Shown here: positions 1 to 64,000 of the stretch, one piece after another
Layout of the letters: each line of letters opens with the position of its first letter
How positions within the stretch are numbered: position 1 is the first letter of the stretch
From: Prevotella pallens ATCC 700821
GTDB lineage: Bacteria; Bacteroidota; Bacteroidia; Bacteroidales; Bacteroidaceae
Direction of reading: 5' to 3'
Assembly: GCF_000220255.1 (NCBI RefSeq)
Contig: NZ_GL982513.1
Span: 1-64,000, forward strand
DNA length: 64,000 bases
Notes under the pieces: generated by a model
Database searches by the model: none
Told to the model about the DNA's origin: nothing
What the model saw: only the letters and a program-made list of their open reading frames with translations
Translations under genes and position numbers: made by a program

Positions 1-1464
1 TATAAGAGCTACTATAAATACGGGCAACACTGTAAGCAGAAAACCTAAACCTACCCACAGTAAACCTTCGGGACGAAAAACGGTGTCTAAAAAGCCTTTA
101 CCTGCATCTAAACCGATACAAGCTAGATAGAGTGATAGTCCTAATTTGCGTAACATGAGCGATGCGCTACGAGTGGTATAGGACACCATGTGAAAACGCG
201 GAGCAAATGTTCCGACCAATATTCCCATAATAATTGGTCCTCCAGCAATACCCAACCGAATAGGAGATTCCATACCTGGAAGGTTGATAGGAATGGTTCC
301 AATAGCTAAGCCAAGTATCATACCAAGAAAAATATTACCTAAGTTAGGTTCGTTAAGTGTCTTTACTGAATTGCCAAGGAAGTATTCAGCGTGGTCAATA
401 TCTTGTGGGGTACCTACCAGTGTAAGATGGTCTCCATAGCGTAAGCGCAAATCTTCTGTGGCAAGCAATTTAATGTCGCCACGCACAACCCTACTAACGT
501 TTACATTATACATATCTCGTAAACGCAATTGTCCAAGTAGTTTACCGTTAAGATTATTTTTTGTTAGGACTATGGTACGACTTTCGACATTCGAATCTAT
601 CTTATTCCAATCAATTTGTTCTTTATTCCAATCGCGGCGAACTGTTTGTCCAAATAGTATTTCTATACTCGTAACGTCGTCTTTATTGGCTATAACAAGT
701 AGATTATCGTGATTTTCTAACACTGTAGCCCCCTGTGGAAGTATTACTTCTTCGTCGCGCCAAATTCGCGAGATAATAAATTTGATATGAGAACCTTGCG
801 AAACTTCTGCAATAGTTTTGCCTATGATTGCAGGATTGACTACCACGTATTGTCCGACGTAGGTATGGTCTTCCTCTTCGGTACCTTTGAGTTCTAAATC
901 GCTAGACTTCACAAAGAATTTTCGCAACAAAATCATAGCGAAAATGACACCAACAACACCAAGTGGATAAGTTACGGCTGTTGCGAGGGCTGCCCTACCA
1001 CTGTTTATTCCTATGTGTTCTAATGCTTGTTGCGCTGCACCAAGAGCAGGTGTGTTTGTTGTTGCACCACTAAGAATACCTACCATATCGCTCATTGGTA
1101 TATTTAGTGTGTATGTCAGAGCCACAGCCATAACCGTTCCAAGTAAAATTATTGCTAAGGACCACATATTCTGTGCTTTACCTTCGTGTAACAAAGAGCT
1201 AAAGAAGTTAGGACCAACATGTAGACCCAATGTATAAACAAACAATACTAGACCAAATGTCTCACAATAGTTTAGCATTTGAGCATCTATATTGAGACCA
1301 AAGTTACCCACGGCAATACCAACGAAGAACACAAATGCTACACCTAAAGAAACTCCAGCAAACCTTATCTTACCTAAAGCGAGTCCAGCAGCACACACAA
1401 GCGAAACTATAATAACCCCTTGTAATGCTGAATGAATATTAATAAGTCCGTTTATCCAATCCAT
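1..1464 (-). CDS. AspT/YidE-type transporter, partial (C-terminus beyond window)
   Basis: Reading from the ATG at 1464 down to base 1 gives 488 residues without a stop, so the C-terminus lies outside the window. Hydrophobic helices fill residues 1-180. Two soluble TrkA_C (RCK_C) domains follow at about 200-280 and 300-375, then a second membrane block containing GGPIIMGILVG. This duplicated membrane module split by paired TrkA_C domains is the layout of the aspartate:alanine antiporter family (AspT, YidE, YbjL). The role would be exchange or efflux of a small organic anion across the inner membrane, with the RCK domains as cytosolic sensors. The substrate cannot be read from sequence. Family members are usually near 560 residues, so roughly 70 are missing. 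It runs in the same direction as the pyridoxamine kinase gene, whose stop is 44 bp upstream of this start. Confidence 0.88.
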   Translation of the reverse strand, partial: MDWINGLINIHSALQGVIIVSLVCAAGLALGKIRFAGVSLGVAFVFFVGIAVGNFGLNIDAQMLNYCETFGLVLFVYTLGLHVGPNFFSSLLHEGKAQNMWSLAIILLGTVMAVALTYTLNIPMSDMVGILSGATTNTPALGAAQQALEHIGINSGRAALATAVTYPLGVVGVIFAMILLRKFFVKSSDLELKGTEEEDHTYVGQYVVVNPAIIGKTIAEVSQGSHIKFIISRIWRDEEVILPQGATVLENHDNLLVIANKDDVTSIEILFGQTVRRDWNKEQIDWNKIDSNVESRTIVLTKNNLNGKLLGQLRLRDMYNVNVSRVVRGDIKLLATEDLRLRYGDHLTLVGTPQDIDHAEYFLGNSVKTLNEPNLGNIFLGMILGLAIGTIPINLPGMESPIRLGIAGGPIIMGILVGTFAPRFHMVSYTTRSASLMLRKLGLSLYLACIGLDAGKGFLDTVFRPEGLLWVGLGFLLTVLPVFIVALI

Positions 1465-1508
1465 CTTAATACTTTTTTAAGTTATCTTTAGCGGTTAATA
1501 CATTACCA

Positions 1509-2327
1509 TTATAGTATATCTAAATATTGTTCGAGTGGGATTCCTCTATTTTTATCCTCATTCTCCTTATTTAAATCTATGAGTCTATAAACCCCATCTA
1601 TAGCTTTCTGAGTGCTATTTGTTAGCGATTCATTATCAAGTAGGTGTCCAATAAGTATTGCTGAGAAAATATCACCAGTACCTGGGAAATGTATTGGTAT
1701 TTCGTTGTATGGTAAACAAAAATATTCTCCACTACTATTACTGTATCCAATTACCGATGATTGTCCATCAATAGATATTGATGTAATAAGCGCAGACTTC
1801 GTTCCAATAGTTCTTAACTTTTTAAGAAGTTCTATACCTTCTTCCCTTGTAACCCCGTCTACTTTATATTCAGAATCTGTAAGATAACAAGCTTCTGTAT
1901 AATTAGGGAAACAAAGGTCTGCAACACTAAGCATTTCACGCATCGAATTGATTGTTGATGGTGTTACACCATTATATAATTCACCACTATCTCCCATTAT
2001 AGGGTCTACAAAAATCATTGTTCCATTAGCTGCTTGTTCGCGACAATAAGCAGAAATAAGCTTTGCTTGACGCTCTGAAGCAATAAATCCTGTAGCGATT
2101 GAATCGTAATGAAAGCCTAATTCCTTCCAAATAGGAAATACATCTTTTATATAGTCGGTAGTTTCGAGAATACGAAATTTACCATAATCTAAAGTATTAG
2201 ACACCAATGCTGTCGGTAAGTTATACACTGGGTACCCAAAATAAGACAGAATAGGGAGCATTGCAGCTGTAGCAACCTTTCCATATCCAGCAATATCGTT
2301 AATGAGAAGAATTTGTTTCTTACGCAT
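1509..2327 (-). CDS. Pyridoxamine kinase (ThiD/PdxK-like ribokinase fold)
   Basis: 272 residues, full length for the family. It phosphorylates pyridoxal or pyridoxamine with ATP in vitamin B6 salvage (cytosol). The N-terminus NDIAGYGKVA matches the substrate loop of PdxK/PdxY enzymes. A DPIMGD motif at about 108-113 and the catalytic anion-hole motif GTGD at 216-219 (general base Asp219) mark the ribokinase superfamily. The ThiD branch (hydroxymethylpyrimidine phosphate kinase) is the main alternative, but the N-terminus and the TALVSNTLDYG stretch fit pyridoxamine kinases better. A good Bacteroidota promoter lies just upstream (boxes at 2349-2356 and 2376-2379), so it is probably transcribed on its own even though yifB lies upstream in the same direction. 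Confidence 0.9.
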   Translation of the reverse strand: MRKKQILLINDIAGYGKVATAAMLPILSYFGYPVYNLPTALVSNTLDYGKFRILETTDYIKDVFPIWKELGFHYDSIATGFIASERQAKLISAYCREQAANGTMIFVDPIMGDSGELYNGVTPSTINSMREMLSVADLCFPNYTEACYLTDSEYKVDGVTREEGIELLKKLRTIGTKSALITSISIDGQSSVIGYSNSSGEYFCLPYNEIPIHFPGTGDIFSAILIGHLLDNESLTNSTQKAIDGVYRLIDLNKENEDKNRGIPLEQYLDIL

Positions 2328-2348
2328 TCTATGTTATTCTTTAGAATG

Positions 2349-2379
2349 CAAAGGTACGGCAAACTATAAGAATAGCAAA
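2349..2379 (-). promoter_or_regulatory. Bacteroidota-type promoter of the pyridoxamine kinase gene
   Basis: On the minus strand the -33 box TTTG (2376-2379) and the -7 box TACCTTTG (2349-2356) are separated by 19 bp, matching the Bacteroidota consensus TTTG-N19-21-TAnnTTTG. Transcription would start near 2342, about 15 nt before the ATG at 2327. Confidence 0.7.
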
Positions 2380-2391
2380 ATAAAATAAACA

Positions 2392-3933
2392 TTATCTTTC
2401 ACCCCAATCTCCTCGATCTAGACTTCTATAGCCAATTGCCTCTGCTATATGATGCACCTGTACCTTTGGTGAAGCTTCGAGATCGGCAATTGTTCGTGCT
2501 ACTTTTAGAATACGATTATAAGCGCGTGCCGACAGTTTAAGATTTTCCATTGCTTTACGAAGTATTTCGAGCGACTGATCATCGGGTTCAATAAATTCAT
2601 GGATCATGCGTTCAGACATTTGCGCATTACAATGAATATTTGGATAGTTCTTAAACCTTTCTGTCTGAATACGTCGAGCTCTCAAAACTCGTTCTCGTAT
2701 ATCAGTGCTCGATTCGCCCTGTTCTGCTTTTGATAGGTCTCTGAAAGGGAGTGGAGATATTTCACATTGTATATCAATACGGTCGAGTAGCGGACCAGAT
2801 ATCTTCGAAAGGTATCGTTGTATTTGTCCTGGTGTACACACACAATGATGTGTAACATCGCCATAATAGCCACAAGGGCAAGGATTCATACTAGCTACAA
2901 ACATAAAACTACAAGGATAAGTAACAGTATATTTAGCTCTTGATATTGTAATAGAGCGGTCTTCTAAGGGTTGTCGCAATACTTCGAGTGTATGTTTACT
3001 AAATTCAGGTAATTCATCGCAAAACAGAACACCATTATGTGCTAAGGTTATCTCTCCTGGCATTGGATTTGCTCCGCCACCAACTAAAGCTATTTCAGAA
3101 ATAGTATGGTGTGGGCTACGAAATGGTCGTTGCGTTATAAGTCCTGTATTCTTTTTTAATTTACCAGCAATAGAGTGGATTTGTGTTGTTTCTAAGCTTT
3201 CTGTAAGTGCCAATGGGGGCAGTATAGAAGGTAATCGTTTCGCCATCATACTCTTTCCGCTACCTGGTGGACCTATCATTATTACATTATGTGAGCCTGC
3301 AGCAGCCACTTCTAATGCTCGTTTTACGTTTTCTTGTCCACGAACATCGGCAAAATCCAAATCACTTGTATACTGATTTTCATAAAATTCTTTGCGAGTA
3401 TCTACTTTATATGGTGTTTTTGTACAAGCATCGTTTAGAAAGCTAATTACTTCGCCTATGTTTTCCATTCCATATACTTCGAGCGTATCTACTACAGCTG
3501 CTTCATGCTCGTTTGCTTTCGGCACAATTAGTCCTTTAAACTTTTCAGCTCGCGCCTTAATAGCTATCGGCAAAGCTCCTTTAATAGGTTGTAATGTACC
3601 ATCAAGACTTAATTCCCCCACCAGCATATATTCTTTAAGATGGTTAGAACTAATTTTTTCGGTTGCACCAAGAATAGCAATAGCGAGTGGTAAATCGAAA
3701 CTTGAGCCTTCTTTACGCAAGTCGGCAGGAGCAAGATTAGCTGTAATATCGGCAACAGGAAATTGATAGCCATTATTCAATAATGCCGCTGCAATACGGT
3801 CGTGACTCTCTTTTACAGCAACGTCAGCCAATCCAGTGAGATGATACATCACCCCTCTTGTTATGCTAACCTCCACTGTAACCGTCGTAACCTCCATTCC
3901 GTTTACAGCAGCACAATAAGTTTTTACAAGCAT
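2392..3933 (-). CDS. YifB/ComM family Mg-chelatase-like AAA+ ATPase
   Basis: 513 residues, the usual length of YifB/ComM proteins. An N-terminal ChlI-type S5-like domain (about 1-160) is followed by the AAA+ module with Walker A GPPGSGKSMMAKRLPS near residue 218 and Walker B LFCDELPEF near 305. A cysteine-rich stretch MNPCPCGYYGD comes next, and the C-terminal Mg_chelatase_C domain follows from about 410. ComM is a hexameric branch-migration helicase that helps integrate incoming DNA in natural transformation in proteobacteria; the role in Bacteroidota is not established and chelatase activity is not implied. It starts 7 bp after the upstream lipoprotein gene, so the two are likely co-transcribed. 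Confidence 0.9.
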   Translation of the reverse strand: MLVKTYCAAVNGMEVTTVTVEVSITRGVMYHLTGLADVAVKESHDRIAAALLNNGYQFPVADITANLAPADLRKEGSSFDLPLAIAILGATEKISSNHLKEYMLVGELSLDGTLQPIKGALPIAIKARAEKFKGLIVPKANEHEAAVVDTLEVYGMENIGEVISFLNDACTKTPYKVDTRKEFYENQYTSDLDFADVRGQENVKRALEVAAAGSHNVIMIGPPGSGKSMMAKRLPSILPPLALTESLETTQIHSIAGKLKKNTGLITQRPFRSPHHTISEIALVGGGANPMPGEITLAHNGVLFCDELPEFSKHTLEVLRQPLEDRSITISRAKYTVTYPCSFMFVASMNPCPCGYYGDVTHHCVCTPGQIQRYLSKISGPLLDRIDIQCEISPLPFRDLSKAEQGESSTDIRERVLRARRIQTERFKNYPNIHCNAQMSERMIHEFIEPDDQSLEILRKAMENLKLSARAYNRILKVARTIADLEASPKVQVHHIAEAIGYRSLDRGDWGER

Positions 3934-3940
3934 TTAAGGT

Positions 3941-4927
3941 CTATAACTTTATCATTCTATTTCTGAGCGTATTCACATCTACCCTACGTTCTGTTATCTT
4001 CCCATTGTTTAAGATGATATTGTCGGGAATATATGTCAGCCCAAGTGTCTTTATTAGTTTACTCTCCATCATCTCTCCATCGCAGATATTGGGGAATACT
4101 ATATCATTCTCCTTAATATATTGTCGTACACTTTTAGGTGATGGGTCTAAACAAATACCTATTACTTTGGCTTCATTTCTTTTAGCAGCATCGTTAAGTG
4201 TTAGTAAAACTTCTTTGCTTTCGTCGTTCCATGAAGCCCATGTGCATATAATAGTATTCTTACCTATTAAATTAGAATTGGTAATAATATTTCCATTAAG
4301 GTCTTTTGCAGTGAATTTAGGTAACGACTGTCCTATACTTCCTTTCTGCAAGCTTTGTAGATATTGTTTTAAACGCGCTAAAGCTCCATTCTTTGGCTGT
4401 TCGTTTTCCATTTCCTCTATAAGTTCGGCTATCTGTTTATAGTTTGCTTTCTTATCATTAATAAGATAACGTTCTGTCAGATAGACACTAACTGGAGAGT
4501 CGAGATGTTCCTTTACAAACTTAATGGCATCTTTCACAATTTCTGGTGGAGAGGCTACGGCGGTTTCCTCTCTAAACTTTCCCATCAGTTCATTATCGTC
4601 AGTACCCTTTACTTCCATTTCTTTTAAATGCGAGGCATCTGCTTTTATTTCCACAGCTTCGCCTGGCTCGGCAAATATTGCGTGCGTAGAGTAGTTCGGG
4701 AATACTAAAATAAGTGTACCATTAAATTCACATGGTATTTCGTAAGTAAATCTTCCACCTTTTATTTGTATCGTGTCAAGTCCTGCAATAACGCCTTCTG
4801 GGCTATAAACAAATAGCTCTCCCTGATTGATATGCAGCAATCTACCATCTATTTTAAAGTATCCGCTATGTTTTCCACAAGAAACCAATAGTAAAGATAA
4901 TAACAAAAAATAAACTATTCGCTTCAT
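3941..4927 (-). CDS. DUF4369/thioredoxin-fold lipoprotein lacking the CxxC motif
   Basis: 328 residues. The signal peptide ends in a lipobox (LLLVSC, Cys17), so it is an exported lipoprotein. An N-terminal DUF4369-like beta domain (about 20-110) precedes a helical linker and a C-terminal AhpC/TSA-type thioredoxin fold (about 198-328), with the telltale FTAKDLNGN start and the ICLDPSP segment. This resembles the TlpA-like proteins common in Bacteroidota. The position where WCxPC normally sits reads WASWNDES (230-237), so both redox cysteines are missing. It cannot act as a classical disulfide oxidoreductase; a binding or scaffold role is more likely. It sits immediately upstream of yifB. Confidence 0.8.
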   Translation of the reverse strand: MKRIVYFLLLSLLLVSCGKHSGYFKIDGRLLHINQGELFVYSPEGVIAGLDTIQIKGGRFTYEIPCEFNGTLILVFPNYSTHAIFAEPGEAVEIKADASHLKEMEVKGTDDNELMGKFREETAVASPPEIVKDAIKFVKEHLDSPVSVYLTERYLINDKKANYKQIAELIEEMENEQPKNGALARLKQYLQSLQKGSIGQSLPKFTAKDLNGNIITNSNLIGKNTIICTWASWNDESKEVLLTLNDAAKRNEAKVIGICLDPSPKSVRQYIKENDIVFPNICDGEMMESKLIKTLGLTYIPDNIILNNGKITERRVDVNTLRNRMIKL

Positions 4928-4960
4928 GTAAGATGATGTTTTTATAGGTTTAATAAAAAT

Positions 4961-4997
4961 AAAAAGCTAAATAGAGTAAACTCTCATTATGCTTTTT
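4961..4997 (-). terminator. Intrinsic terminator downstream of tRNA-Leu
   Basis: Read leftward, AAAAAGC pairs with GCTTTTT (4991-4997 with 4961-4967) around an inner GAG/CTC hairpin, followed by a T-rich run. It lies about 33 bp after the tRNA 3' end and before the lipoprotein gene. Confidence 0.6.
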
Positions 4998-5030
4998 ATC
5001 TTAAGATATACGGAATTGTATTTTAAAAGT

Positions 5031-5115
5031 GCCGCGAGCGGGACTTGAACCCGCACAGCCATTACTGGCCAAGGGATTTTAAGTCCCTCGTGTCTACCAA
5101 TTCCACCATTGCGGC
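5031..5115 (-). tRNA. tRNA-Leu (anticodon TAA)
   Basis: The reverse complement folds as a class II tRNA. The acceptor GCCGCAA pairs with TCGCGGC (one A-C mismatch at pair 6). The D-arm contains GGTAGACA, the anticodon stem-loop is GGGACTTAAAATCCC with anticodon TAA, a long variable arm follows, and the T-arm is GCGGGTTCAAGTCCCGC. The discriminator A is at 5030 and CCA is not encoded. The TAA anticodon and long variable arm identify leucine. Confidence 0.95.
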
Positions 5116-5125
5116 AAACCGAGTG

Positions 5126-5157
5126 CAAAGATAATACTAATTATTGGAACTCACAAG
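5126..5157 (-). promoter_or_regulatory. Promoter of tRNA-Leu
   Basis: On the minus strand the -7 box TATCTTTG (5126-5133) and a near-consensus -33 box CTTG (5154-5157) are separated by 20 bp. The start would fall a few bases before the mature tRNA 5' end. Confidence 0.6.
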
Positions 5158-5221
5158 ATAATTGTTGTTTTTTTATTCATTTAGTTTTATTCTTTGCTAT
5201 TTCATATACTAACACACCATA

Positions 5222-5812
5222 TTAATATACGTGTAACACCCCGTTGGGACCTGTTGTACTTGCTCTGTAGCGTGTCATTGTTTTACCTCTCTCTCCACTT
5301 ACAATATTTCCTCCTGTATTAAGATTGTAGCTTCTATGACATGTTTTACAAGTAGCTATGCCTGTTCCTGTAACCGTAAGTTCGTAGTTACGTTGTGGCA
5401 GAGCATCTATATCAAAACAATTAGGGCATTGTAGGTCGTAGGCATAGAAGTGTGCTGGTGTATCGAGGTTACCAAAGCCTACAATTAATCCATTGCTCAT
5501 ACCCACTCGCAAATTGCTTTGTAGACGTTCGTCAATAGCATTAAATTGTTTTTTCGACTCTAATCCTTGATTGTTTCTAAAGTGAAAATAATACACACCG
5601 TCTCTGTAAAGTGGCTTTATGGTGGTAAAAACACCTGGAGAGAGAGCATTCATCGAGCTAGCAAGCGTTGCATCGAGGTGCACACTGTTGTCTATGGTAA
5701 GGTTGCAATGATAGTTACTATACTCGTAATCTATTACGTCTTTACAAGCAATTAGCATAAACAATGCCGAAAGTATTATTATCCTCTCACCTATTTTCTT
5801 CTTTAAATTCAT
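5222..5812 (-). CDS. Exported lipoprotein with two CxxC motifs (Rieske-like C-terminus)
   Basis: 196 residues. A signal peptide ends at a probable lipobox (FMLIAC, Cys23). No named family is recognised. The C-terminal half carries CPNC near residue 129 and CKTCH near 155, the latter followed by YNLNTGGNIVSG. That tail resembles the second cluster loop and the Gly-rich turn of Rieske proteins. However, the first motif lacks the histidine of CxH, so the site looks more like a four-cysteine zinc ribbon than a 2Fe-2S centre. It is transcribed leftward and is divergent from the DUF4294 gene. A structural metal site on the cell surface is an inference only. Confidence 0.7.
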   Translation of the reverse strand: MNLKKKIGERIIILSALFMLIACKDVIDYEYSNYHCNLTIDNSVHLDATLASSMNALSPGVFTTIKPLYRDGVYYFHFRNNQGLESKKQFNAIDERLQSNLRVGMSNGLIVGFGNLDTPAHFYAYDLQCPNCFDIDALPQRNYELTVTGTGIATCKTCHRSYNLNTGGNIVSGERGKTMTRYRASTTGPNGVLHVY

Positions 5813-5919
5813 TTATCTCTTTTATTTTATTTTGCTTACTATAACGTTGAAAAGTTGTATTTATTAGATGTCAATACCATAAAATAGTATAAAAGAGCAC
5901 TCAATTACAAAATTATAGT

Positions 5920-5927
5920 TACTTTTG
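5920..5927 (+). promoter_or_regulatory. -7 box very close to a start codon
   Basis: TACTTTTG matches TAnnTTTG, and its end lies only 8 bp before the ATG at 5936. Transcription would begin at or next to the start codon, giving a leaderless or nearly leaderless mRNA. No clear TTTG is seen 20 bp upstream. Confidence 0.45.
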
Positions 5928-5935
5928 CCTCTGTT

Positions 5936-6571
5936 ATGAAAGGTTATCATATTATACTTACACTTGTGCTCTTGTTTGTAGTTCTGGCTGTTTCTGCTCA
6001 AGAGCATATCAATCCAGAAGATCGTGTGGTTGATTTAAATTCGCCTACTTTCGTTCCTATGGTGCACATTGGAAAGGCAAAGGTAGGACAAGATAGTGTT
6101 CAATATGTTCGTACCAACACTATTTATATTTACCCTCCTATGGAGTTTAAAAACGATAAACAGCGTCAGGCGTACAATCGGTTGGTGTATAATATAAAGA
6201 AGGTATTGCCATTGGCTAAAGAATGTAACCAAATTATATTAGAAACAGGAGCGTATTTGCAAACTATTCCTACAAAGAAAGAACGCGATGCACATACAAA
6301 AGCTGTAGAAAAGGAACTGAAACAAGTATATACACCACGCATTAAGAAACTAACCTATTCGCAAGGCAAGCTTCTTATAAAACTTATCGATCGCGAAACT
6401 CACTCTACGGGCTATGAACTCATACAAGCCTTTCTCGGTCCAATACGTGCTGGATTCTATCAGGCCTTTGCCTGGATGTTTGGTGCTAGCCTTAAGAAGC
6501 GATACGACCCTAAAGGTGTTGACCGACTTACAGAACGAATTGTATTGCAAATAGAGGCTGGACAGTTGTAA
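5936..6571 (+). CDS. DUF4294 domain protein, exported
   Basis: 211 residues. A cleavable signal peptide (about 1-21, ending VSAQ) is followed by the DUF4294 domain. That domain is recognisable by TIYIYPPMEFKNDKQRQAYN and the helical stretch with KKVLPLAKECNQ. DUF4294 proteins are Bacteroidota envelope proteins of unknown function. The start is fixed by the signal peptide, since no upstream in-frame start makes sense. It stands alone on the plus strand, divergent from the CxxC lipoprotein gene, and is followed by a long repeat-bearing gap. Confidence 0.8.
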   Translation: MKGYHIILTLVLLFVVLAVSAQEHINPEDRVVDLNSPTFVPMVHIGKAKVGQDSVQYVRTNTIYIYPPMEFKNDKQRQAYNRLVYNIKKVLPLAKECNQIILETGAYLQTIPTKKERDAHTKAVEKELKQVYTPRIKKLTYSQGKLLIKLIDRETHSTGYELIQAFLGPIRAGFYQAFAWMFGASLKKRYDPKGVDRLTERIVLQIEAGQL

Positions 6572-6708
6572 AGGTATGTTTCTACATACTTTTATACTGC
6601 ATTCCCCAACATATTTTTAATTTCTTATAAGGCGAATAATACTCATTTTAAACACGATACTTTATAAAAGGTGTGCAATTTATCACACCCTTTTAAGCCA
6701 AACTGGTA

Positions 6709-6883
6709 GTTAGAGCTTAAATATATTTTGTTTTATTATCGAGCAAATTGTCTGTCGTTGCAACGTAGGCGTAGCGAGCTACGTCAGATTACAAAGACAG
6801 ACAAGATGCCGATAAGAATATAAAAGATGTTAGAAAACAATACCATAGTAATTAGCACTATACATATTGTGGTCTAATGACCT
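6709..6883 (+). repeat. Truncated copy of the 230-bp inverted-repeat element
   Basis: The stretch aligns base for base with the reverse complement of about 61435-61605. It begins with GAGCTTAAATATATTTTG, passes through AGACAAGATGCCGATAAGAA and ends near CTATACATATTGTGGT. The partner's far terminal repeat is absent here, so this copy is truncated or decayed. It contains no ORF. Confidence 0.65.
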
Positions 6884-7030
6884 ATTTGAGCTTAACTATA
6901 GTTTTGTGTCTTTTTATATCGGGTAGAAAATAAATAGGGCTATTATTAGCCGTATCTACTGGCTTTCGACTGTAAAACAGAATATCGTAAATGCTTAGAC
7001 AATTCTGCCTGCTGTTGGCTACTTTTATCG

Positions 7031-7128
7031 CAGATATCTGTCACGTTCGTCTCAGATATCTGTCACATTCGTCTCAGATATCTGTCACGTTCGTTTTAGA
7101 TATCTGTCTGTTGCGTTTTAGATATCAT
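7031..7128. repeat. 22-bp tandem array A (AGATATCT core)
   Basis: The palindrome AGATATCT starts at 7032, 7054, 7076 and 7098 (AGATATCA at 7120), an exact 22-bp period. Between palindromes the unit reads GTCACGTTCGTCTC with small changes. The array is preceded by GGCTACTTTTAT, a flank shared with array B at 20275. Confidence 0.85.
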
Positions 7129-7351
7129 AGCAAATTAGCCCCCTTTGTAATGCTATGTTATAATAGCCGAAAGATATTTATTCCTATGGGGAATGTACTC
7201 CGTTCTATTCTGCAATATTTCAATTTAAACTTCAGTATATACGCCTGATCAACAATATGTTGTTATAGCCTTAAATATATTAGAGTAGAGTTCGCTACTA
7301 TCAACCGTTTTCCTTAAATATTCTCTACCGCTTTTCTATTAAGCCTTTCTC

Positions 7352-7765
7352 CTATTCGTAAGGAATCGTTGCCAATGCCTCGGCAATCTTCTCTATGCCC
7401 TCTTTCAGCGGACCAGATACCATTCCTTTTGCGAAAAATGGAATATCAGCATCTATAGTGAGTTTCATTTTAGATGCAGTATCGCTTACTGGAAGTATTT
7501 GAATCCAGAAGTTGAATGACATAGGCGAGTTTTCGCTTGCAAACTTAATGGTCTTTGGCTCGTCGCGTTCTACTATGCGCATAGAAATTTGTCCCACTGG
7601 AGAAACACTAATAGAGATGGTATCTTTATCGAAGGTTAGGTCCTTTAACTTATCTTCGGGCACTTTATCTTTCACACGTTCAATGTTCGTGAGGTCGCTC
7701 AGCATATTGTAAACACTTTGCTGAGGATAGGCAATTTGCTTTATACTACTTTCAAATTTGCTCAT
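7352..7765 (-). CDS. SRPBCC (START/polyketide cyclase-like) family protein
   Basis: 137 residues from the ATG at 7765. That start is chosen because GGAGG sits 8 bases upstream and because the upstream in-frame start would overlap pyrE. The sequence shows the SRPBCC pattern: FESSIKQIAYPQQSVYNMLSD at the start, beta strands in the middle, and a long C-terminal helix (LKEGIEKIAEALATIP) that would line a hydrophobic cavity. Such proteins bind lipids or other hydrophobic ligands; the ligand here is unknown. It begins 2 bp after pyrE and is translationally coupled to it, an arrangement that suggests shared expression rather than a role in pyrimidine synthesis. Confidence 0.8.
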   Translation of the reverse strand: MSKFESSIKQIAYPQQSVYNMLSDLTNIERVKDKVPEDKLKDLTFDKDTISISVSPVGQISMRIVERDEPKTIKFASENSPMSFNFWIQILPVSDTASKMKLTIDADIPFFAKGMVSGPLKEGIEKIAEALATIPYE

Positions 7766-7767
7766 AC

Positions 7768-8400
7768 TTACTTCCTCCAATTAGCTGGGTCGCGACGCCA
7801 TTCGTCTAACATTGGTACGTCTTCTTTCTTAATATATCCCGTTTCCAAAGCCTTTTCCACTACGCTTTGATAGTTGGTGAGTGTTACCAACTGCACATTT
7901 GCTTCCTTAAAAGCCGCTTCGGCTACTGGAAATCCATAGGTGTAAGAAGCCACCATACCTACAACCTCAAAGCCCGCTTCGCGCAATGCAGCCACTGCCT
8001 TAAGAGAGGAGCCACCAGTAGATATCAAATCTTCTACCACAACAACCTTTGCACCTTCTGGCAATTGTCCTTCTATCTGGTTCTTCATACCATGATCTTT
8101 TGGCTTCGGACGCACGTATGCATACGGTAGGGCTAGTTCCTCGGCTACTAATGCACCTTGTGCAATGGCACCAGTGGCAACTCCAGCAACAGCAGTAGCA
8201 GTGGGAAAGTGCGACAGTATAGCGTGCACCAGCTCTAACTTTACAAACGAGCGCACATCGTGGTAAGATAGAGTTTTACGATTGTCGCAATAAAAAGGAG
8301 ATTTCCACCCACTTGCCCATGTAAATGGATCGTTGGGTTGGAGCTTAATTGCTTTAATGTTGAGCAGTTTGCCTGCAAATGTTTTCTTTAAATCTTCCAT
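7768..8400 (-). CDS. pyrE: Orotate phosphoribosyltransferase
   Basis: 210 residues. It converts orotate and PRPP to orotidine 5'-phosphate in de novo UMP synthesis (cytosol, dimer). The PRPP-binding signature VVVVEDLISTGGSS lies near residues 119-132. The substrate loop carries YVRPKPKDHG, and FTWASGWKSPFYCDNR marks the N-terminal part. I choose the ATG at 8400 because the promoter -7 box lies at 8431-8438, which puts the more distal ATG (8433) inside the promoter. Length and motifs are standard. It is followed in the same operon by the SRPBCC gene. Confidence 0.95.
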   Translation of the reverse strand: MEDLKKTFAGKLLNIKAIKLQPNDPFTWASGWKSPFYCDNRKTLSYHDVRSFVKLELVHAILSHFPTATAVAGVATGAIAQGALVAEELALPYAYVRPKPKDHGMKNQIEGQLPEGAKVVVVEDLISTGGSSLKAVAALREAGFEVVGMVASYTYGFPVAEAAFKEANVQLVTLTNYQSVVEKALETGYIKKEDVPMLDEWRRDPANWRK

Positions 8401-8430
8401 AAATTGTGTAATATGCTTCTGTTTATGCTG

Positions 8431-8461
8431 CAAAGATAACTATTTAACAATGATGTGCAAA
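8431..8461 (-). promoter_or_regulatory. Promoter of pyrE
   Basis: Minus-strand TTTG (8458-8461), 19 bp, then TATCTTTG (8431-8438), an exact Bacteroidota consensus. Transcription would start near 8424, giving a leader of about 24 nt before the ATG at 8400. Confidence 0.75.
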
Positions 8462-8841
8462 ACTAACAGTAATGTATTTTAGTTGTAACACAATAAAAAT
8501 GCAAATCTATCAACCAGCAATATTGCTCTAAACTATCATTATTTCTTATATTTATAAGAACACTAAGAATATAGAGATACTGCAATTCTCAGATACTTAT
8601 TTTATGAATATTATTTTAGTTGGGAGCAATAGTTTTAGTTTTATATTGTCAATTATACAACTTAAAGTTCCAAAAGCATTTGTTTTATAGGGCAAAACAA
8701 ATGCTTTTATGCAGTGTTGATTGTAATTCTATTATACGAGCTTTTAAGTTTGTAAAAGTGTTTACACTTCCATAGTGTGCGTATTCAAGGAAATTAGAGA
8801 TGCAAAATCGTCGAAGAACTGTGGTAGTTCGTCGAAATTAA
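8462..8841. other. Gap between pyrE and the histidine kinase gene
   Basis: 380 bp without a gene. The only clear structure is a perfect 15-bp hairpin at 8672-8708, listed separately. The rest is A+T-rich with no recognised signal. Confidence 0.5.
8672..8708. terminator. Perfect 15-bp hairpin between divergent promoters
   Basis: AAAAGCATTTGTTTT (8672-8686) pairs fully with AAAACAAATGCTTTT (8694-8708) around a 7-base loop. The T-ends make it look like a bidirectional intrinsic terminator. It lies upstream of both flanking genes, so it would terminate neither; it may belong to a short unrecognised transcript or a lost gene. Confidence 0.45.
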
Positions 8842-8873
8842 TTTGTAGATACAGCATAATAAGGTTACCTTTG
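8842..8873 (+). promoter_or_regulatory. Promoter of the LytS/LytTR operon
   Basis: TTTG (8842-8845), 20 bp, then TACCTTTG (8866-8873), matching the Bacteroidota consensus. Transcription would start near 8880, about 32 nt before the ATG at 8912. Confidence 0.75.
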
Positions 8874-8911
8874 TGGTGGTTTGAAACAACATTTGCAACA
8901 ATAAAAATATT

Positions 8912-9964
8912 ATGCAGACAATAAAAGCGTGGTTAAAGAAGCGCAATGTACTTATATTTCTTGCACAGATAGGCATTTACTTTATGCTTACAGCAACGTG
9001 GTGCGTGGTGGTATATATCACCGAACGCAACCCATGGGTGGCAACGGCTTCGGTGCGCACCAACGCTGTTATGTTCTTTCTGCTCCTCATGGTCTTTATG
9101 GCAAACTTCTATGTGCTTGTTCCGTATCTCTACGAAGATAAAAGTAAGCTGCGCCGATGGTTGTTTTGGTTGGTAGAATTTGCCTTGGTATTTTTACTGA
9201 ACTACGACTTGTTCTTCCCACGCAGCAATACAGACCATGGTGTGGTGGTACATTTGTACCACTATCAGTTCGCTATCATCTGGCTGGTTCTTAACTATGT
9301 CGTGGCGATTGCCGCTATATCTGTACGCTACTTCATACGACAGAACAATCTTCAGAAACAACTTTTAGAAGAAAAACAGCGCAATACAGAAGCCGAATTG
9401 GCTTGGCTAAAGAATCAACTGAACCCGCACTTCCTGTTTAACACACTAAATAACATCTCTTCTTTAACACAGATTGATGCCGATGAGGCGCAAAACTCCA
9501 TTGGCGAACTATCCGATTTGCTGCGTTATGCACTCTACGAAACGCAACAAAAAGAGGTTCCATTGAGTGGAGAAATTGATTTTATGAAGAACTACATCTC
9601 TCTTATGGCACTGCGTTGCGACAAAAACGTGAAGATAACAACGCATTTTGATGTTCCCGATACAACACAAACCATTGCTCCCCTGTTATTCTTATCGCCT
9701 ATTGAGAACGCTTTTAAGCACGGTGTAAGTAGCGGAATACCATCGTTTATAGATATTTCGCTAACCAAAAATAATGGTTTTCTGTTGTTTTCGTGCCAGA
9801 ACAGTAACCACCCAAAAGGCAATTGCAACCGTAGCGGTAGCGGCATCGGTACAGAAAATATGCGTAAACGTTTGGAGCTGATGTATGCTAAATGCTACGA
9901 AATGCACCAAACGGTGGAACAAGGAGTTTACAAGTTGAGTATAAAAATAAATGTAAAGAGTTAA
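8912..9964 (+). CDS. LytS/YehU-type sensor histidine kinase
   Basis: 350 residues. Four hydrophobic helices lie at about 13-35, 50-71, 82-103 and 116-140. A coiled segment follows, and then the His_kinase domain with the H-box LKNQLNPHFLFNTLN (phospho-acceptor His173). The N-box is PLLFLSPIENAFKHG (about 256-270) and the Gly-rich box is GSGIGTENMRKRLELMY. No extracellular sensor domain is present, as in many Bacteroidota members of this group, so the signal is probably read within the membrane. It is 9 bp upstream of the LytTR response regulator and the two form a typical pair. Confidence 0.92.
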   Translation: MQTIKAWLKKRNVLIFLAQIGIYFMLTATWCVVVYITERNPWVATASVRTNAVMFFLLLMVFMANFYVLVPYLYEDKSKLRRWLFWLVEFALVFLLNYDLFFPRSNTDHGVVVHLYHYQFAIIWLVLNYVVAIAAISVRYFIRQNNLQKQLLEEKQRNTEAELAWLKNQLNPHFLFNTLNNISSLTQIDADEAQNSIGELSDLLRYALYETQQKEVPLSGEIDFMKNYISLMALRCDKNVKITTHFDVPDTTQTIAPLLFLSPIENAFKHGVSSGIPSFIDISLTKNNGFLLFSCQNSNHPKGNCNRSGSGIGTENMRKRLELMYAKCYEMHQTVEQGVYKLSIKINVKS

Positions 9965-9973
9965 TACCTGCCT

Positions 9974-10678
9974 ATGAATTTATCGTGTATCATCGTCGAT
10001 GACGAACCGCTGGCTATCCGCTTATTGGAGAATTTCATAGAACGCACACCATTTCTGACACTCAAAGCTTCGTTTACCGACTCGGTTGCTGCTATGCAAT
10101 CCATAACAAACGATAGTGCAGATGTGCTGTTTCTCGATATTCAAATGCCTGACATGAATGGTATGGAGCTTTCGCACATGGTACCATCGCATACCCGCAT
10201 TATATTTACAACCGCCTTTAAGGAATATGCTTTCGACAGTTACGAAGTGAATGCGCTCGACTTTCTGCTGAAGCCAATACGCTATAACAAGTTTCTTGCA
10301 GCAGCCGAAAAGGCTAAAAAATGGTTTGAGATGGCATTGCAACCGCAAAACAACCAGCACACAACGGTATTTCTGAAGGTAGACGGAGAACTACAGCAAG
10401 TGCAGTTGGACGATGTTGTGTATGTGGAAGGAATGAAGGATTACGTTATTTTCCACCTTTCCAATCGCCGATTGGTTACACACATGACTATGAAAACGGC
10501 AGAAGAGTTGTTGCCAACCAACAATTTTATGCGTGTAAACCGTTCGTACATCGTTGCATTAGATAAAATAAGAAAAGTTGATAGAAATGATTGTATTTAC
10601 ATAGGTAACGAGATTATACATGTAACCGATGCTTTTCTTGTAACTTTCAAGCAATATTTGGAAGAACGAAAACCATAG
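9974..10678 (+). CDS. LytTR-family response regulator
   Basis: 234 residues. The receiver domain (1-120) has the acidic pair DD at 9-10, phospho-acceptor Asp55 in FLDIQMPDMNG, and the conserved Lys in FLLKPIRYNKF. The LytTR DNA-binding domain (about 135-232) shows VDDVVYVEGMKDY-like spacing and FMRVNRSYIVALDKI. It is expected to be phosphorylated by the upstream kinase and to activate or repress target promoters through direct-repeat LytTR sites. The targets are not evident here. Its stop lies 4 bp from that of the convergent C1 peptidase gene. Confidence 0.93.
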   Translation: MNLSCIIVDDEPLAIRLLENFIERTPFLTLKASFTDSVAAMQSITNDSADVLFLDIQMPDMNGMELSHMVPSHTRIIFTTAFKEYAFDSYEVNALDFLLKPIRYNKFLAAAEKAKKWFEMALQPQNNQHTTVFLKVDGELQQVQLDDVVYVEGMKDYVIFHLSNRRLVTHMTMKTAEELLPTNNFMRVNRSYIVALDKIRKVDRNDCIYIGNEIIHVTDAFLVTFKQYLEERKP

Positions 10679-10682
10679 TTTT

Positions 10683-11729
10683 TCAAACTCTCACCATATA
10701 AGCAGCAATGGTTTTCAGTCGAACATAATTATAGCTTAGATACATAAAGCCACCAAATGGATTGTTTTTGCCCCAACTATTCTTACAAATAAAGTATTTG
10801 TAACCCTTCTCATTGTGAGCAATCCCTATAATTTCCATACAATGGTCGTCGGTAGTTTGATAGGTCTCAAAAGCTTCCTGACGTTGTACCTGTGTAGGTT
10901 GCTGGGCGTCATTGTCTAATTCTGCAACACCGTTAGCAAACGAAAAACCATCTTCCGAAATATCACCTTCCCAACAAACAGGGTGTCCTGCACGCACAGA
11001 CTGTTCTATACGATACATCAAAGTATCGATAGGCACATTAAAAAAAGTATCGTGAAAATAGTTATCGGGCACTTCCAAAGGAAAGTAAGTACCAAAGGGG
11101 TGATGTGTAAAACTTGTTAATGCTAGATATTCGTTGTTTCTACATACACTATGGGCGAACTCTTGTGGGGTGTAAGAGGCACGGTAAAGAAATACTTGTC
11201 GTGGAATAGCACCTATCTCATCGTCTAAAATTCCATTAATATAGTTCATCTGTTCGGTAATATCTCCAGTTTTAGGTGCTAAAACTGCTTGACTAAGTTT
11301 ACGTTCTAGTACTTTATAAGGTGCGCCTTCGTGCTTATGATAAGCATCAAAATGGTATAAACCGTATGTTGCAATAAGGTCTATCAACATACTACTCATT
11401 CCACGAGTAGTAATAGTGGTGCTTTGATTGGGTAAACAAGCATTTCTGGTACGTGTTAGCAGTAGTCTTCGAGCTTGTTCTGCAAGATACATACGTGCAA
11501 CATAGTCGGGACTAAGATTTACAGAGTCGCCTTGCATTAAGTGTTCAGTTTCTATTGTTGCTAGCATAGCATATACCCAGCACAACGAGCTCTGTCCCTG
11601 ATTCTTTACAGGGGTAGTTTGTAGCCTCACCTCATTGGTAAAATGGTGAGTAGAAATCTGTTGTTCTGACTGTTTTGTGCACCCTACGAAAAGTAGCAAA
11701 ACACCTATTATAGGAACTATTCTCTTCAT
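10683..11729 (-). CDS. C1 (papain-like) cysteine peptidase, lipoprotein
   Basis: 348 residues. The lipobox LLFVGC (Cys17) indicates a lipid-anchored exported enzyme. Catalytic elements of clan CA family C1 are visible: oxyanion Gln and nucleophile in NQGQSSLCW (Cys50), His in TTDDHCMEIIG near residue 297, and Asn in ICKNSWG near 325. There is no recognisable inhibitory propeptide, so it resembles the bleomycin hydrolase/aminopeptidase C branch (C1B) more than secreted papains. It is followed leftward by the convergent response regulator. Upstream lie the glutaminyl cyclase and the GATase-dipeptidase fusion, suggesting a peptide-processing group outside the cytoplasmic membrane. Confidence 0.88.
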   Translation of the reverse strand: MKRIVPIIGVLLLFVGCTKQSEQQISTHHFTNEVRLQTTPVKNQGQSSLCWVYAMLATIETEHLMQGDSVNLSPDYVARMYLAEQARRLLLTRTRNACLPNQSTTITTRGMSSMLIDLIATYGLYHFDAYHKHEGAPYKVLERKLSQAVLAPKTGDITEQMNYINGILDDEIGAIPRQVFLYRASYTPQEFAHSVCRNNEYLALTSFTHHPFGTYFPLEVPDNYFHDTFFNVPIDTLMYRIEQSVRAGHPVCWEGDISEDGFSFANGVAELDNDAQQPTQVQRQEAFETYQTTDDHCMEIIGIAHNEKGYKYFICKNSWGKNNPFGGFMYLSYNYVRLKTIAAYMVRV

Positions 11730-11774
11730 TTTTGTTTATATTCAATAAGATAATACTCTTATTGAATACCTTTT

Positions 11775-12797
11775 TTATATACTATAAATTAGCTGAATGA
11801 GCGTTTGTCCTACTGCCTGCAATGTTGTACGGTCTATGTGCTCCATTGTATCGCTTACAGTATGCCATGTTGGTCCGAACGAACTTTGGGTACAATCAGG
11901 ATAATATGGAATAACATCAATGGTAGGAATGCCAGCTATTTTATTGAGAGGTTCGTGGTCATCAGTAACCATTCCACCTGTTGTTTCTGGAAAATACGAC
12001 TCAAAGCCAGCATTTTTTGCAGCTCTCCATACACGGTCTACCACATCAGGAGCATATTGTAGAGACATTCCTTCCTTATAGAACTGAGCACCTTCGCCTC
12101 CAACCATATCAAGCAGAATACCAAACTTAGGACGGATAGCAAGAGGTAAGTTCTTTGCAAAATAATTAGAGCCCAAAGCCCAACTGTCTCCAGACTGATC
12201 TTGATATCGAGTCTCCCACTGTGGTACTCCCCAATCTTCGGCATCGAAACAAACAAAATCGATTCCCACATTAGGCACACTATCTGCTTGTATCTGGCGT
12301 GCCAGCTCTATCATAACGGCAACACCAGAGGCGCCATCATTAGCTGCCATAACAGTTTTTTTATGATTTGTTGAGTCTGGATCGTTATCTGCCCATGGTC
12401 TACTATCCCAATGTGCACACACTAAAACACGTTGTTGTGCCTTTGGGTTGGTACGAGCGATAATGTTTGTAGACTTTAATACCGTTCCATCATAAGCTTT
12501 CAGGTCTGCTTTTTGTGTCTGAACTTCACAGCCATATTGCTTAAATTTAGCTATAATCCACTGTTCGCACTTGTCATGAGCCGACGAATTCATAGTACGG
12601 GGACCAAAATTGCACTGTGCTTCCGTATAAGCAAAAGCTGAATCAGGATTAAACTTAGGTCCAATAGGTTTTGCAACAGCTACCGTATCGCTATCTCCTG
12701 CATTGTTATTAGTGGCTTTACCCTTACAGCTAAATGTAAAAACTGCAAATAAAAACACTGCTATACCACTACAAAAAAACTTTATATTCCCGTTCAT
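11775..12797 (-). CDS. Glutaminyl-peptide cyclotransferase, M28 fold, lipoprotein
   Basis: 340 residues with a lipobox at FTFSC (Cys24). The fold is peptidase family M28 with a single zinc site: HWDSRPWADND (zinc Asp region), MAANDGASGVA and CFDAEDWG (Glu ligand/base). Further ligands lie in GSNYFAKN and TDDHEPLN (His ligand). The DSRPWADND and WETRYQDQSGDSWALGS stretches match type II glutaminyl cyclases known from animals and from Prevotella, Porphyromonas and Tannerella. They convert N-terminal Gln to pyroglutamate. In those oral species many exported proteins are matured by signal peptidase I to N-terminal Gln and then cyclised. A plain M28 aminopeptidase is the alternative. Confidence 0.87.
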   Translation of the reverse strand: MNGNIKFFCSGIAVFLFAVFTFSCKGKATNNNAGDSDTVAVAKPIGPKFNPDSAFAYTEAQCNFGPRTMNSSAHDKCEQWIIAKFKQYGCEVQTQKADLKAYDGTVLKSTNIIARTNPKAQQRVLVCAHWDSRPWADNDPDSTNHKKTVMAANDGASGVAVMIELARQIQADSVPNVGIDFVCFDAEDWGVPQWETRYQDQSGDSWALGSNYFAKNLPLAIRPKFGILLDMVGGEGAQFYKEGMSLQYAPDVVDRVWRAAKNAGFESYFPETTGGMVTDDHEPLNKIAGIPTIDVIPYYPDCTQSSFGPTWHTVSDTMEHIDRTTLQAVGQTLIQLIYSI

Positions 12798-12808
12798 TTT
12801 CGTTTCTT

Positions 12809-14674
12809 TTATTTCTGTTTAGCTGCTTGTACTTGTGCCATAACTCGCAACCAGTTACCTCCCCATATTTTTTCTATATCGCGCTCACTATATTTACGTG
12901 CAAGCAGATGGCGAGTAAAGTTAATCATTTCACTTGCATCTGCCATTCCACACACAGTTCCATCACCATCAAAATCAGTTCCAATGCCTACATAGTCTAT
13001 CCCCATTATGCTGATAGCATGCTCTAAATGGGCAATAGCATCGAGAACAGAGGCTGTCCCCTCTTTACGTAAGAAACCATGATAGAGTGTAATGTGTGCA
13101 ACACCGCCTTTCTTAGCTAACGCTCGTAGTTGGTCATCGGTAAGATTTCGGGGTACATTACAGAGAGCTTTGCTGTTAGAATGGCTACACACAATGGGTT
13201 GGTTACTAATCTCAAGAGCATCGTAAAAGCTTTTTTCTGCACCATGACTGAGATCGACCATAATACCATTGCGATTCATTTCGCGTATCACAGCAGCACC
13301 AAACTTACTAACCCCACCATGAAGATTACTTCCTCGTGCCGAATCGCAGATATCGTTATCTCCATTATGACACAAAGTGATATATGTAACCCCTCGTTGT
13401 GCAAAATATTTCACATTAGCAAGGTCGCCCTCTAATGCCAGACCATTTTCAATAGCAAACATAATGCTCTTTCGTCCTTTACGTTTGTCCTCATAAAGGT
13501 CGGACGGTGTACGAGCAATACTAAGGTAACGGTTGTTATCTTTTACTATTTTCTCTATTTTATTGAAGATTAAATCAGCATAAGATGTAGGTGTAAGGTT
13601 ATTCAAGACATCAGTCAATTCAGGATTAAATCGCTTTAATCCTTCTACGTCTATCTTTGATGAGAACGTTTCTCCTATACGTGGCTGTGGTAAATAAGCT
13701 GCCATTGTAACAGCATCTTGGTGTCCTTCCGTCATCTTATGTAGATCATAGAGTATACGTGGATCGCGTTTAGCAAAGTCTACACCCTGTGGAAAGAACA
13801 TTGGAGTGTCGCAATGAGTGTCGAGAGTAAGTATCCTTGTATGCAATTGCTTAGCTGTTCGGAAGCTATCAGCCTCATTTACGAACCATTTAAATAGTTT
13901 CTGACCATCTTCTTCTAACCACTCTGGGTGCCACTGGACACCCATTATAGGTTTAAATTCTGCACTTTCCATACATTCTATTACACCATCTGGAGCGTAT
14001 GCTGTAACTTTAAATCGTTTACCAGGCATAGAAACTGCTTGATGATGGAATGAATTTACAAATATTTTCTCTTGCTTATATATGGAATAAAGCACAGAAT
14101 CGGGAGCTATCTTTATGCTATGTGTAGGTTCGTTGAAAGATGCGCTCTGGTCGTGTTTGAGCTTTGCAGGACGCAAAGTGGTAACACTTTTCATACGTGC
14201 GAGCTTCTTTTCTTCGGTCTCTTCAACAATATAGGGGTCGTAAATATGCTGTTGTACCTTCCCACCCAACGCTATAGCTAATACTTGCAAGCCTCGACAA
14301 ACTGCAAAAATAGGTATCTGCCTATTGTAAGCTAAGCGTGTTGTGAGCAATTCGGAAAGATCACGTTTATTGTTTATACTACCCATATTGCGAATAGGTT
14401 CCTCTCCTTCCCACAAAGGGTTCACATCTGCCCCACCAGTAAGTAGAAGTCCATCTATACGATTAAGTATATTAACAATTACTTGTGTATCTGTTGTGGG
14501 GGGAATAAGTAGTGGCGTACCTCCTGCGTCTATCACTTGTTTATGGAAAACTTCACGAATGGTAACGTCTTGGTCTGCAAAATTGGTAACAATACCAATG
14601 ACTGGTCTGCTAGTTCCTTCGGGATAATGGTCATAAAGTTCTGCTAAATGGGCATCTAAATCATAATTTTGCAT
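12809..14674 (-). CDS. Fusion of class I glutamine amidotransferase-like (C26) and M19 dipeptidase
   Basis: 621 residues, two enzymes in one chain. Residues 20-265 are a PuuD-like gamma-glutamyl hydrolase domain with nucleophile Cys126 in FAVCRGLQVLA and the His-Glu pair in VQWHPEW near 247. Residues 280-615 are a membrane-dipeptidase (M19) domain. It begins with the metal motif LDTHCDTP, continues with bridging Glu in FAIENG, zinc His in VDLSHG and CSHSN, and ends with GTDFDGDG. M19 enzymes split dipeptides, and the N-terminal domain would cleave gamma-glutamyl amides. Joined, they could process gamma-glutamyl peptides such as glutathione fragments; this is an inference. There is no signal peptide, so it is probably cytosolic. 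It lies 11 bp upstream of the cyclase gene. Confidence 0.9.
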   Translation of the reverse strand: MQNYDLDAHLAELYDHYPEGTSRPVIGIVTNFADQDVTIREVFHKQVIDAGGTPLLIPPTTDTQVIVNILNRIDGLLLTGGADVNPLWEGEEPIRNMGSINNKRDLSELLTTRLAYNRQIPIFAVCRGLQVLAIALGGKVQQHIYDPYIVEETEEKKLARMKSVTTLRPAKLKHDQSASFNEPTHSIKIAPDSVLYSIYKQEKIFVNSFHHQAVSMPGKRFKVTAYAPDGVIECMESAEFKPIMGVQWHPEWLEEDGQKLFKWFVNEADSFRTAKQLHTRILTLDTHCDTPMFFPQGVDFAKRDPRILYDLHKMTEGHQDAVTMAAYLPQPRIGETFSSKIDVEGLKRFNPELTDVLNNLTPTSYADLIFNKIEKIVKDNNRYLSIARTPSDLYEDKRKGRKSIMFAIENGLALEGDLANVKYFAQRGVTYITLCHNGDNDICDSARGSNLHGGVSKFGAAVIREMNRNGIMVDLSHGAEKSFYDALEISNQPIVCSHSNSKALCNVPRNLTDDQLRALAKKGGVAHITLYHGFLRKEGTASVLDAIAHLEHAISIMGIDYVGIGTDFDGDGTVCGMADASEMINFTRHLLARKYSERDIEKIWGGNWLRVMAQVQAAKQK

Positions 14675-14723
14675 TGTAATTTTATTTTAATAGACGATAG
14701 AAGCAACGCACAAGTTGTACAGT

Positions 14724-15188
14724 TTAGAGATTTTCGCTAATTGGTATTTCACGTTTTATGCTCTGTTCAAGCGAGATCAGCGTCTCAGTAGAAACTACTC
14801 CAGGTATGCTTTGTATTTTATTGTTAAGCAAATCCATAAGTTGTTCGTTGTCTTTTGCAAAGAGTTTAACGAGCATAGTGTATGAACCTGTGGTGAAATG
14901 ACACTCTATTACTTCAGGAATAGAACTAATACGTTCTACTACTTCGCGATACATAGATCCGCGCTCAAGATTTAAACCAACATAAGTACAGGTCGTGTAA
15001 CCAAGACTTTTGGGATTTACGTGGAAGCCACTGCCCACAATTACACCATTTTCAATAAGGTGTTGCACTCTTTGATGGATTGCAGCACGTGATACTCCAC
15101 ATTCTGCTGCTACGTCTTTAAACGGTATTCGAGCATTCAGCGAAAGGATACCGAGAATTTTTCTGTCTAATTTGTCTATCTTATCCAT
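14724..15188 (-). CDS. Lrp/AsnC-family transcriptional regulator
   Basis: 154 residues, standard length. An N-terminal winged helix-turn-helix (KLDRKILGILSLNARIPFKDVAAECGVSR) is followed by the RAM ligand-binding domain with the usual VIECHFTTGSYTMLVKL and SIPGVVSTETLISLEQ strands. Such proteins bind amino acids and control amino-acid or peptide metabolism. A TACTTTTG -7 box is seen on the minus strand at 15247-15254. It lies 49 bp upstream of the GATase-dipeptidase gene in the same direction, so that peptide-processing group is the natural candidate for its regulon. Confidence 0.92.
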   Translation of the reverse strand: MDKIDKLDRKILGILSLNARIPFKDVAAECGVSRAAIHQRVQHLIENGVIVGSGFHVNPKSLGYTTCTYVGLNLERGSMYREVVERISSIPEVIECHFTTGSYTMLVKLFAKDNEQLMDLLNNKIQSIPGVVSTETLISLEQSIKREIPISENL

Positions 15189-15332
15189 ATCAATACTGTT
15201 TCTGACTTGCTTATTACAACAAGTAAGTTAGTTTACAATTTGAAAGCAAAAGTAGACATTTTAAATGAAACAGGCAATAGAAAAGCATAAAAAAAGTGTG
15301 CCACTGTGCACACTTTGTTATTTTTTCTAAAG

Positions 15333-16298
15333 TTATTTGCTTTGAGCTCCCACTGCAGTTGGTACTATTCCTTGTAATTCAAGAGTGAATATGAGCGGAG
15401 AATAAGGTGCGATATCGTTACCTGCACCTCGTGCACCGTATGCCAATTCTTGTGGAATATAGATTTCCCACTTAGAACCTACAGGCATTAACAGAAGAGC
15501 TTCCGTCCACCCTTTTATTAGTCTTCCAACTCCAAAGGTATCGCTCTCTGTCCCATGACGAGCTGTCGAATCAAACACTTTGCCATCTATGGTACGTCCT
15601 TCGTATACAACTTTAACCTGATCGTCCTTACCTGGCTTTGCACCATTGCCCTTAACGAGTATCTTATACTGCAATCCGCTTGGCAAAGTAACTACTCCCG
15701 GCTTCTTTTTATTGGCTGCGAGGAACTTCTCACCTGCAACTTTCACAGCCTCGTTACGTTGTTCTACCAACTGCTGTTGTTTCTTCGCAAAGTATGTTTG
15801 GGCAGCTTCGGGCTTCATAAATCTTGTATCTTGCTTTAGCGCATCTACAAAACCTTTAAAGAACAGGTCTTCATCTATGTCGGCAGATGTACCTTTAAAC
15901 TGCTTTTGTATATTGGGAAGCATGCTCCGTTCTACCTGTGCTGCAATTTGCAGACCTGCTGTGTAAGCAGAGAAAGAGGTGTCTTTACGTTTTGAAATAC
16001 CTTCTTTCAGTCCACGTATAAAGTCGGGAAGCTGTTCTTTTGATACTCCTAACTGACTTGAAATATACTCTTCCAACCCGCGTGTTGCATTCATTCCCGC
16101 TGCGTAACTTAACGAATCGAACTTCGTTATATCTATTGCGGGCTCATCGCTGACAGGTGTTGTGATTGCTATTGATTCTATTTGCTCTTGCTTTTTCTGT
16201 TTCTTCTCTTTCTTGCTCTGTGCGTTTGCCGTACTAAAGCCTGCACTTGCCACAACGAGCAATGCCATAATTGCTATTTTCTTCATTGTCTTTTTCAT
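15333..16298 (-). CDS. FKBP-type peptidyl-prolyl isomerase, exported (first of three)
   Basis: 321 residues. The signal peptide (about 1-27, ending ANAQ) is followed by a lysine-rich linker. An FkpA-like N-terminal dimerisation region (about 55-200, starting FDSLSYAAGMN) comes next, and then the FKBP domain (about 210-312). Key pocket residues are present in VVYEGRTIDGKVFDST, the WTEALLLMPVGSKWEIYIP segment and YGARGAGNDIAPYSPLIFTLEL. It would catalyse proline isomerisation and chaperone folding in the periplasm. It is the last gene of a leftward run of three FKBP genes, which differ in targeting. Confidence 0.92.
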   Translation of the reverse strand: MKKTMKKIAIMALLVVASAGFSTANAQSKKEKKQKKQEQIESIAITTPVSDEPAIDITKFDSLSYAAGMNATRGLEEYISSQLGVSKEQLPDFIRGLKEGISKRKDTSFSAYTAGLQIAAQVERSMLPNIQKQFKGTSADIDEDLFFKGFVDALKQDTRFMKPEAAQTYFAKKQQQLVEQRNEAVKVAGEKFLAANKKKPGVVTLPSGLQYKILVKGNGAKPGKDDQVKVVYEGRTIDGKVFDSTARHGTESDTFGVGRLIKGWTEALLLMPVGSKWEIYIPQELAYGARGAGNDIAPYSPLIFTLELQGIVPTAVGAQSK

Positions 16299-16431
16299 TT
16301 AAATAGGAATACTGACAGCGAGCATTCCTGTGTTGTTTCCCATGAAATAATATCGTAATGAAAAAGTGGATTGGGCTAATCATTTCCCAACCCACCTTAT
16401 TATATAATATTGTACAAATAACTATTTCAGG

Positions 16432-17328
16432 TTATTTAACTGGTTTTGCTGCTGTAGCTTCAGCTGCTGGCTTTTCAACAGATAATAACTCTATAGTAAA
16501 TATCAATGTTGAGAATGGTTTGATATCGGGGCTAGGTTGTTGTGCTCCATAACCTGCTGCGTAAGGAATATAAACCACCCATTTAGAACCAATAGGCATA
16601 TTTAGTAATGCTTCATTGAAGCCTGGAACAGCTTGTCCTATCTGCATTGGCATATTTTCGTTCTTATCGAACACCTTGCCATCGATAGTTTTACCTTCGT
16701 AGTTAATTTTTACTACTTGCGATGCTGTTGGCTTTGCACCTGTTCCTGCCTTTAATTCTTTATAGTAAACACCTTGCTTCAGAGCCTTCATACCTGGTTC
16801 TTTTGCTATTTTAGCCATAAAAGCATCGTTCTTTTTCTTGTTCTCTCCATACTTTTTCTCGGCTGTTTTAGCTTGTATGGCTTGTGGAACTCTTTGCTCT
16901 ATCTGGCGTGCCTTCTCCAAACTCATACTCTTATTGTCGCCCTTTGCGCTTGCTGCGAAACCTGCAAGGAAGTTGCTTAGCGATATTGATTGAGTAGAAT
17001 CTTCACCAAAGATGCTCTTGTTGATTTGGTTTTTAATAACCATATTCATATTCATACCAACACCAACACCAGCATTGTAAGCAGCTTTCTTCTTATCGTC
17101 CATACTTGTTGCACCATCGTTCAAACCTTTAATGAACTCGTTGATGTAAGCTGTATCGATATTCATCTGCTTCAAATACTGTTTAACACCCTGACCCTGA
17201 TCTACACCAAAGGCATAGCTTAAAGAATCAACATCAGACTTTAGATCCTCTTTTGGAGCCTGATTGCCACATGCTGTAAAGCTTGCTGCGGCGATAGCCA
17301 ATGCGGCTACAATTGTAAGTTTCTTCAT
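16432..17328 (-). CDS. FKBP-type peptidyl-prolyl isomerase, lipoprotein (second of three)
   Basis: 298 residues. A lipobox in AASFTAC (Cys20) makes this copy lipid-anchored. The N-terminal FKBP_N helical region (about 34-175) begins DSLSYAFGVDQGQ, and the FKBP domain (about 185-285) follows with KINYEGKTIDGKVFD and GFNEALLNMPIGSKWVVYIPY. The Trp of the usual GWxEAL is replaced by Phe (PGFNEAL), and the Y-G-A-R loop reads YGAQQPSPD, so isomerase activity may be weaker than in its neighbours. It lies between an exported and an apparently cytosolic paralogue. Confidence 0.92.
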   Translation of the reverse strand: MKKLTIVAALAIAAASFTACGNQAPKEDLKSDVDSLSYAFGVDQGQGVKQYLKQMNIDTAYINEFIKGLNDGATSMDDKKKAAYNAGVGVGMNMNMVIKNQINKSIFGEDSTQSISLSNFLAGFAASAKGDNKSMSLEKARQIEQRVPQAIQAKTAEKKYGENKKKNDAFMAKIAKEPGMKALKQGVYYKELKAGTGAKPTASQVVKINYEGKTIDGKVFDKNENMPMQIGQAVPGFNEALLNMPIGSKWVVYIPYAAGYGAQQPSPDIKPFSTLIFTIELLSVEKPAAEATAAKPVK

Positions 17329-17372
17329 TTCTCTTTATTATATTATTGTTTTCTACTTTATATCTCACTTAT

Positions 17373-17978
17373 TTAGAGCACCTCTATAAGCTCTACTACA
17401 AATACCAATGCTGAATATGGAGGGATAGATGCACCTGCACCACGTGCGCCATAGCCTAAGTTATAAGGTATAAAGAAGCGATATTTAGCTCCTTCACTCA
17501 TAAGTTGCACACCTTCAGTCCAACCTGCAATCACTTGGTTCAGTCCGAATGTTGCAGGCTCACCACGGTCGTACGAGCTATCAAACTTAGTTCCATCAAT
17601 GAGAGTGCCTTCGTAATGGCATTTTACTTGGCTTGTTGCACTTGGCTTCTTGCCATTTCCTTCTTTAATAACCTCATATTGAAGTCCAGAAGGTAATACT
17701 ACTATATTTTCTTTCTTTGCATTCTCTGCCAAAAAGTCTTCTCCTACAGCCTTAGCAACCTTACCAGCTTCTTCAGCTGCAGCCTCTTGCTTTGCTTGTT
17801 GCTCTGCAAAAAAATTGTTTACGAGGGTTTGTGCCTCTTTATTGTCTACTTTCAATTCGTTGCCAGCTATTACATCTTTGATTGCTTGAGCAAAATCGTC
17901 GATGTTTAAATTGCTTGCTCCCATTCCGCTGAGCTGTGTACCTATGCCGATACCTAAGGCGTAGCTTAATTTGTCCAT
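17373..17978 (-). CDS. FKBP-type peptidyl-prolyl isomerase, apparently cytosolic (third of three)
   Basis: 201 residues, no signal peptide. A short FKBP_N region (1-85, starting MDKLSYALGIGIG) and a complete FKBP domain (about 95-201) with CHYEGTLIDGTKFDSSYDRG, GWTEGVQLMSEGAKYRFFIP and YGARGAGASIPPYSALVFVVEL, similar to FklB/Mip. All usual pocket residues are visible. It is the first gene of the leftward FKBP run. A TATCTTTG -7 box lies on the minus strand at 18014-18021. A cytosolic folding role is inferred from the missing signal. Confidence 0.9.
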   Translation of the reverse strand: MDKLSYALGIGIGTQLSGMGASNLNIDDFAQAIKDVIAGNELKVDNKEAQTLVNNFFAEQQAKQEAAAEEAGKVAKAVGEDFLAENAKKENIVVLPSGLQYEVIKEGNGKKPSATSQVKCHYEGTLIDGTKFDSSYDRGEPATFGLNQVIAGWTEGVQLMSEGAKYRFFIPYNLGYGARGAGASIPPYSALVFVVELIEVL

Positions 17979-18099
17979 TGATTTTCTTTTCTTATTTAAA
18001 TATTATTAATGTGCAAAGATACTATTTTTTAAAGGATAGTATAGCATATATCTAATTAAAATTACTAAATTTGTGAAATCAATAAGCAAAAATGTCGAT

Positions 18100-18792
18100 A
18101 TGAAGAAAATAGTATTTTTAACAGGAGCAGGTATGTCGGTGGAAAGTGGTTTCAAGACTTTTCGAGGCAACGATGGACTATGGGAGAATTATCCGGTAGA
18201 GAAAGTGGCTACACACGAGGCTTGGGAAGATAACCCAGAGTTTATAAACAACTTCTATAATGGTTTGAGAAAGAAACTTTTTACTGCAAAACCTAACGAT
18301 GGACACCTACTCATAAAACAACTGGAAGATAAATATAAGGTTACTGTAATTACACAAAATGTAGACGATTTGCACGAAATGGCTGGTTCTACTAACGTTA
18401 TCCATTTGCATGGAGAGTTGAAGAAGGTTTGTTCGAGTGCCGATGCATACAATCCGAAATATAGAAAAGAACTTACAGAAGATGCTCCTAACGTGATGCC
18501 TGGCGAAAAAACTGGCGATGGAAGTTTGCTCCGCCCATTCATTGTTTTCTTCGGAGAGAGTGTTCCTATGATAGAACCTGCAATTAAAGAGGTATCCGAA
18601 GCTGATATCTTTGTTATTATCGGGACATCGCTCAATGTTTATCCTGCTGCAAGTTTAATTCATTATGTTCGTACAGAGGTACCTGTCTATTTAATAGATC
18701 CAAATGATGTAGACTCAAAATATGACACGAATATTACGGTTATTCGAAAAGGTGCGAGTGAAGGTATGCGTGAGTTAATAAAAGAATTATAG
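18100..18792 (+). CDS. NAD-dependent protein deacylase (sirtuin, CobB-like)
   Basis: 230 residues from the ATG at 18100. An upstream in-frame GTG lies at the edge of a TAAATTTG -7 box (18066-18073) and is rejected. Sirtuin motifs in order are FLTGAGMSVESGFKTFRG (NAD-binding GAG and R), TQNVDDLHEMAGS (QN-D), HLHGELKK (catalytic His), LRPFIVFFGESVP, and IIGTSLNVYPAASL. It removes acyl groups from lysines using NAD. The zinc ribbon cysteines are not evident (one Cys in KKVCSSAD), as in some bacterial class III sirtuins. It sits 23 bp upstream of the glutathione peroxidase gene. Confidence 0.92.
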   Translation: MKKIVFLTGAGMSVESGFKTFRGNDGLWENYPVEKVATHEAWEDNPEFINNFYNGLRKKLFTAKPNDGHLLIKQLEDKYKVTVITQNVDDLHEMAGSTNVIHLHGELKKVCSSADAYNPKYRKELTEDAPNVMPGEKTGDGSLLRPFIVFFGESVPMIEPAIKEVSEADIFVIIGTSLNVYPAASLIHYVRTEVPVYLIDPNDVDSKYDTNITVIRKGASEGMRELIKEL

Positions 18793-18815
18793 ATAAACAA
18801 CAACAAAATAATTAG

Positions 18816-19433
18816 ATGATGAAAAGATTTATATTAGCACTTATAGGTGTATTGTTTATGATTTCTGCAGTTGCACAAAAAAATGTGTATGGATTTAAGG
18901 CGAAAGATGCCAATGGACGTGTAGTTAAACTAAAAGAGTATAAAGGAAAGGTTTTGCTTATTGTAAACACTGCTACAAAGTGTGGTTTTACACCGCAATA
19001 CGAGGCTTTACAAAAACTATACGATACTTATAAGGCACAAGGATTGGTTATTCTCGACTTTCCATGTAACCAATTCGGCGCACAAGCACCTGGTACTATG
19101 AGCGAAATCAGAGCATTTTGCACGGGAAACTATGGCATTACCTTCCCACAATTCGAAAAAATAGATGTGAACGGCAATAAAGAGCTACCTCTCTACACCT
19201 ATTTAAAAGCACAACAGGGGTTTAAAGGATTCGATACTAATAACCAAATTGGTAAGTATCTCGACGAAAAGTTCAGTAAGCAGAATCCTAATTATGCGAA
19301 AGACCCCAGTATTAAGTGGAACTTCACAAAATTCTTAATAGACCGTGAAGGACACGTTGTAGACCGTTTTGAGCCTACAGCCGATATGAAAGATGTTGAA
19401 GCGGGTATTCGTGCAGTGCTGAAAATAAAGTAA
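18816..19433 (+). CDS. Glutathione peroxidase-family thiol peroxidase, exported
   Basis: 205 residues. An N-terminal signal peptide (about 1-21, ending AVAQ) is followed by the GPx fold. The peroxidatic cysteine is in NTATKCGFTPQY, the catalytic Gln in LDFPCNQFG, and Trp-Asn in IKWNFTKFLIDREG. The FPCNQF cysteine can act as resolving residue, so the enzyme probably uses thioredoxin-like reductants rather than glutathione. It would detoxify peroxides in the periplasm. It lies just downstream of the sirtuin gene and is followed by a strong terminator. Confidence 0.93.
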   Translation: MMKRFILALIGVLFMISAVAQKNVYGFKAKDANGRVVKLKEYKGKVLLIVNTATKCGFTPQYEALQKLYDTYKAQGLVILDFPCNQFGAQAPGTMSEIRAFCTGNYGITFPQFEKIDVNGNKELPLYTYLKAQQGFKGFDTNNQIGKYLDEKFSKQNPNYAKDPSIKWNFTKFLIDREGHVVDRFEPTADMKDVEAGIRAVLKIK

Positions 19434-19502
19434 AAGGGAGAGAGAACAACAGAATATACTTGTAAAGTAGTTATAACTACTCTTCTAAAGCAAAGATAAA
19501 AT

Positions 19503-19540
19503 AAAGCGATTGTTATGTTGTGCGTAACAATCGCTTTTAT
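19503..19540 (+). terminator. Intrinsic terminator after the glutathione peroxidase gene
   Basis: AAAGCGATTGTTA (19503-19515) pairs perfectly with TAACAATCGCTTT (19525-19537) around a 9-base loop and is followed by T residues. Confidence 0.8.
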
Positions 19541-19677
19541 CGTAATAGGTATTAGCATCTTGACTGATTCTATTTTATTGCGAACAGATTAATTAACCTT
19601 CTGATGAAAGCACAGCAGAGTTCATTAGTCTGAAAAAGAAGCCGGACAGACACAATTGTTAATATTAACGAAATGTA

Positions 19678-19743
19678 CTGCCGTGCCCCACGAGTCCTAC
19701 TGCCGTGCCCCACGGGTTCTACTACCGTGGCTTACAAGTCCTA
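19678..19743. repeat. Three-copy 22-bp tandem array (CTGCCGTGCCCCACG)
   Basis: Three contiguous 22-bp units start at 19678, 19700 and 19722. Units 1 and 2 share 20 of 22 bases; unit 3 is more diverged. The sequence is unrelated to the AgaTatCT arrays, but the period is identical. Confidence 0.8.
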
Positions 19744-19837
19744 CTTGCGTCAGAATCTAAAATTGCAATTCCACAATATAGTTATTTATTTACCCACGTA
19801 CACCCATTGCGATACGTGGGTGCATTTATACATTTCG

Positions 19838-19965
19838 ATGCGGACGGGAGCGATGAATCGGCTCCTACGCCTACGGAATGTATGCTGCGGATTATTCACG
19901 TACACCAACGTTTACACCCACATGCACCAACTGTAGGGATCCGATTTATCGTGCCCGCATATCAC
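19838..19965. repeat. Imperfect inverted repeat around GATGAATCGGCTCCTAC
   Basis: ATGCGGACGGGAGCGATGAATCGG (about 19838-19861) recurs in reverse complement as ATGCGGGCACGATAAATCGG (about 19946-19965), with the CTCCTAC/ATCCCTAC end conserved on both arms. It is notably richer in G+C than its surroundings. The GATGAATCGG...CCTAC motif occurs in intergenic repeats of many bacteria; the identity of this copy would need a search. Confidence 0.5.
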
Positions 19966-20274
19966 GGAATACACGCTGTGGATATTTATTCGTTCTCTAT
20001 TATTTTGCTTAGAAGAAAAAAACTGTGTAATGATGGTTGCAATATTCATAGTGCTTAGTTCTATCCATTAACAAAATAATGTTGCCAAAAGTAAGCAAAA
20101 GCGTTAGGATATATGCAAAAGAATATGACTTATTTATAATACGCTAACAATATAAATTTGGCTCAGTAGAAAATAGCAGAAGAAACTACAAGCTGTGGCT
20201 ATTGGTACACACAAGTGCGATGGAACACCTCTAATTTCCTGGAAAAGCCAGACAAATATTAGCTACTTTTATTA

Positions 20275-20350
20275 TAGACGTCTGTAACGATCGTTTTAGA
20301 CATCTGTAACGATTGTTTTAGATATCTGTCAGTTTCGTTTTAGATATCAC
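20275..20350. repeat. 22-bp tandem array B (AGAYRTCT core)
   Basis: AGACGTCT, AGACATCT, AGATATCT and AGATATCA start at 20276, 20298, 20320 and 20342, an exact 22-bp period. The intervening unit reads GTAACGATCGTTTT. The upstream flank GCTACTTTTAT is shared with array A. Confidence 0.85.
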
Positions 20351-20592
20351 AAAAAACAATAACCTTTATGGGGCAATGTTATAGTGCTGGTTTTCCATTC
20401 ATTTTTCGGTTGCTTGTGGGCATTTTGTTTGCCTTATTCTCTTGACGTAGTTTGCTACATTTTCAATAACTAAACAGGCTATAAGCGCAACCATTAAACA
20501 AAAATATGCACAAAATATAACGACATATTTTGACAGAATGTTATTATAAGCTACTGAATAGAGATATATTTCTCCGCATTTCAGTACATAGC

Positions 20593-20629
20593 AAAAGAGC
20601 CTGTTTCGCATTAGGAAACAGACTCTTTT
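20593..20629 (-). terminator. Terminator of the DUF4919 gene
   Basis: A 15-bp stem with one mismatch (20593-20607 with 20615-20629) reads leftward as AAAAGAGTCTGTTTC...GAAACAGGCTCTTTT. It lies about 145 bp past the DUF4919 stop. Confidence 0.6.
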
Positions 20630-20772
20630 AGGATAGAATTTAATGGGTTATGAATTTCGTTAAACGCTTATTTATAGCAGAATGAAAACCACATTGCATA
20701 ATAACGAAGTGTGTTTCAACTGTATTTTCTTCTAAATTAGCGTTTGCGAAGTTTACGAATAAGTTATTACTT

Positions 20773-21483
20773 TTATTTAAAAGTTCCCTCTTCCAATAGG
20801 AGCACACGTGTTACATCGAAATAAATGTCGGGCTTATCCCAATAGTTGCTCTTTTCGCCTAAGTGTAATACATCGCACGCCACTTTGTTTTTACCCGACA
20901 TAATGAGTGCCTGTCCTGTTACTTTCCATATTTCGAGATAATAATGCAAGAAGTTGTATTCGTCGCTTACGCTGGTTACACTAAATGGGTTTTCGGCAGT
21001 TCCATCGCCTGTAGAGCCAATAACATCGTATATTTGCATCATAATGCGCAAACAATAGCGTGCTTCTGATGCGACTTTAGCAGAATCGTCAGGATTGGTT
21101 TCAAGACGTTTCAACAGAATAGAAGCCTTTCCAATGAGCGCATCGGCATTCAGCGGATTCTTTGTAAGTGCCTTTTCGGCTAATCTAAGTGCTGCAGCCG
21201 ATTTAGCTTTCAGCGAATCTTCCATCTGCATTACGTCTAGCGTTTCGCTTCCGTCACTTATATACGACTGACCGTAATAGGCAAGAATGCGTTCTGGCAA
21301 CGTAAGAGTTGTATCTATTTGTGGTTGAACAAAACGAGCAACAAGAGCCTTTACACTGTCTGGACGAGTTTTTACAGTTTTTTCTATCGCTTTCCAGTCT
21401 ACACGAATAATGTGGTTTTTATTCTGTGCCAAAACATGAAGAGAAAGCACAAGAAGTAAGATTAATACTATGTTTTTTTTCAT
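20773..21483 (-). CDS. DUF4919 domain protein, exported
   Basis: 236 residues from the ATG at 21483. This start is chosen because it begins a clean signal peptide (MKKNIVLILLLVLSLHVLAQ); the frame stays open further upstream but reads as noncoding. The mature part has helical repeat-like segments (LRLAEKALTKNPLNADALIGKASILL resembles a TPR unit at about 110-135) and the DUF4919 pattern SVSDEYNFLHYYLEIWKVTGQAL. Members are Bacteroidota exported proteins of unknown role. It lies downstream of tyrS but is separated from it by a gap and read in the opposite order, with tyrS ending convergently toward other genes only on the same strand. Confidence 0.75.
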   Translation of the reverse strand: MKKNIVLILLLVLSLHVLAQNKNHIIRVDWKAIEKTVKTRPDSVKALVARFVQPQIDTTLTLPERILAYYGQSYISDGSETLDVMQMEDSLKAKSAAALRLAEKALTKNPLNADALIGKASILLKRLETNPDDSAKVASEARYCLRIMMQIYDVIGSTGDGTAENPFSVTSVSDEYNFLHYYLEIWKVTGQALIMSGKNKVACDVLHLGEKSNYWDKPDIYFDVTRVLLLEEGTFK

Positions 21484-21707
21484 ATTGTTGAGAGTTTTAA
21501 TTGAACTTTGCGACAAATATACGTCTTTTTTGAGTAATATTATAAATGTATTGCATAGTTTTTCTATTGTTTTAGCAGAACAATAGGTTAATGCTGGGCG
21601 AGGAAAGAAAGCCAAAATAGCACGACAAACAAAAAAGGCAATGGTGGTGTGGCTTAATTAAACCCTTCCATCATTGCCTTTTTGCATATAGTTTTTACCT
21701 TATAAAG

Positions 21708-23009
21708 TTACTTCACAATTACAAGGAAGTAGTTTTTCTTACCTCTTTGCAGTAATAAATACTTACCGTCAATAAGGTCATCAGCCGTAATTATTTGGTC
21801 GAAAGCTTGCAGCTTCTCTTTGTTAAGCGACACGCCACCACCTTTTACAAGTTTGCGCATTTCGCTTTTGCTTGGGAATATCTGCATACCCTCCTGATTA
21901 AAAATGTCTACTGCTGGTTGTCCTAGAAGTTCTTTAGAAACCTCGTAATGTGGAACGTCTTTGAATACATCGTTGAAAGTCTGTTCGTCGAGTTGCAGAA
22001 GATTCTCTTTTGTAGCCTTACCAAAGAGAATATTCGATGCAGCTATAGCCATATCGAGGTCAGCCTGTGAGTGAACCATACGTGTAACCTCTTCTGCTAA
22101 TCGGCGTTGTAGCGTTCTACGTCCAGGGTCTTGCCTGTGTTCGTCTATAAGAGCATCAATTGTTGGTTTGTCTAACGATGTAAAAATCTTTATATACTTT
22201 TCTGCGTCGTCGTCGCTAACATTTAGCCAGAACTGATAGAATACGTATGGAGTGGTACGATTACGGTCGAGCCAGATGTTACCACTTTCTGTTTTACCAA
22301 ACTTCTTACCGTCAGCCTTAGTTATAAGTGGGCAAGTTAAGCAATAAGCCTCAGCCTCTTGCCCGAGCGTACGGCGAATAAGTTCTGTTCCAGTGGTCAT
22401 ATTGCCCCACTGGTCGTTGCCTCCAAGCTGTAGCTTCACACCATAATGTTCGTATTGATATAAGAAATCGTATCCTTGCAACAGTTGATATGTGAACTCT
22501 GTGAACGAAAGTCCATCGCTAGCTTCACCATTTAAGCGACGTTTCACACTGTCTTTTGCCATCATATAATTCACGGTGATGTGCTTACCTACAGTTCTTG
22601 CAAAGTCGAGGAAGCTGAATTGCTTCATCCAATCGTAGTTATTAACCATTTCCGCCTTATTTTGCGCATCGCCATCGAAATCGAGGAACTTGCTAACTTG
22701 TCGTTTAATAGCTTCTTGGTTATGATAAAGAGTTTCAGAGTCGAGCAAATTACGCTCTTGACTTTTGCCTGATGGGTCGCCAATCATACCTGTTGCCCCG
22801 CCAATGAGCAAATAAGGCTTGTGTCCACATAGCTGTAAATGGCGCAACATCATTATACCGCATAGGTGTCCAATATGTAGAGAGTCGGCAGTAGGGTCGG
22901 TTCCAAGATACGCCGACACCATACCCTTTTGCAGAAACTCTTCTGTTCCTGGCATAATTTGCGCCAACATACCGCGCCATCTTAGTTCTTCAACAAAGTT
23001 TTTCATCAC
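21708..23009 (-). CDS. tyrS: Tyrosyl-tRNA synthetase
   Basis: 433 residues, full length. Class I signature HIGHLCG at 45-51 and the KMSKS-equivalent KFGKTESG near 236 are present. The tyrosine-binding and tRNA-binding parts are followed by an S4-like C-terminal domain (about 360-433, [14 protein letters not shown]). The enzyme charges tRNA-Tyr. Two adjacent in-frame ATGs mark the start, and the first is used here. It is the last gene of the leftward metK-to-tyrS run, 69 bp after yidD. Confidence 0.97.
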
Positions 23010-23078
23010 TTATTGTATTTTAAGCTCGTATGAGCTGTATTATAATATAATGTACTATAGAATATTCGTAAACACCAT

Positions 23079-23324
23079 TTATGGTACGGGGTCATATCCA
23101 CTTCCTCCCCAAGGGTTACATCTCAATATTCGCCAAATAGCCAATGCGAGCCCTTTTATAGGTCCGTGCTTCTTTAAAGCTTGCTTTGCGTATTCGGAAC
23201 AAGTGGGAGTAAATCTGCATGAGGGAGGAGTAAATGGAGTAATAAACCGTTGATAAAACAGTATAGGAATTATGAGAAACCACGATAGTAGTTGCGAAAC
23301 TATGTGCAAAACCTTCTTTATCAT
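23079..23324 (-). CDS. yidD: Membrane protein insertion efficiency factor YidD
   Basis: 81 residues. The family hallmark is visible: [31 protein letters not shown] and the C-terminal [15 protein letters not shown] with conserved cysteines. An N-terminal amphipathic or hydrophobic helix would attach it to the inner membrane, where it aids YidC-dependent insertion. Its start overlaps the rnpA stop, the classical rnpA-yidD order. Confidence 0.95.
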
Positions 23325-23788
23325 TATTCTAGAATGTCGTCTGTTTTGTTTGTCTCTAATCTCTCTTTAATTCGTTGGAGCAGGTTACAGACTTTGTTTT
23401 CTACATCTACAGTTGTGTGGAGTATATTATCGAGCCATATAAAGGCAAGTAATATTTCTTGGTTAGACCTTGCTTGCAATTCATCGAGCAAGATATACTT
23501 GTTCTTTCTATATGCTTCTCTCACTTGCCGCTTAGCCCTGTTACGTTTTACAGCATGTTTAAAGCACTTTTTGGGTATACTAACTAGTATCTTTACTTGT
23601 GATGAAGCATTGGCTACAGCACTTTTACAGTTAGCCGAACCATTGTTACGGTTGCGTATAAGAAACACTGCACGTAAAGGGAAAGCAACCATTGAGCTAC
23701 TATTCCCACCATTAAATAGTTCGTTTATGAGCAGTTTGCTACATAACCGTTCTTCTTTACGTAATGTAAATTTATGGGATATAGGCAT
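23324..23788 (-). CDS. rnpA: Ribonuclease P protein component
   Basis: 154 residues. It binds RnpB RNA and helps remove 5' leaders from pre-tRNAs. The family core [17 protein letters not shown] (the RNR motif helix) lies at about 95-111, with [17 protein letters not shown] at the N-terminus. It is longer than the usual 110-120 residues because of extra residues around 30-45 and at the C-terminus, which is common in Bacteroidota. It overlaps yidD by one base. Confidence 0.93.
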
Positions 23789-23849
23789 TAACTGTATACC
23801 TTTTTTGTGTTCAAAGAAGCATATTTAAGCAAATCTTTCTCTTGTTTCT

Positions 23850-24599
23850 TTATTTCTTTTGCTCTTCTAAGTAGGCACGTAATGCCCCTGTCATAGAAGG
23901 ATGCTGTGCTGATGGTGCTTCTAAGTCGAGTCGTAAGCCTTGGTCTTTCACCTCTTTGGCTGTTGCTGGGCCGAAAGCAGCAATCTTGATGTCGCCTTGT
24001 ACAAAGTCGGGAAGATTTTCTTTCAATGCACGAACGCCAGTAGGACTAAAGAATACAAGCATATCGTAGTCGAATGATGCTTTTTCTTCTTCGGTCAAAT
24101 CATTACTAACAGTACGATACATCACACATTCTTTGTGTCTCAACTTATTGTCGGTAAGCATTGTTGATATAGAATCGGTATGCACAGAACTTAATGGCAC
24201 AAGGTATTTCTCGTCCTTATGCTTAACCATAGTAGGAATTAAGTTATCTATTTTACCAGAATTGCCAAAAAATATCTTACGTTTTCTATATTGCGTATAC
24301 TTCTGAATATAAAGTGCGATAGTTTCTATTACGCAAAAATACTTCATTGTTTCAGGTATTGTAATACGCATTTCTTGAGCCAGCTTGAAGTAATTGTCAA
24401 TCGCATGGCGAGATGTAAATACCACAGCAGTATAATCGAGTAAGTTTATTTTCTGCTGTCTGAACTCTTTAGACGAAAGACCTTCCACCTTAAAGAATGG
24501 GCGAAAGACCATCTCAACACCCAAATCCTTGGCTATTTCATAATAAGGCGACTTATCGCTCCCTGGCTTAGGCTGTGATACAAGTATCTTTTTAATCAT
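23850..24599 (-). CDS. hemD: Uroporphyrinogen-III synthase
   Basis: 249 residues. It cyclises hydroxymethylbilane to uroporphyrinogen III for haem and related tetrapyrroles. The fold is poorly conserved in sequence, but the N-terminal ILVSQPKPG, the AVVFTSRHAIDNYF segment, the FFSPTGVRALKENLPDF motif and IAAFGPATAKEVKDQG are typical. The position between rnpA and DUF4271 in the same run is common in Bacteroidota. Oral Prevotella often have incomplete haem synthesis, so this may serve a partial pathway; that point is inference. Confidence 0.88.
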   Translation of the reverse strand: MIKKILVSQPKPGSDKSPYYEIAKDLGVEMVFRPFFKVEGLSSKEFRQQKINLLDYTAVVFTSRHAIDNYFKLAQEMRITIPETMKYFCVIETIALYIQKYTQYRKRKIFFGNSGKIDNLIPTMVKHKDEKYLVPLSSVHTDSISTMLTDNKLRHKECVMYRTVSNDLTEEEKASFDYDMLVFFSPTGVRALKENLPDFVQGDIKIAAFGPATAKEVKDQGLRLDLEAPSAQHPSMTGALRAYLEEQKK

Positions 24600-24605
24600 C
24601 GTGTC

Positions 24606-25562
24606 CTAAAATATTATAGTCAAATAGTTATTGGTATATACCAAAATTCCTACTAATGCCATCAACGGCATCAGTTCTAGGGTGCAAAAGTACAAAATTA
24701 TTTGCATACTGACAGCCGTTCTTTTGAAAAAGATAATGTATCCTTGATAAAATAGAAGCAATTTAATTAAACTTACAATAGTTGCAGCATAAATAAGCGT
24801 ATACTGCGCTGAAAGTCCAAAATATATCATTAACAAGACTGCAGGATAAATGATAACACCTTCAGCAGATACGAGGAACAAAGTTAGTTGCGACCATTGC
24901 TGGTTACTTCTTCGGTCAAAATACACCCAATTTACAATTGTATATAGAAGATTTTTAAGTAGGAAATAACTTAAAAAGATACCAAAGAAGATACCTACGG
25001 CTAATATTGGAGAATCGCAAATATCGTTTCCACTATTCGTTGTCCGTGTAAAGAGATAATAAGTAATACTTAAAAGTAATGCTGTTTGCACTACTAAGAA
25101 TGCTTGAAAGCGTACTTCGTGTCCGGTTTCAACGATATTTGTACTACGACTAGGACGATGAAAAAGGTTTTTTATCTGCCTTGCAATAAAGTTGCGCGAC
25201 ATAGACGAGGCTATCATTGCCAATGCAAAACATACAATAAGTGTACCTGCAACAACATTATCGTTGCCTACATTGTATGGAGCGGGGTCGCCCAACACCC
25301 CATCATGTGCCTTTACTAATTCTGGACGGAAGTACTTATTTCCTTTAAAATAGCCTTCTTCAGCAAACTTAATAGTTCGTAAATTGAGAGGTTTAGGAGC
25401 CTTCCAGTATAAAATATTCTTTGTTTTTGCTACCTTTACGGTATCTACTTGCCAATCGCTGTTAGCCTCACGCTCAACCATAGTTGTATGTTTAGAAGGT
25501 TGAGGTGAGGTGCGCAATTGTTTTAATAGTTTCGACTGGGTTGTAGAATCGGCTGTCAGCAT
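24606..25562 (-). CDS. DUF4271 membrane protein
   Basis: 318 residues. The soluble N-terminal 100 residues contain the conserved YFKGNKYFRPELV motif. Seven or so hydrophobic helices follow from about residue 108 (NVVAGTLIVCFALAMIASSM) to the C-terminus. DUF4271 is a Bacteroidota-specific inner-membrane family of unknown function that regularly sits next to hemD. It is 6 bp from hemD and 6 bp from metK, so it is part of the run. Confidence 0.88.
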   Translation of the reverse strand: MLTADSTTQSKLLKQLRTSPQPSKHTTMVEREANSDWQVDTVKVAKTKNILYWKAPKPLNLRTIKFAEEGYFKGNKYFRPELVKAHDGVLGDPAPYNVGNDNVVAGTLIVCFALAMIASSMSRNFIARQIKNLFHRPSRSTNIVETGHEVRFQAFLVVQTALLLSITYYLFTRTTNSGNDICDSPILAVGIFFGIFLSYFLLKNLLYTIVNWVYFDRRSNQQWSQLTLFLVSAEGVIIYPAVLLMIYFGLSAQYTLIYAATIVSLIKLLLFYQGYIIFFKRTAVSMQIILYFCTLELMPLMALVGILVYTNNYLTIIF

Positions 25563-25568
25563 ATTGGT

Positions 25569-26861
25569 TTACAATCCAAATACCTTTTTAATCTCTGCCA
25601 CTTTATCGAGTTTCTCCCAAGTAAAGAGTTCCACTTCAAGCTCTTTCTTATCATGATACAAACTTGTAAAGGTCTTCTTTACCATTTCGTTCTTACGTCC
25701 CATGTGTCCATAAGCTGCTGTTTCTAGATACATTGGCTGACGCAACTTTAACATTCGTTCTATTGCTTTAGGGCGAAGGTCGAACATTTTCTTTATTCGT
25801 TCTGCTATTTCACCGTCTGTTAAGTTCACATGAGCGCGTCCGTAGGTATTAACATAAACACTAACAGGTTCGGCAATACCGATAGCATAAGCCAATTGCA
25901 CTAGAATTTCGTCGCTTACACCTGCTGCCACCATATTTTTTGCTATGTAGCGGGTTGCGTATGCGGCAGAGCGGTCTACCTTAGATGAGTCTTTTCCTGA
26001 AAAAGCCCCTCCCCCATGTGCACCTTTTCCACCGTAGGTATCAACAATAATCTTACGACCTGTCAGACCGGTATCGCCATGAGGACCACCAATAACAAAC
26101 TTTCCCGTTGGATTTACGAAATATTTTATACCATCATTGAATAGTGCTAATACTTTATCAGAGTCTATCTGTGCTTTCACTCGAGGTATTAGTATATTCA
26201 AAACGTCCTCTCTAATCTTTGCCAGCATAGCTTCATCAGCTTTCAGTTGTGCCTCTACCGAATCGTTAGCAGGTTTAATAAAGTCATCATGTTGGGTAGA
26301 AACTACAATTGTATCAATGCGTTGTGGAATATTGTCATCACTGTATTCTACCGTAACCTGGCTCTTTGAATCTGGTCGAAGATAGGTCATTACCTTTCCT
26401 TCTTTACGTATATCTGCCAAAGTAGTCATTAATAAGTGAGCCAAGTCGAGCGTTACAGGCATATAGTTTGCAGTTTCGTTGCAGGCATAACCGAACATCA
26501 TACCTTGATCTCCTGCTCCTTGATTATCCTCATCAGCCCTATCTACACCCCGATTTATATCGGAACTTTGCTCGTGAATGGCTGAAAGAATACCACAACT
26601 ATTACCATCAAATTGATATTCTGCCTTCGTATAGCCAATGTTATTGATTGTTTTGCGAGTGATTGCAGGAATGTCTATATATTCTTTTGAGCGTACTTCG
26701 CCCATAATAATAACCTGTCCTGTTGTATTAAAAGTTTCTATTGCACAACGAGAACTATTATCATAAGCAAGAAATTGGTCAAGAAGAGCATCGCTAATTT
26801 GGTCTGCGACCTTGTCTGGGTGTCCTTCTGATACTGATTCAGAAGAGAATAAATATGCCAT
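25569..26861 (-). CDS. metK: S-adenosylmethionine synthase
   Basis: 430 residues. It makes SAM from ATP and methionine. Signatures are [21 protein letters not shown] at the N-terminus, [12 protein letters not shown] near residue 115, [21 protein letters not shown] (the P-loop-like triphosphate motif) and [19 protein letters not shown]. The length is slightly above the E. coli enzyme because of an insert around 155-215, usual in Bacteroidota. It heads the leftward operon through to tyrS. Its promoter lies about 240 bp upstream, leaving a long structured leader. Confidence 0.97.
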
Positions 26862-27095
26862 CTGTTATATTTTTATTTATGTTTACCTATTATTATAGAT
26901 ACGTCCTATGGATTATATGTAGAAGAAGTTTATTGTCATAACTACATTTTTTCGTTGTGGTCTCTTGCTTTTATGTGGTATATTTCATCTTTATTCCCAT
27001 TGTATAGTCCGCCTATACCTTCTAAAAAGAATACAAAAACAGCTCATATAAAAGGCAAAAAAACTACATAAGTATCTTTTAGGAACCACCTATAA
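26862..27095 (-). other. Long, apparently structured leader upstream of metK
   Basis: About 230 nt lie between the predicted start of transcription and the metK ATG. In the RNA, UUGC plus UUUUAU (near 27046-27060) can pair with AUAAAA plus GCAA (near 26966-26977). GUAUAG/CUAUAC forms an apical hairpin (about 27002-27020), and GUGGU near 27090 pairs with ACCAC near 26957. AUGUAG/CUACAU closes a second stem nearer the start codon. No known SAM riboswitch class is recognised. It could be a cis-regulatory leader, an independent small RNA, or chance pairing. Confidence 0.4.
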
Positions 27096-27100
27096 GATTG

Positions 27101-27131
27101 CAAAGTTACAGTAACATATTCAGAAAACAAA
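27101..27131 (-). promoter_or_regulatory. Promoter of the metK operon
   Basis: Minus-strand TTTG (27128-27131), 19 bp, then TAACTTTG (27101-27108). Transcription would start near 27094, well before the metK ATG at 26861. Confidence 0.7.
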
Positions 27132-27177
27132 ATAAAACTGAAAAGATTTAGATTTTATTAAAACCTAATATTACAAT

Positions 27178-27891
27178 CTATTTATCACTCGCAACCCCTA
27201 AGGCTAAAATACTAATCTTAACATTTGAGGCTTTCATTAGTTCTTTTCCTACCGCTGTAAGTGTCGCCCCAGTGGTTATAATATCATCAATTAAAAGTAT
27301 ATGCTGATTATTTATCTTTTCGGGTACACATAGTTTAAAGGCGTTTTCCACATTTTTGGTACGTTCCCACATATCTTTTTGTGTCTGACTATCTACAAAC
27401 GATGTACGTTTAATTGTATCTTTCAAAATGGTTATCCCCGTTACAGCACTTACTCCGTGGGCTATTTCAAGACTTTGATTATAACCTCGCTGAATGGTAC
27501 GTCGTTTAGTGAGTGGCACTGGTAGTAAAGCTGTTATACCATCAAAGAAGTTTTGGGTTGCATATTCGGCAGCAATAAGGCGTCCAAATTGCTCACCTAT
27601 ATCTGGACGATCAAAGTATTTCAACTTATATATAAGGTAACTGGAAGCAGAGTTGGGCTTATAAAAGAAATAAGCTGCACATTTTTCTATAGGAATTCTA
27701 CCCCAAAAAAGTTGTGCAACTTCGTTATCCAAAGGCTGAAAATGACAGTTTGTGCGTGGTAAAGCTATGTTACAAGTCGCACAAAGTGGTTCCTCTGTTA
27801 TACTAAGTCTACGTCCACAAACTGCACAAGCACGAGGTGCAATAAGATCAAGCACCCTAGAGAAGAAGCTAATCTTCGTCATTGTCATCAA
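27178..27891 (-). CDS. ComF-family phosphoribosyltransferase-like protein
   Basis: 237 residues. An N-terminal four-cysteine zinc motif (CAVCGRRL...CATC, about 22-41) and a PRT domain with RRTIQRGYNQSLEIA and the PRPP loop HILLIDDIITTGATLTA (about 195-211) define ComF/GntX proteins. In transformable bacteria ComF helps handle imported single-stranded DNA; no phosphoribosyl transfer has been tied to it. It overlaps recX by 23 bp, so its start within recX is supported by this coupling. Together with YifB/ComM upstream in the window it is a second competence-type gene, though both are widespread without known competence. Confidence 0.9.
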   Translation of the reverse strand: MMTMTKISFFSRVLDLIAPRACAVCGRRLSITEEPLCATCNIALPRTNCHFQPLDNEVAQLFWGRIPIEKCAAYFFYKPNSASSYLIYKLKYFDRPDIGEQFGRLIAAEYATQNFFDGITALLPVPLTKRRTIQRGYNQSLEIAHGVSAVTGITILKDTIKRTSFVDSQTQKDMWERTKNVENAFKLCVPEKINNQHILLIDDIITTGATLTAVGKELMKASNVKISILALGVASDK

Positions 27892-28372
27892 TATCGTCTA
27901 CTATTGTTACATCGTCTATACACAACCGAATTATATCGAGTGTAAAACCTCTTCCCATTGCGTATTTTATAAGTTTCATAGAACGTTCATAATCGGTTTC
28001 CGCTTTTATGGTTAGATACTTACTTTTCAGTAGTGGGCGCAACACATTCAGATACTCTTGCGGTTCTATTTCGTCAAGAATAGGTTGAGAAATGCTTTGT
28101 GGAATATGTTTTTGCCACAGTGCTTGTTCTATCTTTCGCCGCCCCCATTTGTTGAATACTATTTTATCGCATACAAACGATCGTGTAAATCTTTCGTCAT
28201 CAATATATTTATAGTCTATGAGCTTGTCAATAATGCGTTCCTGTGCATCGGCTGCAATGCCCCATTTACGTAATTTCTCTACCATCTCGCCCGAGCAATG
28301 CTCGCCACGGGCACAAAGGTCGCCAAGCTTTCGTAAAGCTTCTTCTTCGGTTATTTGTTTTTTTTGCATCAT
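27869..28372 (-). CDS. recX: RecX-family regulatory protein
   Basis: 167 residues. Three-helix RecX repeats run through the protein: EEALRKLGDLCARGEHCSGEMVEKLRKWG, then IIDKLIDYKYIDDERFTRSFV, then KWGRRKIEQALWQKHIPQ, with a degenerate third repeat. RecX binds and usually restrains RecA filaments. It is not next to recA here, which is common in Bacteroidota. It overlaps both prmC (4 bp) and comF, so the three genes are translationally linked. Confidence 0.9.
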   Translation of the reverse strand: MMQKKQITEEEALRKLGDLCARGEHCSGEMVEKLRKWGIAADAQERIIDKLIDYKYIDDERFTRSFVCDKIVFNKWGRRKIEQALWQKHIPQSISQPILDEIEPQEYLNVLRPLLKSKYLTIKAETDYERSMKLIKYAMGRGFTLDIIRLCIDDVTIVDDIDDNDED

Positions 28373-29232
28373 AAACGTATAGCTTTTACAAATCGCTGCT
28401 TAGCAAATTGGTCGTTTCGCACCTCTATTCCAACATAGCCCAAAGCGTTTAGCATTGCCGAAACTTCATCTACAAAGCGGTAGTTGATTTCAAAATAGAG
28501 TTCACCATTGTGCGAAAGGGCTATCATTCCATATTCTGCTATGGCACGATAGAAGCGCAACGGATCGTTATTAGGTACGAAAAGAGCTATAGAAGGTTCG
28601 TAATTCAGCACGTTTGGAAGCATATCTACACGTTCATTCTCACAAATATAAGGTGGATTACTTACGATAACATCGAACATCTCTGAGGTTGGCACGAGTT
28701 GTAATGCATCTTTCATTTGAAAATTAACTGTAGCTCCCAACCTGATAGCATTGTCGCGGGCTATTAAAAGCGCCTCTGACGAAATATCGTAGGCAGACAC
28801 TACTGTATTAGACATATCCAACGAGAGAGTGATAGCTATGCAACCGCTCCCCGTCCCAACGTCTAATATACGCAAAGGAGTAGGTGGCTGTAGTGCACAG
28901 AATGAGTTATTATGAACATTTATAACCCATTCGCACAACATTTCTGTCTCTGGACGAGGTATTAGTACACCTGGAGCCACACAGAATTGTCGTCCACAAA
29001 ATGTAGTAGAGCCAAGAACATACTGCACTGGTTCGCCTTTTGCCAAGCGAGACATTATTTTTTCGAGATCGTTAGCATCGTCTGCTGATAATTGCGTAAC
29101 TTTGTCGGTATATATTTCGGGAAGTGTCAGTCCGTAACGTTCCTCTAAAACCATTCTGACAATGGCTTTCGCTTCGTCTAACGGATAGACATTCATAAGC
29201 TGTTTATACAGATTTTGATAGTTTGTATACAT
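28369..29232 (-). CDS. prmC: Peptide chain release factor N5-glutamine methyltransferase
   Basis: 287 residues from the ATG at 29232. It methylates the GGQ glutamine of release factors using SAM. The N-terminal helical domain is followed by the methyltransferase core with ILDVGTGSGCIAITL (SAM binding) and the catalytic IVSNPPYICENE motif. A longer reading starts at 29268, but a consensus promoter (TACCTTTG at 29238-29245) lies inside that extension, so I reject it. That puts the start codon at the transcript's 5' end or moves it to an inner ATG at 29196. Confidence 0.92.
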   Translation of the reverse strand: MYTNYQNLYKQLMNVYPLDEAKAIVRMVLEERYGLTLPEIYTDKVTQLSADDANDLEKIMSRLAKGEPVQYVLGSTTFCGRQFCVAPGVLIPRPETEMLCEWVINVHNNSFCALQPPTPLRILDVGTGSGCIAITLSLDMSNTVVSAYDISSEALLIARDNAIRLGATVNFQMKDALQLVPTSEMFDVIVSNPPYICENERVDMLPNVLNYEPSIALFVPNNDPLRFYRAIAEYGMIALSHNGELYFEINYRFVDEVSAMLNALGYVGIEVRNDQFAKQRFVKAIRL

Positions 29233-29237
29233 ATTTG

Positions 29238-29269
29238 CAAAGGTAGAAAATAAATGGAAATGAAACAAA
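29238..29269 (-). promoter_or_regulatory. Promoter of the prmC-recX-comF operon
   Basis: Minus-strand TTTG (29266-29269), 20 bp, then TACCTTTG (29238-29245). Transcription should start near 29231, practically on the ATG at 29232. The boxes lie inside the 5' end of the divergent ribD gene. Confidence 0.7.
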
Positions 29270-30261
29270 AAGATATAGATGAAATGTATATGCGCCGCTG
29301 TTTGCAGTTGGCAAAGAACGGCAGATTATTAGCAAAACCCAACCCTATGGTGGGTGCGGTAATAGTAAGTAGCGAGGGAAATATTATAGGAGAAGGCTAC
29401 CATGTGCGATACGGAGAAGGTCATGCAGAGGTTAATGCCTTTCGATCGGTACGCCCAAAAGATGAAAATCTACTATGCGAAGCCACTATATACGTAAGTC
29501 TTGAACCCTGTTCGCATTATGGAAAGACTCCACCTTGTGCCGATTTAATTGTTCGAAAGGGTATTCGCAGAATGGTTTGTGGCTGTGTAGACCCCTTTTC
29601 AGCAGTGCAAGGAAGAGGTATTGAGCACATTCGTAAGGCAGGAATAGATGTTACTGTGGGCGTGTTGGAGCACGAATGCCTAATGCTGAACCGTGAATTT
29701 ATAGTGCGAAACACAGAAAATAGACCCTACATATTGCTAAAATGGGCACAAACTGCTAATGGTTTCATAGGGTATTCGCAGGTTACGAGCGATAGAAAAG
29801 CCACTCTGCAGATATCTAATGCCGTTACAAAGATGCTCGTTCATAAGCTCCGTGCCGAGTACGATGCTATTCTTGTAGGGCGCAATACAGAGGAATTGGA
29901 ACACCCACGTCTTACGGTAAGAGAGTGGAATGGCAAGAATCCACAGAAAATAGTACTGTCGTCTACTTATAAAAATAATGGTTTTGTAGATGATGTTCTA
30001 TATGTTAATAGTCTGCAGCAGCTTATTGATACAATCAACCAACGCAATAATACAGAACAAAAAATATGTTCACTCATCGTAGAAGGTGGCGCACACACAC
30101 TTCAATCGTTTATAGATGCAGGCTTGTGGGACGAAATTCGTATAGAGACAGCCCCCTTTACTATAAGCAATGGTATTGCCGCTCCACATCTTCCAAATAA
30201 TATTGACATTGTGAAAAAAGAGTTTTATGGTAACACTATCGTTACTTATAAGCGTTTGTAA
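29254..30261 (+). CDS. ribD: Bifunctional riboflavin biosynthesis deaminase/reductase
   Basis: 335 residues. The N-terminal cytidine-deaminase-like domain (about 8-150) has the zinc motifs HAEVNAF and PCSHYGKTPPC. The C-terminal reductase domain (about 155-335) has LLKWAQTANGFIG, AILVGRNTEELEHPRLTVR and LIVEGGAHTLQSFIDAGLWDE. It performs the second and third steps of flavin synthesis. The first ATG (29254) is used; ATGs at 29260 and 29287 are alternatives. It is divergent from prmC and has a long empty region behind it. Confidence 0.95.
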   Translation: MEMKQKDIDEMYMRRCLQLAKNGRLLAKPNPMVGAVIVSSEGNIIGEGYHVRYGEGHAEVNAFRSVRPKDENLLCEATIYVSLEPCSHYGKTPPCADLIVRKGIRRMVCGCVDPFSAVQGRGIEHIRKAGIDVTVGVLEHECLMLNREFIVRNTENRPYILLKWAQTANGFIGYSQVTSDRKATLQISNAVTKMLVHKLRAEYDAILVGRNTEELEHPRLTVREWNGKNPQKIVLSSTYKNNGFVDDVLYVNSLQQLIDTINQRNNTEQKICSLIVEGGAHTLQSFIDAGLWDEIRIETAPFTISNGIAAPHLPNNIDIVKKEFYGNTIVTYKRL

Positions 30262-30726
30262 ACAAGTTTTTTTAAGAAGCAAAGAGGGTCAGCAGAGTTT
30301 CATTCTTAGGGAAACGAACTTTGTTTTGTCGCTTATGGCAGGTGCTAAGATACACAGAAGAAGAGCGGATTGTACGTGTAATGGTGTGAGTTACCGCATT
30401 TCTGACACCGAAAAAGAACAATCGCAGATAAGAAGAACGTGATAAATCACGCCTTTACAACTCGTCCGCCCCTTCGTTGTATATATATGGTTGTTTTACA
30501 AAGAGTAGTCGTGGTTTTATAAAGATAATCCCCCTAAAAAATAATAACTGCACTTTAACGATGCGAAGGCAACTCTTTTGTGGCGCAAAATCTACACTTT
30601 TACAGTGTAAAACAATAGGTTTTACAATACACTGATAATAAAACTGTAACACAATAGATATACTTATGAGAAACCTTTACACTTGTGTTGTGCATACTTT
30701 ACCTATCGTTTTACAATAAACGAGCG
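30262..30726. other. 465-bp gap with short palindromes
   Basis: No gene supported. A palindrome CGTGATAAATCACG lies at 30438-30451. A longer inverted repeat lies at 30603-30634 (CAGTGTA...TACACTG, with GTAAAAC/GTTTTAC inside), of the same flavour as the motif flanking the mobile element at 34417 and 50199. Confidence 0.5.
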
Positions 30727-32070
30727 TTATATCAGCACCGTATCTTTGCGTTTATAGAAGTCGGAAGTGATGTTAGCGATGGCTTCTGACACTTCTTTGC
30801 TAACATAAGAAAGGTTGCGTTGACCTTGAATAGACTTGATAAAAGTAAGCAGTTCGTAGCGAATACCTTCGCCATCGAGTTGATAGAAGTAGCGCTTATT
30901 GTCGCTTGGATTCTCTCTACGCACCTCAAAATAATCGGTTTTCCACCACGGAGCAGGCACGTAAATGTAGCCTTCGGTACCAGAAATAACAAGTTCGCCT
31001 TCCGATTTTATGCCTTGTCCGACCTTCAACGATGCCACTGCGTGGGGATAAATGAACGATATTTTAGTGAATGTATCGAAGTTTGGCGCATCGTCAATAA
31101 GGTGTGTGCAGATGGTTTTACGGGTATAGTCGGTTCCTAACAGCTGTAAAATTGGGAGAAGAGCCGTAGGTGCCCATGCGCAAAAACTGTTCCAAGTGAA
31201 TTGTAGTACTTCTTTATTCTCTGTATTGTAGTGCGAAAGACTCGTGCAAGTGGCATCAATGGAATATATCTTACCTATTTTCCCACTCTTTGCAAGCAGG
31301 CAAAGGCGATCGTATGCCATAGAATAAGCCGTTTTTATAGAGTCCATCAAGATTACTCCTTGCTCGTCTGCAATGCTGTTAAGTTCTTTCCACTCCTCGT
31401 TATTTAGTGAAATGGGCGATTCGCATAGCACGTGCTTCCCCTGTAACAAGGCTTCTTTGATGTGTGTATAATGTTTTTCGGGGTGCGAAATAATGTAAAC
31501 GGCATCTGAAACCTCGAGTAATGCAGCGTAATTGTCGGCAAAGAAAGGCACTGTTTCGTGTAAATTACCCAGATTCTGGTTGCTTTCTGCATACACACCA
31601 CTAATATTTATACCATTAACAAACTTACTTTCGCGTGCAAACTTGGTTATAATAGACGACTCGCCCACCAGTCCGATACGTATTTCGCATAGGTCTGAGC
31701 GCAATTCTGTACTGGAAATACCTTTCGTTCGCTCGAGATAGACTACCTTACAATACTCTGATAGGTAGTCAAACTTACCCCGCCAGTCTGAACCTACGGT
31801 AAAAATATCGACATTCATACGCTTTATGTCGTCTATTTTCTGCCCTTCGTACTCTTCAATCACTATTTCGTCAGCCAAACCAGTGGACCTTACGTTCTCT
31901 ATTCGCTCCACAAGTGATTGCTGAACGTTTATCTTTCCTCGTTCGCGATCGAAGGTATCGGCTGTTACACCCACTATTAAGTAGTCGCCTAATGCCTTTG
32001 CCCGTTCTAACAAACGCACGTGCCCTTTGTGCAATAAGTCGTAAGTTCCGTAGGTAATGACTTTTTTCAT
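30727..32070 (-). CDS. Fusion: glycerol-3-phosphate cytidylyltransferase-like + Gfo/Idh/MocA oxidoreductase
   Basis: 447 residues. Residues 1-130 are a TagD-like nucleotidyltransferase with GTYDLLHKGHVRLLERAK (HxGH at 14-17) and the C-terminal signature ERTKGISSTELR. That is the pattern of CTP:glycerol-3-phosphate cytidylyltransferases rather than FAD synthases. Residues 131-447 form a Gfo/Idh/MocA oxidoreductase: the Rossmann segment IRIGLVGESSI, HPEKHYTHIKEALLQGKHVLCESPIS (EKP motif changed to ESP), and a C-terminal beta domain with SGTEGYIYVPAPWW. One chain would thus make a CDP-activated polyol phosphate and oxidise or reduce a related sugar or polyol. It is 6 bp from the aminotransferase gene, so they form an operon. 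Confidence 0.85.
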   Translation of the reverse strand: MKKVITYGTYDLLHKGHVRLLERAKALGDYLIVGVTADTFDRERGKINVQQSLVERIENVRSTGLADEIVIEEYEGQKIDDIKRMNVDIFTVGSDWRGKFDYLSEYCKVVYLERTKGISSTELRSDLCEIRIGLVGESSIITKFARESKFVNGINISGVYAESNQNLGNLHETVPFFADNYAALLEVSDAVYIISHPEKHYTHIKEALLQGKHVLCESPISLNNEEWKELNSIADEQGVILMDSIKTAYSMAYDRLCLLAKSGKIGKIYSIDATCTSLSHYNTENKEVLQFTWNSFCAWAPTALLPILQLLGTDYTRKTICTHLIDDAPNFDTFTKISFIYPHAVASLKVGQGIKSEGELVISGTEGYIYVPAPWWKTDYFEVRRENPSDNKRYFYQLDGEGIRYELLTFIKSIQGQRNLSYVSKEVSEAIANITSDFYKRKDTVLI

Positions 32071-32076
32071 CGTTGT

Positions 32077-33156
32077 TTAAAGTTTGCCAATGTTGTGTAA
32101 TTCGTTGAATGCTGCTACAAGTGTAGAGTTATTTTCGGGTGTCAGTGCACCAATATGGCCTACTCGAAAGATAGTATCGCGCATATCACCACCGTTCGGA
32201 CAAATCCAGATACTATACTCGTCTTTAAGTGTTTCGAATATACTGAAAGCCGAATTGTTTAGTGGGTGCAGTGCCGTTACTGCGTTCGAAGGCGATTTTG
32301 TGATAAGTTCCAAAGGCAAATGGGCTATTTTCTGTCGGAAATCCATAGCCAAATTGCGTGTTCGTTCTATCTCTGCTGCAACTCCGCCAGTACGTTCTAT
32401 CTCTTTCAATCGGTAGTTAATTTGTCGCAATATACCCACAGCTGGAGTGAAAGGTGTTTGTCCTCGTTCGCCATTACGTAGTGCATCTTTTAAATTTAAA
32501 TACATACAGCGAACATTATTGCGTTCGATACGTTCGATAGCTCGTGGCGAAAGCACTATAATTGAAATACCTGGAGGACAAGCTAAAGCCTTCTGCGAAC
32601 CTGTAATCATAACGTCGGCACCCAATTGTTTCATATCAAACTCGTCGGCAAGAAACGAACTTATGGCATCGACAAGCAGGAAAAGATGGTTGCGACGGCA
32701 GAATTTGCTGATTAAATCAATGTCGTAATGCACGCCCGTAGAGGTCTCGCCAACATTCACAAGAAAGGCTGTGTAGCCCTGACCATCGTACTGCTCGAGC
32801 ATCTCGGCAGTGATTTGCTCGCCTATTTTCATCTTTATAACAGTGTGGGGAATGGCATACAATTCGCACAAATCAACAAAACGTTGTCCGAAACTACCTC
32901 CGTTTACCACCAAAACCTTATCGGCTGGAGTTAGAATATTCATTACTGATGCTTCCATAGAGGCTGTTCCTGAACCTGTTATGAATACCACACGAGCATC
33001 ATCGTCTGCTTTTGCAAACTCTTTCATTAGTTTTTCGTTCTCTTTCATAGTGGCAGAGAATTCTGAAGTACGAAAGTAAGGCACTTGTTCTGCACCTATT
33101 TCTCTTACTTTGTCAGCCGACATTACGGGCCCTATTGTGAAGTTTAGCATACTCAT
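32077..33156 (-). CDS. Class V aminotransferase (alanine-glyoxylate/2-AEP transaminase-like)
   Basis: 359 residues from the ATG at 33156 ([11 protein letters not shown]); longer readings run into the divergent gene's promoter and are rejected. The PLP fold type I features are [16 protein letters not shown] (phosphate cradle), LLVDAISSF (Asp that pairs with the pyridine nitrogen) and Schiff-base Lys189 in [14 protein letters not shown]. The family includes serine-pyruvate, alanine-glyoxylate and 2-aminoethylphosphonate transaminases. The substrate is not fixed by sequence; the neighbours suggest an amino-polyol or phosphonate-type building block for a surface glycan. Confidence 0.85.
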
Positions 33157-33224
33157 AACTATATTATTATTATATAATGTGTGCAAAGTTACTGCTTTTT
33201 TTTCGCTTTGTCGGCTAATTAAAC

Positions 33225-33232
33225 TATCTTTG
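33225..33232 (+). promoter_or_regulatory. -7 box upstream of the CDP-glycerol phosphotransferase-like gene
   Basis: TATCTTTG, 18 bp before the ATG at 33251, predicts a start near 33239. The -33 region is weak. Confidence 0.5.
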
Positions 33233-33250
33233 CAGAAAAATACAAGTATA

Positions 33251-34300
33251 ATGCGCATTTTATTGTTCTGTGAAAACAAATATGCTGTGGATATTCTACA
33301 GCCTATCCAAACAGAGGCTAACAAAGAAGGAAACAACGATGTGCTGTGGTATGTACACCAAGAAAAGATACCAGATTTTCCATTAAAAGACTGCGTGAAA
33401 TGGACTAACAGCATACAGGAAAGTTTCGATTTCAGTCCAGAAGCCATATATGTACCAGGCAACATTGTACCTTATTATCTGCCTGGGGTAAAGATTCAAA
33501 TATTCCACGGCTATGCTGCAGAGAAGAAAGACCACTGGGTGATACGCCGTTATTTCGACATTTATTGCACGCAAGGACCCTACTTTACAAGTCATTTCAA
33601 GGCTTTGGCAAAAAAATATGGCGACTTCTCTGTGGTAGAAACAGGCTGGACACGCCAAGACTACATATTTGCACATCGCCATAACTTCGATAACGAGCGA
33701 ACAGAACTACTACAAGAGCACGCCTGCGAACGCATTGTGGTTTATGCACCAACATTCTCTCCAAAACTAACTTCCATTCCGTTTATCCTCAACGACCTGC
33801 GTAAGCTTGCCGACACACGCCGTGTTCTGATTATCATGAAACTACATCCACTGACCAAAACAGAATGGGTGGAAGCCTGTCGGGCACTTGCCGATAGTCA
33901 TAAAAACATTATAATGGTAGGCGAATTTGCCCTTACAAAATATCTTTTGATGGCTGATGTAGTGGTGAGCGATACCTCGTCTGCTATCTACGAGGCTCTC
34001 TTGATGGATAAACCAGTTATAACTCTAAATGCCATATCGAAAGATTTGTATTGGAAAAACATTACCGATGCTTCGCAACTGTGCGATGCTTACGACGATA
34101 TATTTACGAATAAAGAAATTGCCAACCTACGCAAATGGGTGATAAACAACTACGATCCTTACTTAGATGGGCGGTGTGCACAGCGCATGCTAGACGCTGC
34201 ACGCAACTATATAGCCCAATATGGAGTGCCAAAACAACGTAAACTGAATCTCTGGCGTAAGTATACCAGCATTAAAACCTTTGGAAAAATAAAGCGATAA
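33251..34300 (+). CDS. CDP-glycerol glycerophosphotransferase-like protein
   Basis: 349 residues from the ATG at 33251, chosen because the longer frame overlaps the divergent aminotransferase and contains the promoter. Teichoic-acid polymerase-type features are present: [21 protein letters not shown] (the HG motif near residue 89), VVYAPTF (about 165), IMKLHPLTK (about 198), and [22 protein letters not shown] (about 237-258). Such enzymes transfer polyol phosphates from a CDP donor to a glycan or lipid. There is no signal or membrane segment, so it acts at the inner face of the membrane. A CDP-donor synthase is encoded divergently, 1.1 kb away, making a matched pair. Whole teichoic acids are not known in Prevotella, so a phosphopolyol decoration is more likely. 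Confidence 0.82.
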
Positions 34301-34416
34301 ACGTTGCAATAGTACACAAAAATATAGCGTAAACGAGACGTAAAAAAGCGTAAATATTCTTCAAGCAATAATTATCTTGTAACTATCTCATTATCAACGC
34401 AAAGTAAAAACCATTG

Positions 34417-34453
34417 TTTTGCATTGTAAAAACCACCTTTTTGCAATGCAAAA
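34417..34453. repeat. GTAAAAACCACC repeat, left flank
   Basis: TTTTGCATTG (34417-34426) pairs with CAATGCAAAA (34444-34453). The stretch starting GTAAAAACCACCTTTTTGC matches 26 of 29 bases of the copy at 50199, in the same orientation. Confidence 0.7.
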
Positions 34454-34599
34454 TATAGGTTTTTGTGTTGTAACTAATTAATGAAAAAGAAGAGATATCG
34501 AAGCTGATGTAAACTAACTGATAATGAGAGAGAAACGAAATGATTTGCATAATACTGCTCTGTTTGTAAAGGGCAGGAATATGCAGATTTAGGCAGAAG

Positions 34600-34664
34600 T
34601 TCAGTTACCAGAGCGTTACCTTGTTTTGATGTAGGTAACGATGGTATAGCATTCGGTAACTGAA
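34600..34664. repeat. Nested inverted repeats near the integrase
   Basis: Outer arms TTCAGTTACC (34600-34609) and GGTAACTGAA (34655-34664) are perfect complements. Inner arms CGTTACC and GGTAACG lie inside them. Repeated GGTAAC cores beside an integrase gene suggest recombinase arm-binding sites or an operator. GTTACCTTG here recurs inverted at 50146-50154 beyond the other end. Confidence 0.5.
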
Positions 34665-34762
34665 TTATTTTCGCTAGTGTGGCTGTTGCTTTGGTCAGCA
34701 GTTTTCTGCGTATGTGAGGAACGCTTTAATTCGGGTAATTTTGCCCACAAATATTAAAGCGT

Positions 34763-35992
34763 ATGAAAACAGAGAAAATGAAGGTGTTGCTCTACCTTAA
34801 AAAGAGCGGGCTTGACAAATCGGGGAAAGCTCCGATTATGGGACGTATTACCATTGGGCGTTCCATTGCCCAGTTCAGTTGTAAACTCTCCTGCAATCCT
34901 GACTTATGGAATTCACGTGAGAGCAGAATGGATGGCAAGAGCCGTGAGGCGGTAGAAATTAATGGGAGATTGGAGAATCTGTTGCTTTCCATTCAATCTG
35001 CCTATCAGTCGCTAATTGCCAAAGGACAGCCATTTGATGCAACTGATGTAAAGGAACTGTTTCAAGGCAGTGTACAGGCAAGATGTATGCTTATCGAGAG
35101 GCTGGATATGCTCATCAAGGAGAAGGAAAGCCATATCGGTATAGACATCAAGGAAGGGTCTATGTACGCCTATCATTCCACTCGGAAACGATTACAGGAG
35201 TTCATTCAGAGGAGGTATCATGTTTCGGATTTGGCTTTCTCGCAGCTTACAGAAAGCTTTATCTATGAGTTGCAGGCGTTCTGTCTCGGTGATCTCGGTC
35301 ATCAGCAAAGCACATTTTTCAGAGTTGCAGCAGATTTGAAGACCGTCTGCAGGCTAGCTTATCGTGAGGGGTTGGCTGATACGCTTCTGTTTGACAAAGT
35401 CCATATAGAACGGGGAGACAAGAAAGCGCCCAAGACTCTCGACCAAGAAGCATTGGACAAGTTGAAGGCACTCCGTTTTGATGAATTGGAAGAAGAAATG
35501 GAAACCGCTCGTGATGTGTTTCTCTTCGCCTGTTATACCGGTGCAGCCTATTGTGATTTGATAGAACTAAGCAAGAAGCATCTTATCCGTGACGATGAGG
35601 ATTGTCTTTGGTTAAAGTTCAACCGACAGAAGACAGGTGTGCTTTGTCGTATCAAGCTATTGCCCGAAGCAGTTCAATTAATACAGAAAATGCACAGCGA
35701 TGAAAGGGAAACACTGATCCCTTACTTCAAATATTCCACTTATCAGTCCTGTCTCAAAGCCTTGCGATTACGGTCAGACATTTCTTTTCCCTTTACTACG
35801 CACACTGCAAGGCATACCTTTGCCACACTTATCACATTGGAGCAGGGCGTACCTATTGAAACGGTGAGCAAGATGCTCGGACATACGAACGTAAGTATGA
35901 CCGAACGTTATGCAAAAGTAACACCGCAGAAACTCTTTGAGGAGTTTAACCGTTTCCTTTCTTTCACCGAAGATTTGCGTTTAACCATTTAA
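34763..35992 (+). CDS. Tyrosine recombinase (integrase 1)
   Basis: 409 residues. An N-terminal Arm-type DNA-binding domain (about 5-95, KVLLYLKKSGLDKSGKAPIMGRITI) is followed by a SAM-like core-binding domain (about 115-220) and the catalytic domain. The catalytic motif HTARHTFAT (HxxR) and nucleophile Tyr in MTERYAKVT are present. The first catalytic Arg position (usually TGLRxxD) reads YTGAAYCDL, so it is missing, as in the CTnDOT integrase. It is the first gene inside the element and lies 12 bp before a second recombinase; both may be needed for integration. Its -7 box overlaps a putative attachment core. Confidence 0.92.
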   Translation: MKTEKMKVLLYLKKSGLDKSGKAPIMGRITIGRSIAQFSCKLSCNPDLWNSRESRMDGKSREAVEINGRLENLLLSIQSAYQSLIAKGQPFDATDVKELFQGSVQARCMLIERLDMLIKEKESHIGIDIKEGSMYAYHSTRKRLQEFIQRRYHVSDLAFSQLTESFIYELQAFCLGDLGHQQSTFFRVAADLKTVCRLAYREGLADTLLFDKVHIERGDKKAPKTLDQEALDKLKALRFDELEEEMETARDVFLFACYTGAAYCDLIELSKKHLIRDDEDCLWLKFNRQKTGVLCRIKLLPEAVQLIQKMHSDERETLIPYFKYSTYQSCLKALRLRSDISFPFTTHTARHTFATLITLEQGVPIETVSKMLGHTNVSMTERYAKVTPQKLFEEFNRFLSFTEDLRLTI

Positions 35993-36004
35993 CCAAGATT
36001 TTTT

Positions 36005-37249
36005 ATGAGAAGTACATTTAAGATACTGTTCTATATCAACAGACAGAAAATAAAGGCAGACGGCAAGACCGCCATTCTCTGCCGTATCACCATAGACGGA
36101 AAAAGCATCGCCATTACCACAGGCGAGCAGTGCAAATCCTCCGAGTGGAATAGCCGACAGGGACTGACAACCGACAAGAAAACCAATCAAAGAATCGGCG
36201 AGTTCAAAGAACTTGTAGAAAAGACCTATCAGGAGATATTGATAAAGGACGGAGTGGTAAGTGTGGAACTGCTTAAAAACCGTTTGCAGAGGATAGCCAC
36301 CATGCCGACAACACTTCTTGCCATGAGCAAAGCAGAACTGCAATCCGTTAAAGAGTGCGTGGGCAAATCGAGAGTTGAGGGAACCTATCAGAATCTTCTC
36401 TATTCAGATAAGTTACTTACGGAATTTGTAAAGGATAAGGGAATGACGGATATAGTCATAGCCACTATAACGGAAGACTTGTTTGAAGAATACCGTTTCT
36501 ATCTGAAAAGACGAGGCTTGGCATCAGCAACCATGAATCGTTATCTTTGTTGGCTGAGTAGGCTGATGTATCGTGCGGTCAGCCATAGGCTCATTCGTTG
36601 CAATCCTTTTGAGAATGCCAAGTATGAGAAAGCGGAACAGAAGATACGCTTTCTGCAAAAGAGCGATGTTGCCAAACTCATGGCATTGAGAGTAATTGAT
36701 AAGGAAGCAGAACAAGCAAGGCGGATATTTATCTTCTCATGCTTTACGGGCTTGGCTATTGCTGATATGGAACATTTGCAATTTGGACACATTCAAACGG
36801 CAGCCGACGGACAGAAATATATCCGAAAAGAACGGCAGAAGACAAAGGTGGAGTTTGTTGTGCCCCTGCACCCGATAGCGGAGGCCATCATCGATCAATG
36901 TAAGGAAGAACTACCCAGCATGAAAGAAATGCAGACAGTGAAAGAAAAAGGTGACGACTTTATCTTTCACTGTGCTTGTAGCCGTAGCGTGATGAGTGCA
37001 AAGCTGAGCATCGTGGGAAAGGCTTGCGGTATCAGAGAACGGTTGTCCTATCATATGGCAAGGCACACTTTCGGTACAATGAGTTTAAGTGCAGGGATAC
37101 CCATCGAGAGCATTGCCAAGATGATGGGGCACGCCTCCATATCAAGCACCCAAATCTATGCACAGGTGACGGACAATAAGATTTCTGAGGATATGGATAG
37201 GTTGATAAGGAAACATCAGACAAAGGAAACGAAGGAGGAAGCCGTATGA
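36005..37249 (+). CDS. Tyrosine recombinase (integrase 2)
   Basis: 414 residues with the same three-domain layout as its neighbour but clearly diverged from it: Arm domain FKILFYINRQKIKADGKTAILCRITID, core-binding domain about 115-210, catalytic domain with YHMARHTFGTMSL and Tyr in STQIYAQVT. The first Arg is again replaced (FTGLAIADMEHL). The tandem pair is a common arrangement in Bacteroidota mobilizable elements. Its stop overlaps the start of the small downstream gene by 4 bp. Confidence 0.92.
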   Translation: MRSTFKILFYINRQKIKADGKTAILCRITIDGKSIAITTGEQCKSSEWNSRQGLTTDKKTNQRIGEFKELVEKTYQEILIKDGVVSVELLKNRLQRIATMPTTLLAMSKAELQSVKECVGKSRVEGTYQNLLYSDKLLTEFVKDKGMTDIVIATITEDLFEEYRFYLKRRGLASATMNRYLCWLSRLMYRAVSHRLIRCNPFENAKYEKAEQKIRFLQKSDVAKLMALRVIDKEAEQARRIFIFSCFTGLAIADMEHLQFGHIQTAADGQKYIRKERQKTKVEFVVPLHPIAEAIIDQCKEELPSMKEMQTVKEKGDDFIFHCACSRSVMSAKLSIVGKACGIRERLSYHMARHTFGTMSLSAGIPIESIAKMMGHASISSTQIYAQVTDNKISEDMDRLIRKHQTKETKEEAV

Positions 37250-37581
37250 ATACCTATCACTATCAAACTAAAAAAGACCGTAGCTATTTCGAGTGGGGCG
37301 ACAATATGCAAATCATTCGCAAAGGCAAAGGTAAAATCGCCATGACAGAGAGCGAACTGGTAGATTTCTTCGGTGTAACATGGAGGAAGCTCAACCATCG
37401 TCTGCAACTTCTACTAAAAGTCTCTCCCCTGCAACCCGACGAAAGGGATACAGGGGAGCAGGAAGTCTACGTGAACGGACGACTGCGAGGTTATGCTCCG
37501 CTTTATCCACTCACAATCATCATCGCCTTGTCTTATCAATTGGACAGTACGGAAGCACACTTCTTCAGGAAACATGTGTAG
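37246..37581 (+). pseudogene. Small element gene interrupted by the IS3-type insertion (5' part)
   Basis: 111 residues remain before a stop created at the insertion. The sequence TESELVDFFGVTWRKLNHRL suggests a winged-helix or helix-turn-helix near residue 33. The last stretch, LYPLTIIIALSYQLDSTEAHFFRKHV, resembles the RhuM-type domain ending in FRxW. If the insertion is removed with ATGT as the target duplication (37574-37577 and 38993-38996), the frame continues as VVKKRTRQALLNLANKLVKEK and stops at 39060, giving about 132 residues. It is translationally coupled to integrase 2, so it may be a recombination accessory protein. Confidence 0.6.
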
Positions 37582-37630
37582 TGTACTGAATAAGTTGACA
37601 CCTTCCCAATCAAAAAAGGAGTAAAAATTT

Positions 37631-37999
37631 ATGTCTCAGTACAATGAATCAGAGAAAATACTGTTATTACATCAGTATGTAACAAGTGGCTTAACCTTGC
37701 ATGAGTTCTCTTCTCGTCATGGTATCCCTTTAAGTACTTTCCATCGTATTTATACCGAATATGGCTCACCCGACGTCTCGTCAGTAGCATATCTTATGAA
37801 AAAAGAAGATATCCCCGTTCAGCTCGAAGAGCTCCAAGCGCAGCTATTACGCGAGCGCAAGGCTCATGAAAAAGAGATTAAACGTCTTGAAAAAGAATTG
37901 GCCGTTGAAAAACTTTATGGTTTGGCCAACAAGACGATGATCGATCTTGCCGAGAAGAAATACAACATCCGTATACGAAAAAACTCCGCTGCCAAGTAA
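37631..37999 (+). CDS. IS3-family OrfA (helix-turn-helix)
   Basis: 122 residues. An N-terminal helix-turn-helix (YVTSGLTLHEFSSRHGIPLSTFHRI, about 18-42) is followed by a leucine-zipper-like coiled coil (VQLEELQAQLLRERKAHEKE and onward, about 62-95). This is the DNA-binding and multimerising subunit. The frame ends at 37999 just after an A6C heptamer, where a fraction of ribosomes would slip into OrfB. Confidence 0.88.
   Translation: MSQYNESEKILLLHQYVTSGLTLHEFSSRHGIPLSTFHRIYTEYGSPDVSSVAYLMKKEDIPVQLEELQAQLLRERKAHEKEIKRLEKELAVEKLYGLANKTMIDLAEKKYNIRIRKNSAAK
37978..37984 (+). other. Programmed -1 frameshift site (A AAA AAC)
   Basis: The heptamer is in the correct phase with OrfA (cgA AAA AAC). 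After a -1 shift the frame runs on through LRCQVIKTLSQGKERQ into OrfB, giving the OrfAB transposase. No stimulatory hairpin was worked out. Confidence 0.8.
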
Positions 38000-38007
38000 T
38001 CAAGACC

Positions 38008-38883
38008 TTGTCGCAGGGAAAAGAAAGACAGGAGCTGGTAACTCATCCTGTCAGTTTACTCTGCGGTTATCTTGGCATAAGCAGACAAGGATATTACCGC
38101 CATGTGGATCGTTCTTTGGAGTTAGACGTCCTGCGCAGCAGCATCGTATTCTATGCGCAGGAGCTCCGCACCTCTTTACCCAAGGCCGGCATACGCATCC
38201 TTTACGAGCTATGCCGTCGCAAGTATGCAGATAAGTTTACCATCGGGCGCGACCAATGCTATGAGCTCTTCCGCTCTAATGGTCTGTGCCTTCGCCGTCG
38301 CAAACGCCCAAGGACGACCAACTCCAATCACCACTACCACATCTATGAAGACCTTCTCAATACAACGCCCAAGCTACATCCCGCCCGCTTCGGTGAGCTG
38401 TGCGTTACGGATATCACCTACGTGGCAACCTCTTCAGGTTGGGCCTATCTCTCTTTGGTAACCGATGCCGCTTCACGTCTGATAGTGGGCTGGTGCCTGC
38501 ATCCGACCCTTGAGAGACAAGGTCCGATGAAAGCCCTCTCTATGGCCATCGATTTCTACAGAAAGTATAATGTCGAACTCTCACAACTCATACACCACTC
38601 CGACCGCGGCGTGCAATACTGCTGCAATGAGTACGTCGACAAACTCAAATCTCTTGGAATACAAATAAGTATGACGCAAACCGGAGACCCATTGCACAAC
38701 GCCCTGGCCGAGAGGATGAACAATACGCTCAAGAACGGATGGCTCTTCAGTACAGAAGACAAAAGTCTGCAGCAGGTCAGGCGCCTTACAAAGAAAGCCA
38801 TCGACCTGTACAACACGTTCAGACCGCATCAGAGTCTGCAGATGAGAACGCCCTTGGAAGAAGTCGCAAGGTTGACGGCATAA
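38008..38883 (+). CDS. IS3-family OrfB transposase (DDE integrase core)
   Basis: 291 residues in the -1 frame relative to OrfA, best read as the C-terminal part of a frameshifted OrfAB; an independent TTG at 38008 is the only visible start. The HTH_21-like region (LPKAGIRILYELCRRKYADKFTIGRDQCYELF) is followed by the rve DDE core. Its first Asp is in CVTDITYV, the second in HHSDRGVQYCC, and the Glu in NALAERMNNTLKNGWLF, with K/R spacing typical of IS3 elements. All three catalytic acids are present, so the enzyme may be active. Confidence 0.9.
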   Translation: MSQGKERQELVTHPVSLLCGYLGISRQGYYRHVDRSLELDVLRSSIVFYAQELRTSLPKAGIRILYELCRRKYADKFTIGRDQCYELFRSNGLCLRRRKRPRTTNSNHHYHIYEDLLNTTPKLHPARFGELCVTDITYVATSSGWAYLSLVTDAASRLIVGWCLHPTLERQGPMKALSMAIDFYRKYNVELSQLIHHSDRGVQYCCNEYVDKLKSLGIQISMTQTGDPLHNALAERMNNTLKNGWLFSTEDKSLQQVRRLTKKAIDLYNTFRPHQSLQMRTPLEEVARLTA

Positions 38884-39000
38884 CTTCATCGGCACACATT
38901 ATTAAGTCAAACAATAAAAGAAGGAGGTAGAAACAACCACAACTAGAAAATAAAGATTAATTTTGCAATTGGAAGACAACTGTCAACTAACTATGTAGTT

Positions 39001-39060
39001 AAGAAAAGAACACGACAAGCCTTGCTGAACTTAGCAAATAAACTTGTCAAAGAAAAATGA
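39001..39060 (+). pseudogene. 3' remnant of the gene split by the insertion
   Basis: Encodes KKRTRQALLNLANKLVKEK and a stop, in frame with the 37246 gene once the insertion and one ATGT copy are removed. The basic, helical tail is a plausible C-terminus. Confidence 0.5.
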
Positions 39061-39548
39061 AATTAAGAAACCAAAGTTGTCAACTAATTCTAGGACATTA
39101 CAATGTATGTCAGAGATTGCAGAAACCTACATCCATAATAACACCGATATTCTTAATAGGAAAGACGGATACCTGATGATTATATTTTCTTTTTCTTTCA
39201 TTGATTATATCTTACTACATAACTACAATAAGGTATAATACGTTGAAAGAAAAAGGATTAAAAATTTTTATTGATATACGAATATTCTTTCGATTATTTA
39301 CTACGCTACTACAAAAAAAGATTTTTATTAAAACTGAATTGACAGTGTATAAAAACTAAAAGCACAACCATGAGAATTTATAGTTTATAACACATAAACT
39401 AAAAGAGCCGTATCAAACCCTATAATGAGTAACGATACAGCTCTTTTCCTTGTTTTGAGGAGGTTAAAGTTTCTAATCAAGAAGTTCACATTCTTTTAGA
39501 TGTTGGGGTTATGTCCCAATAAATATCATAAGTAATATTCTATTACAA
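39061..39548. other. Gap between IS remnant and siderophore-type operon
   Basis: 488 bp, very A+T-rich. No gene is supported. Only the convergent terminator at 39401-39447 is recognised. Confidence 0.5.
39401..39447 (-). terminator. Terminator of the TetR-TonB-DUF4374 operon
   Basis: AAAAGAGCcGTATC (39401-39414) pairs with GATACaGCTCTTTT (39434-39447), with one mismatch and a 19-base loop. It lies about 100 bp past the DUF4374 stop. Confidence 0.65.
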
Positions 39549-40742
39549 CTATTTAAGCTCATGCAACATATAGGGTGCTCCGGAAACCTTTACCTTCAAT
39601 TTTTCATAGCTTCCATCTTTCATGTGATAGACAAAATAACCCGTACCTTGGTCTGTTGACATGCCGAAGATGATGTCATTGCCCGACTTGCAAATGGATG
39701 CCGCCCAGCCTGTAGTTCCTGAGAAGTTCATCTTCTTGCAAGTCTTATCATAGAGATTAATCTCAAAAGGCTGGAACGATTTATCATGAACGTAATCAGG
39801 TGGGTTGCTTGCTGCCCCAGGAATATTTAGGTATCCATAAACCTTTCCGTTTCCACCATATACCTTATTATAGGCATATGAAGTTTTACCTCCTTTTACA
39901 CCATCCAGATTTACATCTGCAAGGGTAAAGCAATAAGACTTGTCAAACTCCTGTTCTCCCTTCTTAATGCGCAAGAAGCCTTCCTTTGCCCCCTTCTGAT
40001 AACCGAACATTCCTACGCAATAGAAATAAATATCACCCTTCTCGTCCACAAACGGATCACCAGCAGGTGTTCCACTGGACGACATCGTGACGCGACTGTC
40101 ACTAATAAGTTTTATTGGCTTGTCTGTTTTCGTGTCAATTAATGCAACATAGGCTCCAGTTTCGCAAGAATAAGCAGACTTCATTTGATTCAGAGACACA
40201 TATAAAATTCCATCTCTGATAACAGAGGCACACGGTTCAGGATTATTGTCACCAGAGGACTTTCCCAAGGAATAGTCGGATAAGTCTATTTCTCCTGTCT
40301 TCGTCATTGAGGATGGGTCAATAATCCACACCTTTCCAATACCAAGGCAAGAAACATATGCCTTCTTATTGGATGCGAACGTGATGTACGTTGCCTTAGC
40401 ACCACTTGGAAATACCATAGTCGTGCCCTCTTGGACGAGCTTGCCATCTTTTGGTGCATATTTGTAGAGGTGTTCCGTGTCAGTCACATATACCTTGCCA
40501 CCATGCACAAATGAAAATGCACCCTTGGCAAACACCAAAGCATTGTCCGTATTGAGCGAACCAGCTGTCAAGTCTTTGAACAGACTGACATATGTGTTCT
40601 CTCCAATATTCACGCTATGCACAAATCCTGCCTCGGACTTTGCTGGTGGTGTTGGAGGAACATCTGGAGTGTCTTTACTACATGAGGAAAGACCTGATAA
40701 CACAAGCAGCGCCGTGGCTGCGACTAAGAAATAATGTTTCAT
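39549..40742 (-). CDS. DUF4374-type beta-propeller surface lipoprotein (XusB-like)
   Basis: 397 residues. A lipobox in SGLSSC (Cys21) and an acidic/Pro-rich spacer (KDTPDVPPTPPAK) point to a surface-exposed lipoprotein. The rest is built of beta-rich repeats such as KVYVTDTEHLYKYAPKDGK, KAYVSCLGIGKVWIIDPSSM and ILYVSLNQMK...YVALIDTKTDKP, as in a propeller. DUF4374 proteins sit next to TonB receptors in Bacteroides; XusB of B. thetaiotaomicron is such a protein and captures enterobactin-type siderophores. The same role is inferred here from fold and neighbour. It is 35 bp downstream of the TonB receptor gene. Confidence 0.78.
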   Translation of the reverse strand: MKHYFLVAATALLVLSGLSSCSKDTPDVPPTPPAKSEAGFVHSVNIGENTYVSLFKDLTAGSLNTDNALVFAKGAFSFVHGGKVYVTDTEHLYKYAPKDGKLVQEGTTMVFPSGAKATYITFASNKKAYVSCLGIGKVWIIDPSSMTKTGEIDLSDYSLGKSSGDNNPEPCASVIRDGILYVSLNQMKSAYSCETGAYVALIDTKTDKPIKLISDSRVTMSSSGTPAGDPFVDEKGDIYFYCVGMFGYQKGAKEGFLRIKKGEQEFDKSYCFTLADVNLDGVKGGKTSYAYNKVYGGNGKVYGYLNIPGAASNPPDYVHDKSFQPFEINLYDKTCKKMNFSGTTGWAASICKSGNDIIFGMSTDQGTGYFVYHMKDGSYEKLKVKVSGAPYMLHELK

Positions 40743-40777
40743 TTTGACTATAAATTTTTGAAATGAATAATAAGAAT

Positions 40778-43192
40778 TTACATACTCATAGCTCCTCCTG
40801 AGACTTTGTCTCGGAACAGATTAAAACGCAATTTAGCCTTAAAGGTTCTGCCTTGCAGTGGCATTTTGAATTCCATGTAGTTCTCTTTGTCAAAAATATT
40901 TTCGACCTCGAAACTCAGAGAAACATTGTTATGCCAAAATGACTGTTGAAGCCCTATGGTAAACACATCGTTGGAAGGAATGATCCATTTCTTTCGTTGG
41001 TCGGGCAGTGTGCTCATTTGCCAGCCCCAATCGAATTCTCCGACATGAGAAACATCAACATAAACTCTGGACAACTCTTTCTTTCCCAACAAACCTTCAA
41101 CGTGATATTCCATGCCATAGTTGTAATAGAATGAAGGTATGTTGGGAACATGCTTGTCATACGTAGGATTATCCGAACCTTTCTCATCGTTTAACCATTT
41201 TTGACGGTCTCGAATGTCCTGCAATGTAAGATTAAAGTATGCATAGACGTTTGGGGTTATATCTACCTTTAAGTCAGTATCGAAACCAAGCGTACTTGTC
41301 TTTCCTAAGTTTATGTATATGGAACGGATGTCAGCGGGGAAAAGTCTTATCATATTCTTCATATACATATAATAAAAATTTGTTTCCCATTGCACACGAG
41401 TAAGCCCCAATAGATTTCTCTTGTCCATGATGACCCCAATGTTCAAATTATCTCCAACTTCTGGCTGAAGATTTACAGAAGGTTTGATACTCATTCCGTT
41501 TCCGAACAATTCTCCCGTATCAGGAATTCTTACATTGTGTGAAAACGAGATTTTTCCCCTCACACCTTTCCACAATTCATAGCTAAGCCCTTCGCTAAAG
41601 CCATAATACGTTTTGTTCACGTTGGTCTGTTGGGGAGCGAATACGCTTTCTGTCTTGTCTTTTGACAAAGCATCGCTTGTTCTATAGATTTTTGACTTCA
41701 GATAATAGATGCTTATTGTCAAGGAATTCTGAAAGCGATTATTAGAAGAAGCAAACAAATAACTTAGTCCGATGTTGTTTGAAGTCATTTTGCTGGGAAA
41801 TGAACTGGGGGCGAAGCCAAGGTATTCATTCATACGATCGTCCTTAGGTCTATAGTCCGAGAATACGAATTGATCATTCAGATTGAAAGTATGTCGTCCA
41901 AGTGTATATTTCAAGTTAAATTTATTTCGCAACTCAAATTGCCGGTCATGGGACTCGTTGAAAAGATTATCCTCTGTCTCCCCATTAGCTGGCGTGACCG
42001 TCCCATTCCATTGCGTTCTTGTAGTTGCCGTATCCGTCATGTTAGAACGTATGATGGGAACAACAAGTGTGTTTTTCAGCTCCAAATCTTTGAAAATGAA
42101 ATTTTTCTTCTCCATATTCAAAGTAGGCATAATATTAAGACTTTTTGTATAGGCATATCGAGAGTCAAAGTTGAGAGACTGTATGCCTTTCTTATTCCTG
42201 TAAAAAGCACATTCCAAATCCAGTTTGTCGAAGTATTGCTTTCTAAAACCTATGCCCACATGATAGAATTCTGCGTCATAATAGTCATTGTTTCGTCTCA
42301 CCTTTCTGTATTCAGAAGCAGGTAGATTCGTCTCAAACACTGGCCATGACATCATATAATTGTTCTTGGATTTGTTCCTGAAGAAAGCAATATTGAATAA
42401 TATTCCAGATTTTGCAAAAAGTTTCTGGGCACTTGCAAGTGTCTTGAATGTCCCGAATGATGCCAATTCCTGCGTAAAACCTACTAGGTCACATTCATCC
42501 TCTCGTGTCACTATGTTGATAGCACCACCAAGTCCATCACCGCCATATTCTGCAGGAACGATTCCTTTGTACACCTCTATGTACTTAATTACATCAATCG
42601 GAATATCGTTAATATCAAAGGAACCGTCAGGGCTATTTAAAGGAAATCCATTGATGTAGACAGCGACTCGCTTACCCTCCAGCCCATGTACAGATATGCG
42701 AGAGGCACTTCCTAATCCGCCTGACTTTCTCACCTTGATGCCAGACGTTCTTGTGAGAATTTCTTCTATACCGCTTGAACGTCCCCTCAACTTGGATCCG
42801 TCCACTACGGTTACAGCCATAGGACTCTGCCGAATGCGGTTTATTTCCGCCTGCTGGGAAGATCCCCTCACTACAACTTCGTTAAGGACGTTCGCTGATG
42901 ATTCTAAGAAAAAGTCTTTTGTGATATTGCCGTTTAACACAATGACTTGCCTTACTCGTTTATATCCAACAAATGAAACCTCAACGATACATGTTCCATT
43001 TGAGAGAATGTCAATTTGATAATTGCCTGTTTTGTCAGAAACTGTTTTCTGTTTTGTGTTTTTGATTGATATGTATGCCCCAGATATGGGAAGTCCTGTT
43101 TCTTTATCTATGATTTTCCCACGTAATATATTTTGGGCAGACAAAACTGTTGTACACAAACACAGTATCGTTACGATGAATAATCTGTTCAT
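40778..43192 (-). CDS. TonB-dependent outer-membrane receptor (XusA-like)
   Basis: 804 residues. A signal peptide (1-19, ending LSAQ) is followed by a CarboxypepD_reg-like domain (about 22-105, LRGKIIDKETGLPISGAYISIKNTKQ). The plug comes next (about 125-235, with VYINGFPLNSPDGSFDINDIP and the GGDGLGGAINIVTR plug end), then the 22-strand barrel closing with ENIFDKENYMEFKMPLQGRTFKAKLRFNLF. The single-barrel form without a SusD partner suits iron-chelate or vitamin uptake rather than glycan uptake. Together with the DUF4374 lipoprotein, xenosiderophore import is the best guess. The PepSY reductase that accompanies XusAB is not in the window. Confidence 0.88.
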   Translation of the reverse strand: MNRLFIVTILCLCTTVLSAQNILRGKIIDKETGLPISGAYISIKNTKQKTVSDKTGNYQIDILSNGTCIVEVSFVGYKRVRQVIVLNGNITKDFFLESSANVLNEVVVRGSSQQAEINRIRQSPMAVTVVDGSKLRGRSSGIEEILTRTSGIKVRKSGGLGSASRISVHGLEGKRVAVYINGFPLNSPDGSFDINDIPIDVIKYIEVYKGIVPAEYGGDGLGGAINIVTREDECDLVGFTQELASFGTFKTLASAQKLFAKSGILFNIAFFRNKSKNNYMMSWPVFETNLPASEYRKVRRNNDYYDAEFYHVGIGFRKQYFDKLDLECAFYRNKKGIQSLNFDSRYAYTKSLNIMPTLNMEKKNFIFKDLELKNTLVVPIIRSNMTDTATTRTQWNGTVTPANGETEDNLFNESHDRQFELRNKFNLKYTLGRHTFNLNDQFVFSDYRPKDDRMNEYLGFAPSSFPSKMTSNNIGLSYLFASSNNRFQNSLTISIYYLKSKIYRTSDALSKDKTESVFAPQQTNVNKTYYGFSEGLSYELWKGVRGKISFSHNVRIPDTGELFGNGMSIKPSVNLQPEVGDNLNIGVIMDKRNLLGLTRVQWETNFYYMYMKNMIRLFPADIRSIYINLGKTSTLGFDTDLKVDITPNVYAYFNLTLQDIRDRQKWLNDEKGSDNPTYDKHVPNIPSFYYNYGMEYHVEGLLGKKELSRVYVDVSHVGEFDWGWQMSTLPDQRKKWIIPSNDVFTIGLQQSFWHNNVSLSFEVENIFDKENYMEFKMPLQGRTFKAKLRFNLFRDKVSGGAMSM

Positions 43193-43196
43193 AATT

Positions 43197-43832
43197 TTAT
43201 GGATTAATGAGTTCTCGCCATCCTGCCGTATTATAGCGTATGTATTCAGATAAGACCTGTTTTACCTCTTCCTTGCAGATTTCTGTGCTTGAGACAATCT
43301 CTCCGATGATCGTTACCCATGTGGAAGAGGAAATCCGAAAGAATAGTGACGAAACTTTTGTTTGTATTTGTGGATAGACTTTTTGCATTTGATCAATATA
43401 TTCTTTACTTATTGCAACTTGTTCTTCGATAAAATTTTCACGGAAAAACTCTACAGAAGTACCTTTTGATTCAAAGAGTAATAACTTTAATTCTTCTTTA
43501 TATAAGAAAATTATTTTAAGCGTTTCTCTTAGCAAATCTTTTTGATTTTGTATAGAGAAGTGAAGTTTATCTGTTTTGTTATGTTCTATGCGATAGGAGG
43601 ACATCCTTTCATCCAAGACTATAAGTAAAGGTCTAAGGACAGTATAAAAAATATCATCCTTTGTCTTAAAATAATTGTATATATTACCTAAGGTAACTCC
43701 CGATTTTGCCGAAATTGTTCGCATCGAAGTTTTTCTAAAGCCATTTTTAATAAATTCATTGCGAGCTGCTGCGACAATCTTGTTTCTTATATCTTCTTTT
43801 AATATTTTCATTACTATTTTATTAACGGACAT
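43197..43832 (-). CDS. TetR/AcrR-family regulator
   Basis: 211 residues. The HTH is clear: RNKIVAAARNEFIKNGFRKTSMRTISAKSGVTLGNIYNYFKTKDDIF (about 16-62). The C-terminal ligand domain is not recognisable. It starts at 43832 or at an inner ATG (43811). It lies 4 bp upstream of the TonB receptor gene in the same direction, so it is probably an autoregulated local repressor of the cargo operon. A TetR protein, rather than Fur, controlling such an operon is unusual. Confidence 0.88.
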   Translation of the reverse strand: MSVNKIVMKILKEDIRNKIVAAARNEFIKNGFRKTSMRTISAKSGVTLGNIYNYFKTKDDIFYTVLRPLLIVLDERMSSYRIEHNKTDKLHFSIQNQKDLLRETLKIIFLYKEELKLLLFESKGTSVEFFRENFIEEQVAISKEYIDQMQKVYPQIQTKVSSLFFRISSSTWVTIIGEIVSSTEICKEEVKQVLSEYIRYNTAGWRELINP

Positions 43833-43856
43833 CGTTCAGTTTTGTTCATAAAAAAA

Positions 43857-43882
43857 AGCGTACTGTTAAAAAACAGTACGCT
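43857..43882 (-). terminator. Terminator of the excisionase-like gene pair
   Basis: AGCGTACTGTT (43857-43867) pairs perfectly with AACAGTACGCT (43872-43882) around AAAA. Read leftward it ends in a run of seven T. It separates the HTH genes from the TetR operon. Confidence 0.8.
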
Positions 43883-44016
43883 CCTTTTATTGTTGCCTTT
43901 ATGCGGCTGTGTGATATTTTCATCATTAATTCAATTTTGGATACAAAGGTATGGGAAGAATTCTATACTGGCAATACTTATTAATAGGTATTTTTAATCG
44001 AATTATAATACTAAAT

Positions 44017-44319
44017 TCAAATGGACTTAAAATAGTAATTCTCCTCCAACATCCTTTCCAAGTCCGAAGCCTTGTAGAGTATCTTCCCTGCAAACTGCGT
44101 GTAGGGTATAATCTTCCTGTCTCGGTAGTCCTGCAAGGTGCGGGGACTGATATACAGCCGCTCGCACACTTCCTTTCCTGTGAGGAAAAGTTCGCCTGCA
44201 AAGAGTGGCTTGTGTGTCTGTGCCACTTCCACAATCCGTTTTCCTACACCTCTCAACGCTGAGACAACCAGCTGCATCTCGTCCGTCTCCATGTTCAAGT
44301 CTCTTGCTGTTTCCATCAT
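44017..44319 (-). CDS. Excisionase-like HTH protein 1
   Basis: 100 residues. The C-terminal half is a MerR/Xis-type winged helix (LTGKEVCERLYISPRTLQDYRDRKIIPYTQFAGKILYKASDLERML). A helical N-terminus (about 1-40) may mediate oligomerisation. Such small proteins act as recombination directionality factors or regulators in Bacteroidota mobile elements. Its start overlaps the stop of the upstream HTH gene by 4 bp. Confidence 0.85.
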   Translation of the reverse strand: MMETARDLNMETDEMQLVVSALRGVGKRIVEVAQTHKPLFAGELFLTGKEVCERLYISPRTLQDYRDRKIIPYTQFAGKILYKASDLERMLEENYYFKSI

Positions 44320-44612
44320 ATCTGTCTGTTTTTAGGTTTGTTCAATTTCGTAAGAAGCAATGCTTCCACATCCTCGCGCTTGTAATAGCACTTGTGTCCG
44401 ATTTGCGTAAACGGCAGCACGCCCGTATCACGATAATGCTGCAAGGTGCGCTTGCTGATGTTCAGCAGCCGGCACACATCACCGTTGTGCAGCCAGTCCG
44501 TGTGCTTGCTTTTCTCTCCGAATGCCTTGTGGCAGCATTCCGCAAGGCTCAAGATTTCATCTCGAAGCTTTGCCCAATTGGTTTCCGTAATGACGTAATA
44601 GTTCATAATCAT
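44316..44612 (-). CDS. Excisionase-like HTH protein 2
   Basis: 98 residues with the same architecture as its neighbour: helical N-terminus (about 10-35) and Xis/MerR-type winged helix HNGDVCRLLNISKRTLQHYRDTGVLPFTQIGHKCYYKREDVEALL. The two are paralogues. It is the first gene of the pair and has an excellent promoter at 44658-44688. Confidence 0.85.
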   Translation of the reverse strand: MIMNYYVITETNWAKLRDEILSLAECCHKAFGEKSKHTDWLHNGDVCRLLNISKRTLQHYRDTGVLPFTQIGHKCYYKREDVEALLLTKLNKPKNRQI

Positions 44613-45216
44613 ATTTTGTTATTGTTTGTTGTCTCAGGTCTTTCCTGTTTCTGCTGGCAAAGGTAATGGCGTACGTACGCCTCTCAAAGCCGTGGGGAAC
44701 AGCAGGGAAGTATCGGGAAGAATAGGGAAAAGGGCAATCCGCATCATCTGTTCGCATTTACGCTTTCCTGCCCCATCTTCTTCTTTCATTGTAAAGACAA
44801 TCCAAGCGATTGCAGAGGAAAGTTCACTTATCCTTTGTCGAGCGTAGCTTGTCTTATGCAAAATTAATATTGGATATTTCTTATTCCATCACTTTTCATT
44901 CAAGTGGCAGTTGTGGCGCTATGACAAGGACAAAAGAGACAGATTGATGTTCTTGCCACTGCACAAATGAGGTTAATAAGGTAATCAAAGCAAAAGAGTG
45001 CATCTGAAAGCAAACAACGACATCCGTATTTCTACTAACCTATCTTTCCTGTCATCCGTTTTTTGCTTAATGAGGCGATAAATGCTCTTTTTAACAGCCT
45101 GTTTCCCTAAGAATTTTGCAGCAGACAGATGCAACATTATGCAAGAAGGCTTTGAATGCTTGGAAGTTACGCATTCTCACCCTAACTTCACTCTTGGAAA
45201 CCAATTCAAGGAAATA
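44613..45216. other. Gap between divergent HTH and VapE genes
   Basis: 604 bp with the HTH-gene promoter at its left end. A short G+C-rich stretch follows and then ordinary sequence; no gene is supported. A promoter for the VapE gene is not obvious. Confidence 0.5.
44658..44688 (-). promoter_or_regulatory. Promoter of the excisionase-like gene pair
   Basis: Minus-strand TTTG (44685-44688), 19 bp, then TACCTTTG (44658-44665), exact Bacteroidota consensus, about 46 bp upstream of the ATG at 44612. Confidence 0.75.
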
Positions 45217-46518
45217 ATGAAAAAGAACGCAGATGCAGGCAATATAGATAACAGAAGAAATCCTCATCGCAGGGGTAGCTCATCCAAGAACGCAGAGATA
45301 GAAAACTACCTCTCCACACACTACGAGTTCAGATACAATACAGTATTGGGAAGAACCGAATACCGAAGTAGGAACAGCGGCATATATACAAAAGTCGGTC
45401 GTTATGAAATCAATACGCTCCGCAGGGAACTTGATAACGATGTGGGGATTATTACATCTCCTGACAACCTCTATTCCATCATTGAAAGCAGCTTCTCTCC
45501 CCGTATCAATCCCGTGCAGGAATATTTCAAAGCATTGCCACTGATTGATATAGGTGATAGCAGTAGCTGTGATGGTGAAAGTTTCAGGGATAGTAATGTA
45601 CCTTATCTTTCACTGAAAGCCATTCCCGACTTGGCAAGTTGCGTGGTTGTTCGTAACTCCGACAAATGGCTGCCGTACCTCACCAAATGGCTCGTGGCAG
45701 TGGTTGCCAACGCAATGGACGACCGTGAGTGCCGTAACCACACCTGCCTCGTGCTGACGGGCGAGCAGGGCAAGTTCAAAACTACATTCTTGGATTTGTT
45801 CTGTCCGCCAGCCCTGCACAGTTACAGCTATACGGGTAAGATATATCCACAGGAGAAGGACACGCTCACCTATATAGGACAGAACCTCATAGTAAACATC
45901 GACGATCAACTCAAAGCTCTAAATAAACGTGATGAGAATGAGCTGAAGAACCTCATTACCTGCCCGATGGTCAAATACCGTATGCCCTACGACAAGTATG
46001 TGGAGGAACATCCCCACTTGGCAAGTTTCGTGGCATCGGTGAACGGCAATGATTTTCTTACAGACCCTACGGGCAGCAGACGCTTCCTGCCCTTTGAAGT
46101 GCTTTCCATAGATATTGAGAGAGCAAAAGCTATCTCGATGGACAATGTCTATGCGGAAGCCAAAGCCCTGTTAAAGTCAGGTTTTCGCTATTGGTTTGAT
46201 GATGATGAGATTGCCGAACTATACAGAGAGAGTGAGGACTTTCAAGTACAAACTGCAGAGATGGAGCTTTTGTTGCGTTGTTTTGAAAAGCCAACGGGGG
46301 ATGAAAGTTATTCGTTAATGACCACTACGGAGATACTCACCTATTTGGGTATTTATACTCACCAGCCACTTGTTGCCAAGCGGATGGGCGAAGCCTTGAA
46401 GAAAGCAGGATACATAAAGGTGAGCAAACGAAGAAATGGTGGTAGCCCCATCTATGTCTACAAGATTAGGAAAATCCTACCCTGCCCGCTCCTTCAAACT
46501 TGTAGTAGCCAAATGTAG
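45217..46518 (+). CDS. VapE/D5-type ATPase (replication-associated)
   Basis: 433 residues from the ATG at 45217, chosen because AAGGAA lies a few bases upstream. The in-frame extension to 45082 looks non-genic. The virulence-associated E/DUF3874-type domain has Walker A TGEQGKFKTTF near residues 181-191, Walker B-like LIVNIDDQ, a sensor-type ASVNGNDFLTDPTGSRRFLPFEV segment and a C-terminal winged region (MGEALKKAGYIKVSKR). Such proteins are superfamily 3-like helicases that assist replication of mobile elements. Together with the primase and the iteron array downstream it suggests the element replicates its excised form. Confidence 0.85.
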   Translation: MKKNADAGNIDNRRNPHRRGSSSKNAEIENYLSTHYEFRYNTVLGRTEYRSRNSGIYTKVGRYEINTLRRELDNDVGIITSPDNLYSIIESSFSPRINPVQEYFKALPLIDIGDSSSCDGESFRDSNVPYLSLKAIPDLASCVVVRNSDKWLPYLTKWLVAVVANAMDDRECRNHTCLVLTGEQGKFKTTFLDLFCPPALHSYSYTGKIYPQEKDTLTYIGQNLIVNIDDQLKALNKRDENELKNLITCPMVKYRMPYDKYVEEHPHLASFVASVNGNDFLTDPTGSRRFLPFEVLSIDIERAKAISMDNVYAEAKALLKSGFRYWFDDDEIAELYRESEDFQVQTAEMELLLRCFEKPTGDESYSLMTTTEILTYLGIYTHQPLVAKRMGEALKKAGYIKVSKRRNGGSPIYVYKIRKILPCPLLQTCSSQM

Positions 46519-46700
46519 TAGTATGTGTAGTATCGTCTTATACTACAAAGTAATACTGATTATCAATCACTTATCACAGAATAGTATGTAGTAAGAAGAA
46601 AGATGAAAAAGTTTGGAGGGGAAAAACTTTGGAAAATGTAAAACCATAAAAACAGACAAACATAAATAATTATCATTCAACCCATTAAAGTATCAAAACA

Positions 46701-47675
46701 ATGAAAGAAGAAGATTTATCACGTATCAAGCGATACCCCATTGTGGAGTATCTCGAAAGGAAAGGTATCAAACCTGTCCGCAAAACACCTACCTATGTCA
46801 TGTACCGTTCACCGCTCAGGGAGGAAACGCATCCGAGTTTCAAAGTGGACACGGAAAAGAACCTTTGGATAGATTATGGCGAAGGTAGGGGCGGAAGCAT
46901 AATCGACCTCTGTATGCGTATGGAGGGATGCACGCTATCTGAAGCCATCCGTCGTTTGGGGCAGAACGCTCCCGATAATGGCACATATAATTTTCTTAAT
47001 GACTTCGTGCCAAATAACCCCCAGCCTGCGATGGTTGTAAATGGAGCAAGGAGACTGATAGAAATATCAGACACCCTGCCGCCACATTTACAGGATTATC
47101 TTACGAAGGAACGCTGTATTGATTTGGAAAAGGCTATGCCTTTCCTCAAATGTATCAGCTATGAGGTAAGAGGCAGGCACTATCAAGCCATCGGCTTTGC
47201 CAATCTCTCTGGCGGCTATGAGCTTCGGGACGACAAGACGTTCAAGGGAACGATAGCCCCGAAGGACATTACTCCGATATTCACGGATAGAGCGGAGCCT
47301 GTATGCATCTTTGAAGGCTTCATGGACTTCCTCTCCTTCCTTTCGATGAAAGAAGAGGTTACCAACCACTACCTTGTGATGAACTCCGTGAGCAACGTGG
47401 CAAGGACTATCCGTTATTTGAATGACCGACACCTCACCCATATCCGTACCTTCCTTGACAATGATGAAGCAGGACGGAGGGCTGTTCAAGATTTCATAAA
47501 GGCAGGCTTCCATGTTGAGGACATGAACATACATTTCCAAGACTTCAAGGATCTCAACGAATATCATGTCAGCTGTGCCCGTGAACAGCAGAAACGGAAA
47601 GCGCAGGAACAGACACACATATCAATTACAGGACAAAACAAGAAATCAAAACAGGTCAAACTTAAAATGAAATAG
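46701..47675 (+). CDS. CHC2/Toprim primase-like protein with lost zinc site
   Basis: 324 residues. The N-terminus aligns with DnaG zinc-binding domains (PIVEYLERKGIKPVRKTPTYVMYRSPLREETHPSFKV). The metal Cys/His positions are replaced, and the usual CFGCGxGGD reads IDYGEGRGGSI. A Toprim domain follows (about 195-275) with the acidic EGFMDFLSF and the DxD-like FLDNDEAGRRA. Proteins of this kind are found in many Bacteroidota mobile elements. It probably primes or processes element DNA, working with the VapE protein 182 bp upstream. DUF3408 follows 2 bp downstream. Confidence 0.85.
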   Translation: MKEEDLSRIKRYPIVEYLERKGIKPVRKTPTYVMYRSPLREETHPSFKVDTEKNLWIDYGEGRGGSIIDLCMRMEGCTLSEAIRRLGQNAPDNGTYNFLNDFVPNNPQPAMVVNGARRLIEISDTLPPHLQDYLTKERCIDLEKAMPFLKCISYEVRGRHYQAIGFANLSGGYELRDDKTFKGTIAPKDITPIFTDRAEPVCIFEGFMDFLSFLSMKEEVTNHYLVMNSVSNVARTIRYLNDRHLTHIRTFLDNDEAGRRAVQDFIKAGFHVEDMNIHFQDFKDLNEYHVSCAREQQKRKAQEQTHISITGQNKKSKQVKLKMK

Positions 47676-47677
47676 AA

Positions 47678-48112
47678 ATGGAAAAGGAAACTATGATGAG
47701 CGACAAAGACCTTTCATGGTTCTTGGGTGTGGAAGATGAAACAGAGAACGAATCTACTTCACAAGAAGCGACTGCGGTTCCTGAAAGAGAAAGTCCAACA
47801 AACAAGCAGGACACAGAGAATACCATGCACTCCGAGCCTGCACGGAACACTGAGAGTGCAACTGTTCAAAGACGTATCAGTGCCAAGATGAGAAAGAAAA
47901 CACTCAAAGCCTACAAGCAAGCCTATCTTGTGCCGACCAAGTTAAACAACCGTAAGGCAGTCTATCTGAGTAGGGAGACACAGGAGCGTGCCGACTTCAT
48001 TGTGCGTAGGTTAGGCGACAGGGGCAGCAACCTTTCAAGCTTTGTGGAGAACATCATTCGTCAGCATCTGGAGGAATATGGTGAAGACATAGAGAAATGG
48101 AGAAGACTGTAA
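47678..48112 (+). CDS. DUF3408 protein
   Basis: 144 residues. A low-complexity acidic N-terminal half (about 1-65) leads into the conserved basic part RKKTLKAYKQAYLVPTKLNNRKAVYLSRETQERADFIVRRLG, which ends with an RHH-like helix pair (SNLSSFVENIIRQHLEEY). DUF3408 proteins accompany mobilisation and transfer genes in Bacteroidota, and the ribbon-helix-helix character suggests DNA binding near the origin of transfer. It immediately precedes the iteron array, which would be a natural binding target. Confidence 0.82.
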   Translation: MEKETMMSDKDLSWFLGVEDETENESTSQEATAVPERESPTNKQDTENTMHSEPARNTESATVQRRISAKMRKKTLKAYKQAYLVPTKLNNRKAVYLSRETQERADFIVRRLGDRGSNLSSFVENIIRQHLEEYGEDIEKWRRL

Positions 48113-48493
48113 GCCGTAAGAAAAGGTAGACGGTTTTCAGGAAAAAGGTCTACTCTTTCTTCAAAATAGGTCTACCTTTTCGAGCAAATAGGTCTACCTT
48201 TTTTGCTAAAAGGGTCTACCCTTTCTTCTTCGGCTTTGTTCTCTGTGAGAATACCACGAATGCAGTTAGTCATAGAATGCACGGCATTCGTTTTTAGACT
48301 ATAAAACGTTTTAAGCGTAAATGGTTTGTTCGGTAGCATTGCAAGACGTCAGTTTGTACCCACAAACTGCTCTTGCTCCCCTCGTCAGACTATCGGGGAG
48401 ATTAGACCGTAATCACTCCGTTCTCATCGGTCAGTATTCAAGAATTAAGAGACAATGAATCATCTATAATGATTAACTTTCAAAGAAGCTTAT
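48113..48493. other. Probable origin region of the element
   Basis: 381 bp between DUF3408 and mobC. The left third is the 22-bp iteron array (48125-48220). The remainder holds no clear repeat, though a nick region for the relaxase would be expected here. Confidence 0.5.
48125..48220. repeat. 22-bp iteron array (GGTCTACC)
   Basis: GGTCTAC(C) starts at 48147, 48169, 48191 and 48213, exactly 22 bp apart. A fifth unit in inverted form (GGTAGAC) begins at 48125, again 22 bp away. Units are separated by A/T-rich spacers. In-phase iterons two helical turns apart are typical of initiator or relaxosome binding sites. Confidence 0.85.
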
Positions 48494-48925
48494 ATGAACA
48501 GATATAATAAAAAGACTGCCCGATGGCAGCAACAGAATAAGGAAGAGCAGAAGATGAATAAGACAGAATTCATCAAGGTAAGATGCACCTTAGAGGAAAA
48601 GCAGCGTATCAAGTCAAAGGCGGAAAGTGCGGGGCGTAAGTTCTCCGATTACTGCCGTGAGATACTCCTAAATGGAGAGGTGGCAGCCGTTCTTAAGATG
48701 ACCGACAATGAAAGGGAAGCCATTGCCATTCTCCAGCATACTGGAAGGTTCTATGGGCAGATTTCTAACCTCATCAAGGTTAAGGATGAGAGGTGGGTAC
48801 ATATCACTAAGAACCTTTCCCTATGTGCCAAAGAGGCATTTAAGCGGTTTTACGACCCTCATTTTCGTGTGGATGATGAGATATATAAGGTCTTAAATAT
48901 GAGAAGAGATGATAGGAAAATGTAA
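48494..48925 (+). CDS. MobC-like relaxosome protein
   Basis: 143 residues. An N-terminal RHH-type region (KTEFIKVRCTLEEKQRIKSKAESAGRKFSDYCREILLNGEV) and the following helices match MobC/BmgB-type accessory proteins that open DNA at oriT and help the relaxase. The first ATG is at 48494; an inner one at 48554 (MNKTEF) is a good alternative. It overlaps the relaxase gene by 17 bp. Confidence 0.88.
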   Translation: MNRYNKKTARWQQQNKEEQKMNKTEFIKVRCTLEEKQRIKSKAESAGRKFSDYCREILLNGEVAAVLKMTDNEREAIAILQHTGRFYGQISNLIKVKDERWVHITKNLSLCAKEAFKRFYDPHFRVDDEIYKVLNMRRDDRKM

Positions 48926-49970
48926 GGCGATAGCGCACGGCAGTACGGCTCTGGACTATATTTTCAGAGAGGGCAAGCTCGGCTATCGGCTTGCCTTCCA
49001 CAATCTTTGCAGCAGGGAGCCAAAGACTATCTACGAGGAAATGAAAATGGTCAGCGACTATAACAGCCGTTGTAGGAACAAGTTTCTCCGTATCGAAATC
49101 GGTATAGCACCGCAGGATGAGAAAAGACTGCCTGTATCCGAGCTTATGGGAATAACCCATTTGTTTGCCAAACGAATGGGACTTGACAACCACCAATGGG
49201 TGGCGGTAACGCACAAGGACACCGACAACAGACACATCCACATCATCGCCAATCGTATCAGCCTGTACGGAGAGGTCTATGACACCACTTTTGTGAGCAA
49301 CAGGGCTGCAAAGGTGGCGGAAGAAATAAGCAGAGAGAAAGGCTTGACCATCGCAAAGGAGGTCAAGGCGGAAAGGAAATACCAAAAGGAAAAATCTAAC
49401 ACGACAAGAGAACAAACAAAGCATCAAGTACAGAATGTTTGTTATGCCCTGCTTGACAAGTACAAAGGAACAGGTATCACGGGACACTCCATGTTCCTTT
49501 ACGAGTTGAACAAAAACGGTATTATTATTGAGCGTATGAAGAATAAGCAAGGTAACGTCTATGGTTTGAAGTTCTCATACGGGGAACATACGTTCAAGGC
49601 TTCCGAGATCGGCAGGGAGTTTGGCTACCGTTCCTTGCAGAAGAACTTTGAAACAACCAACAAGGAAGAATCAAAGATGCCACACCAAACAATACAAGAG
49701 CTGACAGAAAGGAAAGAACAACCTGATACTGGTTACCAACTTGTACCTCCAAGCCGTTCCTCTATCTCACGAGACAATGACTCTCCACGAGCGCAGAACT
49801 CCATTGGTGCAGTGGCAGACACCATTGTTAGTGCAGCCGATGAACTAATGGAAGGCTTGGGCGATTTGATTACACCATCCGCACAAGGCGATGACTATGC
49901 CGAAACTGCATGGCAGCGCAAACTCAGAAACCAAGCCAACAGAAAGAAGAAACGTGGAAGGGGAATATAA
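48909..49970 (+). CDS. MobP-type relaxase/mobilization protein
   Basis: 353 residues. An N-terminal MobA/VirD2 domain (about 1-190) has a probable active-site Tyr in ALDYIF (Tyr17). The metal motif HxHxxxN is in NRHIHIIANR (His109, His111, Asn115), and VAVTHKDTDN precedes it. It nicks one strand at oriT and pilots it during helper-driven conjugation. The C-terminal 100 residues are low-complexity and basic (RNQANRKKKRGRGI). It is the last gene of the element; the right boundary follows. Confidence 0.92.
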   Translation: MIGKCKAIAHGSTALDYIFREGKLGYRLAFHNLCSREPKTIYEEMKMVSDYNSRCRNKFLRIEIGIAPQDEKRLPVSELMGITHLFAKRMGLDNHQWVAVTHKDTDNRHIHIIANRISLYGEVYDTTFVSNRAAKVAEEISREKGLTIAKEVKAERKYQKEKSNTTREQTKHQVQNVCYALLDKYKGTGITGHSMFLYELNKNGIIIERMKNKQGNVYGLKFSYGEHTFKASEIGREFGYRSLQKNFETTNKEESKMPHQTIQELTERKEQPDTGYQLVPPSRSSISRDNDSPRAQNSIGAVADTIVSAADELMEGLGDLITPSAQGDDYAETAWQRKLRNQANRKKKRGRGI

Positions 49971-50016
49971 ACATAGCAGCATACAAAAAGTGCAGAATAA
50001 AGAATATCTCATCAAA

Positions 50017-50071
50017 AACGCTTGTTATTCGGTAACAAAGTATTATCTTTGCAAACGGAATAACAAGCGTT
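50017..50071. repeat. 14-bp perfect inverted repeat enclosing a -7 box
   Basis: AACGCTTGTTATTC (50017-50030) pairs with GAATAACAAGCGTT (50058-50071). The 27-base loop holds GGTAAC and TATCTTTGC. ATTCGGTAAC here also occurs at 34651-34660 near the left end. Either an attachment site or an operator. Confidence 0.55.
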
Positions 50072-50198
50072 CTTTGTTGATGCAGAAACCTGCGGTTAAT
50101 GGCACTTCGCTCGTTTCCAAATCGTTACCTGTTTAGTTTGTATAGCAAGGTAACTTTTTTATTTTCAATTAGATACATTTTAGAAATTATCTCCGCTC

Positions 50199-50230
50199 GT
50201 AAAAACTACCTTTTTACAATGCAGAATAGT
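50199..50230. repeat. GTAAAAACTACC repeat, right flank
   Basis: Matches the left-flank copy near 34425 at 26 of 29 bases in the same orientation. Internally GTAAAAA pairs with TTTTTAC. Confidence 0.65.
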
Positions 50231-50414
50231 ACCATTGCTCTTATAAGGGGATATTTTTTTACAAATTAAGAGAGATTATTCTATAGAGAAGTATAAATTA
50301 TAGAGATTTTAGAATAGGTAGTAAAGGTTGCAAAAAACAGTAAACCATAAAGCCAAACAACTGAGATTGTTGTCTGGCTTTATGATTTATATACATAATA
50401 AATTAAGGTGCAGC

Positions 50415-52376
50415 TTATCGGAGCCACTGTTCCGGATCCAGCTTTTGAGTCTCTTTGTGAAGTTGGAACTGGAATATTCCGCCCGAGTCTACTGTTCCGA
50501 GTGTCTGCCCTGTACCAACTTGCTGACCTCTGCTGACACTAACGCTGCCCAAGTTCAGGTAAACAGAGATGTAAGCACCGTGGCGAACCATTACAAGAGT
50601 AGACCCGCCAACGTGCGAAACACTGGTTACTTCGCCTTTAAAAACGCTGCGAACAGGGGCACCTGGCGACGCTTTGATGGCTATTCCATTGCTACTTAGC
50701 TTAACATGCGACAGTCCTGCCACGTTGTAAGTACCGAAACGCTTCACAATAGGTCCTGAGACTGGCATTGGCAATCTTCCCTTATTATTGGCAAAACTAC
50801 CAGTAATAGCACGGTCTGCCGATGATAGAAGCGAGTTATTCTCGTTTGCACGGTTAGCAGCAGCCTGTTCTCTGTCTGCCCGTTCTCTATCTGCTACAGC
50901 CTTACGTTCGGCTGCTACACGGTTAGCTTCAGCCTCGCGAGCTTGCTGATTGGCACGTTCGCGTTCCATATTCTCCTTTGCTCGTGCTTGATCTTCAGCA
51001 CGTTTAGCAGCAGCAGCTCGCTCTTCGGCACGTTTCAACTCACGAGCTCTCTTTGCAGAAGCCTCAGCCTCAGCTGCACGACGAGCCTGTTCCGCTTCAC
51101 GACGAGCCTGTTCTGCCCTTTCTTGTGCCGCTCTACGCTCACGCTCTAACTGTGCCGCTTTAGCAGCAGCTTCGGCTTTTGCCTTGGCTTCGCGTGCCTT
51201 GGCTTCAGCTATTCGACGTGCATTTTCTTCGGCAGCACGGCGTGCAGCTTCTCGTTTTCGTGCCAATTCTTCAGCACGTTGCTTGGCTGCTGCAGCACGA
51301 GCTGCGGCTTGTGCACGTGCCTCTTCCATTGCACGCTCACGCGCTTTTCGTATTTCTATAGCAATCAGTCGGTCAATCTGTGCATTAATTGCTTGTTGTT
51401 TTTTCTGCCTATCAGATATAACTGACTGCAGAACCTTTTGGTCGTTCTGCAAAGAAGCTACCACTTTTTGCTGCTCAACCTTCTTATTCTCCATCTGAAT
51501 ATGGACATTACGTCCTTTCACAAGTAAATTACTCTTATGCCCACGCACTTGTTCCAATTGATTATGTTTATTATCTACTTGGGCTTGTTTCTGCTTTAAG
51601 AGTTCGCCTTGTGCTCTTTGGTAAGCCGCATACTCTCTAACGAAACGAAGACGACGATACATTTGCGTTAGTGTTTTGGCAGAAAAGATAAACATAATCT
51701 TATCTTGAATGCTACGGTTGCGTGCCATATAGCGCATAGAACGAATGAAACGAGAACGTCGCTCGCTCAATTGTGTTTCGAGAGAGCGTAGCTGTCCCTT
51801 TAAGATACCGATATTTCCATCAAGATGTTTTATATCTGTTGAAATGTTATTAATAGTTTTTTGCTGATGTCCTATCTCTGTATCGAGCGTTAAAATCTTC
51901 TGAAGACGGTTGTCTACATCCTTTTGTTTTGCCTTAAGTTCGTGTTCGTTTTCTGTTATTTCCTTCTGTATCTGTTTATTTTGCTGCTGTAAACCCTTTA
52001 TTTCTTCGGTTGTAACATATTTTATTTGCTGTTTTTTTCCTTTTGGCTGTCGCTTTTGTGCAAGTACAACACCCTTTTTATGCAATGCACCCGACTTAGT
52101 TGTTTGTTGCTGCTTGGTAGGGAGTGGTGCTGTGTGTTGTTTATCTACAGGTTGTTTCTTACTATGTTTAGCTGCAACTTCACTCCTATCAGACAAGTGT
52201 TTTTCAGCCTGTTTTTTTGAAGAACCAAGTTTAATAGCCTCTTTTTTTGTAGCCTTATTCTGGTTTATTTGCTGTTCTGTATGTTCATTTTTAACTGTTT
52301 TCTTTTTATGCTTCTGCGCATATAAACTTAGAAAGCAAGTGTTCAGTATTAATAATATAAATAAAATCCGCTTCAT
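50415..52376 (-). CDS. EnvC-like murein hydrolase activator (coiled coil + degenerate LytM)
   Basis: 653 residues. A signal peptide (1-20) is followed by Lys/Gln-rich low complexity to about 130. A long coiled coil (about 130-330) and an Ala/Arg/Glu-rich helical stretch (about 335-510) come next, and then a C-terminal LytM/M23 domain (about 540-653). In the LytM domain the zinc residues are lost. The motif that carries HxxxD reads SSNGIAIK, and the usual HxH reads QFQLHKE. It is thus an EnvC-type regulator that activates amidases during division rather than a peptidase. The coiled-coil/LytM order and the position after DUF4292 are standard in Bacteroidota. Confidence 0.88.
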   Translation of the reverse strand: MKRILFILLILNTCFLSLYAQKHKKKTVKNEHTEQQINQNKATKKEAIKLGSSKKQAEKHLSDRSEVAAKHSKKQPVDKQHTAPLPTKQQQTTKSGALHKKGVVLAQKRQPKGKKQQIKYVTTEEIKGLQQQNKQIQKEITENEHELKAKQKDVDNRLQKILTLDTEIGHQQKTINNISTDIKHLDGNIGILKGQLRSLETQLSERRSRFIRSMRYMARNRSIQDKIMFIFSAKTLTQMYRRLRFVREYAAYQRAQGELLKQKQAQVDNKHNQLEQVRGHKSNLLVKGRNVHIQMENKKVEQQKVVASLQNDQKVLQSVISDRQKKQQAINAQIDRLIAIEIRKARERAMEEARAQAAARAAAAKQRAEELARKREAARRAAEENARRIAEAKAREAKAKAEAAAKAAQLERERRAAQERAEQARREAEQARRAAEAEASAKRARELKRAEERAAAAKRAEDQARAKENMERERANQQAREAEANRVAAERKAVADRERADREQAAANRANENNSLLSSADRAITGSFANNKGRLPMPVSGPIVKRFGTYNVAGLSHVKLSSNGIAIKASPGAPVRSVFKGEVTSVSHVGGSTLVMVRHGAYISVYLNLGSVSVSRGQQVGTGQTLGTVDSGGIFQFQLHKETQKLDPEQWLR

Positions 52377-53276
52377 TTAAAGTTGCATTAATTTACCCAA
52401 AATATCTTCTACACTCACCTGTTCGTACTTCGTAGATGGTGTTGTAAAACTCTCCCAATCGGCATTATCGCCAAGTTTATCAAGTTCGAATGTGGCTGTA
52501 ACAACCTTTTGTCCCTTTGGTAAGGGTGTTGTTATTGTTATCTTATGATAGTAAGGAAACATTTTTGAGCCGATTTTTTTAAAGTTTCCATAATCCCAAT
52601 TCAGTGTAGAAACACCGTGAACAGCACTACTATACTTCGCTTCAGCTTCGCGAATAAAGTTTGTAACAGGCTCTACTATCCATTGATAATTCATTTTTCC
52701 ATCGTTCAGAATAATAGAGGTACCCTTCTGAGAGGCATTTTGCGATGCATTAAAAGCTACTTTGAATTGTGTTAGGTTGTGTTCTCCAACACGTTGTTGT
52801 CCTGGAATGAAGAGCTGATTCCAAAATAAAGCTTGGAGAGAATAGAAATTTATACCATTGTTTTTCAAGAAAGCTACATCATTATATTTAGCTTTCACAT
52901 ATTGTTTATGTATTCTATCAATAAACAATACGTAGTCTTTCGTAAACTCTATGCGTCCAACTTCGCTACGAATAATAGGAATGAGAAGTTGCAAACGGAT
53001 AACCTCGTCTTTGCGCATGTGTAGGATACCCGGCACAGAAATTTCTTTATTACCTGTATTCACTGTAAAAGAGAGGTCGGAAACAAGATTTTTTTGATAG
53101 AGTGCACCATCAGAAACACGTTGCATAAACTGTATTTGCTGTTGTTTAAGCGATGTTGATGATCCAGACGAGGTGGTGCCAATCGCACCCGATGGCTTTA
53201 TAACAGACTTCTGTGTGCCACAGTTTGCTAAAAGCAAAATGGCAGACACAGCTATAACTATATTCTTTATTTTCAT
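52377..53276 (-). CDS. DUF4292 lipoprotein
   Basis: 299 residues. The lipobox LLLANC (Cys19) is followed by a beta-rich fold reminiscent of LolA/LolB lipoprotein carriers (SFTVNTGNKEISVPGILHMRKDEVIRLQLL, then EVGRIEFTKDYVLFIDRIHKQYV). DUF4292 proteins are Bacteroidota envelope proteins that nearly always sit between a TPR protein and an EnvC homologue, which suggests a shared envelope role. A function in lipoprotein handling is inference. Its start overlaps the TPR stop by 4 bp, and it abuts the EnvC gene without a gap. Confidence 0.85.
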   Translation of the reverse strand: MKIKNIVIAVSAILLLANCGTQKSVIKPSGAIGTTSSGSSTSLKQQQIQFMQRVSDGALYQKNLVSDLSFTVNTGNKEISVPGILHMRKDEVIRLQLLIPIIRSEVGRIEFTKDYVLFIDRIHKQYVKAKYNDVAFLKNNGINFYSLQALFWNQLFIPGQQRVGEHNLTQFKVAFNASQNASQKGTSIILNDGKMNYQWIVEPVTNFIREAEAKYSSAVHGVSTLNWDYGNFKKIGSKMFPYYHKITITTPLPKGQKVVTATFELDKLGDNADWESFTTPSTKYEQVSVEDILGKLMQL

Positions 53277-55000
53277 TCTGGTATGTATTTCTTTAAGTTT
53301 ATTTTCTTTCTAAGAGTAGCACTATTATTACCCAATTGCAATGCTTTTTGCCACGCTTCTAATGCAGCTTCTGGCTTTCCTGCCTGATAATATATATCTC
53401 CGGCATGCTCGAACAGAGTTCCACTAGGAGTAGAATCGTTCTTTATAGCTTGTTCTATATAGGTATTAGCCTCTTCGTATCTACCTTGTAAAAAGAGAAT
53501 CCAAGCGTAAGTATCGAGGAAAGTAGAATTTGTTGGCTCCTTCTTTATTGTCTTATAACTCATTAACTCTGCCTTTTTAAGATCACTTTTCGTTAAACTG
53601 AGATAATAAGCATAGTTATTCAGTGCTGAAAGGTTATCTGGACGCCAATGTAAACAGCTGTCATAAGCTTCGAAAGCCTGCTTTTCTAATCCCTTTTCGT
53701 GCAGAATATCGCCCATAATAGCATAGAAATCGGAAACAATATTAGGGTCGCTGTCTGGCTTTATCTGTGCTACTCCTTTCTTAAATGTTTGTAATGCAGC
53801 CTCGTTTTCTTTCTTCATATATTGCGCAAAGCCTTCGAAGTAATAGAAAACCATTTCTTCTGGGTTATATTCTTGTGCCGAACGAGAAATAGAAATAACC
53901 TTATCGTATTGTTTATCATTCCAAATGTTCTGAATTAAAGCTATTCTTGCGCGTGAATTATCGGGTTCAATGGCAAGAGCTTGTTCGTAAACACTATTTA
54001 TACTATCCTCTGGTGCATGCTTTAAGTTAAGATAAGCCGCTTTCATAAGCACAATATCAGCATCTTCTTGTGGGTATGAAAGAACACGATTGAACAGTTT
54101 TATCACCTCAAGACTATCTTTTGTACTGTCGTCTTGATTGTCCATAATAGCCTGACGGAGTAGTGCCATTTTGGTTTCTTTCTCTGTTTTCTTCGATTCC
54201 AATAGCTTTCTGGTAAGCTCATCTACCATTTTTTCGTTCTTTGTGTCCCTATAATAGTCTAACAAAGAGAGCTGTGCTGCAGCATTATTTGGATCTTCTT
54301 TCAGCACAGTTTGATATTCGTTATAAGCCTCTTTCTTCTTATTGTTCTGTAAAAGCCAGTTGCCCAGCATTACACGATAGTTCAATTCTAATGGGTTTTT
54401 CTGTACTAAGCGAAGCAGTTCTGCCTGCGCTTTTCGTTTATCGCCCATTTGCTCATAGATTTGCATCTTTGTTAGAGATAGCTGTTCACTAGCTCCTGAA
54501 AGCAATTCCATACGTTCTATCATCTCAATCATCTTCTTATAGTTATTTTGTGCCCCATAAAGTTGATAAAGAATTTGTAGAACATCTTCTCGAGTTTTAT
54601 TGCTTGTGTAAAGCTGTTCGTATGTGGTTAAAGCGTCTTCGTAATTATTTTGCGAAATATAGAACTGACCTAACTTTTCCAAATAAGTAGAATTATCAGG
54701 TGCAAGTTTGGCTGCTTGCTCGAAATTGTAGCGTGCTGCTTTGCTATTTTGCATAGCAACGTAGTATCCTGCTATCTCATAATATACCTCAGGAGCCTTC
54801 GGATTAATATCACGAGCATGATTTAGCAAATCGAAAGCAGCAGCTAAGTTGCCCATTTCTTGCTGTCGAATAGCCTCTAAAAAGAAGTAATTGTAACGTG
54901 TTATCCTACTTTCGGTTTGTGCGTTTCCTTGCAAACCTATTGTGATAAGCACAGCAATAAGCATTGCTCGTACCATAAACTGTTTAAAAAAATATACCAA
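53273..55000 (-). CDS. TPR-repeat protein, exported
   Basis: 575 residues. A signal peptide (cleavage after about residue 28, GNAQ) is followed by at least ten tetratricopeptide-like units, for example AFDLLNHARDINPKAPEVYYEIAGYY and DALTTYEQLYTSNKTREDVLQIL. The start is taken as the TTG at 55000 because GGAGG lies 8 bases upstream; the ATG at 54976 also begins a usable signal. TPR proteins of this operon position are periplasmic scaffolds. It lies between dut and DUF4292. Confidence 0.87.
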   Translation of the reverse strand: MVYFFKQFMVRAMLIAVLITIGLQGNAQTESRITRYNYFFLEAIRQQEMGNLAAAFDLLNHARDINPKAPEVYYEIAGYYVAMQNSKAARYNFEQAAKLAPDNSTYLEKLGQFYISQNNYEDALTTYEQLYTSNKTREDVLQILYQLYGAQNNYKKMIEMIERMELLSGASEQLSLTKMQIYEQMGDKRKAQAELLRLVQKNPLELNYRVMLGNWLLQNNKKKEAYNEYQTVLKEDPNNAAAQLSLLDYYRDTKNEKMVDELTRKLLESKKTEKETKMALLRQAIMDNQDDSTKDSLEVIKLFNRVLSYPQEDADIVLMKAAYLNLKHAPEDSINSVYEQALAIEPDNSRARIALIQNIWNDKQYDKVISISRSAQEYNPEEMVFYYFEGFAQYMKKENEAALQTFKKGVAQIKPDSDPNIVSDFYAIMGDILHEKGLEKQAFEAYDSCLHWRPDNLSALNNYAYYLSLTKSDLKKAELMSYKTIKKEPTNSTFLDTYAWILFLQGRYEEANTYIEQAIKNDSTPSGTLFEHAGDIYYQAGKPEAALEAWQKALQLGNNSATLRKKINLKKYIPE

Positions 55001-55032
55001 TTATTATCCCTCCTGTATAAATCGGCTTGTTA

Positions 55033-55470
55033 TTACTTTACCCCAGTATGTCCATAACCACCTGCGCCACGTTCAGTTTCGTCAAGAATATCTACTTCTA
55101 TAAACGTTGCTTGTTCGTGGCGAGCTATTACCATTTGTGCTATACGCTCACCATTGTTTATAATAAAGTCTTCAGTAGAGAAGTTTATCAGCAGCACCAT
55201 AATCTCGCCACGATAGTCGGCATCTATAGTTCCAGGGGTATTCAACACCGTTATACCATGTTTTAAAGCCAAGCCACTACGTGGACGCACCTGTGCCTCA
55301 TATCCTTGAGGGAGCGAAATATACAATCCTGTAGGAATTAAACGCCTTTCCATTGGCTTTAAAGTAATTGGACTATCTATATTAGCACGCAAATCCATAC
55401 CTGCGCTCTGTGTTGTTGCGTATGTTGGTAAAGGTTGTGTACCTTTATTAATAACTTTTATTTGGACCAT
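55033..55470 (-). CDS. dut: dUTP diphosphatase
   Basis: 145 residues, trimeric dUTPase type. The five motifs are [45 protein letters not shown], and the C-terminal [10 protein letters not shown] (the P-loop-like arm). It removes dUTP and supplies dUMP for thymidylate. It opens the leftward dut-TPR-DUF4292-EnvC group. A TATTTTTG box lies just upstream (55490-55497). Directly divergent is the dGTPase gene, so two nucleotide-pool enzymes share this intergenic region. Confidence 0.95.
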
Positions 55471-55560
55471 AACATTATATTATAATGTGCAAAAATAATG
55501 AATTATACGCACATATATGAATTTTCAGACCTAAAAAGGTAGAAATTAGCCAAATTTAAG

Positions 55561-55568
55561 TACTTTTG
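55561..55568 (+). promoter_or_regulatory. -7 box of the dGTPase operon
   Basis: TACTTTTG, 24 bp before the ATG at 55593, predicts a start near 55575. It rules out the longer reading that begins inside the box. Confidence 0.55.
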
Positions 55569-55592
55569 CGTAGGCTAATCTTTTTAGTATTT

Positions 55593-56933
55593 ATGATGAA
55601 TTGGCAAAATCTTATCTCCAATAAACGGCTCGGGCAGGAAAACCGGCACGCTTTACGGCACGATGACAGGTCGGAGTTTAAACGCGATAGCGATAGGCTT
55701 ATCTACTCGGCACCTTTCAGACGACTACAGAACAAGACACAAGTGTTTCCACTTCCTGGCAGCGTTTTCGTGCATAATCGACTTACTCATTCACTAGAAG
55801 TAGCATCATTGGGTAAGTCGTTGGGCGACGATGTGGCACGAAAACTCATAAAGAAGCACCCCGAATTACACGGAACGCTTTTTGAAGAAATTGGCACAAT
55901 TGTGCAAACAGCCTGCTATGCACACGATATGGGTAACCCTCCATTTGGACACAGTGGTGAAAAGGCCATTCAAACATTCTTCACAGAAGGGGCAGGAACT
56001 TATTTAAAAGAAAAAGTTAGCTCTCGATTTTGGAACGATATTACACACTTTGAAGGTAATGCGAATGCTTTTCGTCTACTCACTCATAGGTTTTTAGGTA
56101 GACGCGAAGGTGGTTTTGTTATGACTTATGCTACATTAGCCAGTGTTGTAAAGTATCCGTTCTCTTCTTCTCTAGCTGGAAAACATGGGAAATTTGGCTT
56201 TTTTATATCAGAAGAAAACACTTTCAAGAAGATAGCAAAAGAACTTGGTATTATTAAAAGGCAGACTTCGGGTGAAGGTGTTGCCTACGCACGCTATCCA
56301 TTAGTATATTTAGTTGAGGCTGCAGACGACATTTGTTATGAGATAATGGATATTGAAGACTCCCACAAGCTCAAACTTCTATCGTTTGAAGAAACCTCTG
56401 AATTGTTGTTAGGATTCTTTGATGAAGATACAAAAAGAAGTATTCGAAATCGTATTATAGAAGAAGGTGTTACCGATAAGAACGAACAAGTGGTATATTT
56501 TCGTGCTTGTGCCGTTGGATTATTGGAGGCATTATGCGTTGATGTGTTTGTTGAAAACGAAGAGTCTATACTTAATGGTACATTTGAAGGTTCGTTAATA
56601 GACCATATTCCTATGCTTCCACGCAACAATTATAAACATTGTTCAAAGGTTTCAATTGAGAAGATATATAGCAGCAGAACTGTTCTCGATGTGGAATTGT
56701 CGGGATATAAGATAATGGAAACACTAATGGAATCGCTTATCAGTGCCGCTGTTGAACCAGAGAAATTTCATAGTAGACAGCTTATTCGGCGTTTCTCAAG
56801 TCAATACGATATACGAAACCCACATCTCGAAGAACGTATTATGGCTGTAATCGACTATATTAGCGGTATGACTGATATATATGCGCTCGACATTTACCAA
56901 AAAATAAATGGCATTAGCTTGCCTATCATCTAA
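55593..56933 (+). CDS. dgt: Deoxyguanosinetriphosphate triphosphohydrolase-like (HD domain)
   Basis: 446 residues from the ATG at 55593 (55596 equally possible). The HD-domain metal ligands are visible in HNRLTHSLEVA (His) and CYAHDMGNPPFGHSGE (HD), with ADDICYEIMDIED providing the last Asp. It splits dNTPs to deoxynucleosides and triphosphate. The usual role is pool control, and dGTPases can also starve phages of dNTPs. It heads an operon with an esterase/5'-nucleotidase fusion (12 bp on) and a nuclease-helicase. That combination is described as a finding. Confidence 0.92.
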   Translation: MMNWQNLISNKRLGQENRHALRHDDRSEFKRDSDRLIYSAPFRRLQNKTQVFPLPGSVFVHNRLTHSLEVASLGKSLGDDVARKLIKKHPELHGTLFEEIGTIVQTACYAHDMGNPPFGHSGEKAIQTFFTEGAGTYLKEKVSSRFWNDITHFEGNANAFRLLTHRFLGRREGGFVMTYATLASVVKYPFSSSLAGKHGKFGFFISEENTFKKIAKELGIIKRQTSGEGVAYARYPLVYLVEAADDICYEIMDIEDSHKLKLLSFEETSELLLGFFDEDTKRSIRNRIIEEGVTDKNEQVVYFRACAVGLLEALCVDVFVENEESILNGTFEGSLIDHIPMLPRNNYKHCSKVSIEKIYSSRTVLDVELSGYKIMETLMESLISAAVEPEKFHSRQLIRRFSSQYDIRNPHLEERIMAVIDYISGMTDIYALDIYQKINGISLPII

Positions 56934-56945
56934 CGTTTGAAAGGT

Positions 56946-57941
56946 ATGGAAAATCAATACAAGAAAACATTCGCAGACTTAATGGTAAACAAGAAACTTG
57001 TTTACGTACATGGCTTTATGTCGTCAGGGGCTACACACACTGCTAAAATATTGCAAGAGTATATGCCACAATGTACTGTTATTGCTCCCGATCTACCAAT
57101 TCACCCAGAAGAGGCAATGGAATTGCTGCGAAAAATACAAGCCGACGAACGTCCTGATATTATTATTGGCACGTCAATGGGAGGAATGTACACTGAAATG
57201 CTTTATGGCACAGACCGCATTTGCGTAAATCCAGCTTTTCAAATGGGCTCTACCATTAGCGAAAGCAATATGCTCGGCAAGCAAATTTACCAAAATCCGC
57301 GTAAAGATGGCATTCAAGAGGTTATTGTTACTAAGTCTTTGCAGAAGGAATATAAAGAAATAACAGAACAATGCTTTGCTTCTGTAACGCCAGAAGAGCA
57401 AGAACGAGTATATGGATTGTTTGGTGACGCCGACCCTATTGTACATACTTTCGATTTATTTCATCAACATTATCCGCAAGCTATCTATTTCCACGGCGAG
57501 CATCGTCTTATAGAGAAAGCCATTTTCCACTACGTTATGCCTATCATTAGATGGATTGACGATAAACAAGAAAGGCGCGAACGTAAAACAGTATTCATAG
57601 ACTGGAATACGTTAAGCGATGATTATGGCAAACCAAAATCATCGCTACACAAGGCTTACGAGTTTCTTCTCAACAACTACAATGTTTATTTTATTGCGCC
57701 AGCACTCACCAATAAGCCTACAAGTTTTACAGAAATACAGGCATGGATATCCGATGCTTTCAGTGCACCTGCATGGAATCGCACCATCTTTGTTAATCAG
57801 CCACAATTTCTTCTGGGCGATTATCTCATTAGTACACATATTTATGATGAGTTTATGGGAACGATATTACCTTTTGGTAGTGATGAATTTAAAACATGGG
57901 AAGAGGTTATTACTTTCTTTGAACGGTTAGGAGGACAATGA
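56946..57941 (+). CDS. Fusion: YqiA/YcfP-like esterase + 5'(3')-deoxyribonucleotidase-like HAD domain
   Basis: 331 residues from the ATG at 56946. Residues about 15-205 form a small alpha/beta hydrolase with KLVYVHGFMSSGATHT at the oxyanion hole and the nucleophile in IIGTSMGGMYTEML. HGEHRLI supplies the His. Residues about 215-331 resemble NT5C-type nucleotidases: KTVFIDWNTLSDDYG, YNVYFIAPAL, and the C-terminal IYDEFMGTILPFGSDEFKTWEEVITF. The catalytic HAD motif is DxD in active enzymes and here reads IDWN, so the general acid Asp is missing. Substrates are unknown. It sits between dGTPase and the helicase gene, whose start overlaps its stop. Confidence 0.78.
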   Translation: MENQYKKTFADLMVNKKLVYVHGFMSSGATHTAKILQEYMPQCTVIAPDLPIHPEEAMELLRKIQADERPDIIIGTSMGGMYTEMLYGTDRICVNPAFQMGSTISESNMLGKQIYQNPRKDGIQEVIVTKSLQKEYKEITEQCFASVTPEEQERVYGLFGDADPIVHTFDLFHQHYPQAIYFHGEHRLIEKAIFHYVMPIIRWIDDKQERRERKTVFIDWNTLSDDYGKPKSSLHKAYEFLLNNYNVYFIAPALTNKPTSFTEIQAWISDAFSAPAWNRTIFVNQPQFLLGDYLISTHIYDEFMGTILPFGSDEFKTWEEVITFFERLGGQ

Positions 57942-60900
57942 CAGAAAGCTTTATAACGGCTCAGCAATTATTCAATAGAGTATTAGAAGTTATTGAATTT
58001 ACCGACAACCGTTACGACCTGCAAAATCATTTAATGCACGAAACGCTTGTATTGGCGTGCCATGAAGGACTGAAAGGTACTCGACACGGATTTGGAAACC
58101 TCTCTTCACAAGTCGATTCGCTTTGTAAAAAACATAATATAAAAGCACAAGATGTTATTGCTATACACTTAATGCGACGCCATAGCAATTCTATTGCGCC
58201 CATCTCACACAACGATTTACTATACGATTGTAGGGCATTAGCTCTCTTTATTGCTGCTGTTTTCAACACTTCAATACCTTCTTATCTCGTAGACAAAATA
58301 CCTATCGAAGGTAGGCGCACGGCTAATATACAGATAGCAAACTATAAATACATTCGCTGTACTGTTCTTTCGTGGAACAACAAATATATTAAGGTGAACG
58401 TATTGAATCAAGAATGTAGCGAAGAAGAGGTATTGGTAGACTATGTTAATACTCCTGAACATATTGACCTTAACTATATTGGTAAAATATTATGCGAGGG
58501 TATGCAACTCAATCTCTTAGATTGTAGCGTTACTGGCAAGCGTATTGTACCACGAATAATTGTTGTAGAACCCGACTTTCTGGTAGATATCTCTTCGATA
58601 GCTAACTGCTTTGAAGACTACGGGCACCACCCATTATCGTTCATTACAAACCGTTTACAAACCAAAACTACATCTGCAGCAATTCTATTGGGAAACTTTT
58701 CTGATACAGCACTCGATGAAATCATTAACAATCCACAATATGAACTAAACGAAACTCTAAAGACTAATTTCCAAAACAAAGCTTTAGACTTTGCCACATG
58801 CACCGATTTCTATCCGGAAAGGTTTAAATACGACTGTAAAGAGCAAACTAAGAATATCCAAGACATCGTTAACGACCTATTTAAAAATTATGATAAGAAG
58901 AAGGCTATACTCGAACCATCGTTCGTTTGCGAGAGTTTAGGTATTCAAGGACGTGTCGATTTAATGACAACCGACTTTCGTTTACTAGTGGAACAAAAGT
59001 CTGGAAAGAATTTCTATATTGCAAGCAATCGACTTAATAAGCATGGTTCAAAACACATAGAAAAGCATTACGTGCAGGTTCTACTCTATTTTGGTATACT
59101 GCAATACAACTTTAACCAAAGTGCACGCACTACAAACATTCATCTCCTCTATTCTAAATATCCACTTCCCAATGGTCTCTTAGAAGTGGAATCGCTTCAA
59201 TCGTTAATGATGGAGGCTATTAAATTTCGCAATCAGGTAGTTGCAACAGAATATTGGATAGGTAGTAACGACTTCGCAAAACTCATTCCATTTCTCACGC
59301 CCAGTACTTTAGTAACAGAAAACTGTAATCAAAACTTCTTCCAGCAATGGGTTTTTCCTCGTTTAAATGCCACCTTAACACCACTCCACACGCTTACACC
59401 GTTAGAAGAAGCATACTTCTGTAGAATGATGCGCTTTGTGATGAAAGAACAAATCATATCGAAAGTGGGATATCAAGAGGGGACAGGAAGTAGCAATGCC
59501 GACTTATGGAATATGCCTTTAACTAGTAAAATTGAATCGGGAAACATATATACTGCACTAACCATAACGAAAGAAGAAAGAAGCACTGAACATAGTGGAT
59601 ACAATTGCATTACTTTTAAAGTACCAAAACAAGGCGATGACTTTCTTCCAAACTTTCGCCGTGGCGATATGGTGTACCTCTATGCTTATAGAAAAAACGA
59701 AATTCCAGACATACGAAAGGCTTTTTTGTTTCGTGGAATACTACAAGAGCTACACAGCGATACAATTGTAGTACATTTGAGAAATGGACAGCAGAATAGA
59801 AATTCGCTCGCAGGCGAATTATTTGCCATTGAACACTGTAGCAGCGACATTGGTTGCACTACCGCCATTCAAGGTCTACATACTTTCATTACAGCGTCCA
59901 AAGAACGTAAAGATTTGCTTTTAGGACAACGTACACCGCAGCGAGACACTAAAATACAACTCTCAGAAAGTTATAACCCAACTTACGATGATGTTATTTT
60001 GCGTGCTAAACAAGCTACCGATTACTTCCTTCTAATTGGCCCACCAGGAACAGGGAAAACATCTATGGCATTGCAATATCTTGTAAGAGAACACAAAGAA
60101 AAGAATATTTTGCTGCTTTCTTATACTAATCGAGCCGTAGACGAAATATGCGGAATGCTTACCGAAAATAATATCCCATTTCTTAGACTCTCTAAAGAAT
60201 ACTCGTGCGACCCACAATATACCAACAACCTGCTTAGCAATGCCGTAAAGACTAACCCCACACTCACCCACATAAAACAAACTATCAGCCAAGCACGCAT
60301 TATTGTCAGTACCACAGCTAACCTCTCTATTCACACGGCTATCTTTAGCATTAAGCATTTCGAGCTTGCTATTATAGACGAAGCTAGTCAGATTTTAGAA
60401 CCCAACATTGTTGGTTTACTTGCTGCACACAACGGCGAAAAGCAAGTTATAGATAAGTTTATACTGATTGGCGACTACAAGCAGTTGCCAGCCGTAGTGC
60501 AACAAGATAGCGAAGAATCGGCTACCAACTCGCATTTACTAGAAAACATACACCTACCGAACTGTGCTAACTCGCTATTCGAACGTCTTATACTAACCGA
60601 GCAGGCTGCACATCGCACCAATTTTGTTGGAATACTGCACAAACAAGGACGTATGCACCCAGAAATTGCCGATTTTCCAAATACTTATTTCTATGCACAA
60701 GAACAATTAGAATGTGTACCGCTATCACACCAAAAAGAAGATCATTTGTGCTATAACAAACCAAGTGAAGACTCATTCGATGACTTTTTAAAAACACACA
60801 GAATGATATTTATCTCTTCTAAATCGTGTCATCAACCCAACATATCAGAAAAGGTAAATACAGAAGAAGCACGTATCGTAGCTAACGTTGTTCGCCGCCT

Positions 60901-61297
60901 TTATCGCCAAATAGAAACAGGTTTCGATGCACAAAAGTCGATTGGTATTATTGTGCCCTATCGAAACCAAATTGCTATGGTACGAAAAGAGTTAGAACAA
61001 CTTAACATTCCAGCTATTGAGGACATAAGCATCGACACTGTGGAACGCTATCAAGGTAGCCAACGCGATATTATAATCTATTCGTTCACCATTCAGAACC
61101 GCTTCCAACTGGAGTTCCTTACTGCCAATACGTTTATGGAGAACGATAAGCCAATAGACCGTAAACTAAATGTTGCCATTACCCGAGCACGCAAACAACT
61201 TATTCTTACTGGTAACGAAGCTACTCTACGACAGAACTTTCTTTTCTCTGAACTGATAGATTATATAGACCACAGAGGTGGAAAGACAACTATTTAG
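57938..61297 (+). CDS. Dna2-like nuclease-helicase (PD-D/ExK + SF1B)
   Basis: 1,119 residues. The first 300 residues are unassigned. A Cas4/RecB-type nuclease site follows: GRVDLM near residue 338 and EQKSGK near 351 (D...ExK). The helicase has Walker A LIGPPGTGKTSMALQYL near 698, then LLLSYTNRAVDEI, Walker B LAIIDEASQ near 811 and GDYKQLPAVVQQ. Motif IV GILHKQGRMHPEI, motif V VERYQGSQRDIIIYSF and motif VI KLNVAITRARKQLILTGN complete it. This is the layout of eukaryotic Dna2 and related bacterial proteins, which cut and unwind branched DNA. Translation is coupled by ATGA overlap and a strong AGGAGG ribosome site. Confidence 0.88.
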   Translation: MTESFITAQQLFNRVLEVIEFTDNRYDLQNHLMHETLVLACHEGLKGTRHGFGNLSSQVDSLCKKHNIKAQDVIAIHLMRRHSNSIAPISHNDLLYDCRALALFIAAVFNTSIPSYLVDKIPIEGRRTANIQIANYKYIRCTVLSWNNKYIKVNVLNQECSEEEVLVDYVNTPEHIDLNYIGKILCEGMQLNLLDCSVTGKRIVPRIIVVEPDFLVDISSIANCFEDYGHHPLSFITNRLQTKTTSAAILLGNFSDTALDEIINNPQYELNETLKTNFQNKALDFATCTDFYPERFKYDCKEQTKNIQDIVNDLFKNYDKKKAILEPSFVCESLGIQGRVDLMTTDFRLLVEQKSGKNFYIASNRLNKHGSKHIEKHYVQVLLYFGILQYNFNQSARTTNIHLLYSKYPLPNGLLEVESLQSLMMEAIKFRNQVVATEYWIGSNDFAKLIPFLTPSTLVTENCNQNFFQQWVFPRLNATLTPLHTLTPLEEAYFCRMMRFVMKEQIISKVGYQEGTGSSNADLWNMPLTSKIESGNIYTALTITKEERSTEHSGYNCITFKVPKQGDDFLPNFRRGDMVYLYAYRKNEIPDIRKAFLFRGILQELHSDTIVVHLRNGQQNRNSLAGELFAIEHCSSDIGCTTAIQGLHTFITASKERKDLLLGQRTPQRDTKIQLSESYNPTYDDVILRAKQATDYFLLIGPPGTGKTSMALQYLVREHKEKNILLLSYTNRAVDEICGMLTENNIPFLRLSKEYSCDPQYTNNLLSNAVKTNPTLTHIKQTISQARIIVSTTANLSIHTAIFSIKHFELAIIDEASQILEPNIVGLLAAHNGEKQVIDKFILIGDYKQLPAVVQQDSEESATNSHLLENIHLPNCANSLFERLILTEQAAHRTNFVGILHKQGRMHPEIADFPNTYFYAQEQLECVPLSHQKEDHLCYNKPSEDSFDDFLKTHRMIFISSKSCHQPNISEKVNTEEARIVANVVRRLYRQIETGFDAQKSIGIIVPYRNQIAMVRKELEQLNIPAIEDISIDTVERYQGSQRDIIIYSFTIQNRFQLEFLTANTFMENDKPIDRKLNVAITRARKQLILTGNEATLRQNFLFSELIDYIDHRGGKTTI

Positions 61298-61375
61298 ACT
61301 TATTGCCTATAATGGTTTTAACAATCAAAGCATATTATACCTCTGCTTTTCCAGTTTCATTTACCCCAAACCAAC

Positions 61376-61605
61376 CATTAGAGCCTATACATATTTTGTT
61401 TTATGCCACATTGGCTATTAAAACCAAATCGGCATTAAACCACAATATGTATAGTTCTTATTAGTATGGTATTGTTTTCCTTACATCTTCTATTTTCTTA
61501 TCAGCATCTTATCTGTCTTTGTAACTTTACATAGCCCACTACGCCTGCATTGCAACGACTGACAATCTGCTTGATAATAAAACAAAATATGTTTAAGCTC
61601 TAATG
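61376..61605. repeat. 230-bp MITE-like element with 29-bp terminal inverted repeats
   Basis: The left end (61376-61404) begins CATTAGAGCCTATACATATT. The reverse complement of the right end (61577-61605) begins CATTAGAGCTTAAACATATT, and the two agree at 27 of 29 positions. There is no ORF inside. The right two thirds has a diverged relative at 6709-6883. Confidence 0.75.
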
Positions 61606-61687
61606 ATTGATTGTTGCTAAACCATAACTCTCGTTGTATATAATCTATACTATTCACACTACTACTAACAAAGGTTGTTGCTCTATA

Positions 61688-61808
61688 TTATATCTGAAAC
61701 ACAAGCGATAGATAACTGAAACAAACACCATAGATATCTAAGACAATCGTTACAGATATCTGAAACGTTCGTAACAGATATCTGAAACAGAAGCAACTAT
61801 TTATATCT
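61688..61808. repeat. 22-bp tandem array C (inverted relative to A and B)
   Basis: AGATATCT-like octamers start at 61688 (TTATATCT), 61710 (AGATAACT), 61732, 61754 and 61776, exactly 22 bp apart. A degenerate ATATCT follows, shifted by 3 bp. Reverse-complemented, the unit reads AGATATCTGTAACGATTGT, matching array B. Confidence 0.85.
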
Positions 61809-61931
61809 GATTTATAGGGACATTTGAGACATTCCATCTGATTAATGAAAATCCAGTAGATTGTTACTATAAATTAGCGTTCTATTTTCTACTGTTCTTT
61901 AATTTACAGAAAGAACAGCTAATAGTTGCAT

Positions 61932-61972
61932 AAAAAAATAGGCTAGACTTCTATTGTGAAATCTAGCCTTTT
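61932..61972 (-). terminator. Terminator of the Omp28-like gene
   Basis: Read leftward, AGGCTAGA (from 61962-61969) pairs with TCTAGCCT (61940-61947) and is followed by TTTTTTT. Confidence 0.7.
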
Positions 61973-62088
61973 CTGTTATTTCGCTTCTGCTACACAATGC
62001 TTATAGTGTTGCGCATTTATAGAGTCAGCGAAAGTAGTATTTATTATCTGATTACAGTAATAATAATTGTATGAGATGTATACTCAAA

Positions 62089-64000
62089 TTACTTAACAAT
62101 TACTCTTACCACTTTACCACTCTTATACTTAACAATGTTCACACCTTTCTGTGCAGTGTCAATCTTCTGTCCTGCAAGATTGTAGCGAGCAACTATTTCG
62201 TCTTGAGCGTCTACATTTGCATTCTCAATACCTGCTGTAAGAACTACAACATTAGTCAAATTAGTTTGATTAACAACGAGTTCACTCTTAGGAGTAGCGT
62301 TATTGCCTAACTTAGGAGCCACGAAAGCAACTACATGCATATTCTCTGCTTTATATCCAGCAGGAATTGTGTAAGTGAATTGTTGGTCGAAGTTATCATT
62401 ATTCCAATTAATGTTATCGCCAAAGATGTTTGTTAAGCACTGACGGAATGTGTTGTTGTGAACATAGTTCTTAATTTTCTGTCCTTTATCAATCTGTGGA
62501 CTAACAAGTCCGTCTTCAGTTACATAAACATAAATAGCATAATCCTTAAGGAAGTTTGCAGCGTTCTTAACACCAGTACCCTTAACATCTACTATCAATT
62601 GGTCGTTTTGCTCATTTGCAGTTCTATCTACCTTTGCAGCAACATCAAGATTTACGAATGCAGGAAGGTCATTGTTTGTTTGGTCAAACATATTGCCGAA
62701 CATTTCAATAGCCTGACTGAATGCAGCCTCTTTGAAGGCAATTGCTGTTGTAAGCTCGCCCTCGATAAGGCTTCTGTTAAATGCTGCCATCGGATAACCG
62801 CTAGCACCAAGTGCCTTCATAATAGCGATTGATTGTTTTGTTTGGAAAGGATCGTCAGTCCCCATTGGACCGTGAAGTGCAATCCAAGCCAAATCTTGAC
62901 GCTTCTCTTGTAACTGTTTCAAGAGTCTAGAACCAGTAGGACACCAAGTACAAGTAACAGCAGTGAATTGTTCTATAAGCTGCTTTTGTCTTTGAAGTGC
63001 TGTTTCATATAAGTTAATGTCAGATTCGTAAACATCATTAGCTGTGTTTCCTGTTGGCGCAGCACCATCTACTTTAGTAATAGCAAACTTAATTTTGTGT
63101 GAACCTAATGCAATTCCAGTTGTAGGAATTTCTATAACATCAGCCTTTAAATTACCATCTACAGTGCCATTCACTGTTTGCTCTTTAATCTGATTACCAT
63201 CAACAGTAGCTGTTACTGTGTACGAATTGATAGGCGTTGTACCATAGTTGCTAATGTTTAATGTGAACTTTGTATTGTTAGACGCCTTTGTAAATTTATT
63301 GTAAGTAACGCTGTGGAGCATAATATCCTTTGCAGGATAGTCTTTCTCTACTACAGCTTGAATTGCAAGGTTACCATATTTCTCTGAACCAAACTCGTAC
63401 AAGTCTTGGCCACCTTCCATCATAGCATATACCTTCTCTATCGTTCCTTCTTTTTGTAACGATATAGGATAGCATTCAGGAGTTGAGCCTTTCTTCTGTG
63501 TATAAGTAAAACCTAACATTATACCCTCTGCTTTGCTAAAATCGATAGTATAAGGATTGGTAAATGTTACGTCGTTCCAACCTTTCTTCGCATTACTAAT
63601 TTCTTGCTCAGCAACCAAATCGCATCTCATCTTACCACTAGCAGTGCTATAAGTAAACACCTTTAGAGTGATTGCGCCAACGCCATCGGCAGGTATCGCA
63701 ACACGCATACTAATAATCTTACCACCATCGAATGAGCCTGCAATCTCTTTACGAATAGGTGTTACCATTGTAAGTTTACCTTCGTTTTGCGTAAAGCCTA
63801 CACCTTTATCGTTGTAGTTATCGCTAGTGTAATTACCCATATAACGCTGATTAGCAGGCAAGTTTGCACGTGTAGCCTTAAGACTATTATGAGACTTTAC
63901 CGAACTAATTGGTTGAGCGAGGAAAGGTTCTGCCTCGTTCAAGGTTAAGCTACCATTCTGTGCGGTGGCAGCAATTGCCATTGCAAATGCAACGCATGAT
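62089..64000 (-). CDS. Omp28-like exported protein, partial (N-terminus beyond window)
   Basis: At least 637 residues. The frame stays open to the window edge and reads SCVAFAMAIAATAQ, the end of a signal peptide. The ATG at 63981 therefore lies inside the signal and is not the start. Beta-sandwich segments fill about 20-330. An Omp28-type thioredoxin fold follows, with VTCTWCPTG (CxWC). The C-terminal tail ARYNLAGQKIDTAQKG...YKSGKVVRVIVK is the short motif common at the ends of Prevotella secreted proteins, and may be a sorting signal. The function of Omp28-like proteins is unclear; the CxWC suggests thiol redox chemistry or assembly outside the cell. Confidence 0.82.
   Translation of the reverse strand, partial: SCVAFAMAIAATAQNGSLTLNEAEPFLAQPISSVKSHNSLKATRANLPANQRYMGNYTSDNYNDKGVGFTQNEGKLTMVTPIRKEIAGSFDGGKIISMRVAIPADGVGAITLKVFTYSTASGKMRCDLVAEQEISNAKKGWNDVTFTNPYTIDFSKAEGIMLGFTYTQKKGSTPECYPISLQKEGTIEKVYAMMEGGQDLYEFGSEKYGNLAIQAVVEKDYPAKDIMLHSVTYNKFTKASNNTKFTLNISNYGTTPINSYTVTATVDGNQIKEQTVNGTVDGNLKADVIEIPTTGIALGSHKIKFAITKVDGAAPTGNTANDVYESDINLYETALQRQKQLIEQFTAVTCTWCPTGSRLLKQLQEKRQDLAWIALHGPMGTDDPFQTKQSIAIMKALGASGYPMAAFNRSLIEGELTTAIAFKEAAFSQAIEMFGNMFDQTNNDLPAFVNLDVAAKVDRTANEQNDQLIVDVKGTGVKNAANFLKDYAIYVYVTEDGLVSPQIDKGQKIKNYVHNNTFRQCLTNIFGDNINWNNDNFDQQFTYTIPAGYKAENMHVVAFVAPKLGNNATPKSELVVNQTNLTNVVVLTAGIENANVDAQDEIVARYNLAGQKIDTAQKGVNIVKYKSGKVVRVIVK

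Follow-up and report, generated by a model that had tools for sequence, protein, structure and literature searches.

A candidate module for a CDP-activated amino-alcohol in Prevotella pallens, combining an aminotransferase with a fused cytidylyltransferase

Main finding

A class V aminotransferase (AT) and the fused cytidylyltransferase P0001 are encoded side by side in the DNA of Prevotella pallens ATCC 700821 that was analysed, a stretch of 64,000 nucleotides (the window). This arrangement is not a product of chance, as the two genes are neighbours across several phyla. AT may aminate a keto-phosphate from which P0001 would make a CDP-amino-alcohol, to be transferred by LicD and PF04464 proteins to a surface glycan; serinol phosphate is the best guess, and we put this reading slightly short of an even chance. 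More tentatively, the module might produce an undescribed zwitterionic, phosphocholine-like surface group, phosphoserinol or an N-acylated form of it. The aminotransferase would then act with a CDP-serinol synthase that carries a retired Gfo/Idh/MocA dehydrogenase domain, the whole being horizontally spread among Bacteroidota, Bacillota, Fibrobacterota, Verrucomicrobiota and other bacteria mainly of gut and rumen.

Phosphocholine, phosphoethanolamine and aminoethylphosphonate groups affect the encounters of bacteria with immune proteins. If it exists, a further amino-alcohol group on common gut and oral genera would add a new epitope to their surface. From the module, testable roles can also be proposed for 3f0h, a solved structure listed without function, and for a cytidylyltransferase fused to a dehydrogenase domain that seems to have been retired. 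The literature searched, which was mostly without subscription papers, gave no published account of the AT-fusion module and, for CDP-serinol, CDP-2-aminoglycerol and phosphoserinol, only methanol-to-serinol engineering. Judged by title and start of abstract, it contained nothing on point for combinations of at least four among LicD, cytidylyltransferase, aminotransferase, oxidoreductase and Prevotella.

Organization of the locus

The features of the locus are the following:
30727..31689, minus strand: Gfo/Idh/MocA-like half of P0001, residues 128-447 plus stop; S218, T302 and S138 replace the catalytic Lys, the Tyr and the third Gly of the NAD motif
31690..32070, minus strand: cytidylyltransferase half of P0001, residues 1-127, TagD/TarD type; HxGH and RTxGISST intact
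32077..33150, minus strand: class V aminotransferase AT, P0002 minus its first residue, 357 amino acids; PF00266; closest solved structure 3f0h
33151..33250, no strand: divergent intergenic region between AT and the PF04464 gene, 100 bp
33251..34300, plus strand: P0003, PF04464 CDP-polyol phosphotransferase-like protein, 349 amino acids; motifs FHG, LHP and SDTSS

P0001 (30727-32070, minus strand, 447 amino acids) has PF01467 at residues 5-124 (E 4e-17) and PF01408 at residues 130-242 (E 7e-16) in a single open frame, which bears out the cytidylyltransferase-Gfo/Idh/MocA fusion named in a preliminary description of this DNA. An artefact of the reading frame can be dismissed, since 39 of the 251 sampled genomes of the family, that of P. 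pallens included, encode full-length fused relatives. The predicted structure model of P0001 is confident (pLDDT 89.5). The AT gene, previously described as overlapped in operon with the fusion, is indeed adjacent and on the same strand but lies 6 bp upstream of it, without overlap. P0003, said to face the AT gene, does adjoin it as a PF04464 protein above cut-off, but the two genes stand head to head with 100 bp between them and are divergent, not convergent. The start of AT was set at 33150 because its relatives begin at MLNF or close by; the longer frame listed (to 33465) starts too early.

Among the 25 longest of 57 inverted-repeat pairs listed, no close pair brackets the divergent region 33151..33250, and on this ground the idea that the neighbouring tyrosine recombinases invert a phase-variable promoter there was rejected. 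Palindromes TTTTRCANTGYAAAA occur at 30598, 34417 and 34439; the window holds four matches with at most one mismatch, against 0.23 expected.

The fused protein P0001

The best PDB relatives of the cytidylyltransferase half are 1coz (E 1e-35) and 2b7l (E 9e-35), and ECT is also among its relatives in this comparison. The catalytic signatures of TagD/TarD enzymes are HxGH, RTxGIS(S/T) and K46 (PMC6060094, excerpt). All are found in each of the 110 fusions (106 distinct sequences, the remainder being near-copies), where H14, H17, K46, R114, T115, S119 and S120 are kept in 110/110. P0001 stays below the cut-off of the TagD/TarD equivalog TIGR01518 (112.4 vs 165.4 bits). The position of residue 63, basic in TagD, is occupied by Gly in 109 of the 110 fusions and by Ser in one, and that of Trp74 is never Trp (0/110), with Tyr one place earlier in 109. 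TagD and TarD have both the basic residue 63 and Trp74, as do the unfused enzymes of loci L192, L193, L141 and L148, the last two loci coding a TagD-type enzyme in addition to the fusion; in the unfused relatives at L126 and L150 the basic residue is retained and Trp74 is not. Residues 63 and 74 may set the specificity of the cytidylyltransferase; the excerpt of PMC13228409 gives no binding residues of TagD.

The carboxyl-terminal half has the two-domain fold of Gfo/Idh/MocA proteins, with PF01408 above cut-off and a predicted model that matches KijD10 (Z 33.6, 2.3 A over 303 residues); its best Foldseek match is 3e9m. The EKP catalytic lysine is absent in 109 of the 110 fusions (Ser218 in P0001) and present in 14/14 unfused relatives, which are the Gfo-type members among the kept loci of the fusion-relative search. 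Two further positions separate the clade of P0001, here the window's clade, from its sister clade, in counts that leave out L128, L148 and the second copy of L149. Position 302, that of the KijD10-type active-site Tyr, is Tyr in 0 of 74 members against 24 of 33, and position 138, the third Gly of the NAD motif, is Gly in 2 of 74 against 33 of 33. At the position of K246 the window's clade has Lys in 64 and Arg in 10 of its 74 members, and a catalytic role of K246 may have gone unrecognised.

In the window's clade the Gfo half has probably ceased to act as a dehydrogenase. Redox chemistry may survive in the sister clade, since the third Gly of the NAD motif and often the Tyr are kept there. The Gfo half is present in every fusion counted, all of them copies selected for it, and its carboxyl-terminal part is well conserved among fusions; its retention and this conservation argue for some function, most likely structural or regulatory. 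The gradient of conservation along the Gfo half was dropped as a signal of decay, the order being identical in the two clades.

The aminotransferase and its linkage to the fusion

K187 (the PLP lysine), D161 and R329 are invariant in 10 aligned sequences of AT. The structure 3f0h, named only 'Aminotransferase' in its listing, is probably the same enzyme because it matches AT with 502.9 bits (E 3.7e-150) over 352 residues. AT reaches no NCBIfam equivalog cut-off, the best being BhcA (172.7 vs 650 bits).

AT loci were sampled as the best 80 of 361 confirmed matches in species genomes and are thus the closest relatives, selected from the AT side. When all 80 were searched by tblastn, a full-length fusion turned up on the strand of AT in 74, and in 64 it was no more than 100 bp away, which agrees with the earlier view that both enzymes belong to one pathway. 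AT is present in all 80; in six the fetched stretch contains no full-length fusion, one of these loci being cut by a contig end. This count replaces that of the ORF caller, which missed AT in five of the 80 loci. The AT-fusion pairs span six phyla, by record title, and bacteria with the two genes side by side are mostly of gut and rumen.

Seen from the fusion side within the family (n=37), the partner is this AT in 11 loci, an SDR in 19 and a HisC-like aminotransferase in 4. L064, a further AT-fusion locus, and L071, with only a 37%-identical AT, were not called by the ORF caller and hence fall outside the 37. AT is thus not the main partner of the fusion in its own family, which counts against the CDP-serinol pathway. 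Separate conservation of the neighbours, regarded in the preliminary description as contrary evidence, applies to one side only: AT is rarely found without the fusion, while the fusion often has another partner. No class V aminotransferase is seen at the four HisC-like loci, which represent both clades of the tree; in its labels AT was assigned by hand at eight loci where the script had not placed it within two genes. The 60 PDB matches listed for the HisC-like companion include no entry named Cj1437 or Cj1436. Profiles run on 78 of 79 neighbouring proteins, after removal of those matching LicD, PF04464, AT or fusion profiles, reveal GNAT acetyltransferases and a CDP-alcohol phosphotransferase inside or adjoining some module copies, which fits an acylated amine and a CDP-alcohol.

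Candidate transferases

P0003 scores above the PF04464 cut-off (50.8 vs 22.1 bits) and below the TarL and TarB equivalogs (30.9 vs 1000 and 21.9 vs 500 bits). FHG and HP are found in P0003 and 15/15 relatives, SDxSS in P0003 and 14/15; the FHG and HP histidines are presumably important residues, as in work on TagF. P0003 is also narrowly above the Epimerase_2 cut-off (30.7 vs 30.6 bits) and might instead be a sugar transferase. It is the sole PF04464 match of its genome, in keeping with the notion that teichoic-type chemistry is unusual in Prevotella, a notion that fits less well with the presence of LicD in 189 of the 251 family genomes. A PF04464 gene also neighbours the module in Prevotella aurantiaca.

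LicD is linked to the CDP-donor genes, lying at most six genes away in 49 of the 75 loci where AT was called. AT and the fusion are accompanied by CDP-alcohol transferases of LicD or PF04464 type, in agreement with the transfer step of the route outlined previously. The LicD gene of P. pallens itself (C1:96153-96806) is 62 kb from the module, beside a lipid A acyltransferase gene. Its product is 95% identical to the LicD inside the module locus of P. aurantiaca and 53-66% identical to those of twelve further loci (next best 45%), nine of which have LicD 1-5 genes from a called fusion. At locus L068, AT, fusion, PF04464 and LicD genes are consecutive on one strand. Of the 39 family genomes that encode a full-length fusion 38 have LicD, as do 151 of the 212 that lack one; this is weak evidence because LicD is common anyway.

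Proposed pathway and alternatives

AT would take a keto-phosphate that is already available, most likely dihydroxyacetone phosphate (DHAP), and aminate it to serinol phosphate. The cytidylyltransferase half of P0001, whose intact motifs indicate the chemistry, would convert the product with CTP to CDP-serinol, the Gfo half being kept as a domain. From their linkage, LicD and the PF04464 protein would then move the phospho-amino-alcohol onto a glycan of the surface that is probably LPS or capsule. For the pathway as a whole the simplest outcome would be an amino-alcohol phosphate. Serinol would be the simplest of several possible keto-phosphate products, and a serinol-like group was likewise the example chosen in the preliminary description. 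That amination precedes CDP activation is supported by the HisC-like aminotransferase adjoining the fusion at four of the 37 family loci, since HisC-type enzymes act on phosphate monoesters. Amination of DHAP has precedents in Cj1437, which yields (S)-serinol phosphate (PMC11800397, excerpt), in the DHAP aminotransferase RtxA (PMC3222319, excerpt) and in human PSAT1, which forms serinol phosphate in an extremely slow side reaction (PMC9283133, excerpt).

The order of steps would be different if P0001 made CDP-glycerol, its Gfo half oxidised this to CDP-dihydroxyacetone and AT aminated the latter to CDP-serinol, with the fusion channelling the intermediate. The closest fold, KijD10, is a nucleotide-sugar ketoreductase, the Gfo domain is retained and the sister clade (B) keeps the NAD motif. 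Gfo dehydrogenases are moreover paired with aminotransferases on nucleotide sugars in the WlbA/WlbE type. CDP-ketose chemistry exists too, in the conversion of CDP-6-fructose to CDP-6-glucitol in Campylobacter jejuni HS:5 (PMC10918830, excerpt). We nevertheless consider this order unlikely, given the loss of the EKP lysine in nearly all fusions but in none of the unfused relatives, the absence of the Tyr and near absence of the third Gly from the window's clade, and the needlessness of oxidation if DHAP is the substrate. The oxidation step and the channelling advanced in the preliminary description are unsupported for the same reasons. The replacement of TagD residues 63 and 74 in the cytidylyltransferase speaks for the CDP-serinol pathway, and would also suit a larger ketose or aldose phosphate (C4-C6) that led by the same logic to a CDP-aminopolyol. 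Larger polyol phosphates such as glucitol phosphate do occur in capsules (PMC10918830, excerpt), but the nearest solved cytidylyltransferase relatives use C3 glycerol phosphate and the known aminotransferases of such logic use DHAP; this substrate class, too, is unlikely.

There is only a small chance that the product is CDP-ethanolamine, formed from phosphoglycolaldehyde or, with a HisC/CobD-like enzyme, from phosphoserine, with LicD transferring phosphoethanolamine. To our knowledge phosphoglycolaldehyde is not an abundant metabolite, and we know of no class V aminotransferase that decarboxylates phosphoserine. The HisC-like companion does match the CobD decarboxylase model, at 148.2 bits and so below its cut-off of 290.55, and the cytidylyltransferase half is related to ECT. 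Moreover, LicD-type Mf1 takes CDP-ethanolamine as well as CDP-choline (PMC11982090, excerpt) and Cj1436 decarboxylates serine phosphate to ethanolamine phosphate (PMC11800397, excerpt). It is very improbable that AT is a PhnW-like producer of 2-aminoethylphosphonate that P0001 activates as CMP-AEP: the 161.6 bits of P0002 against PhnW-AepZ are far below the 360.8 cut-off. PntC neighbourhoods do combine AEP-making genes, a cytidylyltransferase and LicD-like phosphotransferases (PMC6697681, excerpt). However, the P. pallens genome has no PEP mutase, its only PF13714 match being PanB, ketopantoate hydroxymethyltransferase; the PF13714 cut-off is passed in 9 of 22 AT-bearing genomes (this PanB included), with matches above 100 bits in only 3. 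The phosphonate route was rejected for this genome, unless phosphonate is imported.

Comparison with known systems

P0001 shares with TagD/TarD the sequence family, HxGH, RTxGISST and K46; unlike TagD it does not keep R63 and W74, and it scores below TIGR01518. The aminotransferase of the C. jejuni serinol route, Cj1437, is HisC-like, while that of the module is of class V. This route (Cj1437, Cj1438, Cj1435) resembles the module in using an aminotransferase to turn DHAP, the presumed substrate in the module, into serinol phosphate for a surface polysaccharide, but in it serinol phosphate is joined as an amide and dephosphorylated, and the excerpt names no CDP activation (PMC11800397).

Haemophilus CDP-ribitol synthase and the CDP-6-glucitol pair of C. 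jejuni HS:5 couple, like P0001, a cytidylyltransferase with a reductase or reductase-type domain in the service of surface polymers (PMC10918830, excerpt). The HS:5 pair joins a PF01128 (IspD-type) enzyme to a working reductase of the SDR superfamily, whereas P0001 joins a TagD-type enzyme to a degenerate Gfo half. The Pnt pathway (PntC, CMP-AEP) and the lic operon (CDP-choline) share with the module a small amino phosphonate or phosphate, activation with CTP and LicD-type transfer to a surface glycan (PMC6697681, excerpt). The module differs from both in having no PEP mutase, a TagD-type (PF01467) instead of a LicC-type cytidylyltransferase, the Gfo/Idh/MocA fusion and a substrate that would be a phosphate ester from central metabolism.

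Gene organization of the module

The module, 30727-34300, consists of three genes. All were named in the preliminary description, and all are present with domains scoring over the cut-offs:

30727-32070, minus strand: P0001, fused gene, PF01467 and PF01408 (both over cut-off)
32077-33150, minus strand: P0002, aminotransferase, PF00266 (over cut-off)
33251-34300, plus strand: P0003, PF04464 (over cut-off)

P0001, which joins a TagD-type cytidylyltransferase half to a Gfo/Idh/MocA half (hereafter the fusion), lies downstream of the aminotransferase gene on the same strand, with 6 bp between them. A 100-bp gap separates the aminotransferase gene from P0003, which is transcribed in the opposite direction. 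The module is flanked on one side by a ribD gene and on the other by two tyrosine recombinases and an IS-like transposase pair. Palindromes TTTTRCANTGYAAAA lie at both module ends, at 30598, 34417 and 34439; the window has four of them versus 0.23 expected (at most one mismatch).

The aminotransferase and its association with the fusion

Residues K187, D161 and R329 of the aminotransferase are invariant in ten aligned sequences and are presumably functional sites with roles as in class V enzymes. The closest solved structure is 3f0h (502.9 bits), and no named NCBIfam family scores over its cut-off for this protein.

Species genomes were scanned with the aminotransferase alignment and the best 80 of 361 confirmed loci were used. 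The enzyme is confirmed in all 80, which span Bacteroidota, Bacillota, Fibrobacterota, Verrucomicrobiota, Elusimicrobiota and Mycoplasmatota (many are metagenome bins, of which single placements may be wrong). A full-length fusion is found on the same strand in 74 of these best 80 loci, at most 100 bp away in 64; one further fusion is cut off by a contig end (L137), and none was found in the stretches fetched around the aminotransferase in L106, L121, L140, L142 and L169. Seen from the aminotransferase, the proposal that the two proteins act in one pathway is thus strongly supported.

The link is looser from the fusion side. Full-length fusions occur in 39 of 251 family genomes, that of P. pallens included, and in a search of 296 genomes sampled across the phylum (P. 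pallens again included) the matches listed hold none besides that of P. pallens. Among 37 family fusions whose neighbours were called by script, a class V aminotransferase lies within two genes in 11; the partner is an SDR in 19, a HisC-like enzyme replaces the class V aminotransferase in four, spread over both clades of the fusion tree, and three have none of these. The aminotransferase is also present in L064, outside the 37 called fusions.

GNAT acetyltransferases are found in or next to some module copies (L114, L148), as are a CDP-alcohol phosphotransferase (L133), an ornithine cyclodeaminase-like protein (L175) and, in L114, an ATP-grasp-like protein that stays below its cut-off (21.2 versus 27 bits). 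The 78 other immediate neighbours scanned include six GNAT proteins, six more distant PF04464 proteins, six epimerases and four family 2 glycosyltransferases. Such neighbours are typical of surface polysaccharide loci.

The two halves of the fusion

The cytidylyltransferase motifs HxGH and RTxGISST and Lys46 are found in 110 of 110 fusions. Unfused enzymes of L192, L193, L141 and L148 keep the basic residue at TagD position 63 and Trp74, neither of which fusions keep; unfused relatives of L126 and L150 have the basic residue but not Trp74. The L192 gene adjoins PF04464 and GDPD genes. In L141 and L148 a TagD-type enzyme occurs besides the fusion, which suggests that the two use different substrates.

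The Gfo half has an intact fold in the predicted model, its best match being KijD10 (Z 33.6, 2.3 A over 303 residues). The oxidation step of the preliminary description is unsupported. Ser218 of P0001 aligns with the EKP lysine of 3e9m, a residue kept in one of 110 fusions but in all 14 unfused relatives that the phylum search gave. A tree of the 106 distinct fusions divides into two main clades. Of the 110 fusions, 74 belong to the window's clade, which has Gly138 in two members and Tyr302 in none, with Thr at that position in 59; its partners, over 70 tree rows, are class V aminotransferases (68) and HisC-like enzymes (2). In the other clade (33 fusions), Gly138 is found in all 33, Tyr302 in 24 and the EKP lysine in none; partners are SDRs (19), class V aminotransferases (9) and HisC-like enzymes (2). 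Because these catalytic and NAD-motif residues are missing, the Gfo domain of the window's clade, though retained, is probably not a dehydrogenase.

The order of conservation along the fusion was dropped as a sign of Gfo decay, because both clades show the same one: in the cytidylyltransferase half, Rossmann part and C-terminal part, the commonest residue has a mean frequency of 0.86, 0.56 and 0.68 in the window's clade and of 0.92, 0.62 and 0.77 in the other.

The sole fusion with an intact EKP lysine, from an Akkermansia bin (L149 8857-10212, minus strand), is possibly the ancestral active form. Fusions of Longibaculum and Mogibacterium (L148 5211-6937 and L128 4088-5392) have a strongly diverged Gfo half that is nonetheless still fused. 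The sister clade L072-L097 is mostly SDR-paired, and its SDRs have YxxxK in 20 of 20 checked and GxxxGxG near the start in 18 (the other two have a longer called N-terminus), which suggests a non-amino CDP-alcohol variant.

LicD and PF04464 partners

A LicD gene lies at most six genes away in 49 of 75 loci, and P0003-type proteins scoring over 500 bits are found in 14 of the best 80 aminotransferase loci. In L068, aminotransferase, fusion, PF04464 and LicD genes are consecutive on one strand. P0003 is the sole PF04464 match in the P. pallens genome, where a LicD gene (C1:96153-96806) adjoins a lipid A acyltransferase gene. This LicD shares 95% identity with its P. aurantiaca counterpart at the module locus and 53-66% with the LicDs of twelve further loci (two being second copies of others), nine of which sit 1-5 genes from a called fusion; the next-best identity is only 45%. 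The P0003 type is also present in nine of ten loci bearing this LicD type.

The P. aurantiaca order is contiguous: LicD, acyltransferase, a 189-aa gene, PF04464, aminotransferase, fusion and ribD region. In P. pallens the LicD and acyltransferase block (L189, C1:96053-102000) lies 62 kb from the module, inverted relative to P. aurantiaca and beyond the recombinases. Some of the DNA in between has matches on several other P. aurantiaca contigs, and another part is found elsewhere on the contig of the P. aurantiaca module. The displaced, inverted block and these scattered matches indicate that mobile DNA and rearrangement probably broke up the P. pallens module.

Window segment 34400-50000, whose two tandem tyrosine recombinases, IS-like transposase pair and DNA beyond them match several P. 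aurantiaca contigs, is probably mobile DNA helping to part the module from its LicD. A second, distant P. pallens LicD gene (L190 6628-8224, C1:735000-750000) adjoins an IspD-type cytidylyltransferase gene and belongs to a separate CDP-alcohol locus.

Proposed route and relation to known pathways

In the proposed route a keto-phosphate would first be aminated by the aminotransferase, the amino-alcohol phosphate would then be activated with CTP, and LicD/PF04464 proteins would transfer the phospho-amino-alcohol. DHAP would be the preferred keto-phosphate, by analogy, because enzymes of this amination logic are described as using it (PMC11800397, PMC3222319 and PMC9283133, the last reporting an extremely slow reaction) and the closest cytidylyltransferases act on C3 phosphates. 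An amino-alcohol donor for LicD is plausible since the LicD-type Mf1 is reported to accept CDP-ethanolamine besides CDP-choline (PMC11982090). We infer that the module product is an amino-alcohol, serinol being the best guess.

The Xylanibacter brevis genome has a strong PEP mutase match (G560:C3:12119-12898), apparently on the module contig (L173) and within ~10 kb of the module, so that genes for phosphonate and for amino-alcohol decoration may be neighbours in this species. The P. pallens genome has no PEP mutase, in contrast to the Pnt pathway, which, as described, is the closest known kind (PMC6697681).
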